Shown here piece after piece: positions 1 through 64,000 of a stretch of 64,000 nt of DNA; the stretch's first letter is position 1, and the number at the start of each line of letters is the position of its first letter. The DNA comes from Gautieria morchelliformis (Eukaryota > Basidiomycota > Agaricomycetes > Gomphales > Gomphaceae): NCBI GenBank assembly GCA_015179125.1, contig WHVA01000157.1, positions 62,001 to 126,000 of the forward strand, written 5' to 3'. Made by a program: the position numbers and the translations under genes. A model generated the notes under the pieces. The model saw nothing but the letters and a program-made list of their open reading frames with translations, was not told where the DNA came from and ran no database searches.

Positions 1-336
1 TGCTACCCGCCACTGAAGGGCGGGGTCGTTGACAGTGTGCAACGATGACGTCGCCTGGTAAGCGCTAATCGCACTTTCCTTCGCAATGGCTAGCCCATTG
101 ACGGTGTGGGGGGAGCTGCGCTTTTTCTTGTGCTTTTTCTTTAGCTGCTCTGCCAGCCTCTGTGCCCGTTCGGGGTCGTACATCTTCCAGACGGATGAGT
201 CGGACTCCCATCCATCTGGGACGCCGTACGCAGAGTCGGAAGGCGGGCTCTGCCCTTCCGTCGTTGTCGTTGTCAGGGTCGGCACCGACAATCGGGACGC
301 TAGTCCCGATGTTGTGCGCGCCGGCAGAGGTACCAT
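1..336 (-). CDS. Partial unrecognised ORF running off the left edge
   Basis: Reading leftwards from an ATG at 334-336, the frame stays open for 112 codons to the window edge, and it is also open upstream of that ATG to a TGA near 452. The product has a Ser/Thr/Pro-rich start, then a charged stretch with the motif VWKMYDPERAQRLAEQLKKK followed by a lysine/arginine cluster. I do not recognise the family. It lies on the same strand as the old Gypsy remnant further right, so it could be a continuation of that element's 3' coding region or a separate gene. Long GC-rich open reading supports coding; function is unknown. Confidence 0.45.
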   Translation of the reverse strand, partial: MVPLPARTTSGLASRLSVPTLTTTTTEGQSPPSDSAYGVPDGWESDSSVWKMYDPERAQRLAEQLKKKHKKKRSSPHTVNGLAIAKESAISAYQATSSLHTVNDPALQWRVA

Positions 337-890
337 TGTGCGAAGTGATGATGGCCCGGCCACTGGGTCCGTGGCCGGGTCATTTCGCGGCCTTTTTGAG
401 GCAACGTGGGCCAGGGTAACTGTAGGGGAATGGCTGTTCAACCAGCCAAGGAAGGCTGCTCAACCAGCCCTAGTCTTTTCCTTTTGGCTTGACAACATGT
501 AAAAACACATTTGAAGAATTAACAGTACCTGTATGCTGTTAATATAACTGGGGAAAGGCTTTTCAAACATCCTCTAGTTATCTTATATTTTTCCTTATTT
601 TTCCAAAGTCTCCATGGCTCAAACTACCATTTTTCTGTCATTACAGAGTTGTGGATCCTCTAGCACCCACAACTCTGTTCCGGGCGCTCTATTTCAAACT
701 CCGCCGGGCACCTTGGCGGTGGCCGCATTTTCGGACTTATGGTCACCCAAGCACCCACAAGTCCGGCAGGATGGCTCCCTCAGTATTTCCAGCTGAGTCC
801 CAAACAGTTGCTATATGCAGCCATAGCAACTGTGCAGCCTGTTTGGCTTCACCAAACAATGGGGATCATGGTCAGTCATGACAACTAGGC
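337..890. other. No supported gene
   Basis: Short overlapping ORFs only. The sequence changes from GC-rich (left) to AT-richer after about 480. I see no convincing exon, RNA gene or repeat boundary here. Confidence 0.4.
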
Positions 891-1453
891 TGTACCAGGC
901 TATGCTCAGCTGTGCTAAGCAGTGCTCTTAGTAATTATGGCTACAGAGCCCTAATTGGCTCAGAACTGCTTACTCAGCTTCTGAGTGCCAAATACATGGT
1001 TATCTGGAGATACAGCCTCAATGACTCAACCAATCCAGGCACAACTTGGTGAGTCAGGAGTACATGACTCAGCCAAGCTGTGCTATGGCACATGACCCTT
1101 TTCAGTGAGTCATTCCTGACAAATCAAGCTCTGATTGGTAGGAAGCATGGTAGAGTCCCCTGGAAACAGCCAGTTTCTTCCAACCCTTTCTTCCATCTTC
1201 CACAAGCTTCTTCCCCCATTCCATTAATAGATAGAAGGTTCTACCTGCTTACTAAGCTCTTGTACATTACAATATAAAAGGAGGCCCTTTGCCTGCCCTT
1301 TGAGCAATCAATCTACCCATCTTCTATCCTACACAGCTTGTGTGACTTGCACATCTTACCTAAGTTCCTAACCTGAACTAGAATACTACTCTTGCTTAGA
1401 GTAACTATTCTTAGTTAAGTAGTTGCTTTACTGCTTAGCCACTTAGCCTAACA
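891..1453 (+). repeat. Possible solo LTR (weak)
   Basis: The stretch looks like a fungal LTR. It starts TGTACC, has a TATA-like AATATAAAAGG near 1,271-1,281 followed by a pyrimidine-rich leader, and ends in CTAACA. I could not find a second copy or matching 5-bp target duplications, so both ends are guesses. The DNA up to about 1,875 is equally AT-rich and may belong to the same insertion, which would separate the minus-strand coding at 1-450 from that at 1,900-2,500. Confidence 0.25.
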
Positions 1454-1875
1454 CGCTGGGTGAAACTCTACAGAGTGAGGTTGGCAATCGATTTTCTTGT
1501 CAATTAGCACTCCAATACCCGAGACGAGCTGTTCAGTTGATTTTCCTGTTCAGTGACTTTCACAAGTCATGTCAAGTTGTGTGCGAAAGCCACTTCACAT
1601 TACTCTCTCATTATTGCAGTGCATTGACATTGGTCGACCCAATCCACTTACAAACTCTCCTGCGGAGCCTATTCCCTCTTTATTAAAAGGAATACTCTTG
1701 GACCCCGATAGTGTCCTTGAACCTACACACTCTTTTAGTTTATTGTTCAGTGCAGCTAAGAAATGCATTGCCTTCTATCTGTAATAACTTGGACTAGTTA
1801 TTACACAGATTGCAACCAAGGTATAAATATTAAATTATTTCCAGAGTTGTGCTGCTGCATTGAATTGGTATTCTA
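1454..1875. other. Unassigned AT-rich stretch
   Basis: Lies between the possible LTR and the minus-strand Gypsy remnant. Only short ORFs are present, and I see no motif that identifies it. It may be leader or internal sequence of whatever inserted here. Confidence 0.3.
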
Positions 1876-2520
1876 CTAGTCGTGTAAACGACATGTTCTG
1901 ATAGACAGAGGTGTTAGCAATAACACCAAATTCTTGAAGGGTTCCAAAACAGTAACCTGGAGCTGGGCTGAGCTCAGCTGTTGCTCCAGTTCGATCCTGG
2001 CGCGCTCGGTTATGAGCGCGTCGTCGCGGTCCTCGACCATGTGTTCCAGCTCCTTGACCTCTTTTTTAAGGTCGTGGATGTCCCGGAGGGGCTCTTCTCG
2101 CGCGTCACGCGCGATGCCCCTTGGGAGCCATCCCCAAGCTGCATCAATGGCGTCGCCGATGTCTTCATCCCGCAGTTTGACCTTGCGGGTGCCGGTCGCA
2201 GCCCTAAGGTGCGTGGCGTAGTCCGCGCACGTTGCGCAATCGTCCGGGTGGACGATGGCGAGGGCATCCTCCCATCCCACGATCATCCAGTGCTCCTGGT
2301 CTATTGGAGCACGGAGAATGTCTGCGGCCCCCTGTCTCGGGGCCGTTGTTCGTGTTGTGGACGTTGACGGATCAACGTCCATCCCATCTTTAGGGGGCAT
2401 CATCTTCGTGGGGATGATGGTGGTTAGCTTCCAAGAAGCGATGCGCCCTCGGAAACATCCGAGGTGAAAATTTAACCGTGCTGTGGCCGGCGCGTCACGT
2501 GGTCTGCACGTGACAGACAC
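1876..2520 (-). CDS. Coiled-coil ORF downstream of old Gypsy pol
   Basis: A 214-codon frame on the strand of the old Gypsy element, just beyond its chromodomain. The middle contains an aspartate-rich segment (MDVDPSTSTT), then a tryptophan-containing region with HPDDCATCADY, then a heptad-like coiled coil (KKEVKELEHMVEDRDDALI). I do not recognise the family. The last 20 or so codons probably read into inserted DNA. Because it overlaps the end of the chromodomain frame, it could be a third ORF of the element or the start of a neighbouring gene. Its true start is uncertain, and an internal ATG at MMPPKDG is more natural than the first in-frame start. Confidence 0.4.
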   Translation of the reverse strand: MSVTCRPRDAPATARLNFHLGCFRGRIASWKLTTIIPTKMMPPKDGMDVDPSTSTTRTTAPRQGAADILRAPIDQEHWMIVGWEDALAIVHPDDCATCADYATHLRAATGTRKVKLRDEDIGDAIDAAWGWLPRGIARDAREEPLRDIHDLKKEVKELEHMVEDRDDALITERARIELEQQLSSAQLQVTVLEPFKNLVLLLTPLSIRTCRLHD

Positions 2521-2768
2521 GTATAGCGACGTCTGGGGAGGTCGCGTGGCTTGCCCACCCCCCGAAGCTCTAGATAGCTATCTAGGGCTTCAAGGTCCTT
2601 GCAGGACGACATGGGTTCCCATGTCACGTCGCCTAGGTTCCAACGGACCTGGAACTCCAGGTCCGTCGAGTTTATCCATCGATGTGCGATAATCTTGTCG
2701 ACGAGCCACTCCTCGTCATCATTTGCTCCGAAGTCATAAAATGACTTGGCCTCACGACAAGGGAACAA
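2472..2768 (-). pseudogene. Chromodomain of old Gypsy pol
   Basis: The frame gives EEWLVDKIIAHRW, then LEFQVRWNLGDVTWEPMSS and LDSYLELRG. This is the normal order of a chromodomain: beta strand, VxW-type core, then the C-terminal helix. Chromodomains of this kind close the integrase of chromoviruses and are thought to direct insertion to particular chromatin. A stop separates it from the integrase C-terminus at about 2,786, so the fusion is broken. Confidence 0.75.
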
Positions 2769-2789
2769 TTCGTCGTTGTTAGCCTCATA

Positions 2790-3130
2790 TCACTGTACGA
2801 GGCTGGAATGGAAGACCGGTGAAATGCGACGGCTTTTCAGTTCGTCGGGAAGATCGAGGGTCACCGTCAAGGCGTCGTTGTGAGCCTCGACGACGCGGTA
2901 CGGTCCGATGTACCGCGGGACTAGTTTTCTGGCTCTTCCTTTCGGGAGAGTTAGGTTTTGTGTCGAAAGGTAGACGCGGTCATTGACCGCATACCTGTCG
3001 CTCACCATATGTTTCTTATTTGCGTGAAATGTTTGCGTCACTCAATGCTCTATGATTGCATCGTGTGCCGCCATCAGGTTCCATTTTGCCTGACATGCAA
3101 ACCGGGCTACTCCCTTGAACAGGGTGTCCA
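2790..3130 (-). pseudogene. Integrase C-terminus of old Gypsy pol
   Basis: Contains the GPY/F-type module of Ty3/Gypsy integrases: DRVYLSTQNL, then KLVPRYIGPYRVVEAHNDAL and RRISPVFHSSLV. A stop lies upstream near 3,041. The frame then continues to 3,130, where the younger LTR element interrupts it, and the catalytic core resumes at 9,656. This is the C-terminal, non-catalytic part of the integrase. Confidence 0.8.
3126..3130. repeat. Target-site duplication GTCCA, left copy
   Basis: GTCCA precedes the 5' LTR at 3,131 and is repeated at 9,656-9,660 directly after the 3' LTR. This is a 5-bp duplication as expected for a Ty3/Gypsy integrase. Confidence 0.95.
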
Positions 3131-3452
3131 TGTCAGGGTTCACGCGTTTCCTTCCACAAGTTTCTATTTCCTTCCATGAGTTTCTGTCACTTTCCGTCAC
3201 ATGTCACTTTCTGTCACATGTCACATTCCGTCACATTCCGTAACCTTCTACAAGTTTCCATCTCCCCTATTATGTAAGCCTTGCCAGCGCTATAAGACTG
3301 TAGCCCGTGTGGTGGCATTTCCTCAGCTTGATCTCTGAGGATACCCACTACACAGGCAAGTCCCCATGTATCTATCGTTGGTAGAGTTATAAACTGAGCT
3401 TATCTCCTTGAGTATCTTTGGTTGTGGCTTCGTCATTAGTGTTGCCCTCACA
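3131..3452 (+). repeat. 5' LTR of young Gypsy element
   Basis: Begins TGTCAGGG and ends CCTCACA, matching the 3' LTR at 9,243-9,655. It has a TATAAG box at 3,291-3,296. It is 91 bp shorter than the 3' LTR. It carries fewer copies of the 17-bp unit built on ATGTCACTTTCTGTCAC, and it lacks about 45 bp after AAACTGAG near 3,398 that the 3' LTR has. Confidence 0.92.
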
Positions 3453-3512
3453 GAAGATCAAGCTCATAGGACAACCCCACACACTTTTCTTAACCAGCCT
3501 TCATCTCAGCCT

Positions 3513-4619
3513 ATGGCAGACCAACTCCCAGACGCATACTGGGACGCCCTGGGTGATCATGGGCCATTCCTTCGAGGCCTCCTTTCCAGCCAAGCACAGC
3601 AGTTGCAGCAACTTCAACTGCAGAATCAGGAACTGCACAATCAGATTGCTAACGTTCACGACCACTTAGCCAATGCTGCCACCAACGCTGCTGTTGCTGC
3701 TGCTCAAGCCCTTGCGCCCTCGGTACCTCACAGTGTCCCTCCATCTACTCGCTCTATCAAAGCAGCAGAACCGGAGAAGTTCAATGGAGACCGTGCAGAG
3801 ACTGAAGGGTTTATCAGGTCTATCAAGTTGTCTATCGCTGTCCAGCCAGCATCCTTCCCAGATGAACGCACAAAGATCCTATACGCTCTTTCCTTCATGA
3901 TGGGAGGCTCTGCGGAGATATGGGCACACAACGAGACACAGGCTGTCATTGATGGCACCTCCTCTATCTCCACTCTGGAGGGGTTTATTAAACGTGTGGA
4001 GGAGGCCTTTGGTGACCCAGATCGTGCCAGAACGGCTCGCACTAAGCTGCATGACCTTAGGATGGCGTCAGGAATGTCGGCAGATGAATACACGGCTCAA
4101 TTTGAGATCCTGGCAGGCAGGACAGGCTTTAATGATGAGGCACTCGAGGATGCCTATGCTCGTGGCCTTCCAGCAGGTATCCTTGACAAGATCCACGCCC
4201 AGCCCTTTCTTCCATCCAACCTCAAAGCCTGGAAGGAAGCAGCCTGTCAGATTGACCGCAATCATCGCCGTCTGTTAGAGGTCAGGAAGGCACAGACACC
4301 TCATGTCCCTAATTGCCCTCCTCCTGCCCGACCACTCCACACTCCTGCTATGGCTCCTGTTGCCACAGCATCACCCATTAACGCGACACCTATGGACATT
4401 GACTCATCCCGCCGCCGCACCGAAACACGAACCTGCTACAACTGTAAGAGACCTGGTCACATTTCACCAGACTGTCCTGAACCTCGCAAGCCACGAATCC
4501 GTGCAAACCTCACAGAGGCAGACATTGCAGCAATTGTCTCTAAATCTGTAGCAGCGGTGATAGAGGAACGCAAAGAGAAGGTGGAAGCCCCTGTCCAAGA
4601 GGAAGGAAAGGGTTTTTAG
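3513..4619 (+). CDS. gag: Gag polyprotein of young Gypsy element
   Basis: 368 codons from the ATG at 3,513; the frame is also open upstream into the LTR, but this is the first natural start. The N-terminal third has a Gln/Leu-rich coiled coil. The middle (about residues 70-260) matches the retrotransposon Gag core with its usual tryptophan and EFI/FGD-like segments (RVEEAFGDPD). A CCHC zinc knuckle, CYNCKRPGHISPDC, lies at about residues 308-321, followed by a charged tail. Gag builds the virus-like particle and binds element RNA. The stop at 4,617-4,619 follows directly on a GGGTTTT run that could allow a -1 shift into pol. Confidence 0.92.
   Translation: MADQLPDAYWDALGDHGPFLRGLLSSQAQQLQQLQLQNQELHNQIANVHDHLANAATNAAVAAAQALAPSVPHSVPPSTRSIKAAEPEKFNGDRAETEGFIRSIKLSIAVQPASFPDERTKILYALSFMMGGSAEIWAHNETQAVIDGTSSISTLEGFIKRVEEAFGDPDRARTARTKLHDLRMASGMSADEYTAQFEILAGRTGFNDEALEDAYARGLPAGILDKIHAQPFLPSNLKAWKEAACQIDRNHRRLLEVRKAQTPHVPNCPPPARPLHTPAMAPVATASPINATPMDIDSSRRRTETRTCYNCKRPGHISPDCPEPRKPRIRANLTEADIAAIVSKSVAAVIEERKEKVEAPVQEEGKGF
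4610..4616 (+). promoter_or_regulatory. Candidate -1 ribosomal frameshift site
   Basis: GGGTTTT is read as G-GGT-TTT in the gag frame, immediately before the gag TAG. Slipping back one base enters the pol frame, which is open through this point. A short inverted repeat (AGCGG at 4,627-4,631 and CCGCT at 4,645-4,649) lies about 10 bases downstream. The motif fits the X-XXY-YYZ rule; use in vivo is inferred. Confidence 0.5.
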
Positions 4620-4630
4620 GCCAGTCAGCG

Positions 4631-7600
4631 GTGAAAGACATGCCCCGCTCGACGAATCGGTTTTCAGTTCTCGAAACATGTACAATAGGGATCACAGGCG
4701 ATATGATGCATCCTTCTCCTATCCCTGATCGAACTGAAACCAAACCAGCCATGCCAAAAACCCAACCCATCGCTCCAGTTGCTAATGCAAACCTTCCAGT
4801 CCCTCTATATGTCCGTACTGCTGACCTCCGCCGATGCACCAAAGTACCTCTCAAAGTCCACTCCGTTGACACAGGGCATCCACTTGCAATTGACTCCCTC
4901 CTTGACAGTGGTGCTACAGGGATGTTCATCGATGTGGAGTTTGTGAGGGAACACAGGCTTCGGACCCGCCCCCTACCCCGTGCCATCCCCGTCTACAATA
5001 TTGATGGTACCCCAAATGAGGCTGGCTCAATCAAGGAAGAAGTCGACCTCATTTGCACCTTTGGGGATCATACGGAACGTGCCACATTCTCTGTCACGAG
5101 CCTTGGACGACTTGCCATCATTCTTGGTCACACATGGCTTGTTGAACACAACCCAGAAGTTGACTGGCGTATAGGAGATGTGAAGATGACACGCTGTCCC
5201 AAGTCATGTGGGGGCAGACCTGTTGTCAGAGGGCCCACAGTCGAAACTGTTCCAGAAGAGAGTGTAAATCAAGAGGAGGTTCCCATACAGCACACCCACT
5301 CCCTACTTGAGGAAGGAGACAGGACCTTTGTCATCTTTGTGAATGAGAGTCCTGAAATGATTGGCGCAGGCTGGACTGTCTCCCAACAGCTTGCTGAACG
5401 GGCCAGCAAGTCTGCACCAGTCAGATCCTTCGAGGACCTTGTCCCTAAACCATACCAGGAGTTCAAGGATGTGTTTTCTAAGGAGTCATTTGACCAACTG
5501 CCTCCTCAAAAGCCCTGGGACCATGCAATTGAGCTCACTCCAGGTGCACAACCCTTCAGCACAAAGGTTTACCCAATGTCACCGGTTGAGCAAAGGGAAC
5601 TGGATAACTTCCTTGAGGAGAACCTGAAGAGCCATCGTATCCGTCCCTCCAAGTCACCTATGGCATCTCCAGTCTTCTTTGTGAAGAAAAAGGACGGCAG
5701 TCTTAGATTTGTGCAAGACTACCGGAAGCTCAATGATATAACAATCAAGAATGCCTATCCTTTGCCCCTTGTTCCAGACATCATGAATAAGATTGCTGCT
5801 GGAAGGGCTAAATACTTCACAAAGCTTGACATTCGCTGGGGATATAATAATGTACGCATAAAAGAGGGAGATGAGTGGAAGGCAGCCTTTCGGACAAATA
5901 GGGGCCTGTATGAACCTCTAGTCATGTTCTTTGGACTCACGAACAGCCCAGCAACCTTCCAGACGATGATGAATGACATCTTCAAGAGTCTCATCGATGA
6001 AGGGGTTGTGGTGGTGTTCATGGACGACATTCTCATCTTCACAGAGTCGCTTGAAGAACATCGTAGGATTGTACGACGTGTCCTTGAAATCCTCCGGGCC
6101 AACAACCTGTACCTCAAACCTGAAAAATGCCTATTTGAGCAACTAGAGGTGGAGTATCTCGGCCTCATCCTCTCTCAAGGACAGGTTGCCATGGACCCAG
6201 TCAAGGTTGCAGGGGTGCGGGACTGGCCAATACCACGTAACGTCACTGAAGTCAAATCATTCCTTGGTTTCATCAACTTCTACCGTAGATTTGTGGAAGA
6301 CTTCTCACACATTGCAAAGCCCCTCAACCAGTTGACAAAACAGGATGCCCAATGGTCTTGGGATCCAAATGGCCCAGAGCAAGCGTCCTTTGACAAGCTC
6401 AAACTCCTCATCACCTCAACACCGATCCTTGTCCTCCCTGATCAAGACAAACATTTCCGTCTTGAAACAGATGCCTCAGCCTATGCCACAGGAGCAGTAC
6501 TGTCCCAGCTATGTGATGATGGCAAATGGCGGCCTGTGGGGTTTGTCTCCAAAAGCCTCAATGACGCTGAACGCAACTATGCCATCCATGACAAGGAGCT
6601 TCTTTCTGTGATTTGGGGATTAGAGGAATGGCGCCACATCTTAGAGGGAACGAAGCACAAGATTGAGATTCTCAATGACCATCAGAATCTCACCTACTTC
6701 CGCACTGCACAAAACCTGAACCGTCGTCAAGCACGCTGGTCACTCTACCTCTCTCGCTTTGATTTTGAGCTGATCCATCGTCCTGGTCGTCATTCAGCCA
6801 AGCCTGATGCACTCTCACGACGCGTGGATCATAAGCGGGGGGAGGAAGACAACCAAAATCAAGTCTTACTTACCCCTGACTTGTTCCACATCAAGGCGAA
6901 TCCCCCAGAGGCTGGTGCGCAGTTAGTCCCAGGTGAAGGTGATGCTTTCCTCAATCGAGTAAGGAACTGTGTAGACCGGGATGAAAAGGTTGTCAAGGCT
7001 CTCAAAGAACTGGGCTCCTCTGGCAATTTACGAGGAGAAGAGTGGTCTGAACAGGATGGGCTTGTCCTCTATCACAACAAAGTGTACGTGCCGCTTGATG
7101 CAAAACTACGACATGACATAGTGAAAGCGCACCATGACATGCCTCTCACTGGTCACCCTGGTCGCTGGAGAACCACTGAACTAGTTGCTCGGAGTTACTG
7201 GTGGCCTGGGATGGGACGTTACATTGCAAAATACGTGAAGGCCTGTGACCTGTGCAACCGGACAAAAACCTTCCCTGCTTCTCCCATTGGCAAGCTTCTA
7301 CCAAACCGTATCCCAGACCGTAGATGGCAGGTTATGTCTGTTGACTTGATTGTAGAACTGCCTACCAGTCATGGCTATGATGCTCTCCTTGTTGTTGTCG
7401 ATCGCCTCTCAAAGCGTGCACATGTCATTCCCACCACTTCAGATGTAACTTCAGTGGGAGTTGCCCGACTCTTCCGTGATCATGTTTGGAAACTTCATGG
7501 GCTCCCTGAAGAAATCATCAGTGATCGAGGCACACAGTTCATCTCCCAGTTCATGCGTGAACTGAACAAACTTCTTGGTGTCAAAGTCGCCGCCTCTACT

Positions 7601-8239
7601 GCTTATCACCCCCAAACTGATGGACAGACTGAAAGGGTTAATCAGGAGATTGAGCAATACCTTCGACTATTCATCAACCAGCGTCAGGATGATTGGTTCG
7701 AATGGATATCCTTGGCCGAGTTTGCCTATAACAACCGAATCCATGCCTCAACCCAGACTACACCCTTCATGTTGGACAGTGGCCAACATCCAAGGCTGGG
7801 ACTGGAACCAGTCCGGGAAACTCGACTCGAGGCCCTGGATGAGTTCACAACGCGGATGGAAGCGGCCACGAGAGAAGCTCGTTCAGCCCTGTCCAAGGCA
7901 GCAGAGGACATGGCACGCTTCTATGACGTGCACCATAAAGCAGCCCCAGTTTATAAGCTTGGTGACAAGGTCTGGCTCAATGCACAAAACATCACAACCA
8001 CTCGCCCAATGAAGAAGCTAGACCACAAGTGGCTAGGTCCCTACACGGTTAATAAGGTGGTCTCACGAAATGCCTATGGTCTAAATCTTCCTGCATCCTT
8101 TGGTCGCACACATCCAGTGTTCTCTGTCGTCCTGCTTCGGCCATATGAAGATGACCCAATTCTTGAACGTCATGCCCCTCCACCCCCCCCCCTGTCATAC
8201 GGGATGGAGCCGAAGAATATGAAGTTGAAAGGATTCTAG
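4631..8239 (+). CDS. pol: Pol polyprotein: protease, RT, RNase H, integrase
   Basis: About 1,200 codons in the -1 frame relative to gag. Order, with residues counted from 4,631: aspartic protease with DSGATG at 92-97; reverse transcriptase with YPLPLVPDI and the catalytic FMDDILIF near 463; RNase H with LETDASAYATG near 611; and integrase. The integrase has an HHCC zinc region (about 835-877), catalytic Asp in VDLIVELP, Asp in SDRGTQF and Glu in TERVNQEIEQYL (about 905-1,005), and a GPY/F module (KWLGPYTV) near 1,135. All catalytic residues are present, so this could be an active enzyme. There is no strong start of its own; expression as a Gag-Pol fusion by frameshift is likely. The frame ends early at 8,239 because of the C run at 8,183-8,192. 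Confidence 0.93.
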   Translation: MKDMPRSTNRFSVLETCTIGITGDMMHPSPIPDRTETKPAMPKTQPIAPVANANLPVPLYVRTADLRRCTKVPLKVHSVDTGHPLAIDSLLDSGATGMFIDVEFVREHRLRTRPLPRAIPVYNIDGTPNEAGSIKEEVDLICTFGDHTERATFSVTSLGRLAIILGHTWLVEHNPEVDWRIGDVKMTRCPKSCGGRPVVRGPTVETVPEESVNQEEVPIQHTHSLLEEGDRTFVIFVNESPEMIGAGWTVSQQLAERASKSAPVRSFEDLVPKPYQEFKDVFSKESFDQLPPQKPWDHAIELTPGAQPFSTKVYPMSPVEQRELDNFLEENLKSHRIRPSKSPMASPVFFVKKKDGSLRFVQDYRKLNDITIKNAYPLPLVPDIMNKIAAGRAKYFTKLDIRWGYNNVRIKEGDEWKAAFRTNRGLYEPLVMFFGLTNSPATFQTMMNDIFKSLIDEGVVVVFMDDILIFTESLEEHRRIVRRVLEILRANNLYLKPEKCLFEQLEVEYLGLILSQGQVAMDPVKVAGVRDWPIPRNVTEVKSFLGFINFYRRFVEDFSHIAKPLNQLTKQDAQWSWDPNGPEQASFDKLKLLITSTPILVLPDQDKHFRLETDASAYATGAVLSQLCDDGKWRPVGFVSKSLNDAERNYAIHDKELLSVIWGLEEWRHILEGTKHKIEILNDHQNLTYFRTAQNLNRRQARWSLYLSRFDFELIHRPGRHSAKPDALSRRVDHKRGEEDNQNQVLLTPDLFHIKANPPEAGAQLVPGEGDAFLNRVRNCVDRDEKVVKALKELGSSGNLRGEEWSEQDGLVLYHNKVYVPLDAKLRHDIVKAHHDMPLTGHPGRWRTTELVARSYWWPGMGRYIAKYVKACDLCNRTKTFPASPIGKLLPNRIPDRRWQVMSVDLIVELPTSHGYDALLVVVDRLSKRAHVIPTTSDVTSVGVARLFRDHVWKLHGLPEEIISDRGTQFISQFMRELNKLLGVKVAASTAYHPQTDGQTERVNQEIEQYLRLFINQRQDDWFEWISLAEFAYNNRIHASTQTTPFMLDSGQHPRLGLEPVRETRLEALDEFTTRMEAATREARSALSKAAEDMARFYDVHHKAAPVYKLGDKVWLNAQNITTTRPMKKLDHKWLGPYTVNKVVSRNAYGLNLPASFGRTHPVFSVVLLRPYEDDPILERHAPPPPPLSYGMEPKNMKLKGF

Positions 8240-8529
8240 ACAGCAGGATGTTCCGTGGAAGGTTGGAGTATCTCGTGCGCTGGAAGGGCTATGGAGCTGC
8301 CGACGATCTCTGGCTACCAGCAAAAGATGTCTCTGGGGCAAAGCGACTCATTAAGGAATTTCACCGGCAGAACCCAGAGGCACCTCAGCGTATCTCAGCA
8401 GCCACATACATGTCCCTCCCTTTCCAGAGATTTCAGAACTTCACAGAACCTTCCAGGCAAACTCTCTTTGACTGGACAGCAGGCAGGGCTTCTACTCATA
8501 ATGTCAAGGGTCCAGGACCCCAAAGATAA
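8194..8529 (+). CDS. Chromodomain tail of pol, out of frame
   Basis: In the frame one base off from pol, coding continues straight after the 10-C run. It gives EEYEVERILDSRM, then LEYLVRWKGYGAADDLWLPA and a C-terminal helix (AKRLIKEFHRQNPEAP), a textbook chromodomain of about 55 residues. The next in-frame ATG is at 8,248, in the middle of the domain, so independent translation is unlikely. A single-base length change in the homopolymer therefore separates integrase from its targeting domain in this copy, unless it is a sequencing error. Confidence 0.85.
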   Translation, partial: VIRDGAEEYEVERILDSRMFRGRLEYLVRWKGYGAADDLWLPAKDVSGAKRLIKEFHRQNPEAPQRISAATYMSLPFQRFQNFTEPSRQTLFDWTAGRASTHNVKGPGPQR

Positions 8530-8635
8530 GCGATATCGGCCTCCGCCTAACCAATTCATTCCGATAAGCTATATATCCCCTCTCCACCTGTGACCGCTCG
8601 CTTCCACTGCATCGACCCCACCACATCCATCAACC

Positions 8636-9196
8636 ATGTCCTCGCCCGCTATTGAGCTTGTTGCCCTCCCCAGCTTCACCCAAAACCTCTCCGACCTGCC
8701 AAACATGTCACGTGTCGATCCCACCCTCCTGCACTTCTCCGGCTTCTCGTCATCCAGAGCAGCCAGTGAAGCCAAGCTACAAAGGATGCTTGACTGCCGT
8801 GATCTCGACGTCGCATGGTCTTCAAAGTGGTCCGTCAGCTCTGAGGACCTCACACCAGCGAACAGTCAGGCGCCCACTCGCCCTGCACTCGCATTCCTCA
8901 GACCCCGACACAGACGAGAGAACACGTACTACATCGGCGACCCTGTCTTCCTCAACGATGGAACCCCCCGTGTGGAACCCCCTACACTTTCGAAGGCTGG
9001 GTGGGGCGACGTTTCTGTAACATGGCAGGAGAGCGAATACGTCAAGCAAGGTTCCGAGGGCCGCACTTGCCCATGGACCCCAATCCCCCTGAGCTCATCA
9101 TTGACCTGCGTTACCAGGAAGGGAAGGGTCAGGAGAGATGGTGGTCCTGCCTGTGGCATACTTGGAAACGATGTCTCGGTGGATGTTGGGGGCTAG
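8636..9196 (+). CDS. Extra ORF between pol and 3' LTR
   Basis: 186 codons from the ATG at 8,636. A TATATATC box lies about 60 bases upstream, so it may have its own promoter. The product starts MSSPAIELVALPSF, has a Ser-rich first half, then LAFLRPRHRRENTYYIGDPV and a Gly/Arg-rich end. I see no transmembrane segment, zinc motif or known fold. Most Gypsy elements have nothing here, but extra ORFs in this position are known in some fungal and plant elements. It could be captured host sequence or a non-coding stretch that happens to be open, since two other frames are also partly open. Confidence 0.45.
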   Translation: MSSPAIELVALPSFTQNLSDLPNMSRVDPTLLHFSGFSSSRAASEAKLQRMLDCRDLDVAWSSKWSVSSEDLTPANSQAPTRPALAFLRPRHRRENTYYIGDPVFLNDGTPRVEPPTLSKAGWGDVSVTWQESEYVKQGSEGRTCPWTPIPLSSSLTCVTRKGRVRRDGGPACGILGNDVSVDVGG

Positions 9197-9229
9197 GTGG
9201 CAGCTGTGCTTGTCGGGACGACAAGCATT

Positions 9230-9242
9230 GAGAGGGGGGTGA
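9230..9242 (+). promoter_or_regulatory. Polypurine tract
   Basis: GAGAGGGGGGTGA directly abuts the 3' LTR. It is the expected primer site for plus-strand DNA synthesis. Confidence 0.85.
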
Positions 9243-9655
9243 TGTCAGGGTTCACGCGTTTCCTTCCACAAGTTTCTATTTCCTTCCATGAGTTTCTGTC
9301 ACTTTCCGTTACATGTCACTTTCTGTCACATGTCACTTTCTGTCACATGTCACTTTCTGTCACATGTCACTTTCTGTCACATGTCACTTTCTGTCACTTT
9401 CCGTAACCTTCTACAAGTTTCCATCTCCCCTATTATGTAAGCCTTGCCAGCGCTATAAGACTGTAGCCCGTGTGGTGGCGTTTCCTCAGCTTGATCTCTG
9501 AGGATACCCACTACACAGGCAAGTCCCCATGTATCTATCGTTGGTAGAGTTATAAACTGAGGATACCCACTACGCAGTTGGTCATTGTCCTAGTATTGGC
9601 TCTTATCTCCTTGAGTATCTTTGGTTGTGGCTTCGTCATTAGTGTTGCCCTCACA
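9243..9655 (+). repeat. 3' LTR of young Gypsy element
   Basis: 413 bp, TGTCAGGG to CTCACA, with a TATAAG box near 9,454. It contains about five copies of a 17-bp unit (ATGTCACTTTCTGTCAC) between 9,311 and 9,395. It also contains a local duplication of CTGAGGATACCCACTAC (about 9,496 and 9,557) that the 5' LTR lacks. Confidence 0.93.
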
Positions 9656-10500
9656 GTCCACAGCTATGGGGAGGTCTATCTGCGGCATATAGCCATGGTT
9701 CAGCTCGAAAGGTGTGAACCCTGTGGTCGCGCTGACGTTTCTGTTGAGGGCGACCTCAACCATTGGGCATTTCAATGCCCAATCCTTCTGATCGTCTCTG
9801 ACGACCGCGCGCAATATCTGGCCGATCGAGCGGTTTGCCCGCTTGGTTGCTCCATCCGTTTGGGGATGGAAGGCAGTTGACATGAGGAGCTAGTCCCCAT
9901 GAGTCGCTGTAGTTCACGCAAGAAGATTGACGTGAACTTCGAGTCTCTGTCCGAGACGATGGAGTCGGGAACTCCGTGCAGTCGCATGACCTCCTTCAGA
10001 AACAGCCAGGCTACTACTCCCTTGGCTGACACGCTCGTCGTGGTTGGTATGAGGTGTACGAGCGACGTTAGTTGGTCGATGACTACCATCAGGGAGTCAC
10101 AGTCGTTGGATTTGGGCAGGGGCCCCATGAAGTCGATGCCAATCGACTGCCACGGCCTATCTGGAATGGGTAGGCTGTGTAGTAGGCCTTTGGGCCGTTG
10201 TGGCCCGGTTTTCGTCATCTGACACCTTGCGCACGATGTGCAGAACACTTCTATGTCTGGGCTCATGCTCGGCACCCAATATGCTCTTCGAACGTAGTTC
10301 GAAGTCTTCAGATGGCCGTAGTGGCCAACTATCTGATGTGCCCGATTGATGATAATTTCGATCAGCTTCCTTCCCCCTTGAAGAACAGAGCGGGGGACGC
10401 CAATGACGTCTCTTTTGAGCTGATTCTTAGTCCAGATCAGCCCGTCCCGGATCCCGAATCTCGGGTGCGCATACGGGTGCGCCATGATCTTTGTGAACAT
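9590..10500 (-). pseudogene. Integrase core of old Gypsy element
   Basis: The frame 10,500-9,772 gives the N-terminal zinc region (HQIVGHYGHLKT, then CTSCARCQMTK) and two catalytic aspartates (GIDFMGPLP and VSDRDSKFTS). A frame change near 9,880 then moves coding to the frame ending at 9,656, which holds FHPQTDGATKRANRS. There the usual Glu of the DDE triad sits in a changed context (T-K-R-A-N in place of T-E-R-x-N), so the catalytic Glu appears lost. Coding past 9,656 into the LTR is chance. Confidence 0.85.
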
Positions 10501-10727
10501 GGTGTCCCTGTGGTACGTGTCTCGTAGGACCTTAGACAGGTCTACACCTTGCTCGATGACCCGGCGCAGGGGCGCGCCGCCATTTCCTGCGGTGATGGCT
10601 CTGATGTCATCATCGTCGTCGCGGGCTCTGGAGAGCCCTTGTTTAATGCGGCGGCTTCCGTTACTCTCGCCTCTGTCTTCTCAGTGAGGCGTTTAGAGCG
10701 TCTTGTCGCCGCTGTTCGCAACTCGAC

Positions 10728-11441
10728 CTACCGGTCGGTGGGCAATAACTCACTGTCCGGGTCTAAACGCGCATCCGCGTTCACGAAGACATGGTCCGGG
10801 TGATTGTCATCACTCATGTCGCTCTCGTAGTAGCGCGACAGGCAGTCTGCTACCTTGTTCTCTATACCGTCAACATGAACGGTGTTGAAATTGAACCGGG
10901 AGAGAAACTCCCACCATCTGACCTGTCGGTCAGATAGGCTCTTCTGGGTCTTGAAGTACTCGAGCCCTTTGTGGTCTGTGATGAGGGTGAACCTTCGCCC
11001 CAGCAGTTTGTCCTCCCATTTCATGAGAGCCTCGAGCACCGTGATTGTCTCGTGTTCCTGAGTCCGGTAGTGTTGCTGAGCAACGCTGAACTTCTTTGAC
11101 AAGAAGCCGTCTGGTCGACAAGTTTTCCAGTCAGGACCTTGGCCGTAGACCACATCGACGCCGGCTTTTGATCCGTCGGTGATCACCCAGATCGGCTCTG
11201 GGCACCTTGCGTCTACTGGACTCAGGATCGGGGCCTTACAGGCCAACGCCTTAATGCTTTGCCAGCATTTGTCGAGTAGTGGTGTCCATTCGAATGGACG
11301 GCTATTACGTGCACAGCCCAATAGTTGGGTGGTATATGCGCTAACATCCGGCATGTAGTGTGCCAGATACTGTACCAGCCCAAGGAAACGCTGGACGTCG
11401 TTGAACATCCGTGGCCTGCGCCACTCGCGGATGCGTTGCAT
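10728..11441 (-). pseudogene. RNase H and RT thumb of old Gypsy element
   Basis: Begins with MQRIREWRRPRMFNDVQRF (RT connection) and continues into RNase H with WVITDGSKAG, FLSKKFSVAQQHYRTQEHE, LITDHKGLEYFKTQ and RQVRWWEFLSRFNF. The linker towards integrase (SRYYESDMSDDNHPDHV) is the same sequence that is duplicated at 15,964-16,860. Coding for the linker continues towards 10,500 with frame breaks. Confidence 0.85.
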
Positions 11442-11465
11442 CTTGTCCTCGTCGGCATGTACCCC

Positions 11466-12386
11466 TCAGCCATTGATCAAATGGCCGAGACACTCCATTC
11501 GGATGGAGTAGAGGTCCACCTTTTTCTTTCTCAGAAAGAGGTGATTCTTCCTCAGTCTGTCAAAGACGATGTAAAGGTGCTCTTCATGCTCTTGTATTGA
11601 GAGCGAGAATATGAAGATGTCGTCCATGTATACATGGATGAAGCGACCTATGCAGTCACGGAAAATGGCTGTCATCAGCCGTTGGAATGTTGATGGGGCG
11701 TTACAGTCCTCCATCTGTATCACCTGGCTCCTGAAGGTGCCAAGGATCGTGGCAAAGGCAGTCTTTGCTACGTGATCCGGATGGATCCAGATCTGCTCGT
11801 ATGCTTCTGACATATCGAGTTTTGTTCGATATCGGCAGCGAGCCATGTTGCTGCATATGATACCTTGAGCCGGGAAGGGCGTGACGTCCTTCACCATGTT
11901 TTCGTTCTGCTGGCGCAGATCGAAGACGGTTCTCAATGTACCATTCTTCTTCGGCACACATAGCATGGGCACTGCCTGCTGCGCTACTGCCGGAATCCAC
12001 CACTTTGCAGTGGTGTATCGTTCTATCTTAGCCGACAGTTCCTCTCGGAAGTGTTCAGGGCATTTCAGTAGTCGATCCCGCATGTGCTTGTTGGGATCAA
12101 TAAGGTTGATCTCATGGTTGATCTCCCATAGTGGCGGGAGTTCTAATGGAATTCCACTGACTAGGTCAGTGATTCGTTCCATCCATTCCTCGTGGAGGCG
12201 AGGAAGATCATCATCCGTGATGGTGAGGGTGGTGGTTGGCTTAGAAGCCATTAGGCGCTGTTGGCGTCTATGAGGTCCCGCGACGTGCAGGCCCGCTTTC
12301 CTTTTTCCCATCGCTTTCACCGTTAGGTGAGAGCCTCTCTCCCTACGGCTGTAGGGTGAGTTCGAGGACAAGTCGTCCCGGGACAA
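11466..12386 (-). pseudogene. Reverse transcriptase of old Gypsy element
   Basis: Contains the RT palm and fingers: MLCVPKKNGTLRTVFDLRQQN, TKLDMSEAYEQIWI, then the catalytic HVYMDDIFIF near 11,617-11,640. The YMDD box is intact. The usual FGLTNAPATFQ is replaced by IQMEDCNAPSTFQ. Frame breaks separate it from the protease upstream and RNase H downstream. Confidence 0.88.
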
Positions 12387-12401
12387 CTCGTCCTCCTGGC
12401 T

Positions 12402-13304
12402 TCAATGAGCCAGGTTCGGCTTCGGTGCCTGGGTGATCCTGCTCACCCATGGCCCTTTGTCCTCGTTCGTCGATTTGTCGTCATCGAATGAGACCTTGCC
12501 CATGGGGATCACTTTGTTCCCCTTGCAAATCGTCCCTGGGCTCAAGAAGTCCAGGGTTATGCCGAATCTCCTTAGGAACGGTGTCCCTAAGATCGCGTCG
12601 TAATATTCGACGTTTGCTATGTCGAAATATTCATTGTATGTCCCACGACCAAACTTGATGGTCGTGTTCGTTCCATAGTTGATCATGGAACGGCTGCCTA
12701 TGCAGGCTAGCTGCAGCACGATTGGTTGCTCCAGGGAGAATGTCTTCATCCCTGTAGCTCACCTGAATTCGGGGGACAGCAGTACCCCTTCACTGCCGCT
12801 ATCTAGCAGGCAATGGGCTTTTACACCGTTTATTTCCCAGTACCCCGATAGGGTACAGTTTTCACTGCGCGGACGCGTTGGCCACATCCTGTGTTTGCTT
12901 CCCTTGTCTGGCGTGACCGACGTGCGTGCCGCCATAACCTTCGTGGTGGTTTCGTCTTCCAGTGCGAATCTGATCGCACTGGACCTGTAGGTGGTGTATT
13001 CCACCTCCTCGTCCCATTTATAGTATTGGGACGGCTCTGGGTCCCATTCTTCAGCAGGCGCATCTCCGTTGTCCGGAGTGTCATTGGGTTGGGGATCACC
13101 CTCCCCCTCTTCGTCAATTTGTTGAAGAGAATTTTGACCGAGATCCGTCTCCAGATCCTTGGCTTCACCGTCGTGCCTCAGGGCCGCTGTCCTTATACCG
13201 GACCTAAGCCGGGGGCACTCTGCCTTCTTGTGGCCAGGTTGGCCGCATTCAAAGCATGTGGTGTTGCTTTGGCTGCCGCTGGGCCTATCGTTAGGCCAGC
13301 CCAA
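12402..13304 (-). pseudogene. Zinc knuckle and protease of old Gypsy element
   Basis: Two consecutive frames. 13,304-12,759 carries the Gag CCHC knuckle CFECGQPGHKKAEC, an acidic linker, and the protease active site HCLLDSGSEGVLL. 12,749-12,402 carries the rest of the protease fold (IKFGRGTYNEYF, then YYDAILGTPFLRRFGI). A stop near 12,756 separates the halves. Confidence 0.8.
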
Positions 13305-13325
13305 CGTTTTCGTCGGTGGGGCAGG

Positions 13326-15479
13326 TCATGGGGACGACCCTGACGCTTGAGGCTGTTTAGCTTCAGGCGGGCGTCCAGCTTGTGCTGGGCGTGAGGGCGG
13401 TAGCCGTTGTCCTGTTCCACTTCTTGCGAACAGGCTGGGCCTGGTCAGGCCTGTTTGTGTCAATGGCTTGCTCCCTGTGAGCCGGGCTGCGCTTGCCGTT
13501 GCTGCTGCGCTTTCTGTGCGGCGCATCCCCATGTTGTATCGTGATGCCTCCTTGATCATCCGGTCCATCTCGAAGAGTTGCTCTATTGAGCTGCTCTCGG
13601 CATTATAGCCCTTTTTGAGGACCTTGTTGCGTAGCATTTCGCGCAGCGCCGATACAAACCATCTCGGGAATGTGTACTCGTCTGGCGGCTGTATCATACG
13701 TGCCACGTATTTCGTGAGCTCATTCAGCATCTCCTGAACGGTTTTCATGCCTTGCATGACCGCGTCGAATTTATTCAATGCGTGATGGTACGTCAGTGTG
13801 TGCAGGAACCTTTTTTGAAGGCCTTGCATCACGGTTTCCAGTGTCCAGCTGCGGACCTGGCGATCAAAGCGTTCAACGTTTCGAAGGAACCATTCCTGGG
13901 CTTCGCCGGTGAGGCGAGTGCCCACATAGCCGACCTGCATGTCAATGCTGGTTGGCCCTAGGAGGCAATTCATTTTTAGCCATCTTAGGATGGCTGCCAC
14001 GAAGATTTCAAACTCTTCGAGGTCCGATCCCCCGGCATATGGCTCGCGGTGGGCCAATTTTACGCCGGCTTTTGCTAGCACAGACTTCTCCGGGTCTGTG
14101 TCTGTGGCATCTGCTAACACCACGCGGATCATCCGTGTGATCCCGTCCTATGGCTCCATTGGTACGATGTCGGCCTGGTTAGGGATTCCCTGGCCTTCCG
14201 TTGGGGCCATGGATCACTCGCGCGGTTGTGATGCCACGCGGGGCAGGCTGTTATATGCCCTGACGGGCCCCGGGCCCGGATGGGGCTCGGTATCGGGAGC
14301 ATTTTGTGCTCTTGGTTCCGGGGGTGTTTTGTGCCTGGTGTCCCCGGTCAGTGTCCCGCGTTGCGGATCCGTAGCCTGATGTTATAGGCTGCGTGCGCTT
14401 GCCGTGCGTCCTGTACGGCTTGCGTGAGCTGCTCGTCGGGCAGCTGAGCGGTGTGGCTGTGGGCCACTGTCTCTTCAGCGTTCTTCGCTAGTAGCTCGAG
14501 TGCCCGTGTGTGGCGGCGCGCGGCTGCGGCTTCTTTACGCTGCCAGTGTGCGACTTCGAGCTCTAAGCTCTCGGTTGTCATTTCGGAGTCGGGCTCTGAG
14601 GCGACCTGATCCCTAACGATCTGTTGGATCGTTTTACGGCTGTCTGTTGGGGCAGCCGGTTGTTCTTGAGGTTCGTTCCCGAACCTTACATTCTGTTCGA
14701 CCGGGATGGCTGACGGCGGCATTCGCTGCTTGTCTCGCTCCTTTCGGCACGGGTCTTCCATGTCGCGACTGTGTTCGTTGGCTGCGGACTGTCACGGGCT
14801 CGGATGAGTTGCGTTGCATTCCCCGCGTGGGCGGAGGGCTTTCTGGACGTCCTTCACCGTGGCTGCGTCTTGCAGCCTGACCTCCTCCGCCTGGTGGAGT
14901 TCCTTGCCGATTGCCATTAGGGCGGCGGCGGCGTTGTCAATCTGCAATGCCAGCTGATAGTGCTTGTGGCGCGTCAGCGTACTTCGGTGCAGCGCAGCCT
15001 GCACCTGTTTGTTCAGGGCCTCTGCCATCTCGTGGTCGATGGCGTGAGCCCTCAAGCTCTTGCAACTAGAGCTCGAGTATTCCGAGTCCTGACCATCGTC
15101 TGGGGCTCGTCTTTTTTCCGTCGTCCTCCTTCAGGGACGATCATCGTCGCTCTACTTCGTGAGCATCGGTTTGAGTCGTGGCTTTGTGCCTGCCTCGACG
15201 TTGTTGCTCTACCGTCTGACGACGGCGAGACTTCTCTGCCCTTTCCTTTGTCCTTGGGCAGAGAGAGATGGGGGGCGGCACCAGCTCGTTACCCGGAGTC
15301 GTCTCTTCCCCGGCCATGCTCGACGAGATGTGGTCGGGGTTTTCCTCATCCTCTACTGAGGGGACGAGGGCGGTGAGATCTACGATCTCTCCGTCTTCTA
15401 TCGTCCTGTTCTCTTGGTCCAGGATAGCATCAGTCGTGTCGCTGGGCTGCGCCTGGGGTGTAGACCTCGAGCTCGTCAC
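13326..15479 (-). pseudogene. Gag of old Gypsy element
   Basis: Four consecutive frames in order. 15,479-15,141 is an acidic N-terminus with TIEDGEIVDLTALVPSVEDE. 15,055-14,792 and 14,761-14,348 are coiled-coil segments. 14,132-13,326 is the retrotransposon Gag core, with LRWLKMNCLLGPTSIDMQVG, TGEAQEWFLRNVERF and MQGLQKRFL. The breaks between frames show decay. This Gag is longer than in the young element and belongs to a different family. Confidence 0.75.
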
Positions 15480-15650
15480 TCGTGTCCGTCTTCAACTGCG
15501 TGGGATCATAATGCTCGCAGCCGACAGTAGAAGGTCTACTGGAGGGTCTCAACGATGTTTAGTCGTCGACGCAGCGATCTTCTTCAAGATTGCTTTGAAT
15601 CCACTATCAGTTGGTCGCATGGCAATCAACTGCAGGATAGTTCAAAAAGG

Positions 15651-15865
15651 TGTAAAGGATGTCGATCTTAAGACCTTGTATCACAAGGGCACTACAGAAC
15701 TTGACCAATGAGTGGTATTCTGAATGCTACGTAGTGACAGGTAAGAGTAAGATGCGATGGGGACCGCTAGCCAGTTCCCACGCATAAACTATACAGTGGG
15801 TCCCTAAGGGGCCCACTGGGATTATGTAATAACTATTGTACATGTAGATACACGGGTTATTTACA
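15651..15865 (-). repeat. LTR of old Gypsy element
   Basis: 215 bp on the minus strand, starting TGTAAATAACC (at 15,865) and ending CTTTACA (at 15,651). It is about 90% similar by eye to the solo LTR at 39,028-39,240, whose target duplication fixes both ends. It is the 5' LTR of the minus-strand element. Confidence 0.9.
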
Positions 15866-16500
15866 CTGACCGCCAGGTCAGATGGTGGGAGTTTCTCTCA
15901 CAGTTCAACTTCAACACCGTACATGTCAACGGGGTAGAGAACAAGGTAGCAGACTGCCTGTCGCGCTACTACGAGAGGGACACAAGTGATGACAATCACT
16001 CGGGTCACATCTTTGTGAACGCAGACGTGCGTTTAGACCTGGACGGTGAGCTATTGCCCACCGACCGATATATCGAGCTGCGAGCAGCGGCAACGAGAGG
16101 GTCTAAACACCTCACAGAGAAGACAGAGGCGAGAATAACGGAATCCGCCGCATTAAAAAAGGGCTCACCAAAGCCGGCGAGCGTCGCCTCATCATGTGAC
16201 GACGATGATGACGTCAGAGTCATCGCCACAGGAAATGACGGTGCGCCCCTGCGCCGGATTGTCGAGCAGGGCGTAGACCTGTCCAAGGTCTTACAAGATG
16301 CGTACAATAGGGATGCCATGTTCGCAAAGATCATGGAGCACCTGGACGTGCACCCGAGATTCGGAATCCGGGACGGGCTGATCTGGACAAAGAACCAGCT
16401 CAAGAGAGACGTCATTGCCGTCCCCGTTCTGCCCTTCAGGGGGAAAGGAGACTGATCGAAATCATCATTGATCGAGCACACCAGATAGTCGGTCACTACG
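15866..16500 (+). pseudogene. Gypsy pol fragment, copy A
   Basis: Plus-strand fragment beginning inside RNase H (RQVRWWEFL-type sequence at 15,868). It runs through the acidic RNase H-integrase linker (DNHSGHIFVNADVRLD, ELLPTDRYIELR) to the start of integrase (RFGIRDGLIWTKNQLKRDV). It resembles the old minus-strand element closely but is in the opposite orientation. A frame change near 16,425 precedes the integrase zinc region. Confidence 0.8.
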
Positions 16501-16868
16501 GCCATCTGAAGCGCTACTACGAGAGCAACACGAGTGATGACAATCACCCGGATCACGTCTTCGTGAATACAGACGCGCGTTCAGACCCGGACGGTGAACT
16601 ATTGCCCACCGACCGATATATCAAGCTGCGAACAGCGGCGATGAGACAGTCTAAACGCCTCGTGGAGAAGACAGAGGGGAGGATAATGGAATCTGCCGCA
16701 TTAAACGAGGGCTCACAAAAGCCCGTGAGCATCACCGCATCACCCGACGATGACAATGATGACGTCAGAGTCATCGCCACAGGAAATGACGGCGCACCCC
16801 TGCGCCGGATCATCAAGCAGGGCATAGACCTGTCCAAGGTCTTATGAGACGCGCACCATAAGGACACC
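16501..16868 (+). pseudogene. Gypsy pol fragment, copy B (duplicate)
   Basis: Repeats the linker region of copy A (15,964-16,325) about 545 bp downstream, with roughly 85-90% identity by eye. It includes SRYYESN-type, DNHPDHVFVNTDARSD and LLPTDRYIKLR segments. It stops at a TGA near 16,846 and is cut by the LINE starting near 16,869. Confidence 0.8.
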
Positions 16869-16893
16869 ATGTTTTTTCAAACCCTCACCTTAT

Positions 16894-18948
16894 GTGAAGT
16901 GCTGGTGGTCGCTCCAGCTGACCCAAAAGAGGACTGAAACGAGGCGCTTGGGGAGAAGGGTGTACGCAACAAGAAACGACCCAACACACTCTTCACATGA
17001 AGAGTACAGGTGTGCCAGAAACAGATATGCACAAGCGATAGAGGAGTCGAAGAGAGAACACTGGGGGGATTTCCTCGCAAGCATCGACCAAAAAACAGTG
17101 TGGATGGCACATAGGTACGCCTCGGTGGGCATATCAGATGGAGGACTGGGGAAGGTGCCGACGATGGAAGCACATAGGGAGAACAGCACGAGAGAGGTGG
17201 CGGAAACAAATGAGCAGAAGGCGAACATGTTGTTCAACATGTTTTTTCCCAGAATGAAAGACAGAATGGAACAAATCCCAACGGATTATGAATATCCTCC
17301 ACCGGCATTTGAATACCAGCCAATAGCCGATGAGCAGATACGGAGAGCTGTGGACAGACTCAACCGATTCAACGCACCTGGAGAGAATGGTATCCCAAAT
17401 GTGCTTATAAAACAGTGTATTGACGTCCTCCTACCCTACATAGGTCCCCTTTTTTGGGCGACCTTCGACCTCGAGGTATACCCAGCAGAGTGGAGAGACT
17501 CCATCACTAAAGTCCTGTGAAAGCCAGGGAAAGCCGACTACAAGGTCCCAGGTGCATACAGACCTATAGCCCTGCTCGACACAATTGGCAAGGTGCTGTC
17601 AGCGTGTGTAGAAGAAGATATAGTGAAGATGGCAGAGAAGTACTGACTGCTACCCGACAACATTTTCGGATGTAGACCAGGAAGGACAACCACTGACGCC
17701 ATACACCACGCGGTAGGACAAGCGAAGGACGCATGGAGAAGAGGGAAGGTGCTGGGGATACTATACCTGGACATTAAGGGCGCCTTCCCTAGCATCGTAT
17801 TAGAAAGACTGACTCACAATATGCACAGGAGAGGAATACCACGTGAGGACACAGACTGGATAAACAGGAAGGTCCATAATAGGCTCACCGTCATCAGCCT
17901 GGATGACTATATGTCAGCGACCAGACCCATAGAGTGAGGCATGGATCAGGGTTGCCCCCTCTCCACGATCACGTACCAGTTCTACAACGCGGACCTGCTC
18001 GACATCGCGCAGAGCAAGAGAGGAGAGGGTTGTGTGGGATTTGTAGATGACATGACCTTAACAGCGCAAGGGAAAGACCTACCTGAGGCTTTCATAAAGT
18101 TGACGGACATGATGGTAAGGCCCGGGGGAGCATACGACTGGGTGGAGGAGCATCAATGCCAATTAGCGGTGGAAAAATTCAGGCTGATGGGGCTTACCAG
18201 AAGAAGAGAGAAGGACCAAACAAGGCCGAGGAAGACCAGGCCATTGGTGAGACCGTCAATAAAGATAGGGAAACACATAGTGCAGCCCACAGCGATGCAC
18301 AAGTTCCTGGGGGTGATAATGGACCAGGAACTGAGGTTCAAAGAGCATGTCAACTACGCTTTGAAGAAAGGGGAAGCGTACATAAGTCAATACAAGAGAC
18401 TAGCGAAGCCGTCGAGGGGAATAGTAGCTAAGTATATGAGGACATACTATCTGACGGTCGCGATACCGAGAATGTTGTATGCCGCTGATGTCTTCCTCAC
18501 ACCAGCGACAGATAGGGCCAAGGGTACAAAGGGGTTCGTGGACAAACTAGGCAGAATCCAGAGACAAGTCACGCTAGACATCACAGGAGCACTCAAAAGT
18601 ACAGCCACCGACACACTCGACGCACATGCTAATCTCCCGTTCCCGCTACTGGTGACCAAGCTAGTACACAGGGCAGCAGTGCGGCTGGTGTGCCTACCCC
18701 AGAGTCATCCGCTAGCAGAAAGAACGAGGAGAGCAGCAAGAAGATATGTCAAGCGCCACAGGTCCCCCCTTCATGAGATGATGCACGCCTTCGAGTTAAA
18801 CCCAGATACGATGGAGAAAATCTATACGGTGGTGCTCAGGCCCAAATGGACACCGGCATTCAGCGCAAGGATCCCGCCGACCAAAGAAAAAGCCAAAGAA
18901 GAGATAGATGCAGACAGAACAGAGGTAGTGGTGTATATGGACAGGTAG
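16894..18948 (+). pseudogene. LINE copy 1 reverse transcriptase
   Basis: Same-frame coding broken by stops at 17,518, 17,644 and 17,935. Motifs include LNRFNAPGENGIPN, RPIALLDTIGKVLSA, LLPDNIFGCRPGRTTTDA, YLDIKGAFPSI, GMDQGCPLS and the catalytic FVDDMTLTA. The third frame block (17,941-18,948) runs on through the thumb to the start of RNase H (EVVVYMDR), where a stop replaces the residue after the first catalytic Asp region. Comparison with copy 2 suggests that several of the stops arose from CGA or TGG codons by C-to-T or G-to-A change. Confidence 0.88.
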
Positions 18949-19894
18949 TGCATAGAAGGCGGCGTAGGGGTGGCCGCAGTGATGTACAGAAACGGGAGAG
19001 ACAAGGTTGTACATGGGTCCAGAAAGCGAACACACCGTCTTCGAAGCCCAACTAGCAGATGCAGCTATAGGAGCGAACATGCTGAACATGGAGAGGGGTG
19101 GGAGATACACGATAGCCCTGGACAACCAAGCGGCGATCCAGACAACCAGGAGGGAGCGAGCCATTCCCAGTCAGTACCTCATCAATGTGGTGCATAGGCA
19201 GATCCAAGGCGTAGTCCAGCAACAGACGGGAGTCAAGGTGACCATGAGATGGGTGCCGGGTCACAAAGGAATAGAAGGGAATGAGAGGGCAGACGAGGAA
19301 GCGAAGAAGGCGGCGAGCGGAGAGACCAGCAAAGAAAGAGACATACCAATCGAGTGCTGGGGAATGCTACCTGTGAGCAGGGTGGCTGAGATTCAGAGAT
19401 ATGACGCAAAGCTGAAGCAGAAAGTGAGGGAAATCTTTGCTAAGTCCCCCAGAGCTATGCGCGCGCACGAAATTGACCCTACTATGCCATCGGCAGCATT
19501 CGCCAAAATCACGAAGAATATGCCACGCAAACAAGCCAGCCTGCTCGTGTAGCTGAGGACAGGACACATACCGTTGAATAAGCACCTATACAAGATAGGA
19601 AAGGCAGGGTCGCCCCTGTGCCCAGCGTGCAGGAACGCGCAAGAGACAGTGCAGCACTACTTGTTCCAGTGCCTGGCATACAGGGAGCAGAGGAAGAGGC
19701 TGGACAGGAAGCTGAAAAGAGGAGCAAAATCCGCAAGGACACTACTGGGAGGGCACAAAGCACTAGAACATTTATTCGAGTATATACCAGACATGAAGCG
19801 CGAGAGACAGTATGGAGATGTCACACTACCACCGGCAAAAGAGGACAAGGGGAGAGGAGCAAGCGGAAGACAGCGTAGAGAGAGGAGACACTAA
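18949..19894 (+). pseudogene. LINE copy 1 RNase H and CCHC tail
   Basis: RNase H continues in a shifted frame from about 19,007: EHTVFEAQLADAAIGANML, YTIALDNQAAIQTTR, then MRWVPGHKGIEGNERADEEA. A TAG at 19,550 interrupts, and the frame at 19,574-19,894 gives the terminal zinc motif CPACRNAQETVQHYLFQC and a basic tail. Homologous to 41,350-42,300 in copy 2. Confidence 0.85.
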
Positions 19895-20010
19895 TCACAC
19901 ACCTCACCCACTAAGGCACAGACACGCTCGGGGCCATGCCCTTCAAGAATAAGCAGAGATAGAGGTCTAAAGGAGAGAGGGAGCAAAAACAAGGAAGATA
20001 ATGTATATAC

Positions 20011-20041
20011 CGTCTTACATAGGGTGCTGCCCCAAAAGACG
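20011..20041 (+). promoter_or_regulatory. LINE 3' UTR hairpin, copy 1
   Basis: CGTCTT at 20,011-20,016 pairs with AAGACG at 20,036-20,041, with an inner GGG/CCC pair. The same 31-bp structure with a changed loop is present at 42,429-42,459 in copy 2. It is a likely recognition structure for the element's own reverse transcriptase. Confidence 0.55.
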
Positions 20042-20129
20042 TAAAATGGGAAGGGAAGGGGAAGGGAAAAAAAAAAAAAGCCCTCCTTACTCACTGCATC
20101 CCTGACTCCACCCCCATCCACATACACAG

Positions 20130-20760
20130 CAAACCATCCCTGACAGAATGATGGACACTCATCATTACTGAATTCTCAACTAAGGGAGCATTTGTGCAAG
20201 CAGATTTGTGTACCTATTTTATGGAGTCTAGATGCCCCAATGAATCAAATGTCCGTGAATTCCTCCATGGGCTACAAGTCAAGAAGGAAGAGTCAGCTAC
20301 TTTTGGTATAGACATTGAAGAAAAGATTACCAATCCATGATCATTAAATCCCTCCATCCACATCTTTCAGCCTTTACATCAAATCTACTAGCCAGTGCCA
20401 AGCTGTACAGCTCGACAAAGACCATCGAGCCTGATGAGCTTACCATGCTCATCTCCAAGGAGTATGAATGTCATGCAGCTCAATGGTCCCTATGCTCGGG
20501 TCAGGCTAGTGGAAAAGGCAGTGATAAAGATGAGGGACTGACCATGTCATCAAACACAAAAGTGAAGAGTTTTGATTGAAAGCCAAAGGGAACCTGCTGG
20601 AACTGTGGAGGCACAGGACACTACAAAAATAAGTGTCCTTAGCCTGCCCGAGTAAATGGAGCAAGAAGCATGACTCACCAAAGGGCACTGGCTCTGCCAA
20701 TGCTGCCGTCGAATCTGACGATGAAGGTGAGGCTGCCTCTTCACTGATCTAGATGATGAG
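20130..20760 (+). pseudogene. Copia-type Gag remnant
   Basis: Fragments in shifting frames give TKGAFVQADLCTYFMESRCP, VREFLHGLQVKKEESATFG and FTSNLLASAKLYSSTKTIEP-like segments, then the CCHC knuckle CWNCGGTGHYKNKCP near 20,599-20,643. The order and spacing fit Ty1/Copia Gag of the UBN2 type. Stops occur at 20,338 and 20,578. Nothing of Copia pol follows, so this is a truncated relic. Confidence 0.6.
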
Positions 20761-20974
20761 GATGAGCTCCCCATGCTGCTGTCCAACTATGAGACTTAAA
20801 GCAAGGGTGTAGAGAGAGGGATCAGGGAGAATGGTGGTGGGGTAATGGAGTAGTGAGCTGAGAGTACATCTCACCAGTATCTTGGACAGGTACTGCTGTG
20901 CATATCTAGAGGAATAGGATCTGACGTGATTTGGAATGGTACTGAGGGAGGACTGGTGTGCTTGATACTCAAGC

Positions 20975-22006
20975 ATGGAGAAGATGACCAGCAAAAAGGT
21001 AATAACAGAGCGTGAAGCTGAGGAGCGGCCGAACACGCTCCAAGAAAGGCGACGACTTGCGCAAGAGCGCAAGGAAGCTATGGAGAAGAAACGGTGGGAG
21101 GATGAAGAAAAAGCTGAGGCAGAACGGAAAGAGTGGGAGGTGCAGGCCAAAGCTGCACAACAAGCCGAGGAGGCACAAAAGGCCAAGGAAGCTCGGAAAG
21201 CCGAAGAATCTTGGAAAGCCGAAGAAGCTCGGAAAGCTTCGGAGGCGCCGGAGGCTGAGAAGAAAGCCTTAAAGGCAAAAGCCGAGGAGGATCAGAAGGC
21301 AAGGGGGCCGGCAGCCAAACCTGAGCGGCTTCAATTTTTCGCCATGATTGAAGCTGAAAAAATCTGACCAGCCAATGTGAATCAAAACTTTCACATCCTG
21401 TCGCCCAAGCTGGTAAACATGGATTCGGCAACCACGCAGGCTCGGTTTCTGGTGGCAAAACATGTGGCAGAAAGAAATGCAGCTAAGGTGAAGCTGAAAG
21501 CCTCGGGATCGAAGAAGAGGAAAGTGACTGAGGAGTCAGACGAGGAGGAGTCGGATGAAGAGGTAAGTCCTCGGGTCAGGTCGGTTCGGTTTGTGACTTA
21601 TCCTTTTTTGCTTTAGTGTGAACCTTGCAACGCTTTCAGGTGTCGCCAAACCTGGTGTCTGAGCGGAAAGAAAACCGCATGCCAGCAATGCATAGATCGA
21701 AAAGTTCGGTGCAGCTTCCTGGACAGGAAGCGGAAGCGGAAGGACAAGGGGGGAACCAAGGGGCCAGGGCCAAAGAAGGCCAAGGTCACAACAATTAGGC
21801 CGTCAGGAGCCATACTGATGGTCAACATTGGTTCTGGGTTGTCGGGGATCAAAGGTTTAAAACCTGATGGATATTCTGGAGCCAAGGTCTCCCTCATGCT
21901 GAATGACTTGCTGTCCCAGCAGAATCAGCAGCTGGAGAGAAGTAATCACCTGTTTCAGGGGGTTTTGGACTTTGTGCAGCAGATTGAGTGCACAATTCAC
22001 AGATGA
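20975..22006 (+). CDS. Coiled-coil / cysteine-cluster protein, one intron
   Basis: From about 20,975 a Glu/Lys/Ala-rich coiled coil runs about 130 codons to a TGA at 21,365. The same frame then continues (SPKLVNMDSATTQARFLVAK, a basic patch KKRKVTEESDEEESDEE). A 54-nt GTAAGT...TTTAG intron (21,563-21,616) follows. Exon 2 gives a cysteine cluster (CEPCNAFRC, WCLSGKKTACQQC, RKVRC) and a basic NLS-like stretch, ending at 22,006. Such Cys-cluster proteins with acidic and basic flanks recur in Agaricomycete genomes, often near transposons; a DNA-binding or nuclear role is inference. The TGA makes this copy either a pseudogene or two genes, with the second starting near 21,420 (MDSATT). Confidence 0.55.
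21563..21616 (+). other. Intron in cysteine-cluster gene
   Basis: Starts GTAAGT and ends in a T-rich tract plus CTTTAG. It is phase 0, and removing it joins an acidic exon to a cysteine-cluster exon in frame. Confidence 0.65.
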
Positions 22007-22320
22007 ACAAGCGGCTGTGCTTGTGGACCACAGTGGTGGAGAATGCTGCATTGTGGTCAGGTTCAGATTTGGGCTGGGGCAGGTTCAATTTGGCTGGGGT
22101 ATCAGGATCAGGATCAGGAAGTGTGGAGAGAGAGAAGGAGACAGAGGGAAAAGAGAAGGGAAAAGAAAAAGAGACAGAGGAAAGAGCGGAGGAGGGTTCG
22201 GGTTCGGAGGATGGGGATGAGGATGCAGGAAAGACGAGGGATGGGGGTTCAGAAGATGAGTGGGATGACGGGGGAAAGGACGCAGATGAGGATGCTACTA
22301 TGGAAGACAGTTAAAACTAC
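22007..22320 (+). CDS. Acidic tail ORF after cysteine-cluster gene
   Basis: In the frame ending at 22,314: GSGSGSVEREKETEGKEKGK, then a long Asp/Glu/Gly tail ending ATMEDS. It begins one base out of frame with the preceding exon at about 21,995. Acidic tails of this kind end many proteins of the same type, so it is probably the original C-terminus, displaced by a one-base shift or an unrecognised intron. Confidence 0.4.
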
Positions 22321-22556
22321 TAGTTTTTTTTGGGTTTTCTACTTAATGTGAATCCTTTTTCTTGGTGCTTTTTGTTTCATAATTGGGATCAGGAACAGAA
22401 GTGAAATGAACAGACAGAGAAAACAAAAAGCCGAGAACTACAAGCGTAGCTATTCAGCAAAACGGCCAAGATAAAACATAGCAAAAGTGTGTTGTGTCTA
22501 ACTAAGAAAGTGACTGTCAAATGACTAAAAGGAAACGGGAGAGCTGAAGTTCGGGT
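22321..22556. other. No supported gene
   Basis: AT-rich spacer between the acidic ORF and the minus-strand Gypsy remnant. It may include the remnant's untranslated 3' end; I see no LTR boundary. Confidence 0.35.
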
Positions 22557-25155
22557 TCAAGGAACCCATGGTCCTGGCTTGGCAGGGTAGGCCAAGTGGA
22601 ATTCGATCACGATCTTGGCCACATGGCCAAGCTCAGTCGCAAGGACCCATGACGTCTCTTCATCGGTACCTTCATAACCAGCCCAACAGACAGGGTACAA
22701 GAGGTTACAGGGTCTACGTCGTCGGTCAATCTTGCAATCAAGAATCTCATAAATCTCATACTCTGTCTCGCCATCAATTTCAACTGGAGGTGGCAGAGAC
22801 TGAACCCAATTCAGAATGGTGTTCGGGATTGCAGGTTCATGCATGGAGACATGGAAGACCAAGTGGACTGCCCAAAGGCTATCTTGTAGGCGTAGAATGT
22901 AAGCTTGGGATCCGGCCTGGCCAATAATCTCAAAGGGACCGAGGTACTTCTCAGCCAGCTTCTTCAAGGGCCAGGTTGTCCAGAAGAACTGTGCTTTTAC
23001 AAATGTGGAGGATCCTATTGCAAACTCAGGAGCAGGAGCATGATGTGCATCAGCCAAGACCTGATAACAAGATTGAGCGAGTTTAATTTGCTCCTTCAGG
23101 GTAGCATGTAACTGGTCAAGGTCAACTGAGAAGTCTCAGGCTCGGGAGGATGCGAGGTTCCATTCAGGGTGAACCGTGAGGGTCGGGTTGTATCCCTTGT
23201 TGGCAAAGAAAGGTGATATGCCGGTAGTTGGACTGGGAGCATTGTTATATGCAAACTCGGCAAGTGGTAGCAACTTGGACCAATTGTCCTGTTTGATAAT
23301 TGCAATACACATGAAGGTACTGTTCCAGAGTTTGGTTTACACATTTGGTTTGACCATCGCCTTCGGGATGATATCCCGAGGTGAAATGCAGTTTCATGTC
23401 AAGAGCTTTACCCAGGAAACGGAAAAAGTGCAAGATGAATTCTGAACCTCGGTTGGATGTCACATGACTAGGGACACCGTGCTTCAAGAATACATGCAAG
23501 ACAAACAAGCAGGCAAGGTCTGCAGATGTGACCATGTCGTAAGTCGGGATGAATATGCTCTGCTTGGCTAAGCAGCAAACTATTACAAGGATTGCAGTGA
23601 ATCCCGAAGACGATGGCAACTGCTCAATGAAATCCATGGTGATGGAATTCCAAGGTTGCTCGGGTATCGGATGCTGCTGTAGGGAGCCGTAAGGCTGATG
23701 ACGCTGTGACTTTGAGTGCAAGCAAGTAGTGCAGGAATTGCAAAAGTCAATGATGAAAGACCAAAGTGCAGGCCATGTGTACTCCCATCTGATGAGTTCT
23801 AAGGTCTTGTTTTGACCGAAATGTCCCGAGAGTACATGGTCATGTTTGTACTGAAGTACTCAGAGCTGGAGATCGTCGGCATCAGGAACATATATGCAGC
23901 TGTCGACGCGGAAGAAGCCATCCTCGGCTTGTGTCCATCTCGGGTCAGAACTATCACTGAGATGCCAAGCAGCTATGGGATTGGATGCTAGGTTAGCTAA
24001 AATTTCGGCATGAAGCTTCTCGAAGTCCATCACAGTGCTTGCCCAGAGAACAGGTGCAAGCAAACAAGTTGCCTGGAGGGATTCTGACAGTTGTTGATTA
24101 GTGAAAATTGGTCGGAAGTTCTGTAGGTTGACTGAGCCGTAGTCATTACCTCCCACTTTAATGCAGACATCCCATCATCTAGTTAGAGCGTCAGGTTTTG
24201 TATCGAGCTTTCCAGGACAGAACCGAATAATGAGGTTAAATTGCAAGAGAAACTCGGACCAGCGGGATTGTCATTGGGTTAGCAACTTTGTGGCAGCAAA
24301 ATACTCCAAGTTTTTATGATCAGTGACAATATCGATAGGGGAGCTGGAGCCCTCCAAATAGTGTCTCCAACATTGAAATGCTTCAAAAATTGCCGGTAGC
24401 TCTTTATCATGGACATCATAATTTAATTCACAACCGGAAAATGTTCAGGAGTGGAAAGCGACCGGGTGCAGGACGCCTTCTTCATCAAACAAGGACAGGA
24501 TTGCACTGAGGGCATACTCCAAGGCGTTGGTTTCCACGATGATAGGCCGGTCAGGAATCCAATGCAACAGAATCGGAGCTGAAGTGAAAGCTTCCTTGAG
24601 GTAATTGAAAGACTTTCGGCATTCTTCTGTAAATGCCCAAGGGGTGCCTTTATGAGTAAGCCGGGTGAGGGGAACCGTGATGTCGGAATAGCTATAGAAA
24701 AAGCGGCAGCAGAAATTGGCAAAGCCAAGGAAGGACTGTATGTCTTTTACCTTCCAAGGTTTGGGCTATCTGGACTTTGTCTTCAGCCATTGTAAAGCTG
24801 CATTCAGGAGAGCCACCCAGGGAGCTTCCAAGCTTGGGTTTGGCTCGGTCTTGGTCTCGGCCGTAGAGGCACGAGCCGAAGCCGGCAGGGGTTCCACAGG
24901 ATGGCCCGGGAGGGCAGTTTGGAACGTAATACTGCCAAATACCCAGTGAATCAACGGATTGTAGCAGGTGAGCCAGTTGTGTCCAAGAACTACCAAAACA
25001 GACAAATCAAGGGGGGTGACATAAAAGTCTATGGAATGGGTGTGACCATCAGGGAAATGGATAGGTAGCTCTACAGCTTCAGTAATTACCAAATTTGTAC
25101 TACCATCAAATAAATGGTGTGGGATCGGATCTACAGATCAGATTTTGAGATTATT
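22557..25155 (-). mobile_element. Decayed Ty3/Gypsy element lacking RT core
   Basis: Read right to left: protease C-terminal half (25,092-24,766: LDLSVLVVLGHNWLTCYNPL), a jump directly into the RT thumb/connection (24,728-24,423), and RNase H in broken frames (NYDVHDKELPAIFEAFQCW, VTDHKNLEYFAA, about 24,450-24,180). Then follow the integrase N-terminus (24,156-23,860), integrase core (23,721-23,245: [48 protein letters not shown]), and integrase C-terminus with chromodomain (23,057-22,557: KKLAEKYLGPFEIIGQ, YEIYEILDCKIDRR). The fingers/palm of RT, about 200 residues, are deleted between 24,728 and 24,766. No LTRs were found. Its right end abuts the NLR TPR array. Confidence 0.85.
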
Positions 25156-25826
25156 TCTACTTACAAAAACAGTTCCTCCGTCTCCTTGCACCGGCCCTGT
25201 TTCTAATAGGTGATGGCAAAATTCCCCATGAAGCATAGGCTGTCAGGATGCTCCTCACCAAGAACCCTCTTCATTGTGTTCATGACAGGAACCTGCAGTT
25301 CCTCAGCCTCCTTCCACCGGCCCTGATTCTGATAGGTGGCAGCAAGATTTCCCATGGCACATAGGGTGTCAGGATGCTCTTCACCAAGCACCCTCTTGCT
25401 TGTCTCTATGACAGGAACCTCCAGTTCCTCAGCCTCCTTCCACTGGCCCTGATTCCGATGGGTGGCAGCAAGATTCCCCATGGAGCGTAGTGTGTCAGGA
25501 TGCTCCTCACCAAGCACCCTCTTCCTTGTCTCCATGACAGGAACCTCCAGTTCCTCAGCCTCCTTCAACCGGCCCTGATTCCAATAGGTGATGGCAAGAT
25601 TCTCCATAGACCATAGGGTATCAGGATGCTCCTCACCCAGCACCCTCTTCCTTGCGTGCAGGACAGGAACCTCCAGTTCCTCAGCCTCCTTCCACCAGCC
25701 CTGTCTCCAATAGATGGCAGCAAGATTCCCCATAGAGCGTAGTGTGTCAGGATGCTCCTCACCAAGCACCCTCTTGCTTATCATCATGACAGGAACCACC
25801 AGTTCCTCAGCCTCCTTCCACTGGCC
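25156..25826 (-). pseudogene. TPR repeats beyond the NLR stop
   Basis: Continues in frame after the TAG at 25,827-25,829 with five more near-identical 42-residue TPRs (units carrying VLGEEHPDTL). A second TAG at about 25,203 ends it inside the next unit. Coding similarity stops near 25,155, where the Gypsy protease remnant begins. This stretch is the second copy of a 630-bp, five-repeat block (compare 25,840-26,470). Confidence 0.8.
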
Positions 25827-28800
25827 CTACTTCCGATAGGTGACAGCAAGATTCCCCATTGAGCATAGTGTGTCAGGATGCTCCTCACCAAGCACCCTGT
25901 TCATTGTCTCTATGACAGGAGCCTCCAGTTCCTCAGCCTCCTTCCACCGGCCCTGATTCTGATAGGTGGCAGCAAGATTTCCCATGGCACATAGGGTGTC
26001 AGGATGCTCTTCACCAAGCACCCTCTTGCTTGTCTCTATGACAGGAACCTCCAGTTCCTCAGCCTCCTTCCACTGGCCCTGATTCCGATGGGTGGCAGCA
26101 AGATTCCCCATGGAGCGTAGTGTGTCAGGATGCTCCTCACCAAGCACCCTCTTCCTTGGCTCCATGACAGGAACCTCCAGTTCCTCAGCCTCCTTCAACC
26201 GGCCCTGATTCCAATAGGTGATGGCAAGATTCTCCATAGACCATAGGGTATCAGGATGCTCCTCACCCAGCACCCTCTTCCTTGCGTGCAGGACAGGAAC
26301 CTCCAGTTCCTCAGCCTCCTTCCACCAGCCCTGTCTCCAATAGATGGCAGCAAGATTCCCCATGGACCGTAGTGTGTCGGGATGCTCCTCACCAAGCACC
26401 CTCTTCCTTTTGTCCATGACAGGAACCTCCAGTTCCTCAGCCTCCTTCCACCAGCCCTGTTTCTGATAGGTCATAGCAAGATTTTCCATAGACTGTAGTG
26501 TGTCAGGATGCTCTGTCCCAAGCATCCACTTTCTAGCTTCCATCACTACTATCCCTAGCTCAATGGCCTCATTCCATTGTCCTGCATCATCATATACTTT
26601 CCCAAAGCTCTCACATATATCAGAGTTACATGTCTTTATATGTGGTTTAGAAATATGAGGTAGAAGGGATCTCCTGAAGGCATAGTCCTCTATGTCTTTC
26701 CCCCATGTTACAGAAAGGGATAGTAGCTGCAATGTGCAGTTGCAGTTTACTTCATGTTCTGAAACCCCTGCACGATCTTGAGCCCAAACATGTACCAGTG
26801 GATGAATGGAAAATGTTTTGCCATCTCCATCAATGCTGATCAGTGAATATGATGCCAACTCATTCATTGTGTTATGAAATCTCAAGTCACTCCAGCCTCC
26901 ATTTGTAGTCTTAAAACTATTTAGAAATTGTGTTGCATCATCAAACAGACTATCACTCTGCCAGGCACAGGTAGCAGCCTTTTCAAATATACTTTTAGAA
27001 ATACCACCATAATGCAAATATGCACACAGTTGTAAGAGTCTTGCTGCTATAGCACTAAGCTGTTTCCAGCTAAGTTCCCATGTTGTATAGACTGCCAACT
27101 GATAGTCATCCAGTGTCTGCACAGAATGTGTCTGCATCAGTTGTGCTTGGTCAACCTTGAAGATCTGAAGGTATTCATCCATGCTACAAGACTTTGAGAT
27201 AAAAGCCCCTGCTTGCACAATAGCTAGGGCAAGATACCTAAGTTCTTTTACAATCACAGATGCAACTCTTTGCTTGTTCTTGGAATCTTTGTCCATTGTG
27301 AATGTAAGAAGCAATTGAGTGGCATCAATGGGATCCAACCCTGAAACATTGTAATGGGAGTCAGGTGAATGCACACAACATTCCACATTACGACTGATAA
27401 TGAGGATGTTTCCATGCTTGCATGCTGGGAAGTACTTTCGAAGGTTAATGCCTGGGTCATCAGCATTATCCAGGAAGAGCAGCCATCTTTGGTGTTGTCC
27501 TGCAAGCCAGCAAAGAGCCTCATTGGCATTCTTGCCAATTCCCACTTCATGAGCAATATCTCCAAGGCCTGACTCTAGGGCTTGAGCACTACTTGCATCA
27601 ATGCAGTAGACTCCAGAAACTGAACATGACACAGGTCAGTCCACACATACAAACCTGGGTAAACCGCCCCACCGTGGATAAAACTTGTCAATGAATGTCA
27701 ATGCAATCTGTGTCTTTCCTGCCCCACCAAGCCCATACAAGACAAATATGCGCTGTTTTGCCTCAGAAGTGGATGGCCTGTCCAGGAAGAAGTATTCCTC
27801 CAGTTGCATAAGGACATCAGCTCTTCCAGTAAATCTGCTTGTTGGTGGAGGGCAAGTATTAACACGTGCTCCTTTAGCAGATCCCTTGCCAACAGTCACA
27901 CCAATGGTGTCTATTATAAAACATATATCATCAGCTATGAAGCAATGCAGGTCATACGCACTGAGGTTTGTGACAGCTATCACTTGCTGGCACTCCCTGA
28001 GAGCTTTGACAGCAACCATGACAGTCTCATCTACTTTTCCCTGCCGAAGATACTGTAATGTGTGCGTTGTCACCTCATTCAATCTTTCCCACTGCACCAA
28101 TGTTACACCCTGCATTCCTTGCTCCACATTGAACCGGAAGTAAACATTTCCAACAGATCTGAAGCGCTGCTCGGTTTCCTCCGCTGTGGTCTCACATTCA
28201 GTAGTAATCTTCATCAATACCTGGGCTACACCGAATGGTATAACGTTGCTAAGTAGACTGGGTGCCGGCAGGCCCGTTGTGGTGACCTTTCCAGTGCCAA
28301 TACTGATGACGCAAGCAATATGCTGGTGGGGAAAGATGTGTTCTGCCTCAGTGAGGAGTTGCTTGATAGGATTGTTGCAACCCAGACCGGCATCGACGAA
28401 TGGTTCATCCATAGGTGGTATGCCGATGACAATGCGTTTGAAAAGCGTGGGAGCGGCAGAAGTAGCACGAGGGGCCTCCCAAATAGCACAGTCGAATGAT
28501 TCATTCTTTTCGACGCTGTACGTACGAAAGAGGCGGGGAGCACTCATGTTATTTGCCGGCATTGCACAGACAAAGCTGAGCTCGATCAGCTGCTCAAGAA
28601 GAAGTGGCACCCTGAACGTACGTCTTGCAGACCTCGTTGCTTGGTCTCGGATCAAACATGCGCGCATCAGCGTTACCAGTCGATTCCTGGATGATCGCCT
28701 GGAAAGCCTTCTCCAAAATGGATGCCTTGAACATCCCATCTTTCCAAAATTGTTTCTTGTCCGAGAAAACCTGTGATGCGAATCTGCCATAGGCATCGAT

Positions 28801-29146
28801 CGCCTTATCTACCGGCAAGCGGAGACGCCCAAGCATGAGGGCTATGAGCCTGGACGGACGTATTAGAGCGCGATGATGATCTGGAAAACTACTTACCCTC
28901 CTGTACTCGTACCGCCGATCAAGTCGAAATAGTCGCACGGAAGGGGCATCGTCTCTCCCCCTTCTTGGCGCTGAATTCTTTGCATAATTTCCTTGAGAAT
29001 GATGAGTTCGGACAAACCCCGAATGCCGCCGCCGTCTGCTCAGGGCGTCAGAAGGCGTCACATAGCAGGCATAAAGACTTGCCGAGTGAAAGCAACCTAA
29101 GCCCGGTACCCTGGGACTCATCCGTTGGGGCTGATTCGATGGCCAT
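25827..29146 (-). CDS. NLR-like protein: patatin - NB-ARC - TPR
   Basis: Reconstructed with five exons: 29,083-29,146, 28,897-29,035, 28,622-28,849, 27,665-28,575 and 25,827-27,619. They keep frame and give 1,044 residues. The patatin-like phospholipase domain has oxyanion loop DGGGIRG (22-28), nucleophile Ser65 in GGTSTGG, and Asp205 in VDAGLGCNNP. NB-ARC follows with P-loop GLGGAGKTQ (425-433), Walker B LLFLDNADD (494-502), LIISRN and an MHD-like HPLVHVWAQDR. Six 42-residue TPRs (VLGEEHPDTL) end at a TAG. Patatin-NB-ARC-TPR is a known fungal NLR layout, used in non-self or allorecognition-type responses; that role here is inference. All catalytic and nucleotide-binding residues are present, so a shortened product could work. 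The array continues past the stop. Confidence 0.88.
27620..27664 (-). other. NLR intron 4 (donor less certain)
   Basis: A 45-nt stretch from GTTTAC to TTCAG with CTGAC as branch motif. It spans an in-frame TGA at 27,636-27,638 just after the P-loop. Removal keeps frame into SGVYCIDASS, the usual next NB-ARC strand. The acceptor is convincing, the donor weaker. Confidence 0.6.
28576..28621 (-). other. NLR intron 3
   Basis: 46 nt, GTACGT...CTCAG. Removal joins EVCKT to FVCAMPANN in frame. Confidence 0.8.
28850..28896 (-). other. NLR intron 2
   Basis: 47 nt, GTAAGT...CCAG, phase 2. Removal joins GGTSTGG to LIALMLGRLRL, as expected for patatin domains. Confidence 0.8.
29036..29082 (-). other. 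NLR intron 1, GC-AG type
   Basis: 47 nt, starting GCAAGT and ending GAGCAG, with CTGAC near the 3' end. Removing it creates the Asp codon of the DGGGIRG motif across the splice junction, which is strong evidence for the unusual GC donor. Confidence 0.75.
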
Positions 29147-29560
29147 TCTCCCTTCCGAGAGAGCAGAAGTAGACGGCGACATAGCCTTATAGTACGTGAA
29201 GACTTGTCAGACAGGTCCCTCTACTGTTTAGAGTCCCAGAATAAACTCCTGCCGTTGAGGGTCCTAGAGACGATCGGGGGTGTTTCGGGTTACTTAGATG
29301 AAGTAAAAACTTCGGAGATCTGCTGGCTACGGTCCAAAGACGAGTGAGAGGTCGTGGTATGTGGGAAACGAGTGCGTGGGATGATATCGACGAGAACGTG
29401 GGAATGAGAAGGCTCGACAGTTACCGGTGCTGTGGCGTTTCGAGCGCCCGGATACGGGGACCTGATAGCATGCGTCGACGAATAGACTCCGGTGTTAACA
29501 AGAAATATTCGATATGCGGCTGTGTTCGCGGGCTAAGGCACCCGGAGGAGGCCCGCTGGG
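29147..29560. other. Upstream region of NLR-like gene
   Basis: Presumed promoter of the minus-strand NLR gene. A TATAGTACG-like sequence lies about 45 bp upstream of the start (29,190). No gene is recognised on either strand. Confidence 0.35.
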
Positions 29561-29719
29561 TATTGTGTGCGCGTCGCGGCGCCGTCAAACGCTCGCCGCA
29601 TCCGCGTCTGGTCGGGCTCGCTGTCCCATTTTGCGTCTGCGTCCCCGGGTCCAGCCCTGGCTCCTTCCCTTACCCGCCCCCTAGTCCCGCACCTCACCCA
29701 TATCCCCCTGGGACGTCCG

Positions 29720-30811
29720 CCCCCTCCCTCCCGTGCCTTCAATGTTCATCGACACGTATCACCCGTTCAAGAGCGCCGTCCTCTGCTCTGGCCCACCGGG
29801 CTCGCCAGTCTTCCATTCCTCGCATTCCCCGTCTTTCCCGCTCTTCCTTCCGTGCAGTCGCAGCACTCGCCGTCCGCGAGCCTGCGCCATTCCCTTCTTA
29901 GCGGATCCGCGTCTGCGTCGACGGCCGCCACGGCGGGTTGGCCGAGCCTCTCCGAGCGGCCCATCCCGGGGCCCCCCGTGAGTGCGGCGGCGGCCGGAGT
30001 GTTATCGTCGCCTACATAACCCCCCGTATCGCCCATCACGACAGACCGGCCCCTCCTGTACACTACATCGTCATCCGTGCACGTCGCCGCGCATACGCTC
30101 CGCCTCTCGCCGCCCACGGGAAAGCGGTACTCGAGCAGCTTTGGACATCGGTATATTGCTTCGGCGTCGGGGGCGGGGCTGCGTTCCGCGTGGGCGGGAG
30201 CGACCGGAGTTCGGGGAGTTATTGCCCTGGGAGCTCGAGGTGATCACTGAGGAGAAGGGGCCGGAGAGGGAGATGGTATATGGCGGGGCGGGGGACAGGC
30301 ACGGTGGTGGGAGGCCTTCTGTAAGTCTTGGTGTGCGTGTTTTTTTTGTTTCGTTCTTGCAAGAGTATACACGCTGGCGTGCACTGGGTTCTTTCGCGTT
30401 TTGTGCTATTACTCGCTCCACTGTATTCCAGCGGCCTTTCCTCGTGCTCGCTGTCGATTACTTTTACTCATATTTTCTGTCCCCGCTTCCTTCCCCAACG
30501 TACCCCTGTTGTCTTCCCTCTCCCAGGTGCAGCTGCATCCCCCTTCGCGTCTGTCTTCCCCCATTCACTAGTCACATACTGATGCCCTTCATCAACACCC
30601 AAGCCCGCCTCCCCCGCCTTCCTCACCACCACAACAGACGACGAGCTCTCCCCGTTCGTGTAGGCCATCGATCAGCGGGGTATGCTTGGGGGGCGGAGCA
30701 GGGGGCTGCGGGAGCGTGAGCGAGAAGAGTCGGGTGAGAGGGAACGGGAGGGCGAGCAGGACTCTACGTCTGAGCCTGCGGTGGGAGAGGGTGGATGCAA
30801 GGGGGAGTAGA
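29720..30811 (+). pseudogene. Possible ATG13 C-terminal region, degenerate
   Basis: GC-rich DNA with coding in shifting frames. Three features suggest the C-terminal half of autophagy protein Atg13: a Ser/Pro-rich region with YHPFKSAVLCSG near 29,757; KRYSSSFGHRY at 30,122-30,154; and near the end TTDDELSPFV then AIDQR (30,631-30,675), followed by a charged tail to 30,811. Atg13 recruits and regulates the Atg1 kinase complex in autophagy. A TAG at 30,661 sits inside the conserved DDELSPFV-AIDQR block, and the frame changes near 30,200 even if the GTAAGT donor at 30,319 is used. The HORMA N-terminus is not seen. The assignment rests on short motifs recalled from the family. Confidence 0.42.
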
Positions 30812-31700
30812 AGGCGGCGATGGGGCGGATCGGGAGCGACGACATGGTGGTGGAGGATGGGACGCGGAGGCTGCGCCACCCCCGCTCCGCGCGCGACACC
30901 TCGTCGCCTCCACATTTCTCTTACCCCGGCACACCGCACCTCACGCCCTCATCCCCACCCCATCATCACCTTCACACCCCTCACCCCGCGCGTCACCGCC
31001 GACATTCACGTTCCATGTGCCCCCTCACCGCGGAACCGTCCATGCCTCCCTGGCCATAGTTTCCTCTACGGAGTATAGCAGCCATTTTGTTGCTCGGAAT
31101 GATCTGTATGTGACCGTTGGTGCGATGTACGCGTACCACAGAACGAAGATAGGCAATAACGTCGCGTCGCGGACGTGGATATATAGTCGAGGTGCCTTGC
31201 ATGGTGTGGATGTCTGACGAGCCTGAACTTGCACGAACCCGCACCAATCGACAACATTACTACCTCATGCCTTCCAGTAACACCTATCCAGCCCCTCTCC
31301 TGCGAATCCACCCAACTGGCATGCATGAGCCCTACGTGACCAGCGTAAAGCAAGATATCGATCTACCAGATTCATGTCGATCCCCGTGCAGTGTTGTCCA
31401 TGAATTGCAGCAATCGGTAGCCGCGCAACAGCGCCGTCCCCGACTCTGTTCATCTCTTCATAGCGCGGGATATAAAAAGAGCACAGCCAAAAATAACGAT
31501 GCGGGGGAAAAATTGATCATGCCGAACCCGAGAGAATGATGGGAATCGCGGAAAAGTACTAATACAATATCACCGGCAAATGATGAGAATAAGGACAGAC
31601 AATCTTACAAGAGGCCGAGATAATGTCAACAAAAAAGCGTGAAATGTGACCGGCATAGTAACAGATAGAGCAGGGATATTCAAAAGAGGGTAAAACGTTT
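30812..31700. other. Unassigned GC-rich segment
   Basis: Pro/Arg-rich frames are open on both strands, which is typical of GC-rich non-coding DNA. I see no convincing exon. Confidence 0.3.
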
Positions 31701-32420
31701 CATACAGCATAATCTTTGCAGGAACGGTCGGCATCCTTTGAGGTTGTGTCGACAGAACCCTCCCCTCTTTCAGTCGGACTCCGGCTGAAGTCTAACGACA
31801 GTGACAATGCCACGTCACATACTAGCTCCCGCTCCAACTCTTCAACTTCACGCGCATCGAGTTACGCGTTAGCTCTGCTTCAGGTTTGCCCCTGCCGCTG
31901 GAGTATCGTGTTTTCTTGGGAGGCTCATTCCTGTGATGAGACGCTGCGAAAAACACTACCTGATGTAATGATCAGTCAGCTTTTCAGAGTCGCTTACCTC
32001 ACTTTCTGGACCATGACTGGTGCTGCACACAGCACCACGGTTCCGAACTGGCGTCGTGTCCAACCATTCCTGTGCTAAGCCGCTACGAAGCAGCTTGAGG
32101 GCTTAATCGACTCACTAGCTTTGCGCTTTTCGCTTACAGACCATCATTCCCCAATTCGAGGACTGGTGCCTGCGGCTGGCCAAACCTTGGGTGGCCATGA
32201 TGGACGTATTATTTCACGGATCTGTGATATACATGCCTCGAATACCTCCTCCGAGTATCATGGTACCTTGCAACTCAAACGAACTGACCCTTCGTATGCC
32301 ACCCCATTCGGACCTACCGCAACTGCCTCCTGGTACAGCTCCTCTTATGCATTCTGAAAGCAATAACCAAGCCCCCCCCTCATCGATCGTCGTCCTTTTC
32401 TTCCTCTGGTATATGTGCAC
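31701..32420 (+). other. Possible exons, unassigned
   Basis: A Ser-rich frame (31,716-31,881, with SNDSDNATSHTSSRSNSS) ends at a possible donor (CAG/GTTTGC). A later frame near 32,140-32,360 gives IIPQFEDWCLRLAKPW, then VIYMPRIPPPSIM. These may be exons of one decayed gene. No family is recognised. Confidence 0.25.
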
Positions 32421-32835
32421 CCTCCCTGTGCTAAGGAAGCGCTGCCTGCGGGCTGGCCCCGCAGCAGCAGCGCCCATGATCTGCACCATCTGCACCAGCT
32501 CTCTCTTGCGCCCGACATGGTTGGTCATCTGATTGTAAGCACGACACTGCCCTCGCCAACACTGACCACCGGAACGATTGAAAGAAAACCGCGTTTAGCC
32601 AACTGGCAATGCTGGCAAAACATCTCCGGTGAAAGAAAATCGCAGACCAAACTAACTTGGTGCGCATGTCTTTGGGCCATCCCCAGCATGTGGTTTTCGT
32701 AAGCTGGGTCTGCGCATCTCTCACTAATACTGACCAATTTACGACGATTGAAATCCCCGGCTCACCGACTGGCAATGCAGACGAACCAACCTTTGCCAAA
32801 GCCACTTCGTATTTATCCTCCTGCAGCACGTCTCA

Positions 32836-33210
32836 ATGTCCTCCATTCCATTCCACCCTCGTCTCATTTTCACAAGTAAGTCTCGTGCGTTGAAACGTAT
32901 TCACTCAGACTTACGGCGCTTGTCCGAATGTTCAGTGTGCATCACTGTTGTAGGCGGCGAGACTAAGTACCTAGGCTGCGGCTGTATCTCGCGCCCTTAC
33001 ACAACCGAAGAAGACTGTCTGAGCTCCCGCTGCCTGAAAAGCCAGAGTCATGTCTGGGACTGCACTCATGGGTACCAGGCTAATTGTCGTGCATGCGTGC
33101 ACGCAGGAGCGGCGTGCGCCCGTCACCATTCGTGCCGCGCGCATGACGGCTATCAGCAGCGCTTTACCCACACCAGTTTGAGTGCGTGCAGCGATCACCG
33201 TCGACGTTAA
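32836..33210 (+). CDS. Cysteine-rich small ORF
   Basis: Within a frame ending at 33,210 there is a cysteine/histidine cluster: GCGCISRPYTTEEDC, SSRCLKSQSHVWDC, and CRACVHAGAACARHHSC. The C-x-C...C...C...H...C spacing resembles zinc-binding clusters in uncharacterised basidiomycete proteins. The start is uncertain because upstream coding is unclear; it may be the last exon of a larger gene. Confidence 0.35.
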   Translation: MSSIPFHPRLIFTSKSRALKRIHSDLRRLSECSVCITVVGGETKYLGCGCISRPYTTEEDCLSSRCLKSQSHVWDCTHGYQANCRACVHAGAACARHHSCRAHDGYQQRFTHTSLSACSDHRRR

Positions 33211-33650
33211 TAGTGGCCATTGTGCGTTTTCTGGATGTCATTCCTGCCTCTCTCACTGACACCCCGTGACGCTTAGGTTGTAGTCCCAGAATAGATGTCT
33301 ACGGGGCTCACCCAAGTCCAGGACGTGTTTTTGACGCGGTCCTGTTATCTATATTCTTTTTTATGCTCCCGTCCCCGCGTTATGTATCTCCCTCCATCCC
33401 CATGCCTATTGATTTCCTCCTATGCCCATTAATGGTTCTTATAACTTTCGTGGATTGTAAGACCAGTCGGGGGGCGCTTGAAGATGAAGATATTACCGGT
33501 GCAGGGACATTCCTCCTCGGGGGTCATCGGGGGGTCACGATCACGAACTAAACGAGCTTGATCATTTCGGATATAGATATACCCCTGAGTGATTGGGAGT
33601 CTACGGCTTCGGACTGCTCATCGAGGGTGAAGGTTGATCATTTACAGAGC
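33211..33650. other. No supported gene
   Basis: Short ORFs only; no recognisable RNA, repeat or regulatory structure. Confidence 0.35.
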
Positions 33651-33651
33651 C

Positions 33652-33760
33652 GTGATGCTTGCAAGACTGTCGGCAGCTGATATTATTAAAGTGGACTTGC
33701 CGACGCCTCCCGCTACAATTACTAGCACTTTGGGCTCCTTACCAATAAATGGTCCAGTTT
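33652..33760 (-). pseudogene. P-loop NTPase fragment
   Basis: Read leftwards from about 33,745, the frame gives EPKVLVIVAGGVGKSTLIIS and ends at a TAA near 33,652. The AGGVGKST motif is a Walker A loop on a beta strand, as in fungal G-domain or AAA-type proteins. Only about 35 residues are present; the rest of the gene is missing. Confidence 0.45.
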
Positions 33761-34210
33761 CACATGCCATTATTTGATCCATAGCTTGGGATACTGGCTG
33801 TTTTGAACTTTGCTTGTGGTGGCTAGTGGAGAAATAGACTTATATTTGCAAGCAGGGGCTGTTGTCATTATTAACAAAGTCAAGGAAATGTCTTGATATG
33901 TAATTTTAAAATATACAGTATACAGTATGTTACGCACTAACACGTTGAAGGCAACATGGACGGTAACATATGAAGTACAGCAAAGTACCAATCCCAAAGA
34001 CAGTAAGACCCCCAATAATGCATACTACCAATAATGCATAACCCCTGGTAATGCATAGAAAAGTTGTCCACCAGTGTGGTAGTTAGAAAATTACTTAGAG
34101 CCTTGCATAATGCATAACACATAACAGATTTGGCAAATTTAATTATAATATGCATTATCACAGGTGCAGTTTCAGCGCTTCAGAAGCCCAAACTGGGACA
34201 AACTCTCCAC

Positions 34211-35062
34211 ATGGACCTCAGCAAACCAGCTGAATGGGCATGTGGCTCTAACGGAGAGCTTCTTGATGCTTCTGAGATGGAATGGAATGATGGACCAGTC
34301 ATGCCTGGTTGTGCAGCCGACCCATCGGAGCTCATGCCATTGGTTGTCATGGAATCCAAATCGCAAGAGCAGGATCTTACCGGGAATGTAAAGATAATCC
34401 AACAGAAGCCGGTGCATCATAGAAGGACAGTATCCTCAGCTATTGTAACAACCAAAATGAGGTCTCGGTCAAATCTTACTCTTAAGGACAAGATTGACAT
34501 TATTCAGTCCATGGTTGACAGACACTATCCACAGATTACCCAAAAGACTGTCATCAAACATTTTCACTCACAATTCCCTGGTATAAAACAGCACACCATC
34601 TCAAGGATCTGGAATGAGCGTGCCCAGCTCCTTAAACATGTGGCAAAGAATCCAAGTGACTTGGTGTTTACCTGTAAACATCAGGTGGAGCCCCTTGAGC
34701 TTGACAATGTGTTGAAGAAGTGGGCACTGCAGGCACTAGGGAAAGGGTCAAAGTTGACAGGCGATCTCATATGGACAGAAGCATATGCCTTTCAAGAACT
34801 TCTCCGTGTGCCACTTACCGAGAGACTATCGTTCTCTAGTGGTTGGCTTGATTCTTTCAAGCAACGGATGAATTTAAAACAATTCAAGTCACATGGCGAG
34901 GTAGGATCTGTAAAGGAGACAAATGTAGCAGCCGCAATCACATGGATATGCAAAATAACAGATGGATACGCACTCAAGGACATATTTAATGCAGATGAAA
35001 CATGGCTTTTTTTTTTGTATGCCACCAGACCATGGACTGGCATTAGAACAGATGTCAAATGA
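34211..35062 (+). pseudogene. Tigger/pogo transposase, N-terminal half
   Basis: From the ATG at 34,211, an acidic leader is followed by a CENP-B/psq-type helix-turn-helix (RSRSNLTLKDKIDIIQSM). A second Tc5-type DNA-binding domain (KWALQALGKGSKLTGDLIW, SSGWLDSFKQRMNL) comes next, then the first catalytic Asp of the DDE core in IFNADETWLFF. A 10-T run at 35,007-35,016 then shifts the frame. In the next frame the expected continuation (MPPDHGLALEQMS) is present for about 15 residues before the inversion point. DDE transposases of this family cut and paste at TA sites. Confidence 0.82.
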
Positions 35063-35750
35063 CAATGATTGTGGTATGGGGCAGCAAGGGGGAGTTGGTG
35101 AAGAGCAGACTGCCATCCAAAGCTTGAGGGTTCACTCTTTTGGTATGTTTCCAGCAGGCTGCAATTGTTTCAGTGGTTATCACTCCCCAGGCTTCACCTG
35201 CCATCCTCATCGCCATCAGCTGGTCAATCCACCATATGTCCTGCTCACCCATCTCCTCTCTTTCGATCACATGCCTAATGTAGAACCTACGATAGTGGGA
35301 TTTGAACACCGCTATGATTCCAGCATCACAGGGCTGAATCCAGGACATCATATTTGGGTCCAGGAATTCCACTCGAACATGGGTAAGCGTCGTAGAGTAG
35401 CAGATGTGTGAAGGTGCGTTATCAATCAACAACCGGATCTTGCATTGCTGATGTTGCATATCCTCATTTAAGCCTGACAGCCAACTTGAAATCCAGAGAG
35501 CCACATTTTTTTTCTTCCTTGCACACACCATTACTCACTGCTGAAATATGCTCCCAACCATCCAGGCCTTTTTGTTCCAGTAGTAATTGAAGCCAAGTTG
35601 TGCACTGGTCTTTTTTTGGAAGCACTGAGGCCATTGTGCATGCCCTATAACTAGAGGTGCCAACTTCGTACTGCCATCTGCACTCACTCCAAAGAGGTAA
35701 GTGATCCACGTCTTGTCTCCTTTAATGCCTCCAAGCTCAGCAGCCAGATC
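35055..35750 (-). pseudogene. Tigger/pogo transposase, inverted C-terminal half
   Basis: Minus-strand coding continues the same protein: GIKGDKTWITYLFGVSADGS, KLAPLVIGHAQWPQCFQKK, LGFNYYWNKKAWM. After a frame break near 35,533 it gives LLIDNAPSHICYS, which holds the second catalytic Asp, and NMMSWIQPCDAGIIAVFKSH (third acidic position). The stretch ends against the plus-strand half at about 35,060. The protein can be followed from one half to the other only if one piece is flipped. Confidence 0.82.
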
Positions 35751-35799
35751 CAGCCTAGGACCAGTAATGAGAAGATCCATGAGAGATTATATAGGGACC

Positions 35800-36063
35800 C
35801 CAGACATCACGGGGATCAAGAGCAGAATGAGCATATGTGTAGTACTCCTTCTTAACCTGTATTGCAATTGCACCAATTCTGACAGCATAGACGCGGTCCA
35901 GAGACACTTACAGAAACAAACGGTGGGAGGAAACCCAGAGGAAGCAGAAGTGGGAAAGACGATATGGCTGGGTGATTTCAACAGACATCACCCTATGTGG
36001 GATGAGACTAGGAATTCACACCTCTTCATGGGGGCCAATCTAGACGAAGCACAAATCTTGCTA
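35800..36063 (+). pseudogene. LINE endonuclease fragment
   Basis: Contains LLNLYCNCTNSDSIDAVQRH and WLGDFNRHHPMWDETRNSHL. This is the apurinic-type endonuclease core of the same LINE family as 36,221-42,490 (compare WLGDFNRHHPMWDELRNSHL near 38,584). It is cut at both ends and lies between the inverted transposase and a piece of the coiled-coil host gene. Confidence 0.85.
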
Positions 36064-36220
36064 CACGAGCGACTGGTGTTGCTGGAGATGTTGACTGAGC
36101 CTCGCTCAGCGGAATGGAATCGGCAATGGGGGGTGTGGGAGAAACTGGCCGTTCAGCAGCTTTGTGAAGAACTTTTCTCGCCACCGTCAATGATCGTATG
36201 CATGATTTAAGGTGCTGCTT
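36064..36220 (-). pseudogene. Coiled-coil host gene, part left of the LINE
   Basis: Reading leftwards from the target duplication (36,209-36,220), the frame gives HLKSCIRSLTVARKVLHKAA, then ERPVSPTPPIADSIPLSEAQ. It joins in frame to the part at 42,491-42,697 (EHQALYDNKQHL) once the LINE and one copy of the duplication are disregarded. The sequence is lost at about 36,064, where LINE endonuclease DNA begins. Confidence 0.7.
36209..36220. repeat. LINE copy 2 target duplication, left
   Basis: AAGGTGCTGCTT here and again at 42,491-42,502, directly after the poly-A. A 10-12 bp duplication is typical of target-primed insertion; the first two A bases are ambiguous with the tail. Confidence 0.88.
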
Positions 36221-36366
36221 GAGGTGAATTTTCTCACGCTTACCACCACACCCACAAACCAAAAATCACCTTTCCTACCTATTCACTTGCTAAAAAGCAC
36301 CCAAATTCATCGCTGGCCACAGTCAGCGGTGACATCCAGCTTCCGTGAAAAGAAGCAACCGAAACG

Positions 36367-38120
36367 ATGCCGCCAAGCGTCAACCCCCAGGTGCCCGCCA
36401 CATCACAGGCTCGCACGAGAGCAGGCACCACACAGCAGACCAGCAGCAGAACCAGAGCTGATCTATTGCTAGAGCCAAACATATCAGTGTGAACGAGGGA
36501 GCAAGCCAGGCATTTCCTCAACAAGCAAGGTTACTATTCAAAAGACGACCCGCTGTCGGTGGAACAGCTGAGCTACGCCCTCCTATCGCTCGCACACAAC
36601 GTCAGTGGGAAGACCTTGCAGGAGGGAGTGAGAGCGGTCGCCATACTAATGCTAGAAGAAGCAGCGAGGGTAACGGGAGCAACAGTAATGCGGCACGTCG
36701 AAAAGCACCTCAAGCCGACCCTTGCAAAAATGGAGGAGGCAGTCCAGAACGTGAAAGAGACGACGGAGCTGGCAAAAATGATGACAGAAGGGACAAGCAA
36801 CGTCATAGAGCACCTCCACACCATGGGCGGGTGGAAGCAGCAAGAGGAGGGAAGCGGAGCGAGAGGAGCTACATACGCGGCTGCACTTAAAGGTAACGTA
36901 CCGTTTTCACACCTAACAATTTGGCGAAAGTGAAAGCGAAGGCGAGACAAAAGATAATAGACGGAGACCCACAAGGGGAACAGAATGAGCTCAGCAGATT
37001 GACAGAACAGGAGCTAGTGGCGAAAGCAAACGAAGAGATAGAAACCTAGAGGAAGATCACGAGCGCACCGACATAATCTTCATTGGAGCCAAGAAGCTCG
37101 CGAACGGGAGTAGTACTCAACATGGAGACTGAGGAGGCGGCGAGATGGGTCAGAGCAAACAAGAACACGTTCCTAAGAAAATTCAGTGGGACGGCTATAA
37201 TAAAAGATCGCGCTCTATCGGTAATAGTGGAATATGTGCCGCTAAGCCACTCACCTGACGCACTGGCCGAGATGAGGAAGATCGAACGGGACTCGAAGCT
37301 CCCGATAGGCACCCTACTATCCACCAGGTGGATAAAACCCGTGCATAGAAGGACGGCGGGACAAAAATCCACCCACATCATAGCAAAATTTTCCACCACA
37401 GAGTCAGCAAACCAAAGTATAAGGGATGGGTTAATAGTGGCGTGGAAAAGAACGTGGGCCAGAAGAATGAAGAGGGAACCACAGCGGTGCCTTAAGTGTC
37501 AGAGATATAACGCGCGACACATCGCAGCCGAATGCAATGGCAGAGGAACGTGTGGGACGTGCGGCGGGGAGCACAGAACAGCTGAGTGCGAGGAAAGTGA
37601 CCCGAGCCGATTCAAATATGTAAACTGCGACAAAAACGGCCATGCATCATGGGATAGAACCTGTCCGGTCTTCAAAGCAGCGTGCGCAGCGACAGAAAAG
37701 GGAGATCCGGAACACACATACAGGTTTTTCCCCAACGACGACCTATGGACGTGGGAACAGCAAGGAGAAGCAGAGGACGCCATAGATGCGGGAGAGTTAA
37801 TAAAAAGGGTCAGGGAACAAGAGGACAGGAGATGGAGAGAGACGGAAATAGAGACCCAACTTGGAAGACAGACATGCGACCGCAGTAATGAGAGATGGCA
37901 AATGGAACAGGAGAACCCGCGAAATAGAGGGAGAATGGAAAGCAGAGGAAGCACACGGGGAAGAAGGCGAGGGGCGAACCCGCAAGTCAGACATATGGAT
38001 CAAGGGTGGCAGGAAAAACATCAGAACGAGGGTCAGCAAAGCCGACTGGATCACTATGGAATTGGGCCTAGCCGCGAGCAGACAAAACAATACAACAGGA
38101 TGGCAACGACAACAACCTAA
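36367..38120 (+). pseudogene. LINE copy 2 ORF1 (Gag-like)
   Basis: Starts MPPSVNPQVPATSQ at 36,367. A TGA at 36,484 interrupts the first 120 residues, and a frame change near 36,915 and a stop near 37,047 separate this from the main block (37,083-38,120). That block has a central region (VRANKNTFLRKFSG, LSVIVEYVPLS) and three zinc knuckles: CLKCQRYNARHIAAEC, CGTCGGEHRTAEC, and a third (NCDKNGHASWDRTC) in which the first Cys is replaced. A basic Arg-rich tail follows. LINE ORF1 proteins bind element RNA in the RNP. Confidence 0.82.
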
Positions 38121-38127
38121 GCCAGGG

Positions 38128-39027
38128 ATGAACGTGGAGAATCAACAGATACAAAAATTGAGAATCAGACAACAAAATCTTAACAAGTCGTTGACAGAGA
38201 CAGTGGAGATGCTAGCTAAGTGCTCACCCGACCGATACGATCTACTCGCGATCCAGGAACCATACATTGACTTTCTGGGAAATTCTAGGGCCACACATGG
38301 CTGGTATTCGGTGTACCCGAAAACACACTTTCAAGAGGGAGGGCCGTGAACGAGATCGAAGATACTGATAAATAAAAGGATAGCCACGAGTGCTTGGGAA
38401 GCGGTGGAAGTAGGCTCACCAGACGTCACAGCAGTGAAAATCAAGACAAATATGGGTGACATTCTGGTGGTCAATATATATGCTGACTGCACTCGATCAG
38501 ACAGTATAAGAGCCATACGGAGACACGTACAGCAGCGAGCAGCAGAAGAGAACGCACACGAACGTGGGATAGAAGGGATGGTATGGCTCGGGGATTTCAA
38601 CAGACATCACCCCATGTGGGACGAGCTGCGCAACTCCCACCTCTTCACCAGGGCCAACCTGGACGGGGCGCAAGTACTACTAGACGCTATAGCTGAACAT
38701 GGGCTGCACATGGCGCTACCCAAGGATGTACCTACACTCAAGGCGATGGCAATGGGAAACTACACTTGAACTGATAATGTGTTTTCTTCATCCCCGCTCA
38801 TAGAAAACATAATCAGTTGCGTTACAGTACTGGAGGAACGCCCGCCGAAAACAGACCATCTCCCAATCGATACCACGTTCGATGTCACCGTCAAAACTAG
38901 CACACAGGGCCCGAAACCAAATTATAGACAGGTAGATTGGAAGGAATACAAAATAATGCTCGAAGCTAAGTTGGAAGAAAAGATCAGCAAACCCACGCCG
39001 CTCACCTCCCAACAGTTCCACCACCAC
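38128..39027 (+). pseudogene. LINE copy 2 ORF2 endonuclease
   Basis: ATG at 38,128, just after ORF1. Endonuclease motifs: LRIRQQNLNKS (catalytic Asn), LLAIQEPYI (catalytic Glu), VVNIYADC, WLGDFNRHHPMWD (Asp/Asn) and KTDHLPID (the terminal DH pair). Stops at about 38,347 and 38,767. This APE-type nuclease nicks the target DNA. The solo LTR begins at 39,028. Confidence 0.86.
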
Positions 39028-39240
39028 TGTAAATAACCTGTATATCTACATGTACACTAGTTATTACATAACCCCAGTGGGCCCCTTAGGGACCCACTGT
39101 ATAGTTTATGCGTGGGAACCGGCTAGCGGTCCCCATCGCATCTTACCCTTACACTGTCACTACGTAGCATCAGAATACCACACATTGGTCAAGTTCTGTC
39201 GTGCTCTTGTGACTTAAGGCTTAAGATAGACATCTTTACA
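39028..39240 (+). repeat. Solo LTR inside the LINE
   Basis: 213 bp, TGTAAATAACC to CTTTACA, flanked by ACCAC at 39,023-39,027 and 39,241-39,245. It is the same family as the LTR at 15,651-15,865. LINE coding resumes in frame after the second ACCAC, so the insertion and later LTR-LTR recombination are clear. Confidence 0.93.
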
Positions 39241-39245
39241 ACCAC

Positions 39246-42200
39246 CTGCAAGAGCTGGTCACAGCTATTTTAGAAACCACAGAGGAGATGGTACCAAAAA
39301 GCAGGCCATCAGCGTATGCGAAACGCTGGTGGTCCCTGCAACTGACACAAGTCAGAATGGAAACAAGGCGGCTCGGAAGGAAATCATATGTGAACAGGAG
39401 AGATCCAACACATGTGGCGCACAAGGAATACAGGACAGCTAGGAACCGCTACGCTGAGGCCATAGAAAATTCAAAAAGGGAGCACTGGAGAGACTTTCTC
39501 GAAAGTATAAACCAAAAGATGATATGGACCGCACACAGATATGCCTCGGCAGACACAAGCGATGGGGGGCAGACACGCGTCCCAACATTGACGGCACAGA
39601 AGGCAAATGGCACAAAGACCATAGCAGAAACCAATGAACGGAAGGCAGAGATGCTATTCACTACCTTCTTCCCCAAACCAGGGAACACGCCAGAGCAAAT
39701 ACCGACCCAATACGAGTACCCTCCACCAGTGTTCGAATTCCGACCAATATCAGACGAACAAATCCGAAGAGCTGTAGACAACCTCAACCGATTTAAAGCA
39801 CCGGGAGAGAACGGTATCCCAAATGAGCTCATAAAACAATGTATTGACGTCCTTCTACCCTACATAGGTCCTCTGTTTCGTGCAACGTTCGACCTGCGAG
39901 TATACCCGGCAGAATGGAGAAACTCCACTACGAAAGTCCTTTGGAAACCAGGAAAAGCCAATTATACTGCTCCTGGAGCATATTGACCGATCGCCCTATT
40001 GGACACTATAGGAAAAGTGTTATCAGCATGCATTGCAGAGGATCTGGTAAAGATGACGGAAAAGCATCGGCTCTTACCAGATAACCATTTCGGATGCAGG
40101 CCGGGAAGAACGACAACCGACGCAGTGCACTACGTAGTAGCAGAGGCGAAGGAAGCATGGAGGAGGGGAAAGGTATTGGGGGTATTATACCTGGACATCA
40201 AGGGAGCATTCCCAAGCATCATGCTGGATAGATTGACTCACAATATGCGCAAAAGGGGAATACCTAGGGAATACATGGACTGGATACAAAGAAAGGTCCA
40301 GAACAGACTTACAACTGTCAGCTTCGAGGACTACATGTCGGTGACCAGACCTATTGAGCGCGGCATGGACCAAGGATGCCCTCTATCCGCAATTGCGTAT
40401 CAGTTCTATAACAGCGACCTGGTAGACATGGTGCGGGGGAAGAAGGGCGAGGGATGCGTAGGTTTCGTAGACGACACCACCATCTTCGCAGAGGGATAAG
40501 ACCTCAGAGAGGCATTCGAGAAACTCACAGACATAATGATCAGACCAGGCGGAGCGTACAGCTGGGTGGAGAACCACCACTGTCAATTTGCAGTGGAAAA
40601 ATTTGGCTTGATGGGGCTAACCAGATGCAGAGAGAAGGATCCATCCAAGCCAGGCAGAACCAGGCCGACAGCGAGACCATCGACAAGGATAGGGCAACAC
40701 ATCGTAAAGCCCACGGCAACACACAAATTCCTGGGGGTGATAATGGACCAGGAATTGAGGTTCAGGGACCATGTCAACTACGCGCTGAAGAAGGGAGAAG
40801 CGTACATAGGCCAATACAGAAGGCTCGCAAAGCCCTCGAGAGGCATAACAGCTAAGCATATGAGATACTTAACAGTAGCGGTCCCAAGGATGTTGTATGC
40901 GGTTGATATATTTCTTGTACCTGCTACAGAAAGGAGCAAAGGAACTAAAGGCTTCGTGAACAAGCTAGCCAGAATACAACGGCAGGCGGCACTGGACATA
41001 ACAGGAGCGCTCAGAACTACGGCCAGCGACACGTTGGACGCACACGCCAACCTCCTCCCATTTCCACTGTTGGTGGCCAAAGTAGTGCATAGAGCGGCAG
41101 CTAGAATCGCATGCCTACCTCCAAATCATCCGCTAGCAGAGAAGGCGAACAAAGCGGCAAAAAGATACGTGAAACGCCACCGATCGCCGTTACACGAGAT
41201 AATGCACGCGTTCAGCTTAGAGCCGAAAAAGATGGAGAAAATCCTGACCGTAGTGCACGGACCCAAGTGGGCGCCGGCCTTCAGCGTAAGAGTCCCACCA
41301 AACAAGGACATAGCGAAGGAAGAGCTAAACACGGACGAAGCGGAGGTGGTGGTCTACACGGACGGATCGAGCATAGAGGGCGCTGTGGGGGAAGCAGCCG
41401 TGCTGTATAGGAATGGAAGAGAACAGAGGTCGGCGAGACTATACCTGGGCCCGGACAGTGAGCACACAGTATTCGAGGCCGAACTGGCAGCGGCGGCCAT
41501 GGGAGCGAAGATGTTGACAACGGAGAGGGGCGGAAGGTACACAATAGCACTAGACAGCCAAGCAGCGATCCAAACAACCCGCAAGGAAAAAGCCATCCCC
41601 GGACAATACCTTATCAATGCGCTACACAGAGAAGTACAGAATATCGTAGAACGGCAGACAGGAGCCAAGGTGGTTATGAGGTGGGTACCAGGGCACGAAG
41701 GAGTGAGAGGGAACGAAAGGGCGGACGCAGAGGCAAAGAAGGCAGCAGGGGGACGCACCAGCGAAGAACGACACATACCACCCGAGTGCAGGGGCGCACT
41801 GCCGATAAGCAGAGCGGCGGAGGTTCAACGACACAACACAAAGCTGAAACAGGAGGCACGAGCACAATTCGCTAAGTCCCCTAGAGCTTATTTCGCGCTC
41901 GAGATTGACCCAACGATGCCGTCAGCAGCTTTCTCAAAAATCACAAAAACGATGCCACGGAGGCAGGCGAGCCTACTCATACAACTGAGAACGGGGCACG
42001 TACCACTGAACGACCACCTGTACAAGATAGGAAAGGCTCAGTCGCCCCTTTGCCAAGCCTGCAGGAACGCGCGGGAAACGGTCCATCACTTCCTGTTTCG
42101 ATGCCCGGCCTATAGAGAGCAGAGGAAGAGATTGGAAAAGAAGTCAGAACGCTGTTGGGAGGACACAAAGCGACAGAGCACCTATTCAGGTACATACATG

Positions 42201-42303
42201 ACACGAAACGATTCGAGGAGCAGTACGGAGACGTATCGACGCCACCAAGGAAGGAAAAAACGGGTAGGAGATAGACCGAGGAGAACAGAGGAACGCACAA
42301 CAA
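39246..42303 (+). pseudogene. LINE copy 2 ORF2: RT, RNase H, CCHC
   Basis: RT motifs LNRFKAPGENGIPN, LLPDNHFGCRPGRTTTDA, YLDIKGAFPSI, RGMDQGCPLS and catalytic FVDDTTIFAEG, with stops at 39,984 and 40,498. From 40,536 the frame is open for about 600 codons: thumb, RNase H (VVVYTDGSS, FEAELAAAAMG, YTIALDSQAAIQ, RWVPGHEGVRGNERADAEA), then CQACRNARETVHHFLFRC. Near 42,145 a frame change alters the last 60 residues compared with copy 1. RNase H catalytic Asp and Glu are present. Confidence 0.88.
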
Positions 42304-42428
42304 ATGACACGAATACGCACCTCGCCTACGCAGGCACGGACAAGCTCAGGGCCTAGCCCATCGAGTACAAGCGGAGACAGAGAACGAAGGGAGAGGAGGA
42401 GCGAGAGAACGGCAGAAAATGTAAATAT

Positions 42429-42459
42429 CGTCTTACATAGGGCCCCGCCCCAAAAGACG
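42429..42459 (+). promoter_or_regulatory. LINE 3' UTR hairpin, copy 2
   Basis: CGTCTT at 42,429-42,434 pairs with AAGACG at 42,454-42,459, with GGG/CCC inside. The stem is unchanged from copy 1 at 20,011-20,041 while the loop differs. Confidence 0.55.
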
Positions 42460-42490
42460 TTAAATTGGAAAAAAAAAAAAAAAAAAAAAA

Positions 42491-42971
42491 AAGGTGCTGC
42501 TTATTGTCATAAAGTGCTTGATGCTCGGCTTCAAAAGTGGCAGTTTGCTCCGTATACCTACGCAGGGCCTCTCTTTTCTCTCTCTCCAGATCTAGCACCT
42601 GAGATCGCAGTTTCTCTGCAATCTCCATACGTGTAGCTACGTCTTCTTCCATTCGAGATTGATCAGCGTAAAGCTCTGCCGCATGCAGTGTAGACATGAG
42701 GGTTGCATTCTCCGTAGTGAGCTCCTTTAGCTGCGTAATAGGTGTCGAGGGGCGTGGAAGATCGGTATGAAATATAAAGATTTGTCTTCGCCCGATTTAT
42801 GCAACGTTGGCAGGTTACATGGGCTCTTCTGAGAGAAACGGCGGACCTTGACCTTCTGCGGGTAATTCTTGCGTCCTTCTCAGAGTCGTCAACAGAACCA
42901 GATTGGTCGATGGTCAGTTGTCCGCTCGCGCGGTGAAGCGCCGTGCAGAGGACAAAGTCGGTCAGAGACAT
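42491..42971 (-). pseudogene. Coiled-coil host gene, part right of the LINE
   Basis: Possible start ATG at 42,969-42,971 (MSLTDFVLCTALHRASGQ), giving an exon up to about 42,860. The next block, in another frame from about 42,765, gives DLPRPSTPITQLKELTTENA, HAAELYADQSRMEEDVATRM, LRSQVLDLEREKREALRRYT and EHQALYDNKQH. This is a long heptad coiled coil, so an intron between the two is likely. The frame reads straight into the LINE target duplication and continues on the other side at 36,220. The family is not recognised; coiled-coil scaffold, Golgi or kinetochore proteins are possible. Confidence 0.65.
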
Positions 42972-43696
42972 GGGTCACAGGCAAAGACATGGAGGATGCA
43001 GCACGTGAAGAGACAGCTCGAAGGCCGAAGGAGGGCACAGGCGTATCTGGCAGACGTTTGCGGGTAATGTGGGTACCGATGCCGTGAAATGTCAGGGGCT
43101 GGATGGTGGGGGAAGAAAGGACGGTACACGGGCACATTAAAAGCTCACCTGAACACGTGGGGTAAGCTAGCCATTAGAAAGTCCGGGGCCGTATCGCCTT
43201 CGGTGCGAATGATGGCACACCGTCCAGCCAGAGTGAGGTGAGACTTGAGGCCGGCGTCTGGCGCTGCGAACGAGGCCACACCGTCCAGCCAGCGTGAGGT
43301 GGGACTTGAGGCTCGCGACGTCGTGTGCCAGACGCCTATGCGCTATATGGGTTACCAGGAGATTAAGTAGTCACGAATGATGTCGACGCGCAAGGGGTGC
43401 GAAGTCAGGCACAGACTACAGTCGCCCACGACTGAAAAGCGGGTCAAAGCTCGGAGGGGAGTTTTTAGGGTTAAGCGTCTATGGACGCGTCAATGACGTA
43501 CGTGTCTGTGGACAACGGCTTCCTTTGCAGTGGGCCGGGCCGGGGTGCCCTCCCACTGTGAGCTATAATGGCGATGGACGACCTGGCCACCGAGAACAAC
43601 TGCGGCGGAACACCGACTTAGACCCCTTATTGGGATGATTCCGGGCGGGGAGTCAACAACTGACGTACTATCCGAAACTGACTCACACTGCACACA
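42972..43696. other. Intergenic, with a tandem repeat
   Basis: Presumed upstream region of the coiled-coil gene. No other gene is supported. It contains the 61-bp-period repeat listed separately. Confidence 0.35.
43216..43315. repeat. Two-copy tandem repeat, period 61 bp
   Basis: The segment starting CACACCGTCCAGCCAG at 43,216 and again at 43,277, each followed by a nearly identical GTGAGGTG(A/G)GACTTGAGG. About 39 of 61 positions form the conserved core. Confidence 0.7.
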
Positions 43697-44087
43697 ATGT
43701 CTCGCAACGACACGCACCCTATGAGCTCGCTGTATGGAGTGATACTTATACTTATTGGCCTCCTTTCCACTTCAGTTACAATGCCAGCAGGCTTTTCCCG
43801 CGCCCCTCGCCCCCAAAGTCCACGCCTCCAAAGTACAACCGCTGCACCGTATTCTCCAACTCTCCACCACAACACCCCATGGCCCGCACACTCGACGACT
43901 CCATCACATGCGCCCCAGCATGCCCGGCCCCGTACGGACACGCCCCTCGAATCTCATTCCCGGCCCAACGTCCTCTCTGTACTCAGCCCCGCCCGCCCCC
44001 GACTACCGCCGCCCGTCTCCGGGCCCTGGTGGCTTTGCACCCCTTCCCGCTACGTGGAACTGGGAAACCTGCCTCGAGCATTGTTCG
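43697..44087 (+). CDS. Pro/Ser-rich ORF cut at AT-rich boundary
   Basis: GC-rich coding-like DNA. One frame gives MSRNDTHPMSSLYGVILILI (a possible signal anchor). Another gives SNLIPGPTSSLYSAPPAPDY, PSPGPGGFAPLPATWNWETC, which looks like real low-complexity protein. Base composition switches sharply to AT-rich at about 44,088. It is probably the 5' part of a host gene truncated by the AT-rich island; the family is unknown. Confidence 0.35.
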
Positions 44088-44682
44088 TAAGATATCTACC
44101 TTTTTTGGTACTACCAAGACAACCGGAGACAGGTCTGTTATTAAAATAGGAGATCTGATAATAAATATAGAAGTCTCCTTCTGTAATGACAAAAAGGTTT
44201 TCTTTGAACAATGGTCAGTTTCTAGTGCACAATGGCTTACCCTTCCAACTCACTACGGTTCTGATGAGCTGTATAATTTAATAATAGGCAGCATCTCAGG
44301 TTTTAGGGTTTTGGAATGGGTGTTAAGTCCCGATTCCCATTGTATAATTGTTGCAAAGGTTATATTGGATGGTAAAACAAAGTATCCTTTAGTTGTAGGA
44401 TATGATAAATGTAATGAATGCTGTATATATGATAGTCTGATAAAAGGCATGATGATTCCCTTATATTCTAACTCTCAACCACAAGAGACAATTACCGTCT
44501 ATGGCATACTTGTACTACAAGATGGAAGGATGAAGGTCTACAACACAAATAATGAAAGGAGACATCGAACTCCTATTATTTTATATAGACCATTAAAAAT
44601 CATAGAAGATTCAAAGGAGGTCTGTGACATTGTCAAATATATGCTTAAGCATATACTCAAAAGTAGTACAAACCTTCTCTAA
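44088..44682 (+). CDS. Unrecognised AT-rich ORF
   Basis: The frame ending at 44,682 (open from 43,879) has about 195 codons in AT-rich DNA: KIGDLIINIEVSFCNDKKVF, LPTHYGSDELYNLIIG, FRVLEWVLSPDSHCIIVAKV, VVGYDKCNECCIYDS and YGILVLQDGRMKVYN. It looks like a compact beta-rich globular protein of unknown type. The Pro-rich upstream part of the same frame belongs to the flanking GC-rich DNA, so the native start is missing or lies in an exon elsewhere. A tRNA-like sequence follows 11 bp after the stop, on the other strand. Confidence 0.45.
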
Positions 44683-44692
44683 ATCTCTGATT

Positions 44693-44762
44693 AACCAGGC
44701 CAGGGTTCGAACCTGGGACCCCGTTAGTATATAGGGTGCTTTACCAACTAAGCTATTTGGTC
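44693..44762 (-). tRNA. tRNA-like sequence, degenerate
   Basis: Contains an A-box (TAGCTTAGTTGGTAAAGCA) with a paired D-stem and a B-box in CCAGGTTCGAACCTGG. The anticodon stem has two mismatches, position 33 is not T, and the acceptor strands pair poorly. It is probably a tRNA pseudogene or a tRNA-derived element, not a working tRNA. Confidence 0.45.
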
Positions 44763-45290
44763 TATTACATTTTACAACTTGGTGAGGTAATATATGAGTC
44801 ATAAGATAGTGTACAAGCTTTGTTTAAAAGCTTAGTTTCTACATTTTGATATTTATCATCAAGAATCTTCATAGTAACATTGCTAAATATTATGATTTTG
44901 ACTCTTCATATAGAATGACTTATATAACCAATACATTCACTTTCATGAGTAGTAATTATACTTTATTCTATCTCTAACACCATAAGATCTGATTTTGGTA
45001 GAAATACATTCATATATCAGTTACCATGGAATATGATGATAATTCCAGTACTTGAATTAATATTTAGAAACAAACATGTATGATACATAATTCATCAATC
45101 TAATAGGATTTAAATTCAACTTCCTGGTTAAAGAGGAGAGTGGATTCAGATTCCATGATAATAATACCATCTTATGTCTTTATACTCTATGGGTCATTTG
45201 GAAATTCAGCTTATATGCTGTTCCAACATTTTATCAATGGATGGACAAGGTTCTATGACTCACAAATGTAGAGGTCACAATACCTCATCT
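44763..45290. other. AT-rich spacer
   Basis: No supported gene. Possible decayed 3' continuation of the minus-strand repeat-module protein at its right. Confidence 0.3.
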
Positions 45291-45299
45291 TCTAGGATT

Positions 45300-47071
45300 A
45301 TTGGTGGGCACCTATCCTCAAGAATATTTAACATTGATCTCTCATCTACCTTTGATCTATCCTTTTTTTCCATGGCCATATCTAACATTGATCTCTCATT
45401 ATTGGAATCTAATCTATTCTGCTTGCGTATCTCATCATCAATCTCAAATATCGATCGAGTATCGATATTTCCTTTCTCATCAAGGGTATCAAATGTTCAG
45501 ATCTCAGCTAGTTTTGATTGCTTATCTGGTTTTGATCTAGTTTTACTCATTTGAGGAGACTTATTTACCAAACTATCCTTTGTACTATTCTTATCTTGTT
45601 GTTTTGTTAGGAGGTTTATTTGATTCTTATCATTGATTCCCTGATATGATACTAGATAATTACATCTAAGATATGCTGTTAAAATGGATACTTCTTTTCC
45701 ATCTATATATACATCTATATCTGCCAACTCATAGTAACTATCCTCCGAATCGTGTATTCTACAACTTGCTGAGACTCTTTTGATATCTCTAGCATGATGT
45801 GATTTATCTGGTTGTTCTGTCAGCAGATTTATTTGATTATTATCATTGACCTCATGATACTAGATCATCCTCTTCATCATATGCTGTTAAAGGGGATATT
45901 TCTTCTCCATCCATAAATACATCCATGTCTGCTAACTCAAAGTAATTATCTGCTGAATTATATACCCTACAATTTTCTGTGATATTTTTGATATCAAATT
46001 TAATGTTTCCCCAATTGATTTCTTTCTCATCAAGAGTATCAAATATTGAGATCTCATCGGGAGTAGATTGCTTTGGCTTCTTATCTGGTTTTGATCTAGT
46101 TTTACTCCTTTGAAGAGACTTATTTACCAAACTATCCCTTGAGATCTCAACTAGTTTTGATTGCTTATCTGGTTTTGATCTAGTTATACTCCTTTGAAGA
46201 GACTTATTTGCTGAACTATCCTTTGCAGGATTCTTATCTGGTTTTGTCAGGAGGTTTATTTGATTATTATCATTGACCTCACATGATACCAGATAATTAC
46301 ATGCATAATATGCTGTCAATTTTTTCCATCCATATATGCATCCATGTCTGCTAACTCATAGTAATTCCCTTCTGAATCGTGTATTCTACAACTTGGTGTG
46401 ATTCCTTTGATATATCTAGCACGATCCAATTTATCTGGTTTTGCTGTTAGCAAATTTATTTGATTATTATCATTGACCTCATACGATACTAGATCATCCT
46501 CTTCATCATGTGCCGTTAAAGGGGATATTTCTTCTCCATCTATAAATACATCCATGTCTGCTAACTCAAAGTAATTATCTTCTGAATTATATACCCTACA
46601 ATTTTCTGTGATACTATTGATATCAAATTTAATGTTTCTACCGCTTATTTCTTCTTGAGTAAGCTGAGATTCCTTTTGAGCATGAACCATTGGTTCTGGT
46701 TTGTGGTGTTGTTTTGTCATAAAATTGATTCGTTTATCTATGATATCATATGATACCATGTCTTTCTTTTTACGGTACACTGTAGACAACTTGTGAGGTG
46801 TTTCATCTATAAAGACATGCATATCCTCTAGATTATAGCAATTATCTTGTGAATCATAAAATATAAAACATCCTGCCATCTTTCTAATTCGTAATCCTAC
46901 ATGCTTATTATTTTTAATCTGCTCTCTTAATTCTATAATCTCTCTACATTGTTCCTTAGATATCTGTTTGAGATTTGATATTATCTCATCTTTTTCTTCT
47001 ATCCATTCTGTGATTCTGTCAATCCTTTTAGAGAGCTTGACAATCTGGGCTTCCAAGGCTACTAGACCCAA
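45300..47071 (-). pseudogene. Repeat-module protein, five modules, broken
   Basis: Read right to left from 47,071: a coiled-coil start (LEAQIVKLSKRIDRITEWIE, LKQISKEQCREIIELREQ), then repeated modules of about 65-80 residues. Each module has a Cys, an N-Y-x-E-L core, DMDVF(I/M)DGEE and LVSYEVNDNNQINLL. Modules start near 46,880, 46,600, 46,390, 45,970 and 45,770. Between them are repeated linkers (SLVNKSLQRSKTRSKPDK). A frame break at about 46,317 and stops at about 45,850 and 45,497 interrupt it. Further decayed linker-like coding (IFDTLDEKG) reaches about 45,300. I do not recognise the module. Confidence 0.6.
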
Positions 47072-47485
47072 TTTACAATTTCACAGAATCAATTTTCAAT
47101 ACTGACTCATCTAATCTGGTTTTATAATTAAATTGTCAACTAGGTCCTTGTCATTGCTAGCACTGTTGTTTAAATTACATATCATCACAAAGACTGCTAT
47201 TATAATCATGCTTGCTAACTACAAAGTTTGGTTTCATTGATTTATCTCCATCTGTTAGTGTATATGTCATCACTTATTGTGGAAGGTAATCTAGACCAGT
47301 AGTTGAGAATATAATTCCAGTAAAATTCTATATTCCCTTTATGTTGTTTATGGTTTTATTTAGAGAGTTGAATAGTGAATGCAATATAAAATCGAAATAT
47401 ATAAAGTCGTCATCTTATCAACGAACTCAACTATACAACACTCCTTTTTCCGACTCATAGTTGTAGCTGAGAACTTTCCTTTATA
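47072..47485. promoter_or_regulatory. Intergenic between divergent genes
   Basis: AT-rich spacer between the minus-strand module protein and the plus-strand transposase. An ATATATAAAG box near 47,396 lies about 90 bp upstream of the transposase ATG. Confidence 0.4.
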
Positions 47486-48865
47486 ATGAATGAGTCACTC
47501 CTTGAAGAATATCAAATGCTGATGAATGAACATTGGGGGTTTCTTGATGAAAAATGGCCTTTGTTGAAGCCAACTAAATTTCATAGATCAGGACTAAAAC
47601 CTGTTTCTGAAATAGATCTCGTCAAGAAAAAAGTATTAGAGAAGCTTGGACCAATACCAGTGTTTTTCTTCCTAGTAGTGTTGTTTCTATTCAAGCACCA
47701 CCCAGGTCCATATCGAAATGTAGAGAAGGGACTATTAATACTCTATCATCTGCTTGAAGGTTGTACATTTGATGATATGAACAGATTTATACCTGGGAGT
47801 ACTTTTCATGCGATCCATCAGAGTTTCTTTGGACATGAAAAGGACCTTAATAATGACTTAAATGACAAAATCATTGATTTGTTGGCTCATATGTTTTCCA
47901 ACATAAGGATTAGAATATTATCTGCAAAGGATAATAATAAGGAAGAACTATTCAACACAATAACTTTATTCCTTGATGGTCATGACACAAGAGGAACAGA
48001 AATAGGAAGATCATCTAAAGTACAATGGTCACATAAACACAGAAATTCTGGAATGAGAACTCAAGTAATTATGGATTTTCATGGGATGTCTTTGATTGTT
48101 TCTGATTCATTGCCATGTAGCCACTCTGATGGAGCAATGTTCACAGAAATGAACTTAAGAGATAAGATGGATAAGGCAGATCGTATGGCTCTTGATGGAG
48201 GCTATACACTATTTGTGAAACAAGTAGTAAAGCAAGGTAGATTGAAAGAAATGAATTTCTGCCATCCAATTCGGAAGCAGAAGAATGCTGAACTATCAGA
48301 TATGGAGAAGCACTACAATGAAAGATTTGGTAGTTTCAGATCAAAGATAGAAAGCTTATTTGGAGAGTTAGGAATGACATTTAAGAAGTTAAATAATTAG
48401 AAGCCTGTCCAAACATCAAATCCTAAGATATTCTCTTTGCAGTTTAGATTAGCATGCTTGCTGCTTAATATCAAACGGTTTGTTAAATTAGGAGAGCTCC
48501 AAGCACAACCTAATCATATGTCATGGATGGAGAGCCATTTTGACTATCCATCAACTGATACCCTCGACTTTGAGTCACTGAGAATCTCAACTCTAAAGGA
48601 TATTACAGAGGATGCAAAGAAAATGTCTAAGTATCAAGCACGATTATTAGCAGGTACAGATACAAATGAATCTGACCAAGATATTGAAGATACATATGAA
48701 GTGAACAAAATAGTAGATCATAGGACAAAAGGAAAGAGAAAAGAATACTTAGTTCAATGGAAAAACTATGAAGATCACACTTGGGTAAGGGAGGAAGATA
48801 TTGATACAACGCAGTGTATACAGGACTACATTAGACGTCAAAAGAAGAAGGGTAGACACTACTAG
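47486..48865 (+). pseudogene. DDE transposase with chromodomain, copy 1
   Basis: From the ATG at 47,486, 304 codons to a TAG at 48,398; the same frame then continues to 48,865. The DDE-like core is FLDGHDTRGTEIG (first Asp), RMALDGGYTLFVK (second Asp) and FGSFRSKIESLFGELG (Glu). The C-terminus after the stop gives QFRLACLLLNIKRFVKLG and a chromodomain (YEVNKIVDHRTKGKRKEYLV, QWKNYEDHTWVREEDIDT). About 45% identical by eye to copy 2 (53,030-54,347, minus strand). The order looks like a PIF/Harbinger-type nuclease with a targeting domain. A single nonsense codon breaks it. Confidence 0.78.
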
Positions 48866-49437
48866 GAGGATGTTCACATTGACAACAATGTATATTCTTC
48901 TAGGATATATTAGATATCTTTTAAAATATCAACCCTAACCAAATTCATAATCTATCATTTTGAGCAACTTGTATATTGTGGACATCCTAAATTTTTTTGA
49001 ATGTTCTGATTTTGTAAAAATATGGTTGTATGTGCTAAAGCATGGTGTGTATTGACATAACAGAGCAATTTCAGAGAGGATGTGGATGACTATATATTAA
49101 AAGTATACATGAAACATGTTAGATGTACAATCACAGAATATAGAAGCAAGTATGGACAATACCTGTACTATATTATTATATATGGTTGAGAGATCTGATT
49201 AGAAGGTATGTTTAAAATAATATGCATGTATAGTACAAATATATGTAACTATTGGTGTTTAGACAATGGGGTATACACCCTTTCCTGGGGGAGCAGCAGA
49301 CTGTGAGAAAGAACTTTGGGGCTAGGATTAAGCATGCCTTACAGGTGCTGGCAACTGCCTCAATTTTGATATATTTTATGAAATATAGAGGAGCTAAGCT
49401 ATATATACTTATATATGACATTTATAAACATCCTCCT
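48866..49437. other. AT-rich spacer
   Basis: No supported gene or repeat boundary. Base composition becomes less AT-rich from about 49,250. Confidence 0.35.
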
Positions 49438-52284
49438 ATGGATCTTAATGATGAAGAATCTCCCATGGCCAATCAAGCTATTTCAGCTACTTCAACTGCC
49501 GTGGCCACTTGGACTACTAAAGGTATTCTACATTAATATTAAGGATCATTTATACTTATACCTTATCTTATAGCATGTCCCTTTTTAGAAGGCCTTACTC
49601 TGGCGTATCTGGAAAGGGAGCTTGAAAATATCAAGTCTGGAATCCTGTCTCTCTTATCCAGGTCCAATAGTTTTGCCACAAACCCTAGCAAGGCAACTGA
49701 AACTATGGTGACTATTTATTCTACACTTTCTCAGGATCCTTACTTGGTGACCACGGCCATTAATATTCCGCATTTTTGGAACTGCGTCTCCTCTTTTGAG
49801 CATCCAGAGAGATTAGCATCAATCAGCCTGCGTTTAGATCACCAGCAGCTCATGACATCTAACTTGGTCTTATGGAATTGGCTTCATAACAATTGTTTGC
49901 CTTATTGTCGGGGGTACATCATGGCAGGAGCTTCTAACACAGATCAAACCTGGTGGGGAATTCTGAGCCACAAGGTTTATCACTCCATCATATCTCAGGT
50001 GAAACATAACTCCTTCCAGAGTCATTCCTTCCTGGATTGGCTATGGAACCTTTTATTTATACAAGGCCTCGTCACTTTCTCCTCACTCAAGAAGAGACCT
50101 GTCATGACCCATATATTTCCCTTGCCCCACTGTCTCTGTTCCTCCTTTCATCATTCGTCCTGCATCTTCGCCTGAGTTCGCCATACCCTCCGACCACTCC
50201 TCAACTATGTTCGTTCCACTCGCTCTTCACCACATTCGCCAAATGACCATTCGCTGCTCGCATGATTCGCCATCAGACACGATCGACATCCTTTACCCAG
50301 CATGATGGTTCATCACTGGCCCCATCACCTTCTCGATCCATCCCCTTTAGGTGTTCATATGGCCAGGATACATTCGCGGGACGTACTACCCATAGGTTGT
50401 GTGGGACCAACCCAGCAGATGAAGAGTCTGTGCAGGGTAGTGTATATGCAGGTCCCAAGGCATGTTTTAATACATAGGGGCCTTCGCCCTCTTTTCTCTC
50501 CATAGTTTCATGTTCGCACACCCCTTTTCACTCTATTGTATGTCTATTTCATCTATTATGTATCCTGACCGTGCACCCCTATCCAACCCTGACTCCAGAC
50601 GGCCTCTTTTCTATTCGCTAGCATCATATGAGCATTCGATATAAGTAGTCTACATTCACATGTATATTCCCCAGTTCAATTATCATACATCCATCTCGTG
50701 CAAAGTTGACCTCACTGTGACTATCGTCTTGAGCCTTCTCCTGTAGATTTCTATCTTCGACCAGAAGAAGACTTAGGCATCACTGGTGAGTTTTCATACT
50801 TCATCTTGGTTACCTTAGCCTTCAAATTATTTTCTGTGCTGTCGGCGAAGGGCTCCGAAGGAGTGCCTTCGCCGGCGAAAGGATTGTTGCTACTTAAACA
50901 ACCTTTCTGTGACACCTTGCACGTTACATCGTCAAGTGCCACGGGCTATTTCCCTATGACTGTAGATAGGGCAAGCTCCATTCGGGCAACCCTCTTACCT
51001 TTTAAACATTCATTGGTTCACCTTATTCGCTGAACGGCACACGTCTTCGCACAAGTTATTCGGGCATTTGCTGTGTTCACTAATACACAATATTAACGCC
51101 TAAAAACCAATCTTGACAAGACCATGGAGCGCTGACAGAGCAGTAGAGAAGTGGCTTGGATTCCCAGAGACAGGAATACATGCCTTCAAAGCCCGGTTCT
51201 GTGGCGACATGGCTTCACTTTGCAGGAGGACTCATATATTCCTCATAGATGCTATGTGGAAGGCATATGTCCATCTTGGTCCCCAGGTATTCCAAGTTGG
51301 TAAAGGACAGATTAAACCAATTCACTTTGATCAACTTCACCGGGCCCTCAGCAAGAATCCTCTCTCCCAATCAAATTCGCAAGAGTTCCAACTGCTTTGC
51401 AATATCAAGGATACTGTTGAGGCATGTCTTGTACGCTCCAGAAACTCATCTCTGCCACTCCCCAGGGATAGGCTTCAGAGCTATCCTCAGAACTGCTGCC
51501 ATTAAATGCACCTTTAATGCCGTCAAGGTCTTCTGAGCTATCTCAATCTAACAAGTTGGTCAAGTTCCTAAGAGAGCTATTACTGCTCATTAGAACTCCC
51601 CCACCTAAGGATAATGAGCGGAGCCCTCTTCAAATAATGGTTGCAAAGCAACTAGATCATCTTCTACCATTCCGAGAATATGGTAGCTCACGACAGCACT
51701 GGACTAAGCCAGAAGGACCATTCACTGCTACTCAGAGTCTTACTCAAGCTGGATTTTTTCGCACACTAATTGGTCAAGGGGTAATAGGCAATACGCCCGC
51801 CGGACATAACTGTCCATCATTTTTCTCTAACCTTGAAGAATGGCAAACCTTTGAAGAATCTGTCAAGATATATGGACAAAAATATATATGTAACAAAAAT
51901 GCATATGGGAAGACTACTAGCCAATGTAGTCCACGGCATGCAGACAGCTATTGGAGGACTAGTGCCTCATGGCCTGGTTTCCTTGCCAAATATCAGGATA
52001 AGGTCCCTTTTATGGCTCTATATAACTGGCTTCAAGCACAGGATCTTCCTCAGATGGGCATGTTACAACTCTATCTCCTTACAGGGGATTATACATACAC
52101 TGGAGTTGCTCAAAGCCCCACTATTCAAGAGATGGCTAGTATTATATACCACCTTAACAAAGGGGCTCTCAAGGGCCTCCAACTACTAGGCCATGTTCCA
52201 AATGCTGCTACAAGGGAGGCATGTCAATGCGCTTTGAAGAGAGTGATCTCAGCAATGCTTTCAGTCCAGAAGAGCATCAGTTGA
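49438..52284 (+). pseudogene. Unrecognised spliced gene split by a solo LTR
   Basis: Exon 1 (49,438-49,522) starts MDLNDEESPMANQAISATST. A 51-nt intron (49,523-49,573, GTATTC...TTATAG) joins it to exon 2: ACPFLEGLTLAYLERELENI, FWNCVSSFEHPERLASIS, WNWLHNNCLPYCRGYIMAGA. Coding runs to 50,099, is interrupted by a 1,019-bp solo LTR, and resumes in frame at 51,119 (WSADRAVEKWLGFPETGIHA, HIFLIDAMWKAYVHLG). A one-base shift near 51,480 moves coding to the frame ending at 52,284 (FLRELLLLIRTPPPKDNE, FSNLEEWQTFEESVKIYG, LYLLTGDYTYTGVAQSPT). The whole would be about 640 residues. It has no motif I know. Composition differs from the AT-rich neighbours, so it may be host or cargo. Confidence 0.6.
50100..51118 (+). 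repeat. Solo LTR, 1,019 bp
   Basis: Starts TGTCATGACCC and ends TCTTGACA, so it has inverted TGTCA/TGACA ends. AGACC flanks it on both sides (50,095-50,099 and 51,119-51,123). A GATATAAGTAG box lies near 50,639. Removing it restores a continuous reading frame in the host gene. It is a different family from the other LTRs in the window. Confidence 0.85.
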
Positions 52285-52320
52285 TGCATTTGGATTTGAT
52301 TATGGTGGTGCATTCCTTAT

Positions 52321-52996
52321 GGAGGGTGTTTGGAATTACTATAATATCAGATGTTTACTAATAAAAGTGATGTTCCCATAAAACTCCATCTTTAAATAGT
52401 GATATCTTTTCTGAAACTATTCCATCATTAAAAAGCAATTCTGGGAATAGTTCTCCATGTTACACGCTAAACAATTAAAGGTCATTTAATAGAATTCATT
52501 GTATATGATTTCCTTCTGTTTATAGATATCTGTTAATACTTTTGTTGGTACTCCATTTTTTAAAAACTAAACTGCAGTTCTTTCCATGTAAAATATGTAA
52601 GATATTATTGGAGATTTTTCATGCTACAACCTTCCTAATTAAGCAAACCCACCCAGGTATTCTTAGTATGTTGAATCAAATAGAAATACATTCTAGTTAA
52701 CTCACCCATTCCGAGGTAACACGTTTGTATTTAAAGGTGTCAATGGCATACACATGTATGAAATGTACTATCTAAGGGTGTCTACCTTTTAAAATTCTTA
52801 AAGTTCTAACTCACCACAGTGTTTGATAATATATTCAGCTCTTAAAAGATGCTTTGTTTCACAATGTACAAATAAGTTTTAAAATTTCCAAAAGTTTTAA
52901 AATCTAAATTATGTTTAAAATAGATTTCAAGTATTTAAATGATCTTAAGGAGATATTAGAGTTTGATACTTCTTATAGTTTCCGAACAACCTCCTT
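52321..52996 (+). repeat. Left direct terminal repeat
   Basis: Starts GGAGGGTGTTTGGAATTAC and ends CCGAACAACCTCCTT. About 98% identical by eye to 58,043-58,719. Its own two ends are imperfect inverted repeats of about 22 bp, so the repeat is itself MITE-like. Confidence 0.92.
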
Positions 52997-53027
52997 CTTA
53001 AAATTTATCAGACTTCATCTTCCTTCT

Positions 53028-54347
53028 GTTTCCAATATTCATCTATACACTCCATTGTATCAAAGGTCTTAACACCTTGCCAAGTTGCTTCTTCATATCC
53101 CTTCCATTTCACAAGATATTCTCTTAACTTCCTCTATGGTCTATTATTTCCTCAATCTCATATGCATCCTCCTCCATCTCTTCATCATCACCCAATGTTA
53201 TACTCAGGAACTCTCTTTGCAATTTGAGTAACTCCTGAGCATTACATCTGCTATCCTTCAATGATGGAAGATTTTCATATGTCTCCATATTTTCCTCTTT
53301 CCAGTAGTCAAACTCTGGTGACAACCATGAAGAGTGATGAGGCTGAGGTTGAATGTTACCCAAATTAACAAACTTTTTCACATTTAACAAGAGACATGCA
53401 AGCCTAAATTGGATTGTGAATACCTCAGCATCAGAAATACTTATACCGCCTTCATTGCTGAGTTTCTTAAATGTGGTGACTAGTTCTCCAAAGACAGCTT
53501 CAATCTTAGACCTAAAGCTTCCAAAAGTTTTGTTGAAGGTTTTTTCTTCATTTGACAGGTCTATCCCTTTTGATTTACGTATAGGTACACAGAAATTAAG
53601 CATATCTAATTCAGTAGTACTTGTTATCTTGCTAAGATACTGGGTATATCCTCCATCTAATGCTATACAATCAAGCTTATTAATATGCTTTTCTAACTTC
53701 ATCTTTCCAAACATAACTCCATCTGTATTATCTTTACATGGTACAGATTTAGATGTGAATAAAACCATTCCACCTGGATCGATACAAGCCTGTATACGAA
53801 GTCCAGAATTTTTGAATTTATATGAAAACATTCGTTCACTCTTCTCACCAATAAGAGTTACTCTAGTATCGTGTCCATCTATCATTAATGTTACATGTCT
53901 AAATAATGGAGGATTCTTCTGTGCAGAATGAATACGTATATCAATTGTTGAAAACATAGAACTTAGCATAGCTGTGATCCTTTTATCAATATCATTGGCT
54001 TGATTTATGTAGAATTTTCTAAAAATATCGTAATAACTACTTTTGGGTATAAAGGCTGACATATCATTTAAGGAATAGCCTTGTAGTAGTTGATATAATA
54101 TTAAAAGTCCTTTCTCCACATTTCTGTAAGGCCCAGGATACTCTTGGGTAGGAAAGATTACAACAAGGAAGAAAAAGACGGGAATAATACCAAGTCTCTG
54201 AAGAACAATATCTTTAACATGGCTTATTCTATTGACAGGTTTAGTATCAGACCTGTGGTACTTTGATGGTTTGATTTGAGGCCATTCCCTATAAAGGAAC
54301 TTCCATTGTTGATCCATCAGCTTATTAAATTCTTCGAGAAGAGACAT
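53028..54347 (-). CDS. DDE transposase with chromodomain, copy 2
   Basis: ATG at 54,347. The product of about 400 residues matches copy 1 throughout (PVFFFLVVIFPTQEYPGPYR, NVEKGLLILYQLLQGYSLND). DDE residues: LMIDGHDTRVTLIG, CIALDGGYTQYLSK and FGSFRSKIEAVFGELV. The C-terminus reaches YEIEEIIDHRG, then a one-base shift near 53,130 separates the rest of the chromodomain (LREYLVKWKGYEEATW, to about 53,028). Copy 1's TAG is absent here, so the catalytic part is intact; only the chromodomain junction is damaged. It probably mobilises the composite element. Confidence 0.78.
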
Positions 54348-54420
54348 AATAAATGCTATAAACTATGGTTAGATGGATGAATATTCAATTTAATAGATCT
54401 GATTGTGGTCTATTGGATTT

Positions 54421-56094
54421 TTAAATATTATTCTCTATTCTTAGTCTTCGTACTTTGTCAATTATTGATTCTTCATCTGATGTTTCTCTGCTATCAGATT
54501 GATCACTAAGGTTACTTAGAGATTCTCTACATAGTTCCACATTAATGTCTCTACCTCCAGGTATTAAGTTCTGAGTTATGAAATAGGTCTTCTTGGTTTT
54601 ATCAATCATTAACTTACGAAGTTGTTCTCCACACCTGATTTTCAGAAATGAACTGTCATTACAATCTATTACATTGAGGAATAAATATTCTCTTCCTCTC
54701 CATTCAGACATTCCTTTTGCTATAGCCTGATATCTTGAATATGGTTCCAATATGCTATATGCCGCTTGGTAACCATTGAAGCGTGTTATATCTTCTAAAT
54801 CTTCTGACTCAGATACTTCTATTATCTGTGCTAGAGTATTATCACTTGGTCTAATCCTAAAATCGGGCCAGCCTATATTAATCCCTTGATATTCTACTAG
54901 TCCTACATCTTCTGGATATAGCTGAGCCCTACTTTGTGGATATAATCCCCTCTGAGGACCTGGGATAAGAGTAATTGCATTAGTTACCCTCCTATATTCT
55001 TTACAGGTTTCTCCATCAATATCTACAATGATAAGTTTTGTAGTCATTTCATTGAAGCTGTAGTTTGCTATTAATGTTTTCAGGTCATCATTTTGTGGTA
55101 TTGTATTATAACACCCTTGCATTTTCTTTGTTATGGAGTTCCACCAGTGACAATATGCAAACATATTATCACTCTTTAGGTACACCATTATTACTTGGTC
55201 CTTATGTATTTTGTCAATAAGTCGGCTCCATTGACTATCAAATGAGGCTTTGTAAAATTTGCAACCTTGTAAGTACTTTCTTTTGGTTCTGGTGAATTTC
55301 TTAATATAATAATCTAAGTTGCGAATTTCTTGACCATAGAACTTCATTTCTATCCTTGTAAGTCCAACTTTTCTGGTTCTTTCAAATGTTCTCTCCATAG
55401 AATCTGTAGGATCTACAAACATATTATGTATTCTAGATCCTAGAGTGGTTCTAACACTAGAGCTCTCTAGCATCTGGATGAACTTGTTATACACTTTAAT
55501 CCTAAGAAGAGTTCTTCCAGTATCTTCTGAAGGATCTCTATTATAGAAAGATATACAATTCTTCCCTACCTTATATAGATCACTGACAATGAGTCTTCTC
55601 TCTATTCCTCTCTCTAGAATATGTTCTTCTACTATCTCCCTATTTGTTATATATGGAACATCTTGAGTAATGTCAATGTCGTGGAGAATCACATTGTTAG
55701 ATTTTATATTTTCAAGGAAATAGAGAACTTTCTCAATACTAACCTCTGATAGTGAAATCTTGAGAGAGAAGTATTGAGTCCCTTTTGGAGCAATGTCATC
55801 CTTTATCAATTCTGAAATTCCTTTATGGGCAGCAAGAAGATCTATCTTGAAAGAATTGTCAAAGTGATCTTTGCATTGATGACGTATCTCATCTATTCTG
55901 TTCTTACCAATGGACCAGAGAATAACACTGTCACAAAAGATTGGAACATCATAGTCAAAGGAGGGTATTAATACTTTGAAATCAGTTGTATAATCTGCCT
56001 CTGCTATATCTGGAGGATTATGCTCCCTAATAATAGAGACAATTGTACGTATTATCCTATTCCTTGTCTCTCTAGTACTATTAATAGTATTCAT
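54421..56094 (-). CDS. Putative replication initiator (Rep-like)
   Basis: An uninterrupted 557-residue protein from the ATG at 56,094. I see no transposase motif. The first half has NVILHDIDITQDVPY, then LLRIKVYNKFIQMLESSSVR, then GLTRIEMKFYGQEIRNLDYY. An Asp-x-Asp strand, a KVYNK strand and a TRIE strand in this order resemble rolling-circle initiators of the Rep_trans type, with tyrosines just downstream as possible nicking residues. The second half (IGWPDFRIRPSDNTLAQIIE, GREYLFLNVIDCN) is unfamiliar. The assignment is inference from motif order. The neighbouring SF3 helicase supports a replication role. It is divergently placed, 93 bp from the zinc-ribbon ORF. Confidence 0.5.
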   Translation of the reverse strand: MNTINSTRETRNRIIRTIVSIIREHNPPDIAEADYTTDFKVLIPSFDYDVPIFCDSVILWSIGKNRIDEIRHQCKDHFDNSFKIDLLAAHKGISELIKDDIAPKGTQYFSLKISLSEVSIEKVLYFLENIKSNNVILHDIDITQDVPYITNREIVEEHILERGIERRLIVSDLYKVGKNCISFYNRDPSEDTGRTLLRIKVYNKFIQMLESSSVRTTLGSRIHNMFVDPTDSMERTFERTRKVGLTRIEMKFYGQEIRNLDYYIKKFTRTKRKYLQGCKFYKASFDSQWSRLIDKIHKDQVIMVYLKSDNMFAYCHWWNSITKKMQGCYNTIPQNDDLKTLIANYSFNEMTTKLIIVDIDGETCKEYRRVTNAITLIPGPQRGLYPQSRAQLYPEDVGLVEYQGINIGWPDFRIRPSDNTLAQIIEVSESEDLEDITRFNGYQAAYSILEPYSRYQAIAKGMSEWRGREYLFLNVIDCNDSSFLKIRCGEQLRKLMIDKTKKTYFITQNLIPGGRDINVELCRESLSNLSDQSDSRETSDEESIIDKVRRLRIENNI

Positions 56095-56187
56095 TTCCTA
56101 TCACTAGTATATCAGTTCATAATAATTCAATTTAGGAAAGTAAAATGATTGATGAACAGTATAAACTAATCTTTTAACTAAGACAGA

Positions 56188-56500
56188 ATGTCAGGTAAGA
56201 AACCAGATCTAAATAAAAAACTAGGTGACTTCTTAAAGGACAATGATTTAGAAGACTACATCATAAAACCAATTACTAAGAATGACAAGAGGAAAACATT
56301 AGGAGAGTATATGAAAGAAAATGGAATAGATGATATAGGTGTCTTTAGTATAAAAGATGAAGATGAAAGAGATGTAGTTAAAGAAGTTCGTATTTGCTTT
56401 AAGTGTAAAAAATCTGATGTTGAATTTTATGAGTCTAGTGCTACTAGGTATTGTAAAGGGTGTTGGAGGGAGGAACATGAAGGCATACAATTTGATAATC
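56188..56500 (+). CDS. Zinc-ribbon ORF, possibly detached N-terminus
   Basis: ATG at 56,188. MSGKKPDLNKKLGDFLKDND and a related segment KRKTLGEYMKENGIDDIG are followed by a four-Cys ribbon (CFKCKKSDVEFYESSATRYC, KGC). The frame stays open to 56,685, but from about 56,500 it is the antisense of the helicase gene, so native coding probably ends there. The helicase on the opposite strand loses its C-terminus at the same point. An inversion with a breakpoint here would explain both. It may be the N-terminus of the helicase-primase or a small DNA-binding protein. Confidence 0.45.
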
Positions 56501-57368
56501 CTCTTGAGTATATTTTATCATTACCTGTCAACTCTTTAATTCTACCTACTTGTATTTTTTCCTCAGGATTGGGTTCTTGTAAGAAAACAGCCAACTTATT
56601 CTTTGCATATTGTATATCTGGAGTAGCATCAGAAGAGTTAGCTCTTTTACCAGTAATCAAGGATGTGGAAAGACAAGCTGCATAATCACCAAGAATAGAT
56701 GAAATAAATCTTTGCATTAATGTCTTAGCATTATTTCCTTTCCCCCACCATACATAGAATACCTTATATTTGTTATAGCCCTCAAGCATAGAAGCACATG
56801 TTCGTATGAAAAAATCTAATACATCATTTCTTGGGAAAATTTGTTTTAGTATCTTCATGAATTCAACTAAATCCTCATCTCTATATTTCTTTTTATATTT
56901 AACCCCGCATGTCATTGAAATATAGTCAGAAGATAAGGTCTTTCTAAAAGATTTGGAGTTAATATCATAGGTCCCGTTCTTCATTCCCAAAAGACCTACA
57001 TTAGAGTTAAGTTTGCCTACAAATTTAGGATCTCCCAGCTTATAAGATAAGGCCTTCATCAACCTCATGGTAGTAATAGAAGAACCAAGATATCTGATAA
57101 TGTCCTTAACAGGAATGTCATCCTTGGGTATATCATCACGGAGAAAAGATACAAATGTTTCCGATATGATATTCCACAAGTATTCACCCCCATCCTTCTG
57201 CCAAGTTCCATCTTCAAAATACCACCATTCTTTATCGGAGTGAACTAATTCTCCAACAAGAAGTTCATACAGAACACCAACAAGGATATTATCACAATGG
57301 CTACCTATCCGTTCTATGCAAGATAGCTCTTGTAACTTAGATAAAGCCTTCTCATATCTGCCAGTCAT
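56500..57368 (-). CDS. D5-like SF3 helicase, C-terminally truncated
   Basis: ATG at 57,368. The first 150 residues (EWWYFEDGTWQKDGGEYLW, FVGKLNSNVGLLGMKNGTYD) match the D5_N region that precedes viral superfamily 3 helicases. Walker A is YVWWGKGNNAKTLMQRF, Walker B is LAVFLQEPN, and sensor motif C is ELTGNDKIYSRGL. Coding is native to about 56,500; the remaining codons to 56,427 are antisense to the zinc-ribbon ORF. Such helicases unwind DNA during replication of large DNA viruses, virophages, transpovirons and some plasmids. The loss of the arginine-finger region suggests that this copy is inactive. Confidence 0.75.
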
Positions 57369-57450
57369 ATTCTATCATATACTATTACAGACCATAAAAA
57401 ATCAATTTCTAAATATATATCTAACAACACAAATATTATCAATAATTTGG

Positions 57451-58005
57451 TGATATGAATATCACAGAATATAAATTGTATAATTTTACCACAACAAAAT
57501 AATATGATATATAGGGAAGGGGTGGGGGGTCACCGACCTTGGGTCTGGATGCCAAACAGTAACATGGCTAACCGCTTAGGGGGGTCCCCGGTGGTAAAAC
57601 TCCCCACTTCAGCATCACATTTTTACCACTATCATTGATAACATATAGATCAACATATCTTCTCACTAATTATATATAAATGTTAAAATATCACTGTTTT
57701 GACCCTGTATTATTAACAAACCCTGTGTATAAACTGAGAACAGTATAAATATGTCAAAACAGTGATATTTTAACGTTTATATATAATTAGTGAGAAGATA
57801 TGTTGATCTATATGTTATCAATGATAGTGGTAAAAATGTGATGCTGAAGTGGGGAGTTTTACCACCGGGGACCCCCCTAAGCGGTTAGCCATGTTACTGT
57901 TTGGCATCCAGACCCAAGGTCGGTGACCCCCCACCCCTTCCCTATATATCATATTATTTTGTTGTGGTAAAATTATACAATTTATATTCTGTGATATTCA
58001 TATCA
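57451..58005. repeat. Long hairpin: 253-bp inverted repeats, 49-bp loop
   Basis: Left arm 57,451-57,703 and right arm 57,753-58,005 are reverse complements with one mismatch that I can find (T/C at the TAAA(T/C)GTTAAAA step). Each arm contains a GC-rich block (AAGGGGTGGGGGGTCACC and AGGGGGGTCCCCGG) in otherwise AT-rich DNA. It lies between the helicase gene and the right terminal repeat. Confidence 0.93.
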
Positions 58006-58042
58006 GCCTGTTTCTAAATGAAGTGAACATATTGTCCTACAA

Positions 58043-58719
58043 GGAGGGTGTTTGGAATTACTATAATATCAGATGTTTACTAATAAAAGTGATGTTCCCA
58101 TAAAACTCCATCTTTAAATAGTGATATCTTTTCTGAAACTATTCCATCATTAAAAAGCAATTCTGGGAAATAGTTCTCCATGTTACACGCTAAACAATTA
58201 AAGGTCATTTAATAGAATTCATTGTATATGATTTCCTTCTGTTTATAGATATCTGTTAATACTTTTGTTGGTACTCCATTTTTTAAAAACTAAACTGCAG
58301 TTCTTTCCATGTAAAATATGTAAGATATTATTGGAGATTTTTCATGCTACAACCTTCCTAATTAAGCAAACCCACCCAGGTATTCTTAGTATGTTGAATC
58401 AAATAGAAATACATTCTAGTTAACTCACCCATTCCGAGGTAACACGTTTGTATTTAAAGGTGTCAATGGCATACACATGTATGAAATGTACTATCTAAGG
58501 GAGTTTACCTTTTAAAATTCTTAAAGTTCTAACTCACCACAGTGTTTGATAATCTATTCAGCTCTTAAAAGATGCTTTGTTTCATGATGTACAAATAAGT
58601 TTTAAAAATTCCAAAAGTTTTAAAATCCAAATTATGTTTAGAATAGACTCCAAGTATTTAAATGGTCTTAAGGAGATATTAGAGTTTGATACTTCTTATA
58701 GTTTCCGAACAACCTCCTT
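58043..58719 (+). repeat. Right direct terminal repeat
   Basis: Near-identical to 52,321-52,996, same orientation, with a few substitutions and one extra G. The sugar transporter pseudogene follows directly. Confidence 0.92.
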
Positions 58720-58759
58720 ACTCATTACCCCCTATTTGACACATATTCACTTACTTTTA

Positions 58760-59573
58760 CTATTGTCATTTCTCCATTGTTTCCCTTTTGTACTTTGTGC
58801 TTACTAAGACTGCACCCTCTGTGTGCTCGAATGCAACCTGCTGCTTGATCTCGGCGAATTCAAGCCGTACGAGTTCATTGTTGGCATCCCCGCCAGCGTG
58901 CACATCTGCGAGAATTTCAAGCACCTCGCTCTCCCTGTCGTTGTCAATCAGCCATCGTGGTGATTCGGGGAACCATACTTTCAGCAAACATCAGTACATC
59001 ATTTTGAAAAATACAACTGGGAAAGTTTGGACGCATCCCTACGGAGAGGATGATGGTGGGGATAGCCTGAAGACCCCATGGAATTCAGAAGGAGGCCTTG
59101 CCATTAATGTAAGAGCAACTGACTAACAAGCCATGAGTTTTTTTTAACGACGATATACAGGTAGTCTCACATTGAACAATGTATTGGATCATGTTGAGGT
59201 GATACACGTCAGTGGCTCGATAGCTGATACAAGTAAAGGCTTCCTACATTCCCCATGTAATCGACCACTGCTGCAATGAAACCATACGACCACAGATAGC
59301 AGGCGCCGTGATCTCGGACTGATATAGTGGAACGGTTGTGGATGCAAGACCAACAGATAAACCGGTGATGACACGTCCAGCCACGAGCATACCATGGTTC
59401 ACAGCCGCACATTGCAGGATGGCGCCTATAACCCAGATCCAACCAGACAAAATGATTGTTTTCTTTCGGCCAATTGAATCGGCGAGTTTGTAGACGGCCA
59501 ATGAGCCAACGAAACTGCCAGCCGGCATCGCACCGACAATCCCACCTTGATACTCGGGATGGGTAACATGCAA
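58760..59573 (-). pseudogene. Sugar transporter (MFS) pseudogene
   Basis: Read from right to left, the first block (59,573-59,244) gives HPEYQGGIVGAMPAGSFVGS, LADSIGRKKTIILSGW (the inter-helix DxxGRKK loop) and GRVITGLSVGLASTTVPLY. After an intron, ASF-stop-IPWGLQAIPTIILSVGM (about 59,040-59,095) carries a TGA at 59,085 where Arg is usual. A further intron leads to WFPESPRWLIDNDRESEVLE (58,987-58,766). These are signature motifs of the fungal hexose/quinate permease family. Both ends are lost: the 5' end at about 59,580 to repetitive DNA, and the 3' end at 58,720 to the composite element. Confidence 0.82.
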
Positions 59574-59589
59574 GAAACGAGTTGGTGTT

Positions 59590-60040
59590 CAAGTCTTACT
59601 TTCACTGTGGAAACAAGCCCCCTGATAAATTAGTGGGACGTCCATACCCGGTTTTGGTGGATGGTCCACCACCAGTAGATGGACACTCCACCGGTCCAAT
59701 GGTGGACCATCCACCATATACTTCTCATGGTAAGTCCACCGGCCGCTCAGGGGTGCATGTCCACATCCACTTACAGTACATGGACTATCCACTCACAATA
59801 AGGCCTTTTTTTTGGTGGATTTCATTTCCATTGACATATGTGTAGGATTATCCATTAAGTCTTCCAAGTGATATACCAGTAATAATCATTGGATTATCAA
59901 TGACTATTACCATAAATAAAAACAAAAGAAAAAACACTACCCACCTAGATGCCATCTTGTATTCTAAGCACATACTTACATCCCAGCTTACCAATGTATA
60001 AGGCGTCCTTGTAAAGGGATTCAAGGGCGGAAAATTATGC
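59590..60040. repeat. GTCCACC-rich palindromic segment
   Basis: Many copies of GGTGGAC/GTCCACC in both orientations. GGTGGATGGTCCACC (59,656-59,670) and its exact reverse complement (59,701-59,715) could form a cruciform with a 30-bp loop. Related TCCACC sequences recur near 61,505 and 61,570. Possibly a MITE; no gene. Confidence 0.5.
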
Positions 60041-60120
60041 CTGGAACCAGATTCGAAGGAGCGACCTAATGATAAACGTACTTACTCAGCAACACTTTAT
60101 CCAACTGCTCCACAAGACTT
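60041..60120 (-). repeat. tRNA-like / SINE-like sequence
   Basis: On the minus strand, an A-box-like GGAGCAGTTGGATAAAGTG is followed 30-40 bp later by a weak B-box (CTTCGAATC). Stems do not fold well. It may be a tRNA-derived SINE head or a decayed tRNA. Confidence 0.3.
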
Positions 60121-60242
60121 CTGACTAACACTGGTGTGAAATGGTATAAGTTAGCATACACTGCTGTGATGCGGTCAGTCATTCAAACATCTTGTCCGCT
60201 CACACTCACACTTCGCACCAGACCCAGTGAGTCCGACAGTAC

Positions 60243-60464
60243 GTGCCTGACACTGAGCTTAGACAAGTTGCTGTGACAAAGTTTGACATTTTGAAGTACA
60301 CACTGTCACCCCTCGAGCTAGCTGACATGGTCACTGCATTGAACACCTCCCTGCCTCAACTATGGCCTGCTATGTCCCAGAGATACAGAGTGTGGAACTC
60401 CTTTGGCCTGAGTCTGGAGAGCTCAGCGTGCGAGCACACGGGCCGCGATGGGGGGTCTCAATGA
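60243..60464 (+). CDS. Short unassigned ORF
   Basis: 73 codons: VTKFDILKYTLSPLELADMV, TALNTSLPQLWPAMSQRY, then a less convincing end. The amphipathic, host-like composition suggests a real exon. No family is recognised. The DNA up to 61,640 otherwise holds only one more exon-like piece. Confidence 0.3.
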   Translation: MPDTELRQVAVTKFDILKYTLSPLELADMVTALNTSLPQLWPAMSQRYRVWNSFGLSLESSACEHTGRDGGSQ

Positions 60465-60719
60465 TGCAGAGGTTGTGTAACGATGCTTTGCAGAGACGAC
60501 CTTTTCGGCGATGACGAGCGAGTTTGCGCAGACAAACAGGGTGTGGGGGGACTCAGATACCAACACTGAACTGGTGGCTCATGCACGCAGGGAACGTAGT
60601 GCCTCAGCGATGGTCTAGTTCGACTCGACATTGGATGTTGACCTCCACCAACTCTGCTACGTCCATTGCTCACCAACATCCTCCACCTCATCGCACCACC
60701 TTCATCCAATTTCCTCGTT

Positions 60720-60835
60720 CCACTCCACCTCTCCATCTCCCCCGCCCACCGCCCCAAGCTCCCCGACATTTACCTCCGCAAGGAGCATGCCTACTTCATC
60801 GAAGCGGGATTTGAGGCTGTGGTTTATGGTGTGTG
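60720..60835 (+). other. Possible exon, unassigned
   Basis: The frame gives RPKLPDIYLRKEHAYFIEAG, FEAVVYGVW, and ends at a good donor (GTATGT at about 60,837). No acceptor or following exon was identified. Confidence 0.3.
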
Positions 60836-60839
60836 GGTA

Positions 60840-61640
60840 TGTTCATTCGTTGTGTGATGGTGGCTGAACTTGCCGAATTACTTATTCATTTGTGTTCATA
60901 TTTGGTTTTTGCTGGTATTTGTGGTATGGTGTTCTGTCATGTTCATATTCACACTCGCTGCTCGTATATTCCCCACCTCTTGATTGCTCGCCATCTCCAG
61001 GCATTACATTCACACTCTATGTCTTCACTCTGCACACCCTCTACAAATGAGTCGCCTCTCCTAGCGCCGCTGTGCCTGCTTGCTGACCTTCCCCAACGCC
61101 CAACCTACAGCCCTCTCCACCCTCATCCCTGCCCTCGCCATGCCCCTTGGTATCCCCCTCCCTTTGCTCTGGGCATGCCCGACGAGAACATCACGCTTGA
61201 TCACAGCCAGGAAGCCGCCATACAGTGCGTAGTCAATGTGTTCACCTGTGGAGATGGGTTAACTAGCTCTGGGATACAGTGCGGGCCGTGGACCTATAAG
61301 GTCCAGAATTAATAGTGGAGTTAGACTTGTAATTACCTTGTAGTTAGTGCTCTTTTATGGCTTTTAAAGGATAACCCACACAAATTTCATCCATTTAAAA
61401 GGCTTGGTGATCCACATATAAATAATTGACTGGCCATTTATATTATTCATGGATTATCTAGTGTCTATGTACATGGTGATACCATTATAATATGCTGGAT
61501 CCTCCACCGGCGCTGCTGTTGGAAAACCCCTTTGCAGTTTTAAGGGATTCCCCTTCACCCTGGCAAAAATTCATCCACCTAAGTACGGCTGGCCGGAAGT
61601 CCACGCTTCAATTTTCGAATTCCATAAGCTAAAACTAGAT
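60840..61640. other. No supported gene
   Basis: Pro/His-rich frames of low credibility, then AT-rich DNA containing further TCCACC sequences. Probably decayed repeat sequence. Confidence 0.35.
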
Positions 61641-61643
61641 GGC

Positions 61644-64000
61644 ATGGCACCAAAGAAGCATCAACAACCTCTTACCCCGTTTCATCTAGTGCACGGACCG
61701 CGCAGAGTATGCGTCATGGTCGTTGGCACTGAGTATAAAGCATGGTATATTTCCCTTGTCTTACTAGTATCTCCCATGCCAGACCATGGCCTCCACACTG
61801 ACAACATCACTCCATGTGGCGGGCATGATAACGAGCACGATGGCTGTCAGATGACGTTCCGGAGAAGCTTGAAAAAAAATCTCCTGTGCAAGAAATGTGT
61901 CGTGCTTCAAGCACCGATGTCTGACATGGAACAAGGAGCATATTATGGTTTGTGGTTCACAGTTCACCACACGTCTGCTTACTAGCTAGAATAGAATTTG
62001 ACACAGTGTAAGGACTGCAGCATCTATGGAACACATGTTACAAGCCCCTGCGGTACTTGTACGGCCAAAAGTAAGCCATTAATTCTTTGTTCATGGCACA
62101 TAGTTCAGCGCAACGTGTTATCTAGCTCTTGAGAATGAAGGGTTGGTCAACATTGACAAAATGGCCCTTTCCAATGATCGGGCAGTACAGATGGCAAAGC
62201 GTGTTCGCAAGGACAGTTTTAATGCTAGCTTATCACCCATGAAAAATCAACCTGGTGCTACTACTAACGAGAAAGAGTTGGACGATATTAGGAGTGGCCT
62301 TGGAAAGGCCAGGTGGACCATCATCTAGGAGATCCGTATCGGAGGGAAACTTAGTCCGGAGCTTGGGAGCACATCTCTAACGTTTACAGGAAGTCAGACC
62401 ATGCAAGGTACATAAAACTTTTTTACAATTTAACTCATTTGTAATTGTTTACAGAGGTTCTCCGAGCTGCTGTGGCACAAATCAGTCCCCAGTGGACAGG
62501 CCATCTCAGTCACATGTTTGACCTTCATGTGTGCATGTCTCCCCTAACACTCACATAGTTAAATAACGGTTCTACAGCGATGATTGCGAGCTCCAGTTTC
62601 GTGGCAAAAAGTTATTCAAAGAACAAAGTCATCCAGAAATTCTATGACACCTATGCAAAGGGTGTCGATCGTGCTTACTTCTTAACTACTACAAAAGAAG
62701 CTACTTGGCTTACTAAAGGCACTTTCATGTGTCTTGAAGTCTTCATGAACGAAAACAAAGTAAGCCTTTTTTAGCATGCGGCTCTGATTGTGTACTAACA
62801 CTATCATAGTATTTGACACAGACTAGTGTTGACAATGAGGATTCCGATAGTTTTCTGTCTCTGCATTTACGGTCAAGCAAGTCACAAGCAGGTGGAGGCC
62901 GTGGTGGAAAAAGGATGACCAGTGAACGGCCCTCTAAAAAACCTCAGGGTAATGTCCTATTTACTACTTAACAACAATGTTAACTGAGCATCACATAGTT
63001 CTGCAGAGCGAGTTTCTTGAATCTGAACTTAGTATCCTCTCCACACCACCAATGGTAGACATTGACATCAGGTTTACAAAAACAACATGCGTAGTTGATA
63101 AACGTACCAAATTTCCGAAGATTACCGAACACGTTGAAATAATCCAAGGTAAAATAAGCTCAAAGGAAGTGGTTCTTGCGGCTGCAGACAGGGGAAGGTC
63201 AAAAGAATTGTTTACGATTTGCATTCAAATCCTCCCTGTCTATCATTATATCACGGATACTAATGTTAATCACAGCTTTCTATTAACGATGAAATATTCG
63301 CAGCAAATAAATTCATCAAACATGGTCTCACTTCTCCCACCTTATAATGCTTTATTATTTGAGTTGGCATGCGTAGCACGCCTTGCCTCATTTGTTCAGG
63401 ATTTTTTCGAAGAGATTTGTTCTAGCAGTGCTGAAGTTGAAGGTATGTTGACAACTAATTATTTGCCATTGTCGTTCATCTGCCATTTGCATAGTATTCA
63501 CTGTCACAGATGCCTTTATTATTTGATATGAAAATGAAAATGATCCTACAGTTGACCAGACATACCTCGTTGAACCAATGCGATCTTCTACTGCTACTAT
63601 GAAATTCACTGGTACGCTTACAAACCGAGAAGCAATTGGCAAACGGGAAGCAGGTGTCATGGCTTTTGCGCATTGGGTCCTTCAGAATACAGCGGGAAAG
63701 TTTTTGTTTGTGGATCTGCAAGATATGAAGTGTCTGTCTTCAAACTAGTATGTCACTGACCGAATTGCGGCTGACCTAGGTACTATCACAGAGCGTGACG
63801 GTGATGGAATACTTATGCTATTTGATCCGATGTCTCACTCATATACCCAGTGAGTCACTTCAATCTACTGTGATATATATCTAACTTCATATTGTCGAAC
63901 ATCCTGTGCAGGTGATCATGGCCCGAAAGGCATATATGCTTTCTTAGGATCGCATATCTGTACGACGGTTTGCAAGGCAATGAAATTAATCAGCATTCCA
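61644..64000 (+). pseudogene. Fungal alpha-type protein kinase, several exons, broken
   Basis: N-terminal exon near 61,644-61,945 ends in a Cys pair (SLKKNLLCKKC). A second zinc-like exon follows (CKDCSIYGTHVTSPCGTC, about 62,010-62,068). Middle exons include KFYDTYAKGVDRAYF (62,637) and FLESELSILSTPPMVDIDIR (63,012). The alpha-kinase domain has TYLVEPMRSS (63,560), MAFAHWVLQNTAGKFLFVDL (63,660), LMLFDPMSHSYT (63,813) and GDHGPKGIYAF (63,913). Alpha-kinases phosphorylate Ser/Thr and are greatly expanded in Agaricomycetes. In-frame TAGs occur at about 62,326 and 63,747, and the last splice does not keep frame, so this copy is probably dead. It runs off the right edge. Confidence 0.78.

Follow-up and report, generated by a model that had tools for sequence, protein, structure and literature searches.

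Composite DDE elements carrying replication genes between long terminal direct repeats in the fungus Gautieria morchelliformis

Results and Discussion

The genome of the truffle-like fungus Gautieria morchelliformis contains a mobile-element family that is framed by long direct repeats and holds a DDE transposase gene together with replication genes. The repeats are referred to here as long terminal direct repeats (LTDRs), and each has inverted ends of its own. Two complete copies of the form LTDR-INT-LTDR, about 8.8 kb long and with the same gene set as each other, are found at C175:202991-211748 (8758 bp) and C451:63974-72783 (8810 bp). In these separate copies the DDE transposase, chromodomain, Rep-like protein, D5 helicase and palindrome all lie between the same LTDRs, the gene order is alike and target duplications are present. 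An incomplete copy lies in the stretch of 64,000 nucleotides that was analysed (the window; contig WHVA01000157.1, positions 62,001 to 126,000), and outside a deletion in the window copy the complete copies are 94-98% identical to it. An initial annotation of the window had proposed that DDE transposase, Rep, helicase and hairpin form one mobile unit. The complete copies and a related family (family C) bear this out, and the genes do co-occur in copies other than that of the window, on C175 and C451. A DDE relative lies within 1 kb of nine of 13 Rep loci, a count that excludes a captured fragment (C154:217 kb, C222, C293, C311, C399, C648:31 kb and C449:4 kb) and two short Rep pieces (C449:8 kb and C648:20 kb). 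Copy-to-copy dN/dS was attempted, there were too few changes between copies.

The window copy

The window copy is a damaged, decayed member of the family, without about 2.4 kb of sequence, the end of the helicase and the chromodomain frame. Its LTDRs, on the transposase side (52321..52994, forward strand, 674 bp, with ends GGAGGGTGTTTGGAA and TTCCGAACAACCTCC) and on the palindrome side (58043..58717, forward strand, 675 bp), share the same inverted ends and are 98% identical. The direct repeats described as bounding the unit are present, but they are not exclusive to it, as 40 LTDR places were scored in the genome out of 92 candidates. In a tree of the scored LTDRs, from which three of the 40 were left out (L073, L078 and L083) and in which the bootstrap had not settled, the two LTDRs of C175 are sisters (100/98), as are the two of C451 (98/84), as expected if each insertion begins from one LTDR. 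The two window LTDRs are not each other's closest relatives, which suggests that the window copy is probably recombinant.

The transposase reading frame (53124..54347, reverse strand, 407 aa) is Harbinger-like, as had been proposed, and matches the PIF/Harbinger-type DDE_Tnp_4 family (PF13359) with an E-value of 2.2e-9; the corresponding values are 3.3e-8 for a family C-like sequence on C279 and 2.1e-11 for a family B sequence on C771. The chromodomain attributed to this transposase is present in sequence, but in the window copy its remainder (53011..53133, reverse strand) is out of frame with the DDE reading frame. The C175 reading frame that corresponds to it matches the Pfam Chromo family (E 1.4e-7). 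A Rep-like protein was also correctly annotated, and is encoded by an open frame of 557 aa (54421..56094, reverse strand).

The 5' part of a small zinc-ribbon gene (56188..56491, forward strand, end approximate), which encodes 127 aa in the C175 copy, is cut by the internal deletion, whose junction lies at 56491..56495 relative to the copies on C175, C451 and C180. The same deletion accounts for the state of the helicase gene (56427..57368, reverse strand, 313 aa), since the missing 2.4 kb is present in these three other copies. The annotation of a D5-type SF3 helicase holds as to class (Pfam D5_N, E 1e-9), but the window protein is truncated: its first 291 residues match those of the 468-aa C175 protein, it diverges at residue 292, and it keeps Walker A and B but has lost Walker C and the arginines after it. 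The reported hairpin of about 500 bp was confirmed as a perfect inverted repeat (57451..58005), in which 253-bp arms (57451-57703 and 57753-58005) are 100% complementary and separated by 49 bp. This palindrome may act as a replication origin.

Proteins of the element

The Rep protein resembles rolling-circle initiators of the pT181 type in motif order and acidic residues, and probably in fold. In Foldseek the top four matches fall among Rep_trans-type rolling-circle initiators (4cwc, 4cwe, 4cij); absence from the structure match lists was not counted as evidence. A serine, Ser182, is invariant in all 25 Rep sequences where the tyrosine of motif II (T/SxYxG) is expected. It lies 13 residues ahead of the motif III tyrosine in nine of the 25 sequences and 12-21 residues ahead in the rest. 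On our reading Ser182 would occupy the position of the motif II tyrosine, an assignment helped by what we take to be the spacing in a bacterial Rep. Acidic residues are conserved at D55 (21 of 22 non-gap sequences), D141 (24/25) and E249 (24/25), and we read these as the probable metal residues D, D and E of the Rep_trans motifs quoted in PMC5714925. Rep_trans proteins have the closest solved folds, and by our own reading the order of motifs N', I, III and IV is alike, whereas the Gautieria protein differs in its invariant serine and in its lack of a match to the Rep_trans profile (PF02486). A whole-genome search with this profile gave nothing at E <= 1, and the control in Bacillus subtilis was positive.

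Profile searches of Pfam, PHROGs and PDB with Rep gave nothing above a cut-off. The weak matches below it were Thioredoxin_8 (E 0.067), two phrogs (E 0.006-0.007) and, for the Rep of C695, DUF2666 (E 0.0013). The Rep family comprises 36 proteins at E <= 0.001 among 5.8 billion searched, none of which has a precomputed Pfam domain. No relative of Rep was found in bacterial and archaeal genomes or in plasmids, and none was found for Rep or the helicase in three scans of IMG/VR that each relied on 2-6 short peptide patterns. The Rep family would be a new initiator-like family.

The helicase is, by its sequence, a D5/SF3 helicase. It matches profiles of the ASFV C962R protein (E 2.6e-21) and the poxvirus D5 protein (E 5.6e-10), and in a separate scan Pfam D5_N (E 3.5e-9). 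We take the Walker motif strings of the C175 protein to be A at 207, B at 261 and C at 305. A phage search with the helicase returned 457 distant records, the best of which are 24.6% identical. A search for a second Myb/SANT DNA-binding protein found no Pfam match in the 19 open reading frames scanned, but the small open reading frames match nothing above a cut-off. In a test for His-Me finger proteins, a 118-aa zinc protein of C175 matched a phage endonuclease VII family weakly (phrog_1035, E 1.9e-4). A 364-aa protein of the complete copies has only Gautieria relatives, and its predicted fold (pLDDT 33) was not used. Any likeness to 30K movement proteins was judged by eye alone, and we make no claim of it.

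Related families

Two further families are present in the same genome, and in all three the DDE gene is located inside INT. The repeat DNA of family C is unrelated to that of family A, to which the window copy belongs, and family C again has a DDE-chromodomain transposase and Rep with a palindrome of about 500 bp beside the LTDR. Rep and a palindrome beside an LTDR are found on C175, C451, C180, C695 and in the window. Comparison of the assembled copies thus shows that DDE-chromodomain transposase, Rep and an LTDR-adjacent palindrome are associated in two diverged families. AGGGGGGTCC and TTTACCAC follow the same order in the palindromes of families A and C, for which the best BLAST E-value is 0.09, and we treat a motif common to both as a lead only. 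Family B has LTDRs and a transposase of the same lineage in the form LTDR-INT-LTDR, and the copy read contains neither Rep nor palindrome nor helicase. The replication genes would therefore not be needed for mobility.

Repeats and target sites

Many LTDRs lie outside the known copies, and 33 of these were scored. The spacing of the 40 scored places, of 92 candidates, gave no apparent tandem multimers. The initial annotation had held that repeats common throughout the genome would speak against the unit. They are indeed common, but this does not refute the unit, since KolobokP, a published composite transposon, likewise has solo repeats (PMC9587614). Adjoining 3-mers are identical at 24 of the 33 LTDRs outside known copies. 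When two rows with duplicate flanks were merged, 23 of 31 distinct LTDRs had identical 3-mers, compared with a mean of 3.2 and a largest value of 11 in 20,000 shuffles. By our own count nine of the 24 duplicated 3-mers have the form TNA, and most others are likewise AT-rich.

The outer 3-mers are TAA/TAA in C175 and ATA/ATA in C451. The window copy had been credited with outer TTA duplications. This is doubtful, as the adjoining 3-mers are TAT and TTA and no target duplication is clear. At C872, an uninterrupted, diverged relative of the window insertion site, the sequence is CCTTACTTACTC, and the two TTAs may therefore be older than the insertion. The TTAT/TTA form is also seen next to three further LTDRs, of which two have flanks in common. 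The search for empty sites succeeded for C175, whose target has an unoccupied relative at C134 where the joined flanks are continuous and TAA is present once, but no place spans both halves of the window copy's joined flanks. For the family C copy on C695 the joined flanks are uninterrupted in all 40 scored places (827 candidates). The unoccupied sites found for C175 and C695 lie in repeat relatives.

How the element may move and replicate

The window element may be a decayed copy of an integrating replicon, that is, a PIF/Harbinger-type composite DDE transposon with a plasmid-type replication module in its INT; we give this interpretation an about even chance. The low GC of the element (0.33, against 0.51 in its surroundings) is in keeping with it. 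The LTDRs would recombine, or would never have been doubled, giving a circle of one LTDR and INT. Replication would be started by Rep on recognition of the palindrome, a sequence able to adopt a cruciform structure, and in family A the SF3 helicase would unwind the DNA. In the manner of a translocatable unit, the circle would then be inserted by the DDE enzyme, which would join the LTDR ends with a target in the chromosome and produce LTDR-INT-LTDR and a 3-bp duplication. Solo LTDRs would be left by recombination between LTDRs or by transposition of an LTDR alone. One-LTDR circles were not observed.

Alternatively, the element could be a conventional cut-and-paste transposon of composite structure, comparable to KolobokP but with a Harbinger-type enzyme. 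Rep, helicase and palindrome would then be cargo or aid repair and copying at the donor site, and there would be no extrachromosomal replication. Composite DDE elements with solo LTDRs are already known (PMC9587614), and the family B copy fits such a transposon; mere cargo does not explain why Rep and palindrome occur together beside the LTDR in two diverged families, and we consider this alternative possible but somewhat unlikely.

It is improbable, in our judgement, that the element began as a free plasmid- or virus-like replicon that acquired an LTDR at one time and has since used solo LTDRs to enter chromosomes by homologous recombination, the role of the transposase being confined to moving LTDRs. 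The abundance of LTDRs outside complete copies, the low GC of the element, the numerous metagenomic relatives of Rep and helicase, and two Reps and one helicase apparently on the same 54,482-bp metagenome contig would all agree with such an origin, but the DDE gene is inside INT in all three families. This route and direct transposition are not separated by the data because the unoccupied sites found lie in repeat relatives.

A bolder form of the integrating replicon, on which we place still less confidence, is a nuclear integrating fungal plasmid that exists as a one-LTDR circle, has a long palindrome as origin, enters the chromosome by a chromodomain-guided DDE transposase and uses a new class of rolling-circle-type initiator, in which the invariant serine (or a cysteine two residues before it) replaces the tyrosine nucleophile.

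That two independent MITE-like repeats flank unrelated genes by chance, or that the unit is an assembly artefact, is extremely improbable. Such an origin would fit the commonness of the LTDR and the lack of a sister relationship between the window pair, but the separate copies on C175 and C451 have the same order and target duplications, and family C contains a comparable unit. Chance flanking by two MITEs was rejected as contradicted by the complete copies.

Relationship to known elements

KolobokP elements are composite-like DNA transposons of animals (Kojima and Bao 2022, PMC9587614) with the form LTDR-INT-LTDR, LTDRs (about 450 or 660 bp) that each carry short inverted ends, a DDD/E transposase in INT and many solo LTDRs with target duplications; the authors discuss a circular intermediate. 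The Gautieria element shares this form, the inverted ends on each LTDR and the solo LTDRs with target duplications. KolobokP has a Kolobok transposase and a His-Me finger nuclease, whereas the Gautieria enzyme is DDE_Tnp_4, and the abstract and passages of PMC9587614 name no Rep, helicase gene or palindromic origin.

The suggestion that an initiator-carrying transposon is without precedent did not survive, as a Rep-like gene and transposase genes occur together in a repeated element, a geminivirus-like transposon, of the ectomycorrhizal fungus Tuber melanosporum (Liu et al. 2011, PMC3198968). That element has a geminivirus-type Rep, 37-bp inverted ends and no obvious target duplication, and LTDRs, a D5 helicase and a palindrome are not mentioned for it in section 8 of PMC3198968. 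Teratorn, a 180-kb fusion of piggyBac with a herpesvirus in fish (PMC10175614), likewise joins a DDE transposon with a replicating DNA element, but with a whole herpesvirus rather than an 8.8-kb plasmid-like module. PIF/Harbinger elements, as described in PMC12730594 and PMC12477816, share the DDE_Tnp_4 enzyme and 3-bp target duplication; the Gautieria element adds the chromodomain fusion, LTDRs and replication genes, and its targets are only partly TNA. Composite DDE elements and an element with Rep and transposase are therefore already known, and the combination of LTDRs, DDE-chromodomain transposase, Rep, D5 helicase and palindrome was not found in the openly licensed literature, judged mostly by titles and the starts of abstracts.

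The replication module is present in two of the three families of this genome and absent from the third, which provides a natural comparison of its role, and at 8.8 kb the element is small enough for gene-by-gene testing. Because the transposase has a chromodomain, insertion targeted to marked chromatin can be tested directly. If it is an integrating replicon, the element would represent a missing middle between cut-and-paste transposons and the self-replicating plasmids and viruses of eukaryotic nuclei, and this family may replicate extrachromosomally in addition to inserting into chromosomes.

The window element and its repeats

The direct repeats, inverted repeat and three open reading frames (ORFs) of the initial annotation were confirmed in the window sequence (contig C179, 62001-126000) at the positions it had assigned. 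The direct repeats (52321-52994 and 58043-58717) are termed long terminal direct repeats (LTDRs), a name taken over from the terminology of the composite DDE transposon KolobokP. Both start with GGAGGGTGTTTGGAA and end with TTCCGAACAACCTCC and so carry inverted ends of their own. Across the window, GGAGGNTGTTNGGAA is matched exactly at these four LTDR ends and nowhere else. The LTDR was searched against the genome of Gautieria morchelliformis, a member of the Gomphales (Agaricomycetes; 122 Mb, 1113 contigs), giving 92 candidates, of which 40 places were scored. Elsewhere in the window, judged by eye, a fragment at 59209-59592 (reverse strand) resembles a sugar transporter of the major facilitator type, and ORFs at 40053-42356 resemble a reverse transcriptase of the LINE type with RNase H.

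Copies and gene content of family A

Besides the window element, the 40 scored places include two LTDR pairs about 8.1 kb apart on the same strand. These copies measure 8758 bp (contig C175) and 8810 bp (C451); a further copy, on C180, is one-ended. The window copy and these copies are 94-99% alike in alignment, except that about 2.4 kb is missing from the window copy. The gene set first annotated in the window recurs in the complete copies on C175 and C451; this family is called A.

The family A ORF set is a composite of C175 and C180. It begins with a DDE transposase (DDE_Tnp_4), followed by a chromodomain and a rolling-circle-initiator-like protein (Rep). Next come two zinc-ribbon proteins, of 127 and 118 aa in that order, with a 364-aa protein between them, and then a D5 helicase of 468 aa, the palindrome and the second LTDR. 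In a protein search, relatives of the 364-aa protein were found in Gautieria only. The 118-aa protein (stretch L056, 5837-6193) weakly matches phage endonuclease VII (E 1.9e-4), and a link to the KolobokP nuclease is possible.

No family A copy is claimed to be intact, because the chromodomain lies outside the DDE frame in the C175 and window copies, and C175, C451 and C180 each have a broken Rep. In the C771 (family B, Pfam Chromo E 1.2e-9) and C279 (family C-like, E 3.1e-7) copies a single frame encodes DDE and chromodomain together. In the C180 copy (L058, 6467-7078) a family B LTDR begins where Rep breaks off. Two family A remnants (C715:89745-92832 and C41:264-2177) hold 1.3-1.8 kb between a 36-bp LTDR-side stretch and the palindrome, a stretch that the window copy lacks.

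The family A helicase has profile matches to ASFV C962R and poxvirus D5, and matches phage primase-helicases at low identity. One relative (P0050) is annotated in Ramaria rubella, and the family A protein has a shorter N-terminus than relatives such as P0039 (653 aa). In the window copy the protein diverges from its relatives past Walker B.

Rep and DDE loci in the genome

Genome searches gave 40 matches for Rep and 102 for DDE. The Rep locus count leaves out two short Rep pieces and a captured helicase and Rep fragment inside another repeat (C154:217 kb, C222, C293, C311, C399, C648 and probably C449). The captured fragment consists of one palindrome arm and the helicase start joined to the Rep end (L050-L053, L031, L032); it has spread within the other repeat, and the alignment of C154 with C311 spans 3 kb. 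A DDE relative lies within 1 kb of Rep at nine of the 13 remaining loci (C179, C175, C451, C695, C279, C249, C248, C538 and C154:48 kb), and at C180, C727, C827 and C621 none does.

Target duplications and empty sites

Among 33 LTDRs that lie elsewhere than in the known copies, 24 are adjoined by identical 3-mers. The 33 include some LTDRs with damaged or misplaced ends and L064, which adjoins element-internal sequence and is therefore part of a remnant copy. Merging duplicate flanks leaves 23 of 31, whereas 20,000 shuffles gave 3.2 on average and never more than 11. The outer 3-mers are TAA/TAA in C175 and ATA/ATA in C451. The family C copy C695 is flanked by CAA on both sides and, by eye, is inserted within retrotransposon-like coding sequence.

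The joined flanks of C175 have an unbroken counterpart on C134, in which TAA occurs just once. The joined C695 flanks are uninterrupted in all 40 scored places (827 candidates). These unoccupied relatives of the C175 and C695 targets are other repeat copies, not alleles. The joined flanks of the window copy gave zero uninterrupted places in the genome. The outer TTA duplications annotated for this copy are doubtful, since a diverged relative of the site suggests that its insertion made no target duplication.

Families C and B

The family C copy on C695 is 6431 bp long, with LTDRs of 559 bp (98.6%) and a 514-bp palindrome that touches one LTDR. It encodes a 463-aa Rep, DDE-chromodomain pieces and proteins of 98 and 221 aa; no helicase was recognised in it. 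Related LTDRs and a palindrome occur in C249 in an altered arrangement.

A family B LTDR is also present in the window (48865-49436, 572 bp); its start coincides with the stop of a gene for DDE-chromodomain. The unit reaches from 49436 back to at least 45.4 kb, and a search for its left LTDR found none. This LTDR gave 502 candidates in the genome. Among the 40 scored places, 26 stop close to the proposed ends, at most 16 bases away on the left and 7 on the right, and are probably solo LTDRs; the other 14, including the window's own, run into the transposase gene. The copy on C771 (L086+L042) is a 6797-bp unit of two LTDRs and an internal region, which encodes DDE-chromodomain as well as a protein related to the 221-aa one. 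Rep, helicase and palindrome were searched for in it and none was found, and its outer 3-mers differ (TAG and TAA).

The 221-243-aa protein common to families B and C (window 44077-44805; L060 7059-7820; L086 3462-4193) is 80-85% alike in DNA comparison and has no Pfam match; the ORF list of family A does not include it. A 187-aa ORF of repeated units, seen by eye (window 46316-46879), adjoins the family B transposase, and DNA repeats occupy the same area (45.5-46.7 kb).

Association of Rep with the palindrome

Rep and the palindrome go together, since both are present in families A and C and neither in B, where the absence refers to the one copy analysed in full. Against this pairing, no palindrome is seen in the stretches analysed at C279 and C538, two loci with a degenerate Rep. 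DDE identities are 48.8% between A and B, 50.9% between A and C (represented by C279) and 50.9% between B and C, so they are silent on which family is oldest. Families A and C have Rep and DDE in opposite order, a difference compatible with rearrangement or with separate capture. The palindromes share AGGGGGGTCC followed, 44-49 bases on, by TTTACCAC (window 57578-57587 in family A; L062 2864-2873 in family C), a possible origin motif (BLAST E 0.09).

Mobility and a proposed mechanism

The genomic copies demonstrate that the composite units with 3-bp duplications are mobile, and that a replication-type module accompanies the palindrome. We infer that a circle with one LTDR would replicate from the palindrome and would be integrated by the transposase.

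Sister LTDR pairs are expected under this scheme, because each insertion would start from a single LTDR. A tree built from 37 LTDRs joins the C175 pair (100/98) and the C451 pair (98/84) as sisters, and does not so join the two window LTDRs. Gene conversion would equally yield sister pairs. The evidence for a single-LTDR start is only suggestive, because there are two informative pairs and, on a plain count, one of them is no closer than a solo LTDR.

Alternatively, the replication module may not be needed for mobility. The strongest argument for this is LTDR architecture without such a module, described for KolobokP (PMC9587614) and found likewise in family B of the same genome.

Composite DDE elements have been published (PMC9587614), as has an element from a fungus that combines Rep with transposase genes (PMC3198968). 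The union of LTDRs, DDE-chromodomain, a Rep_trans-like protein, a D5 helicase and a palindrome was not found in the open literature searched.
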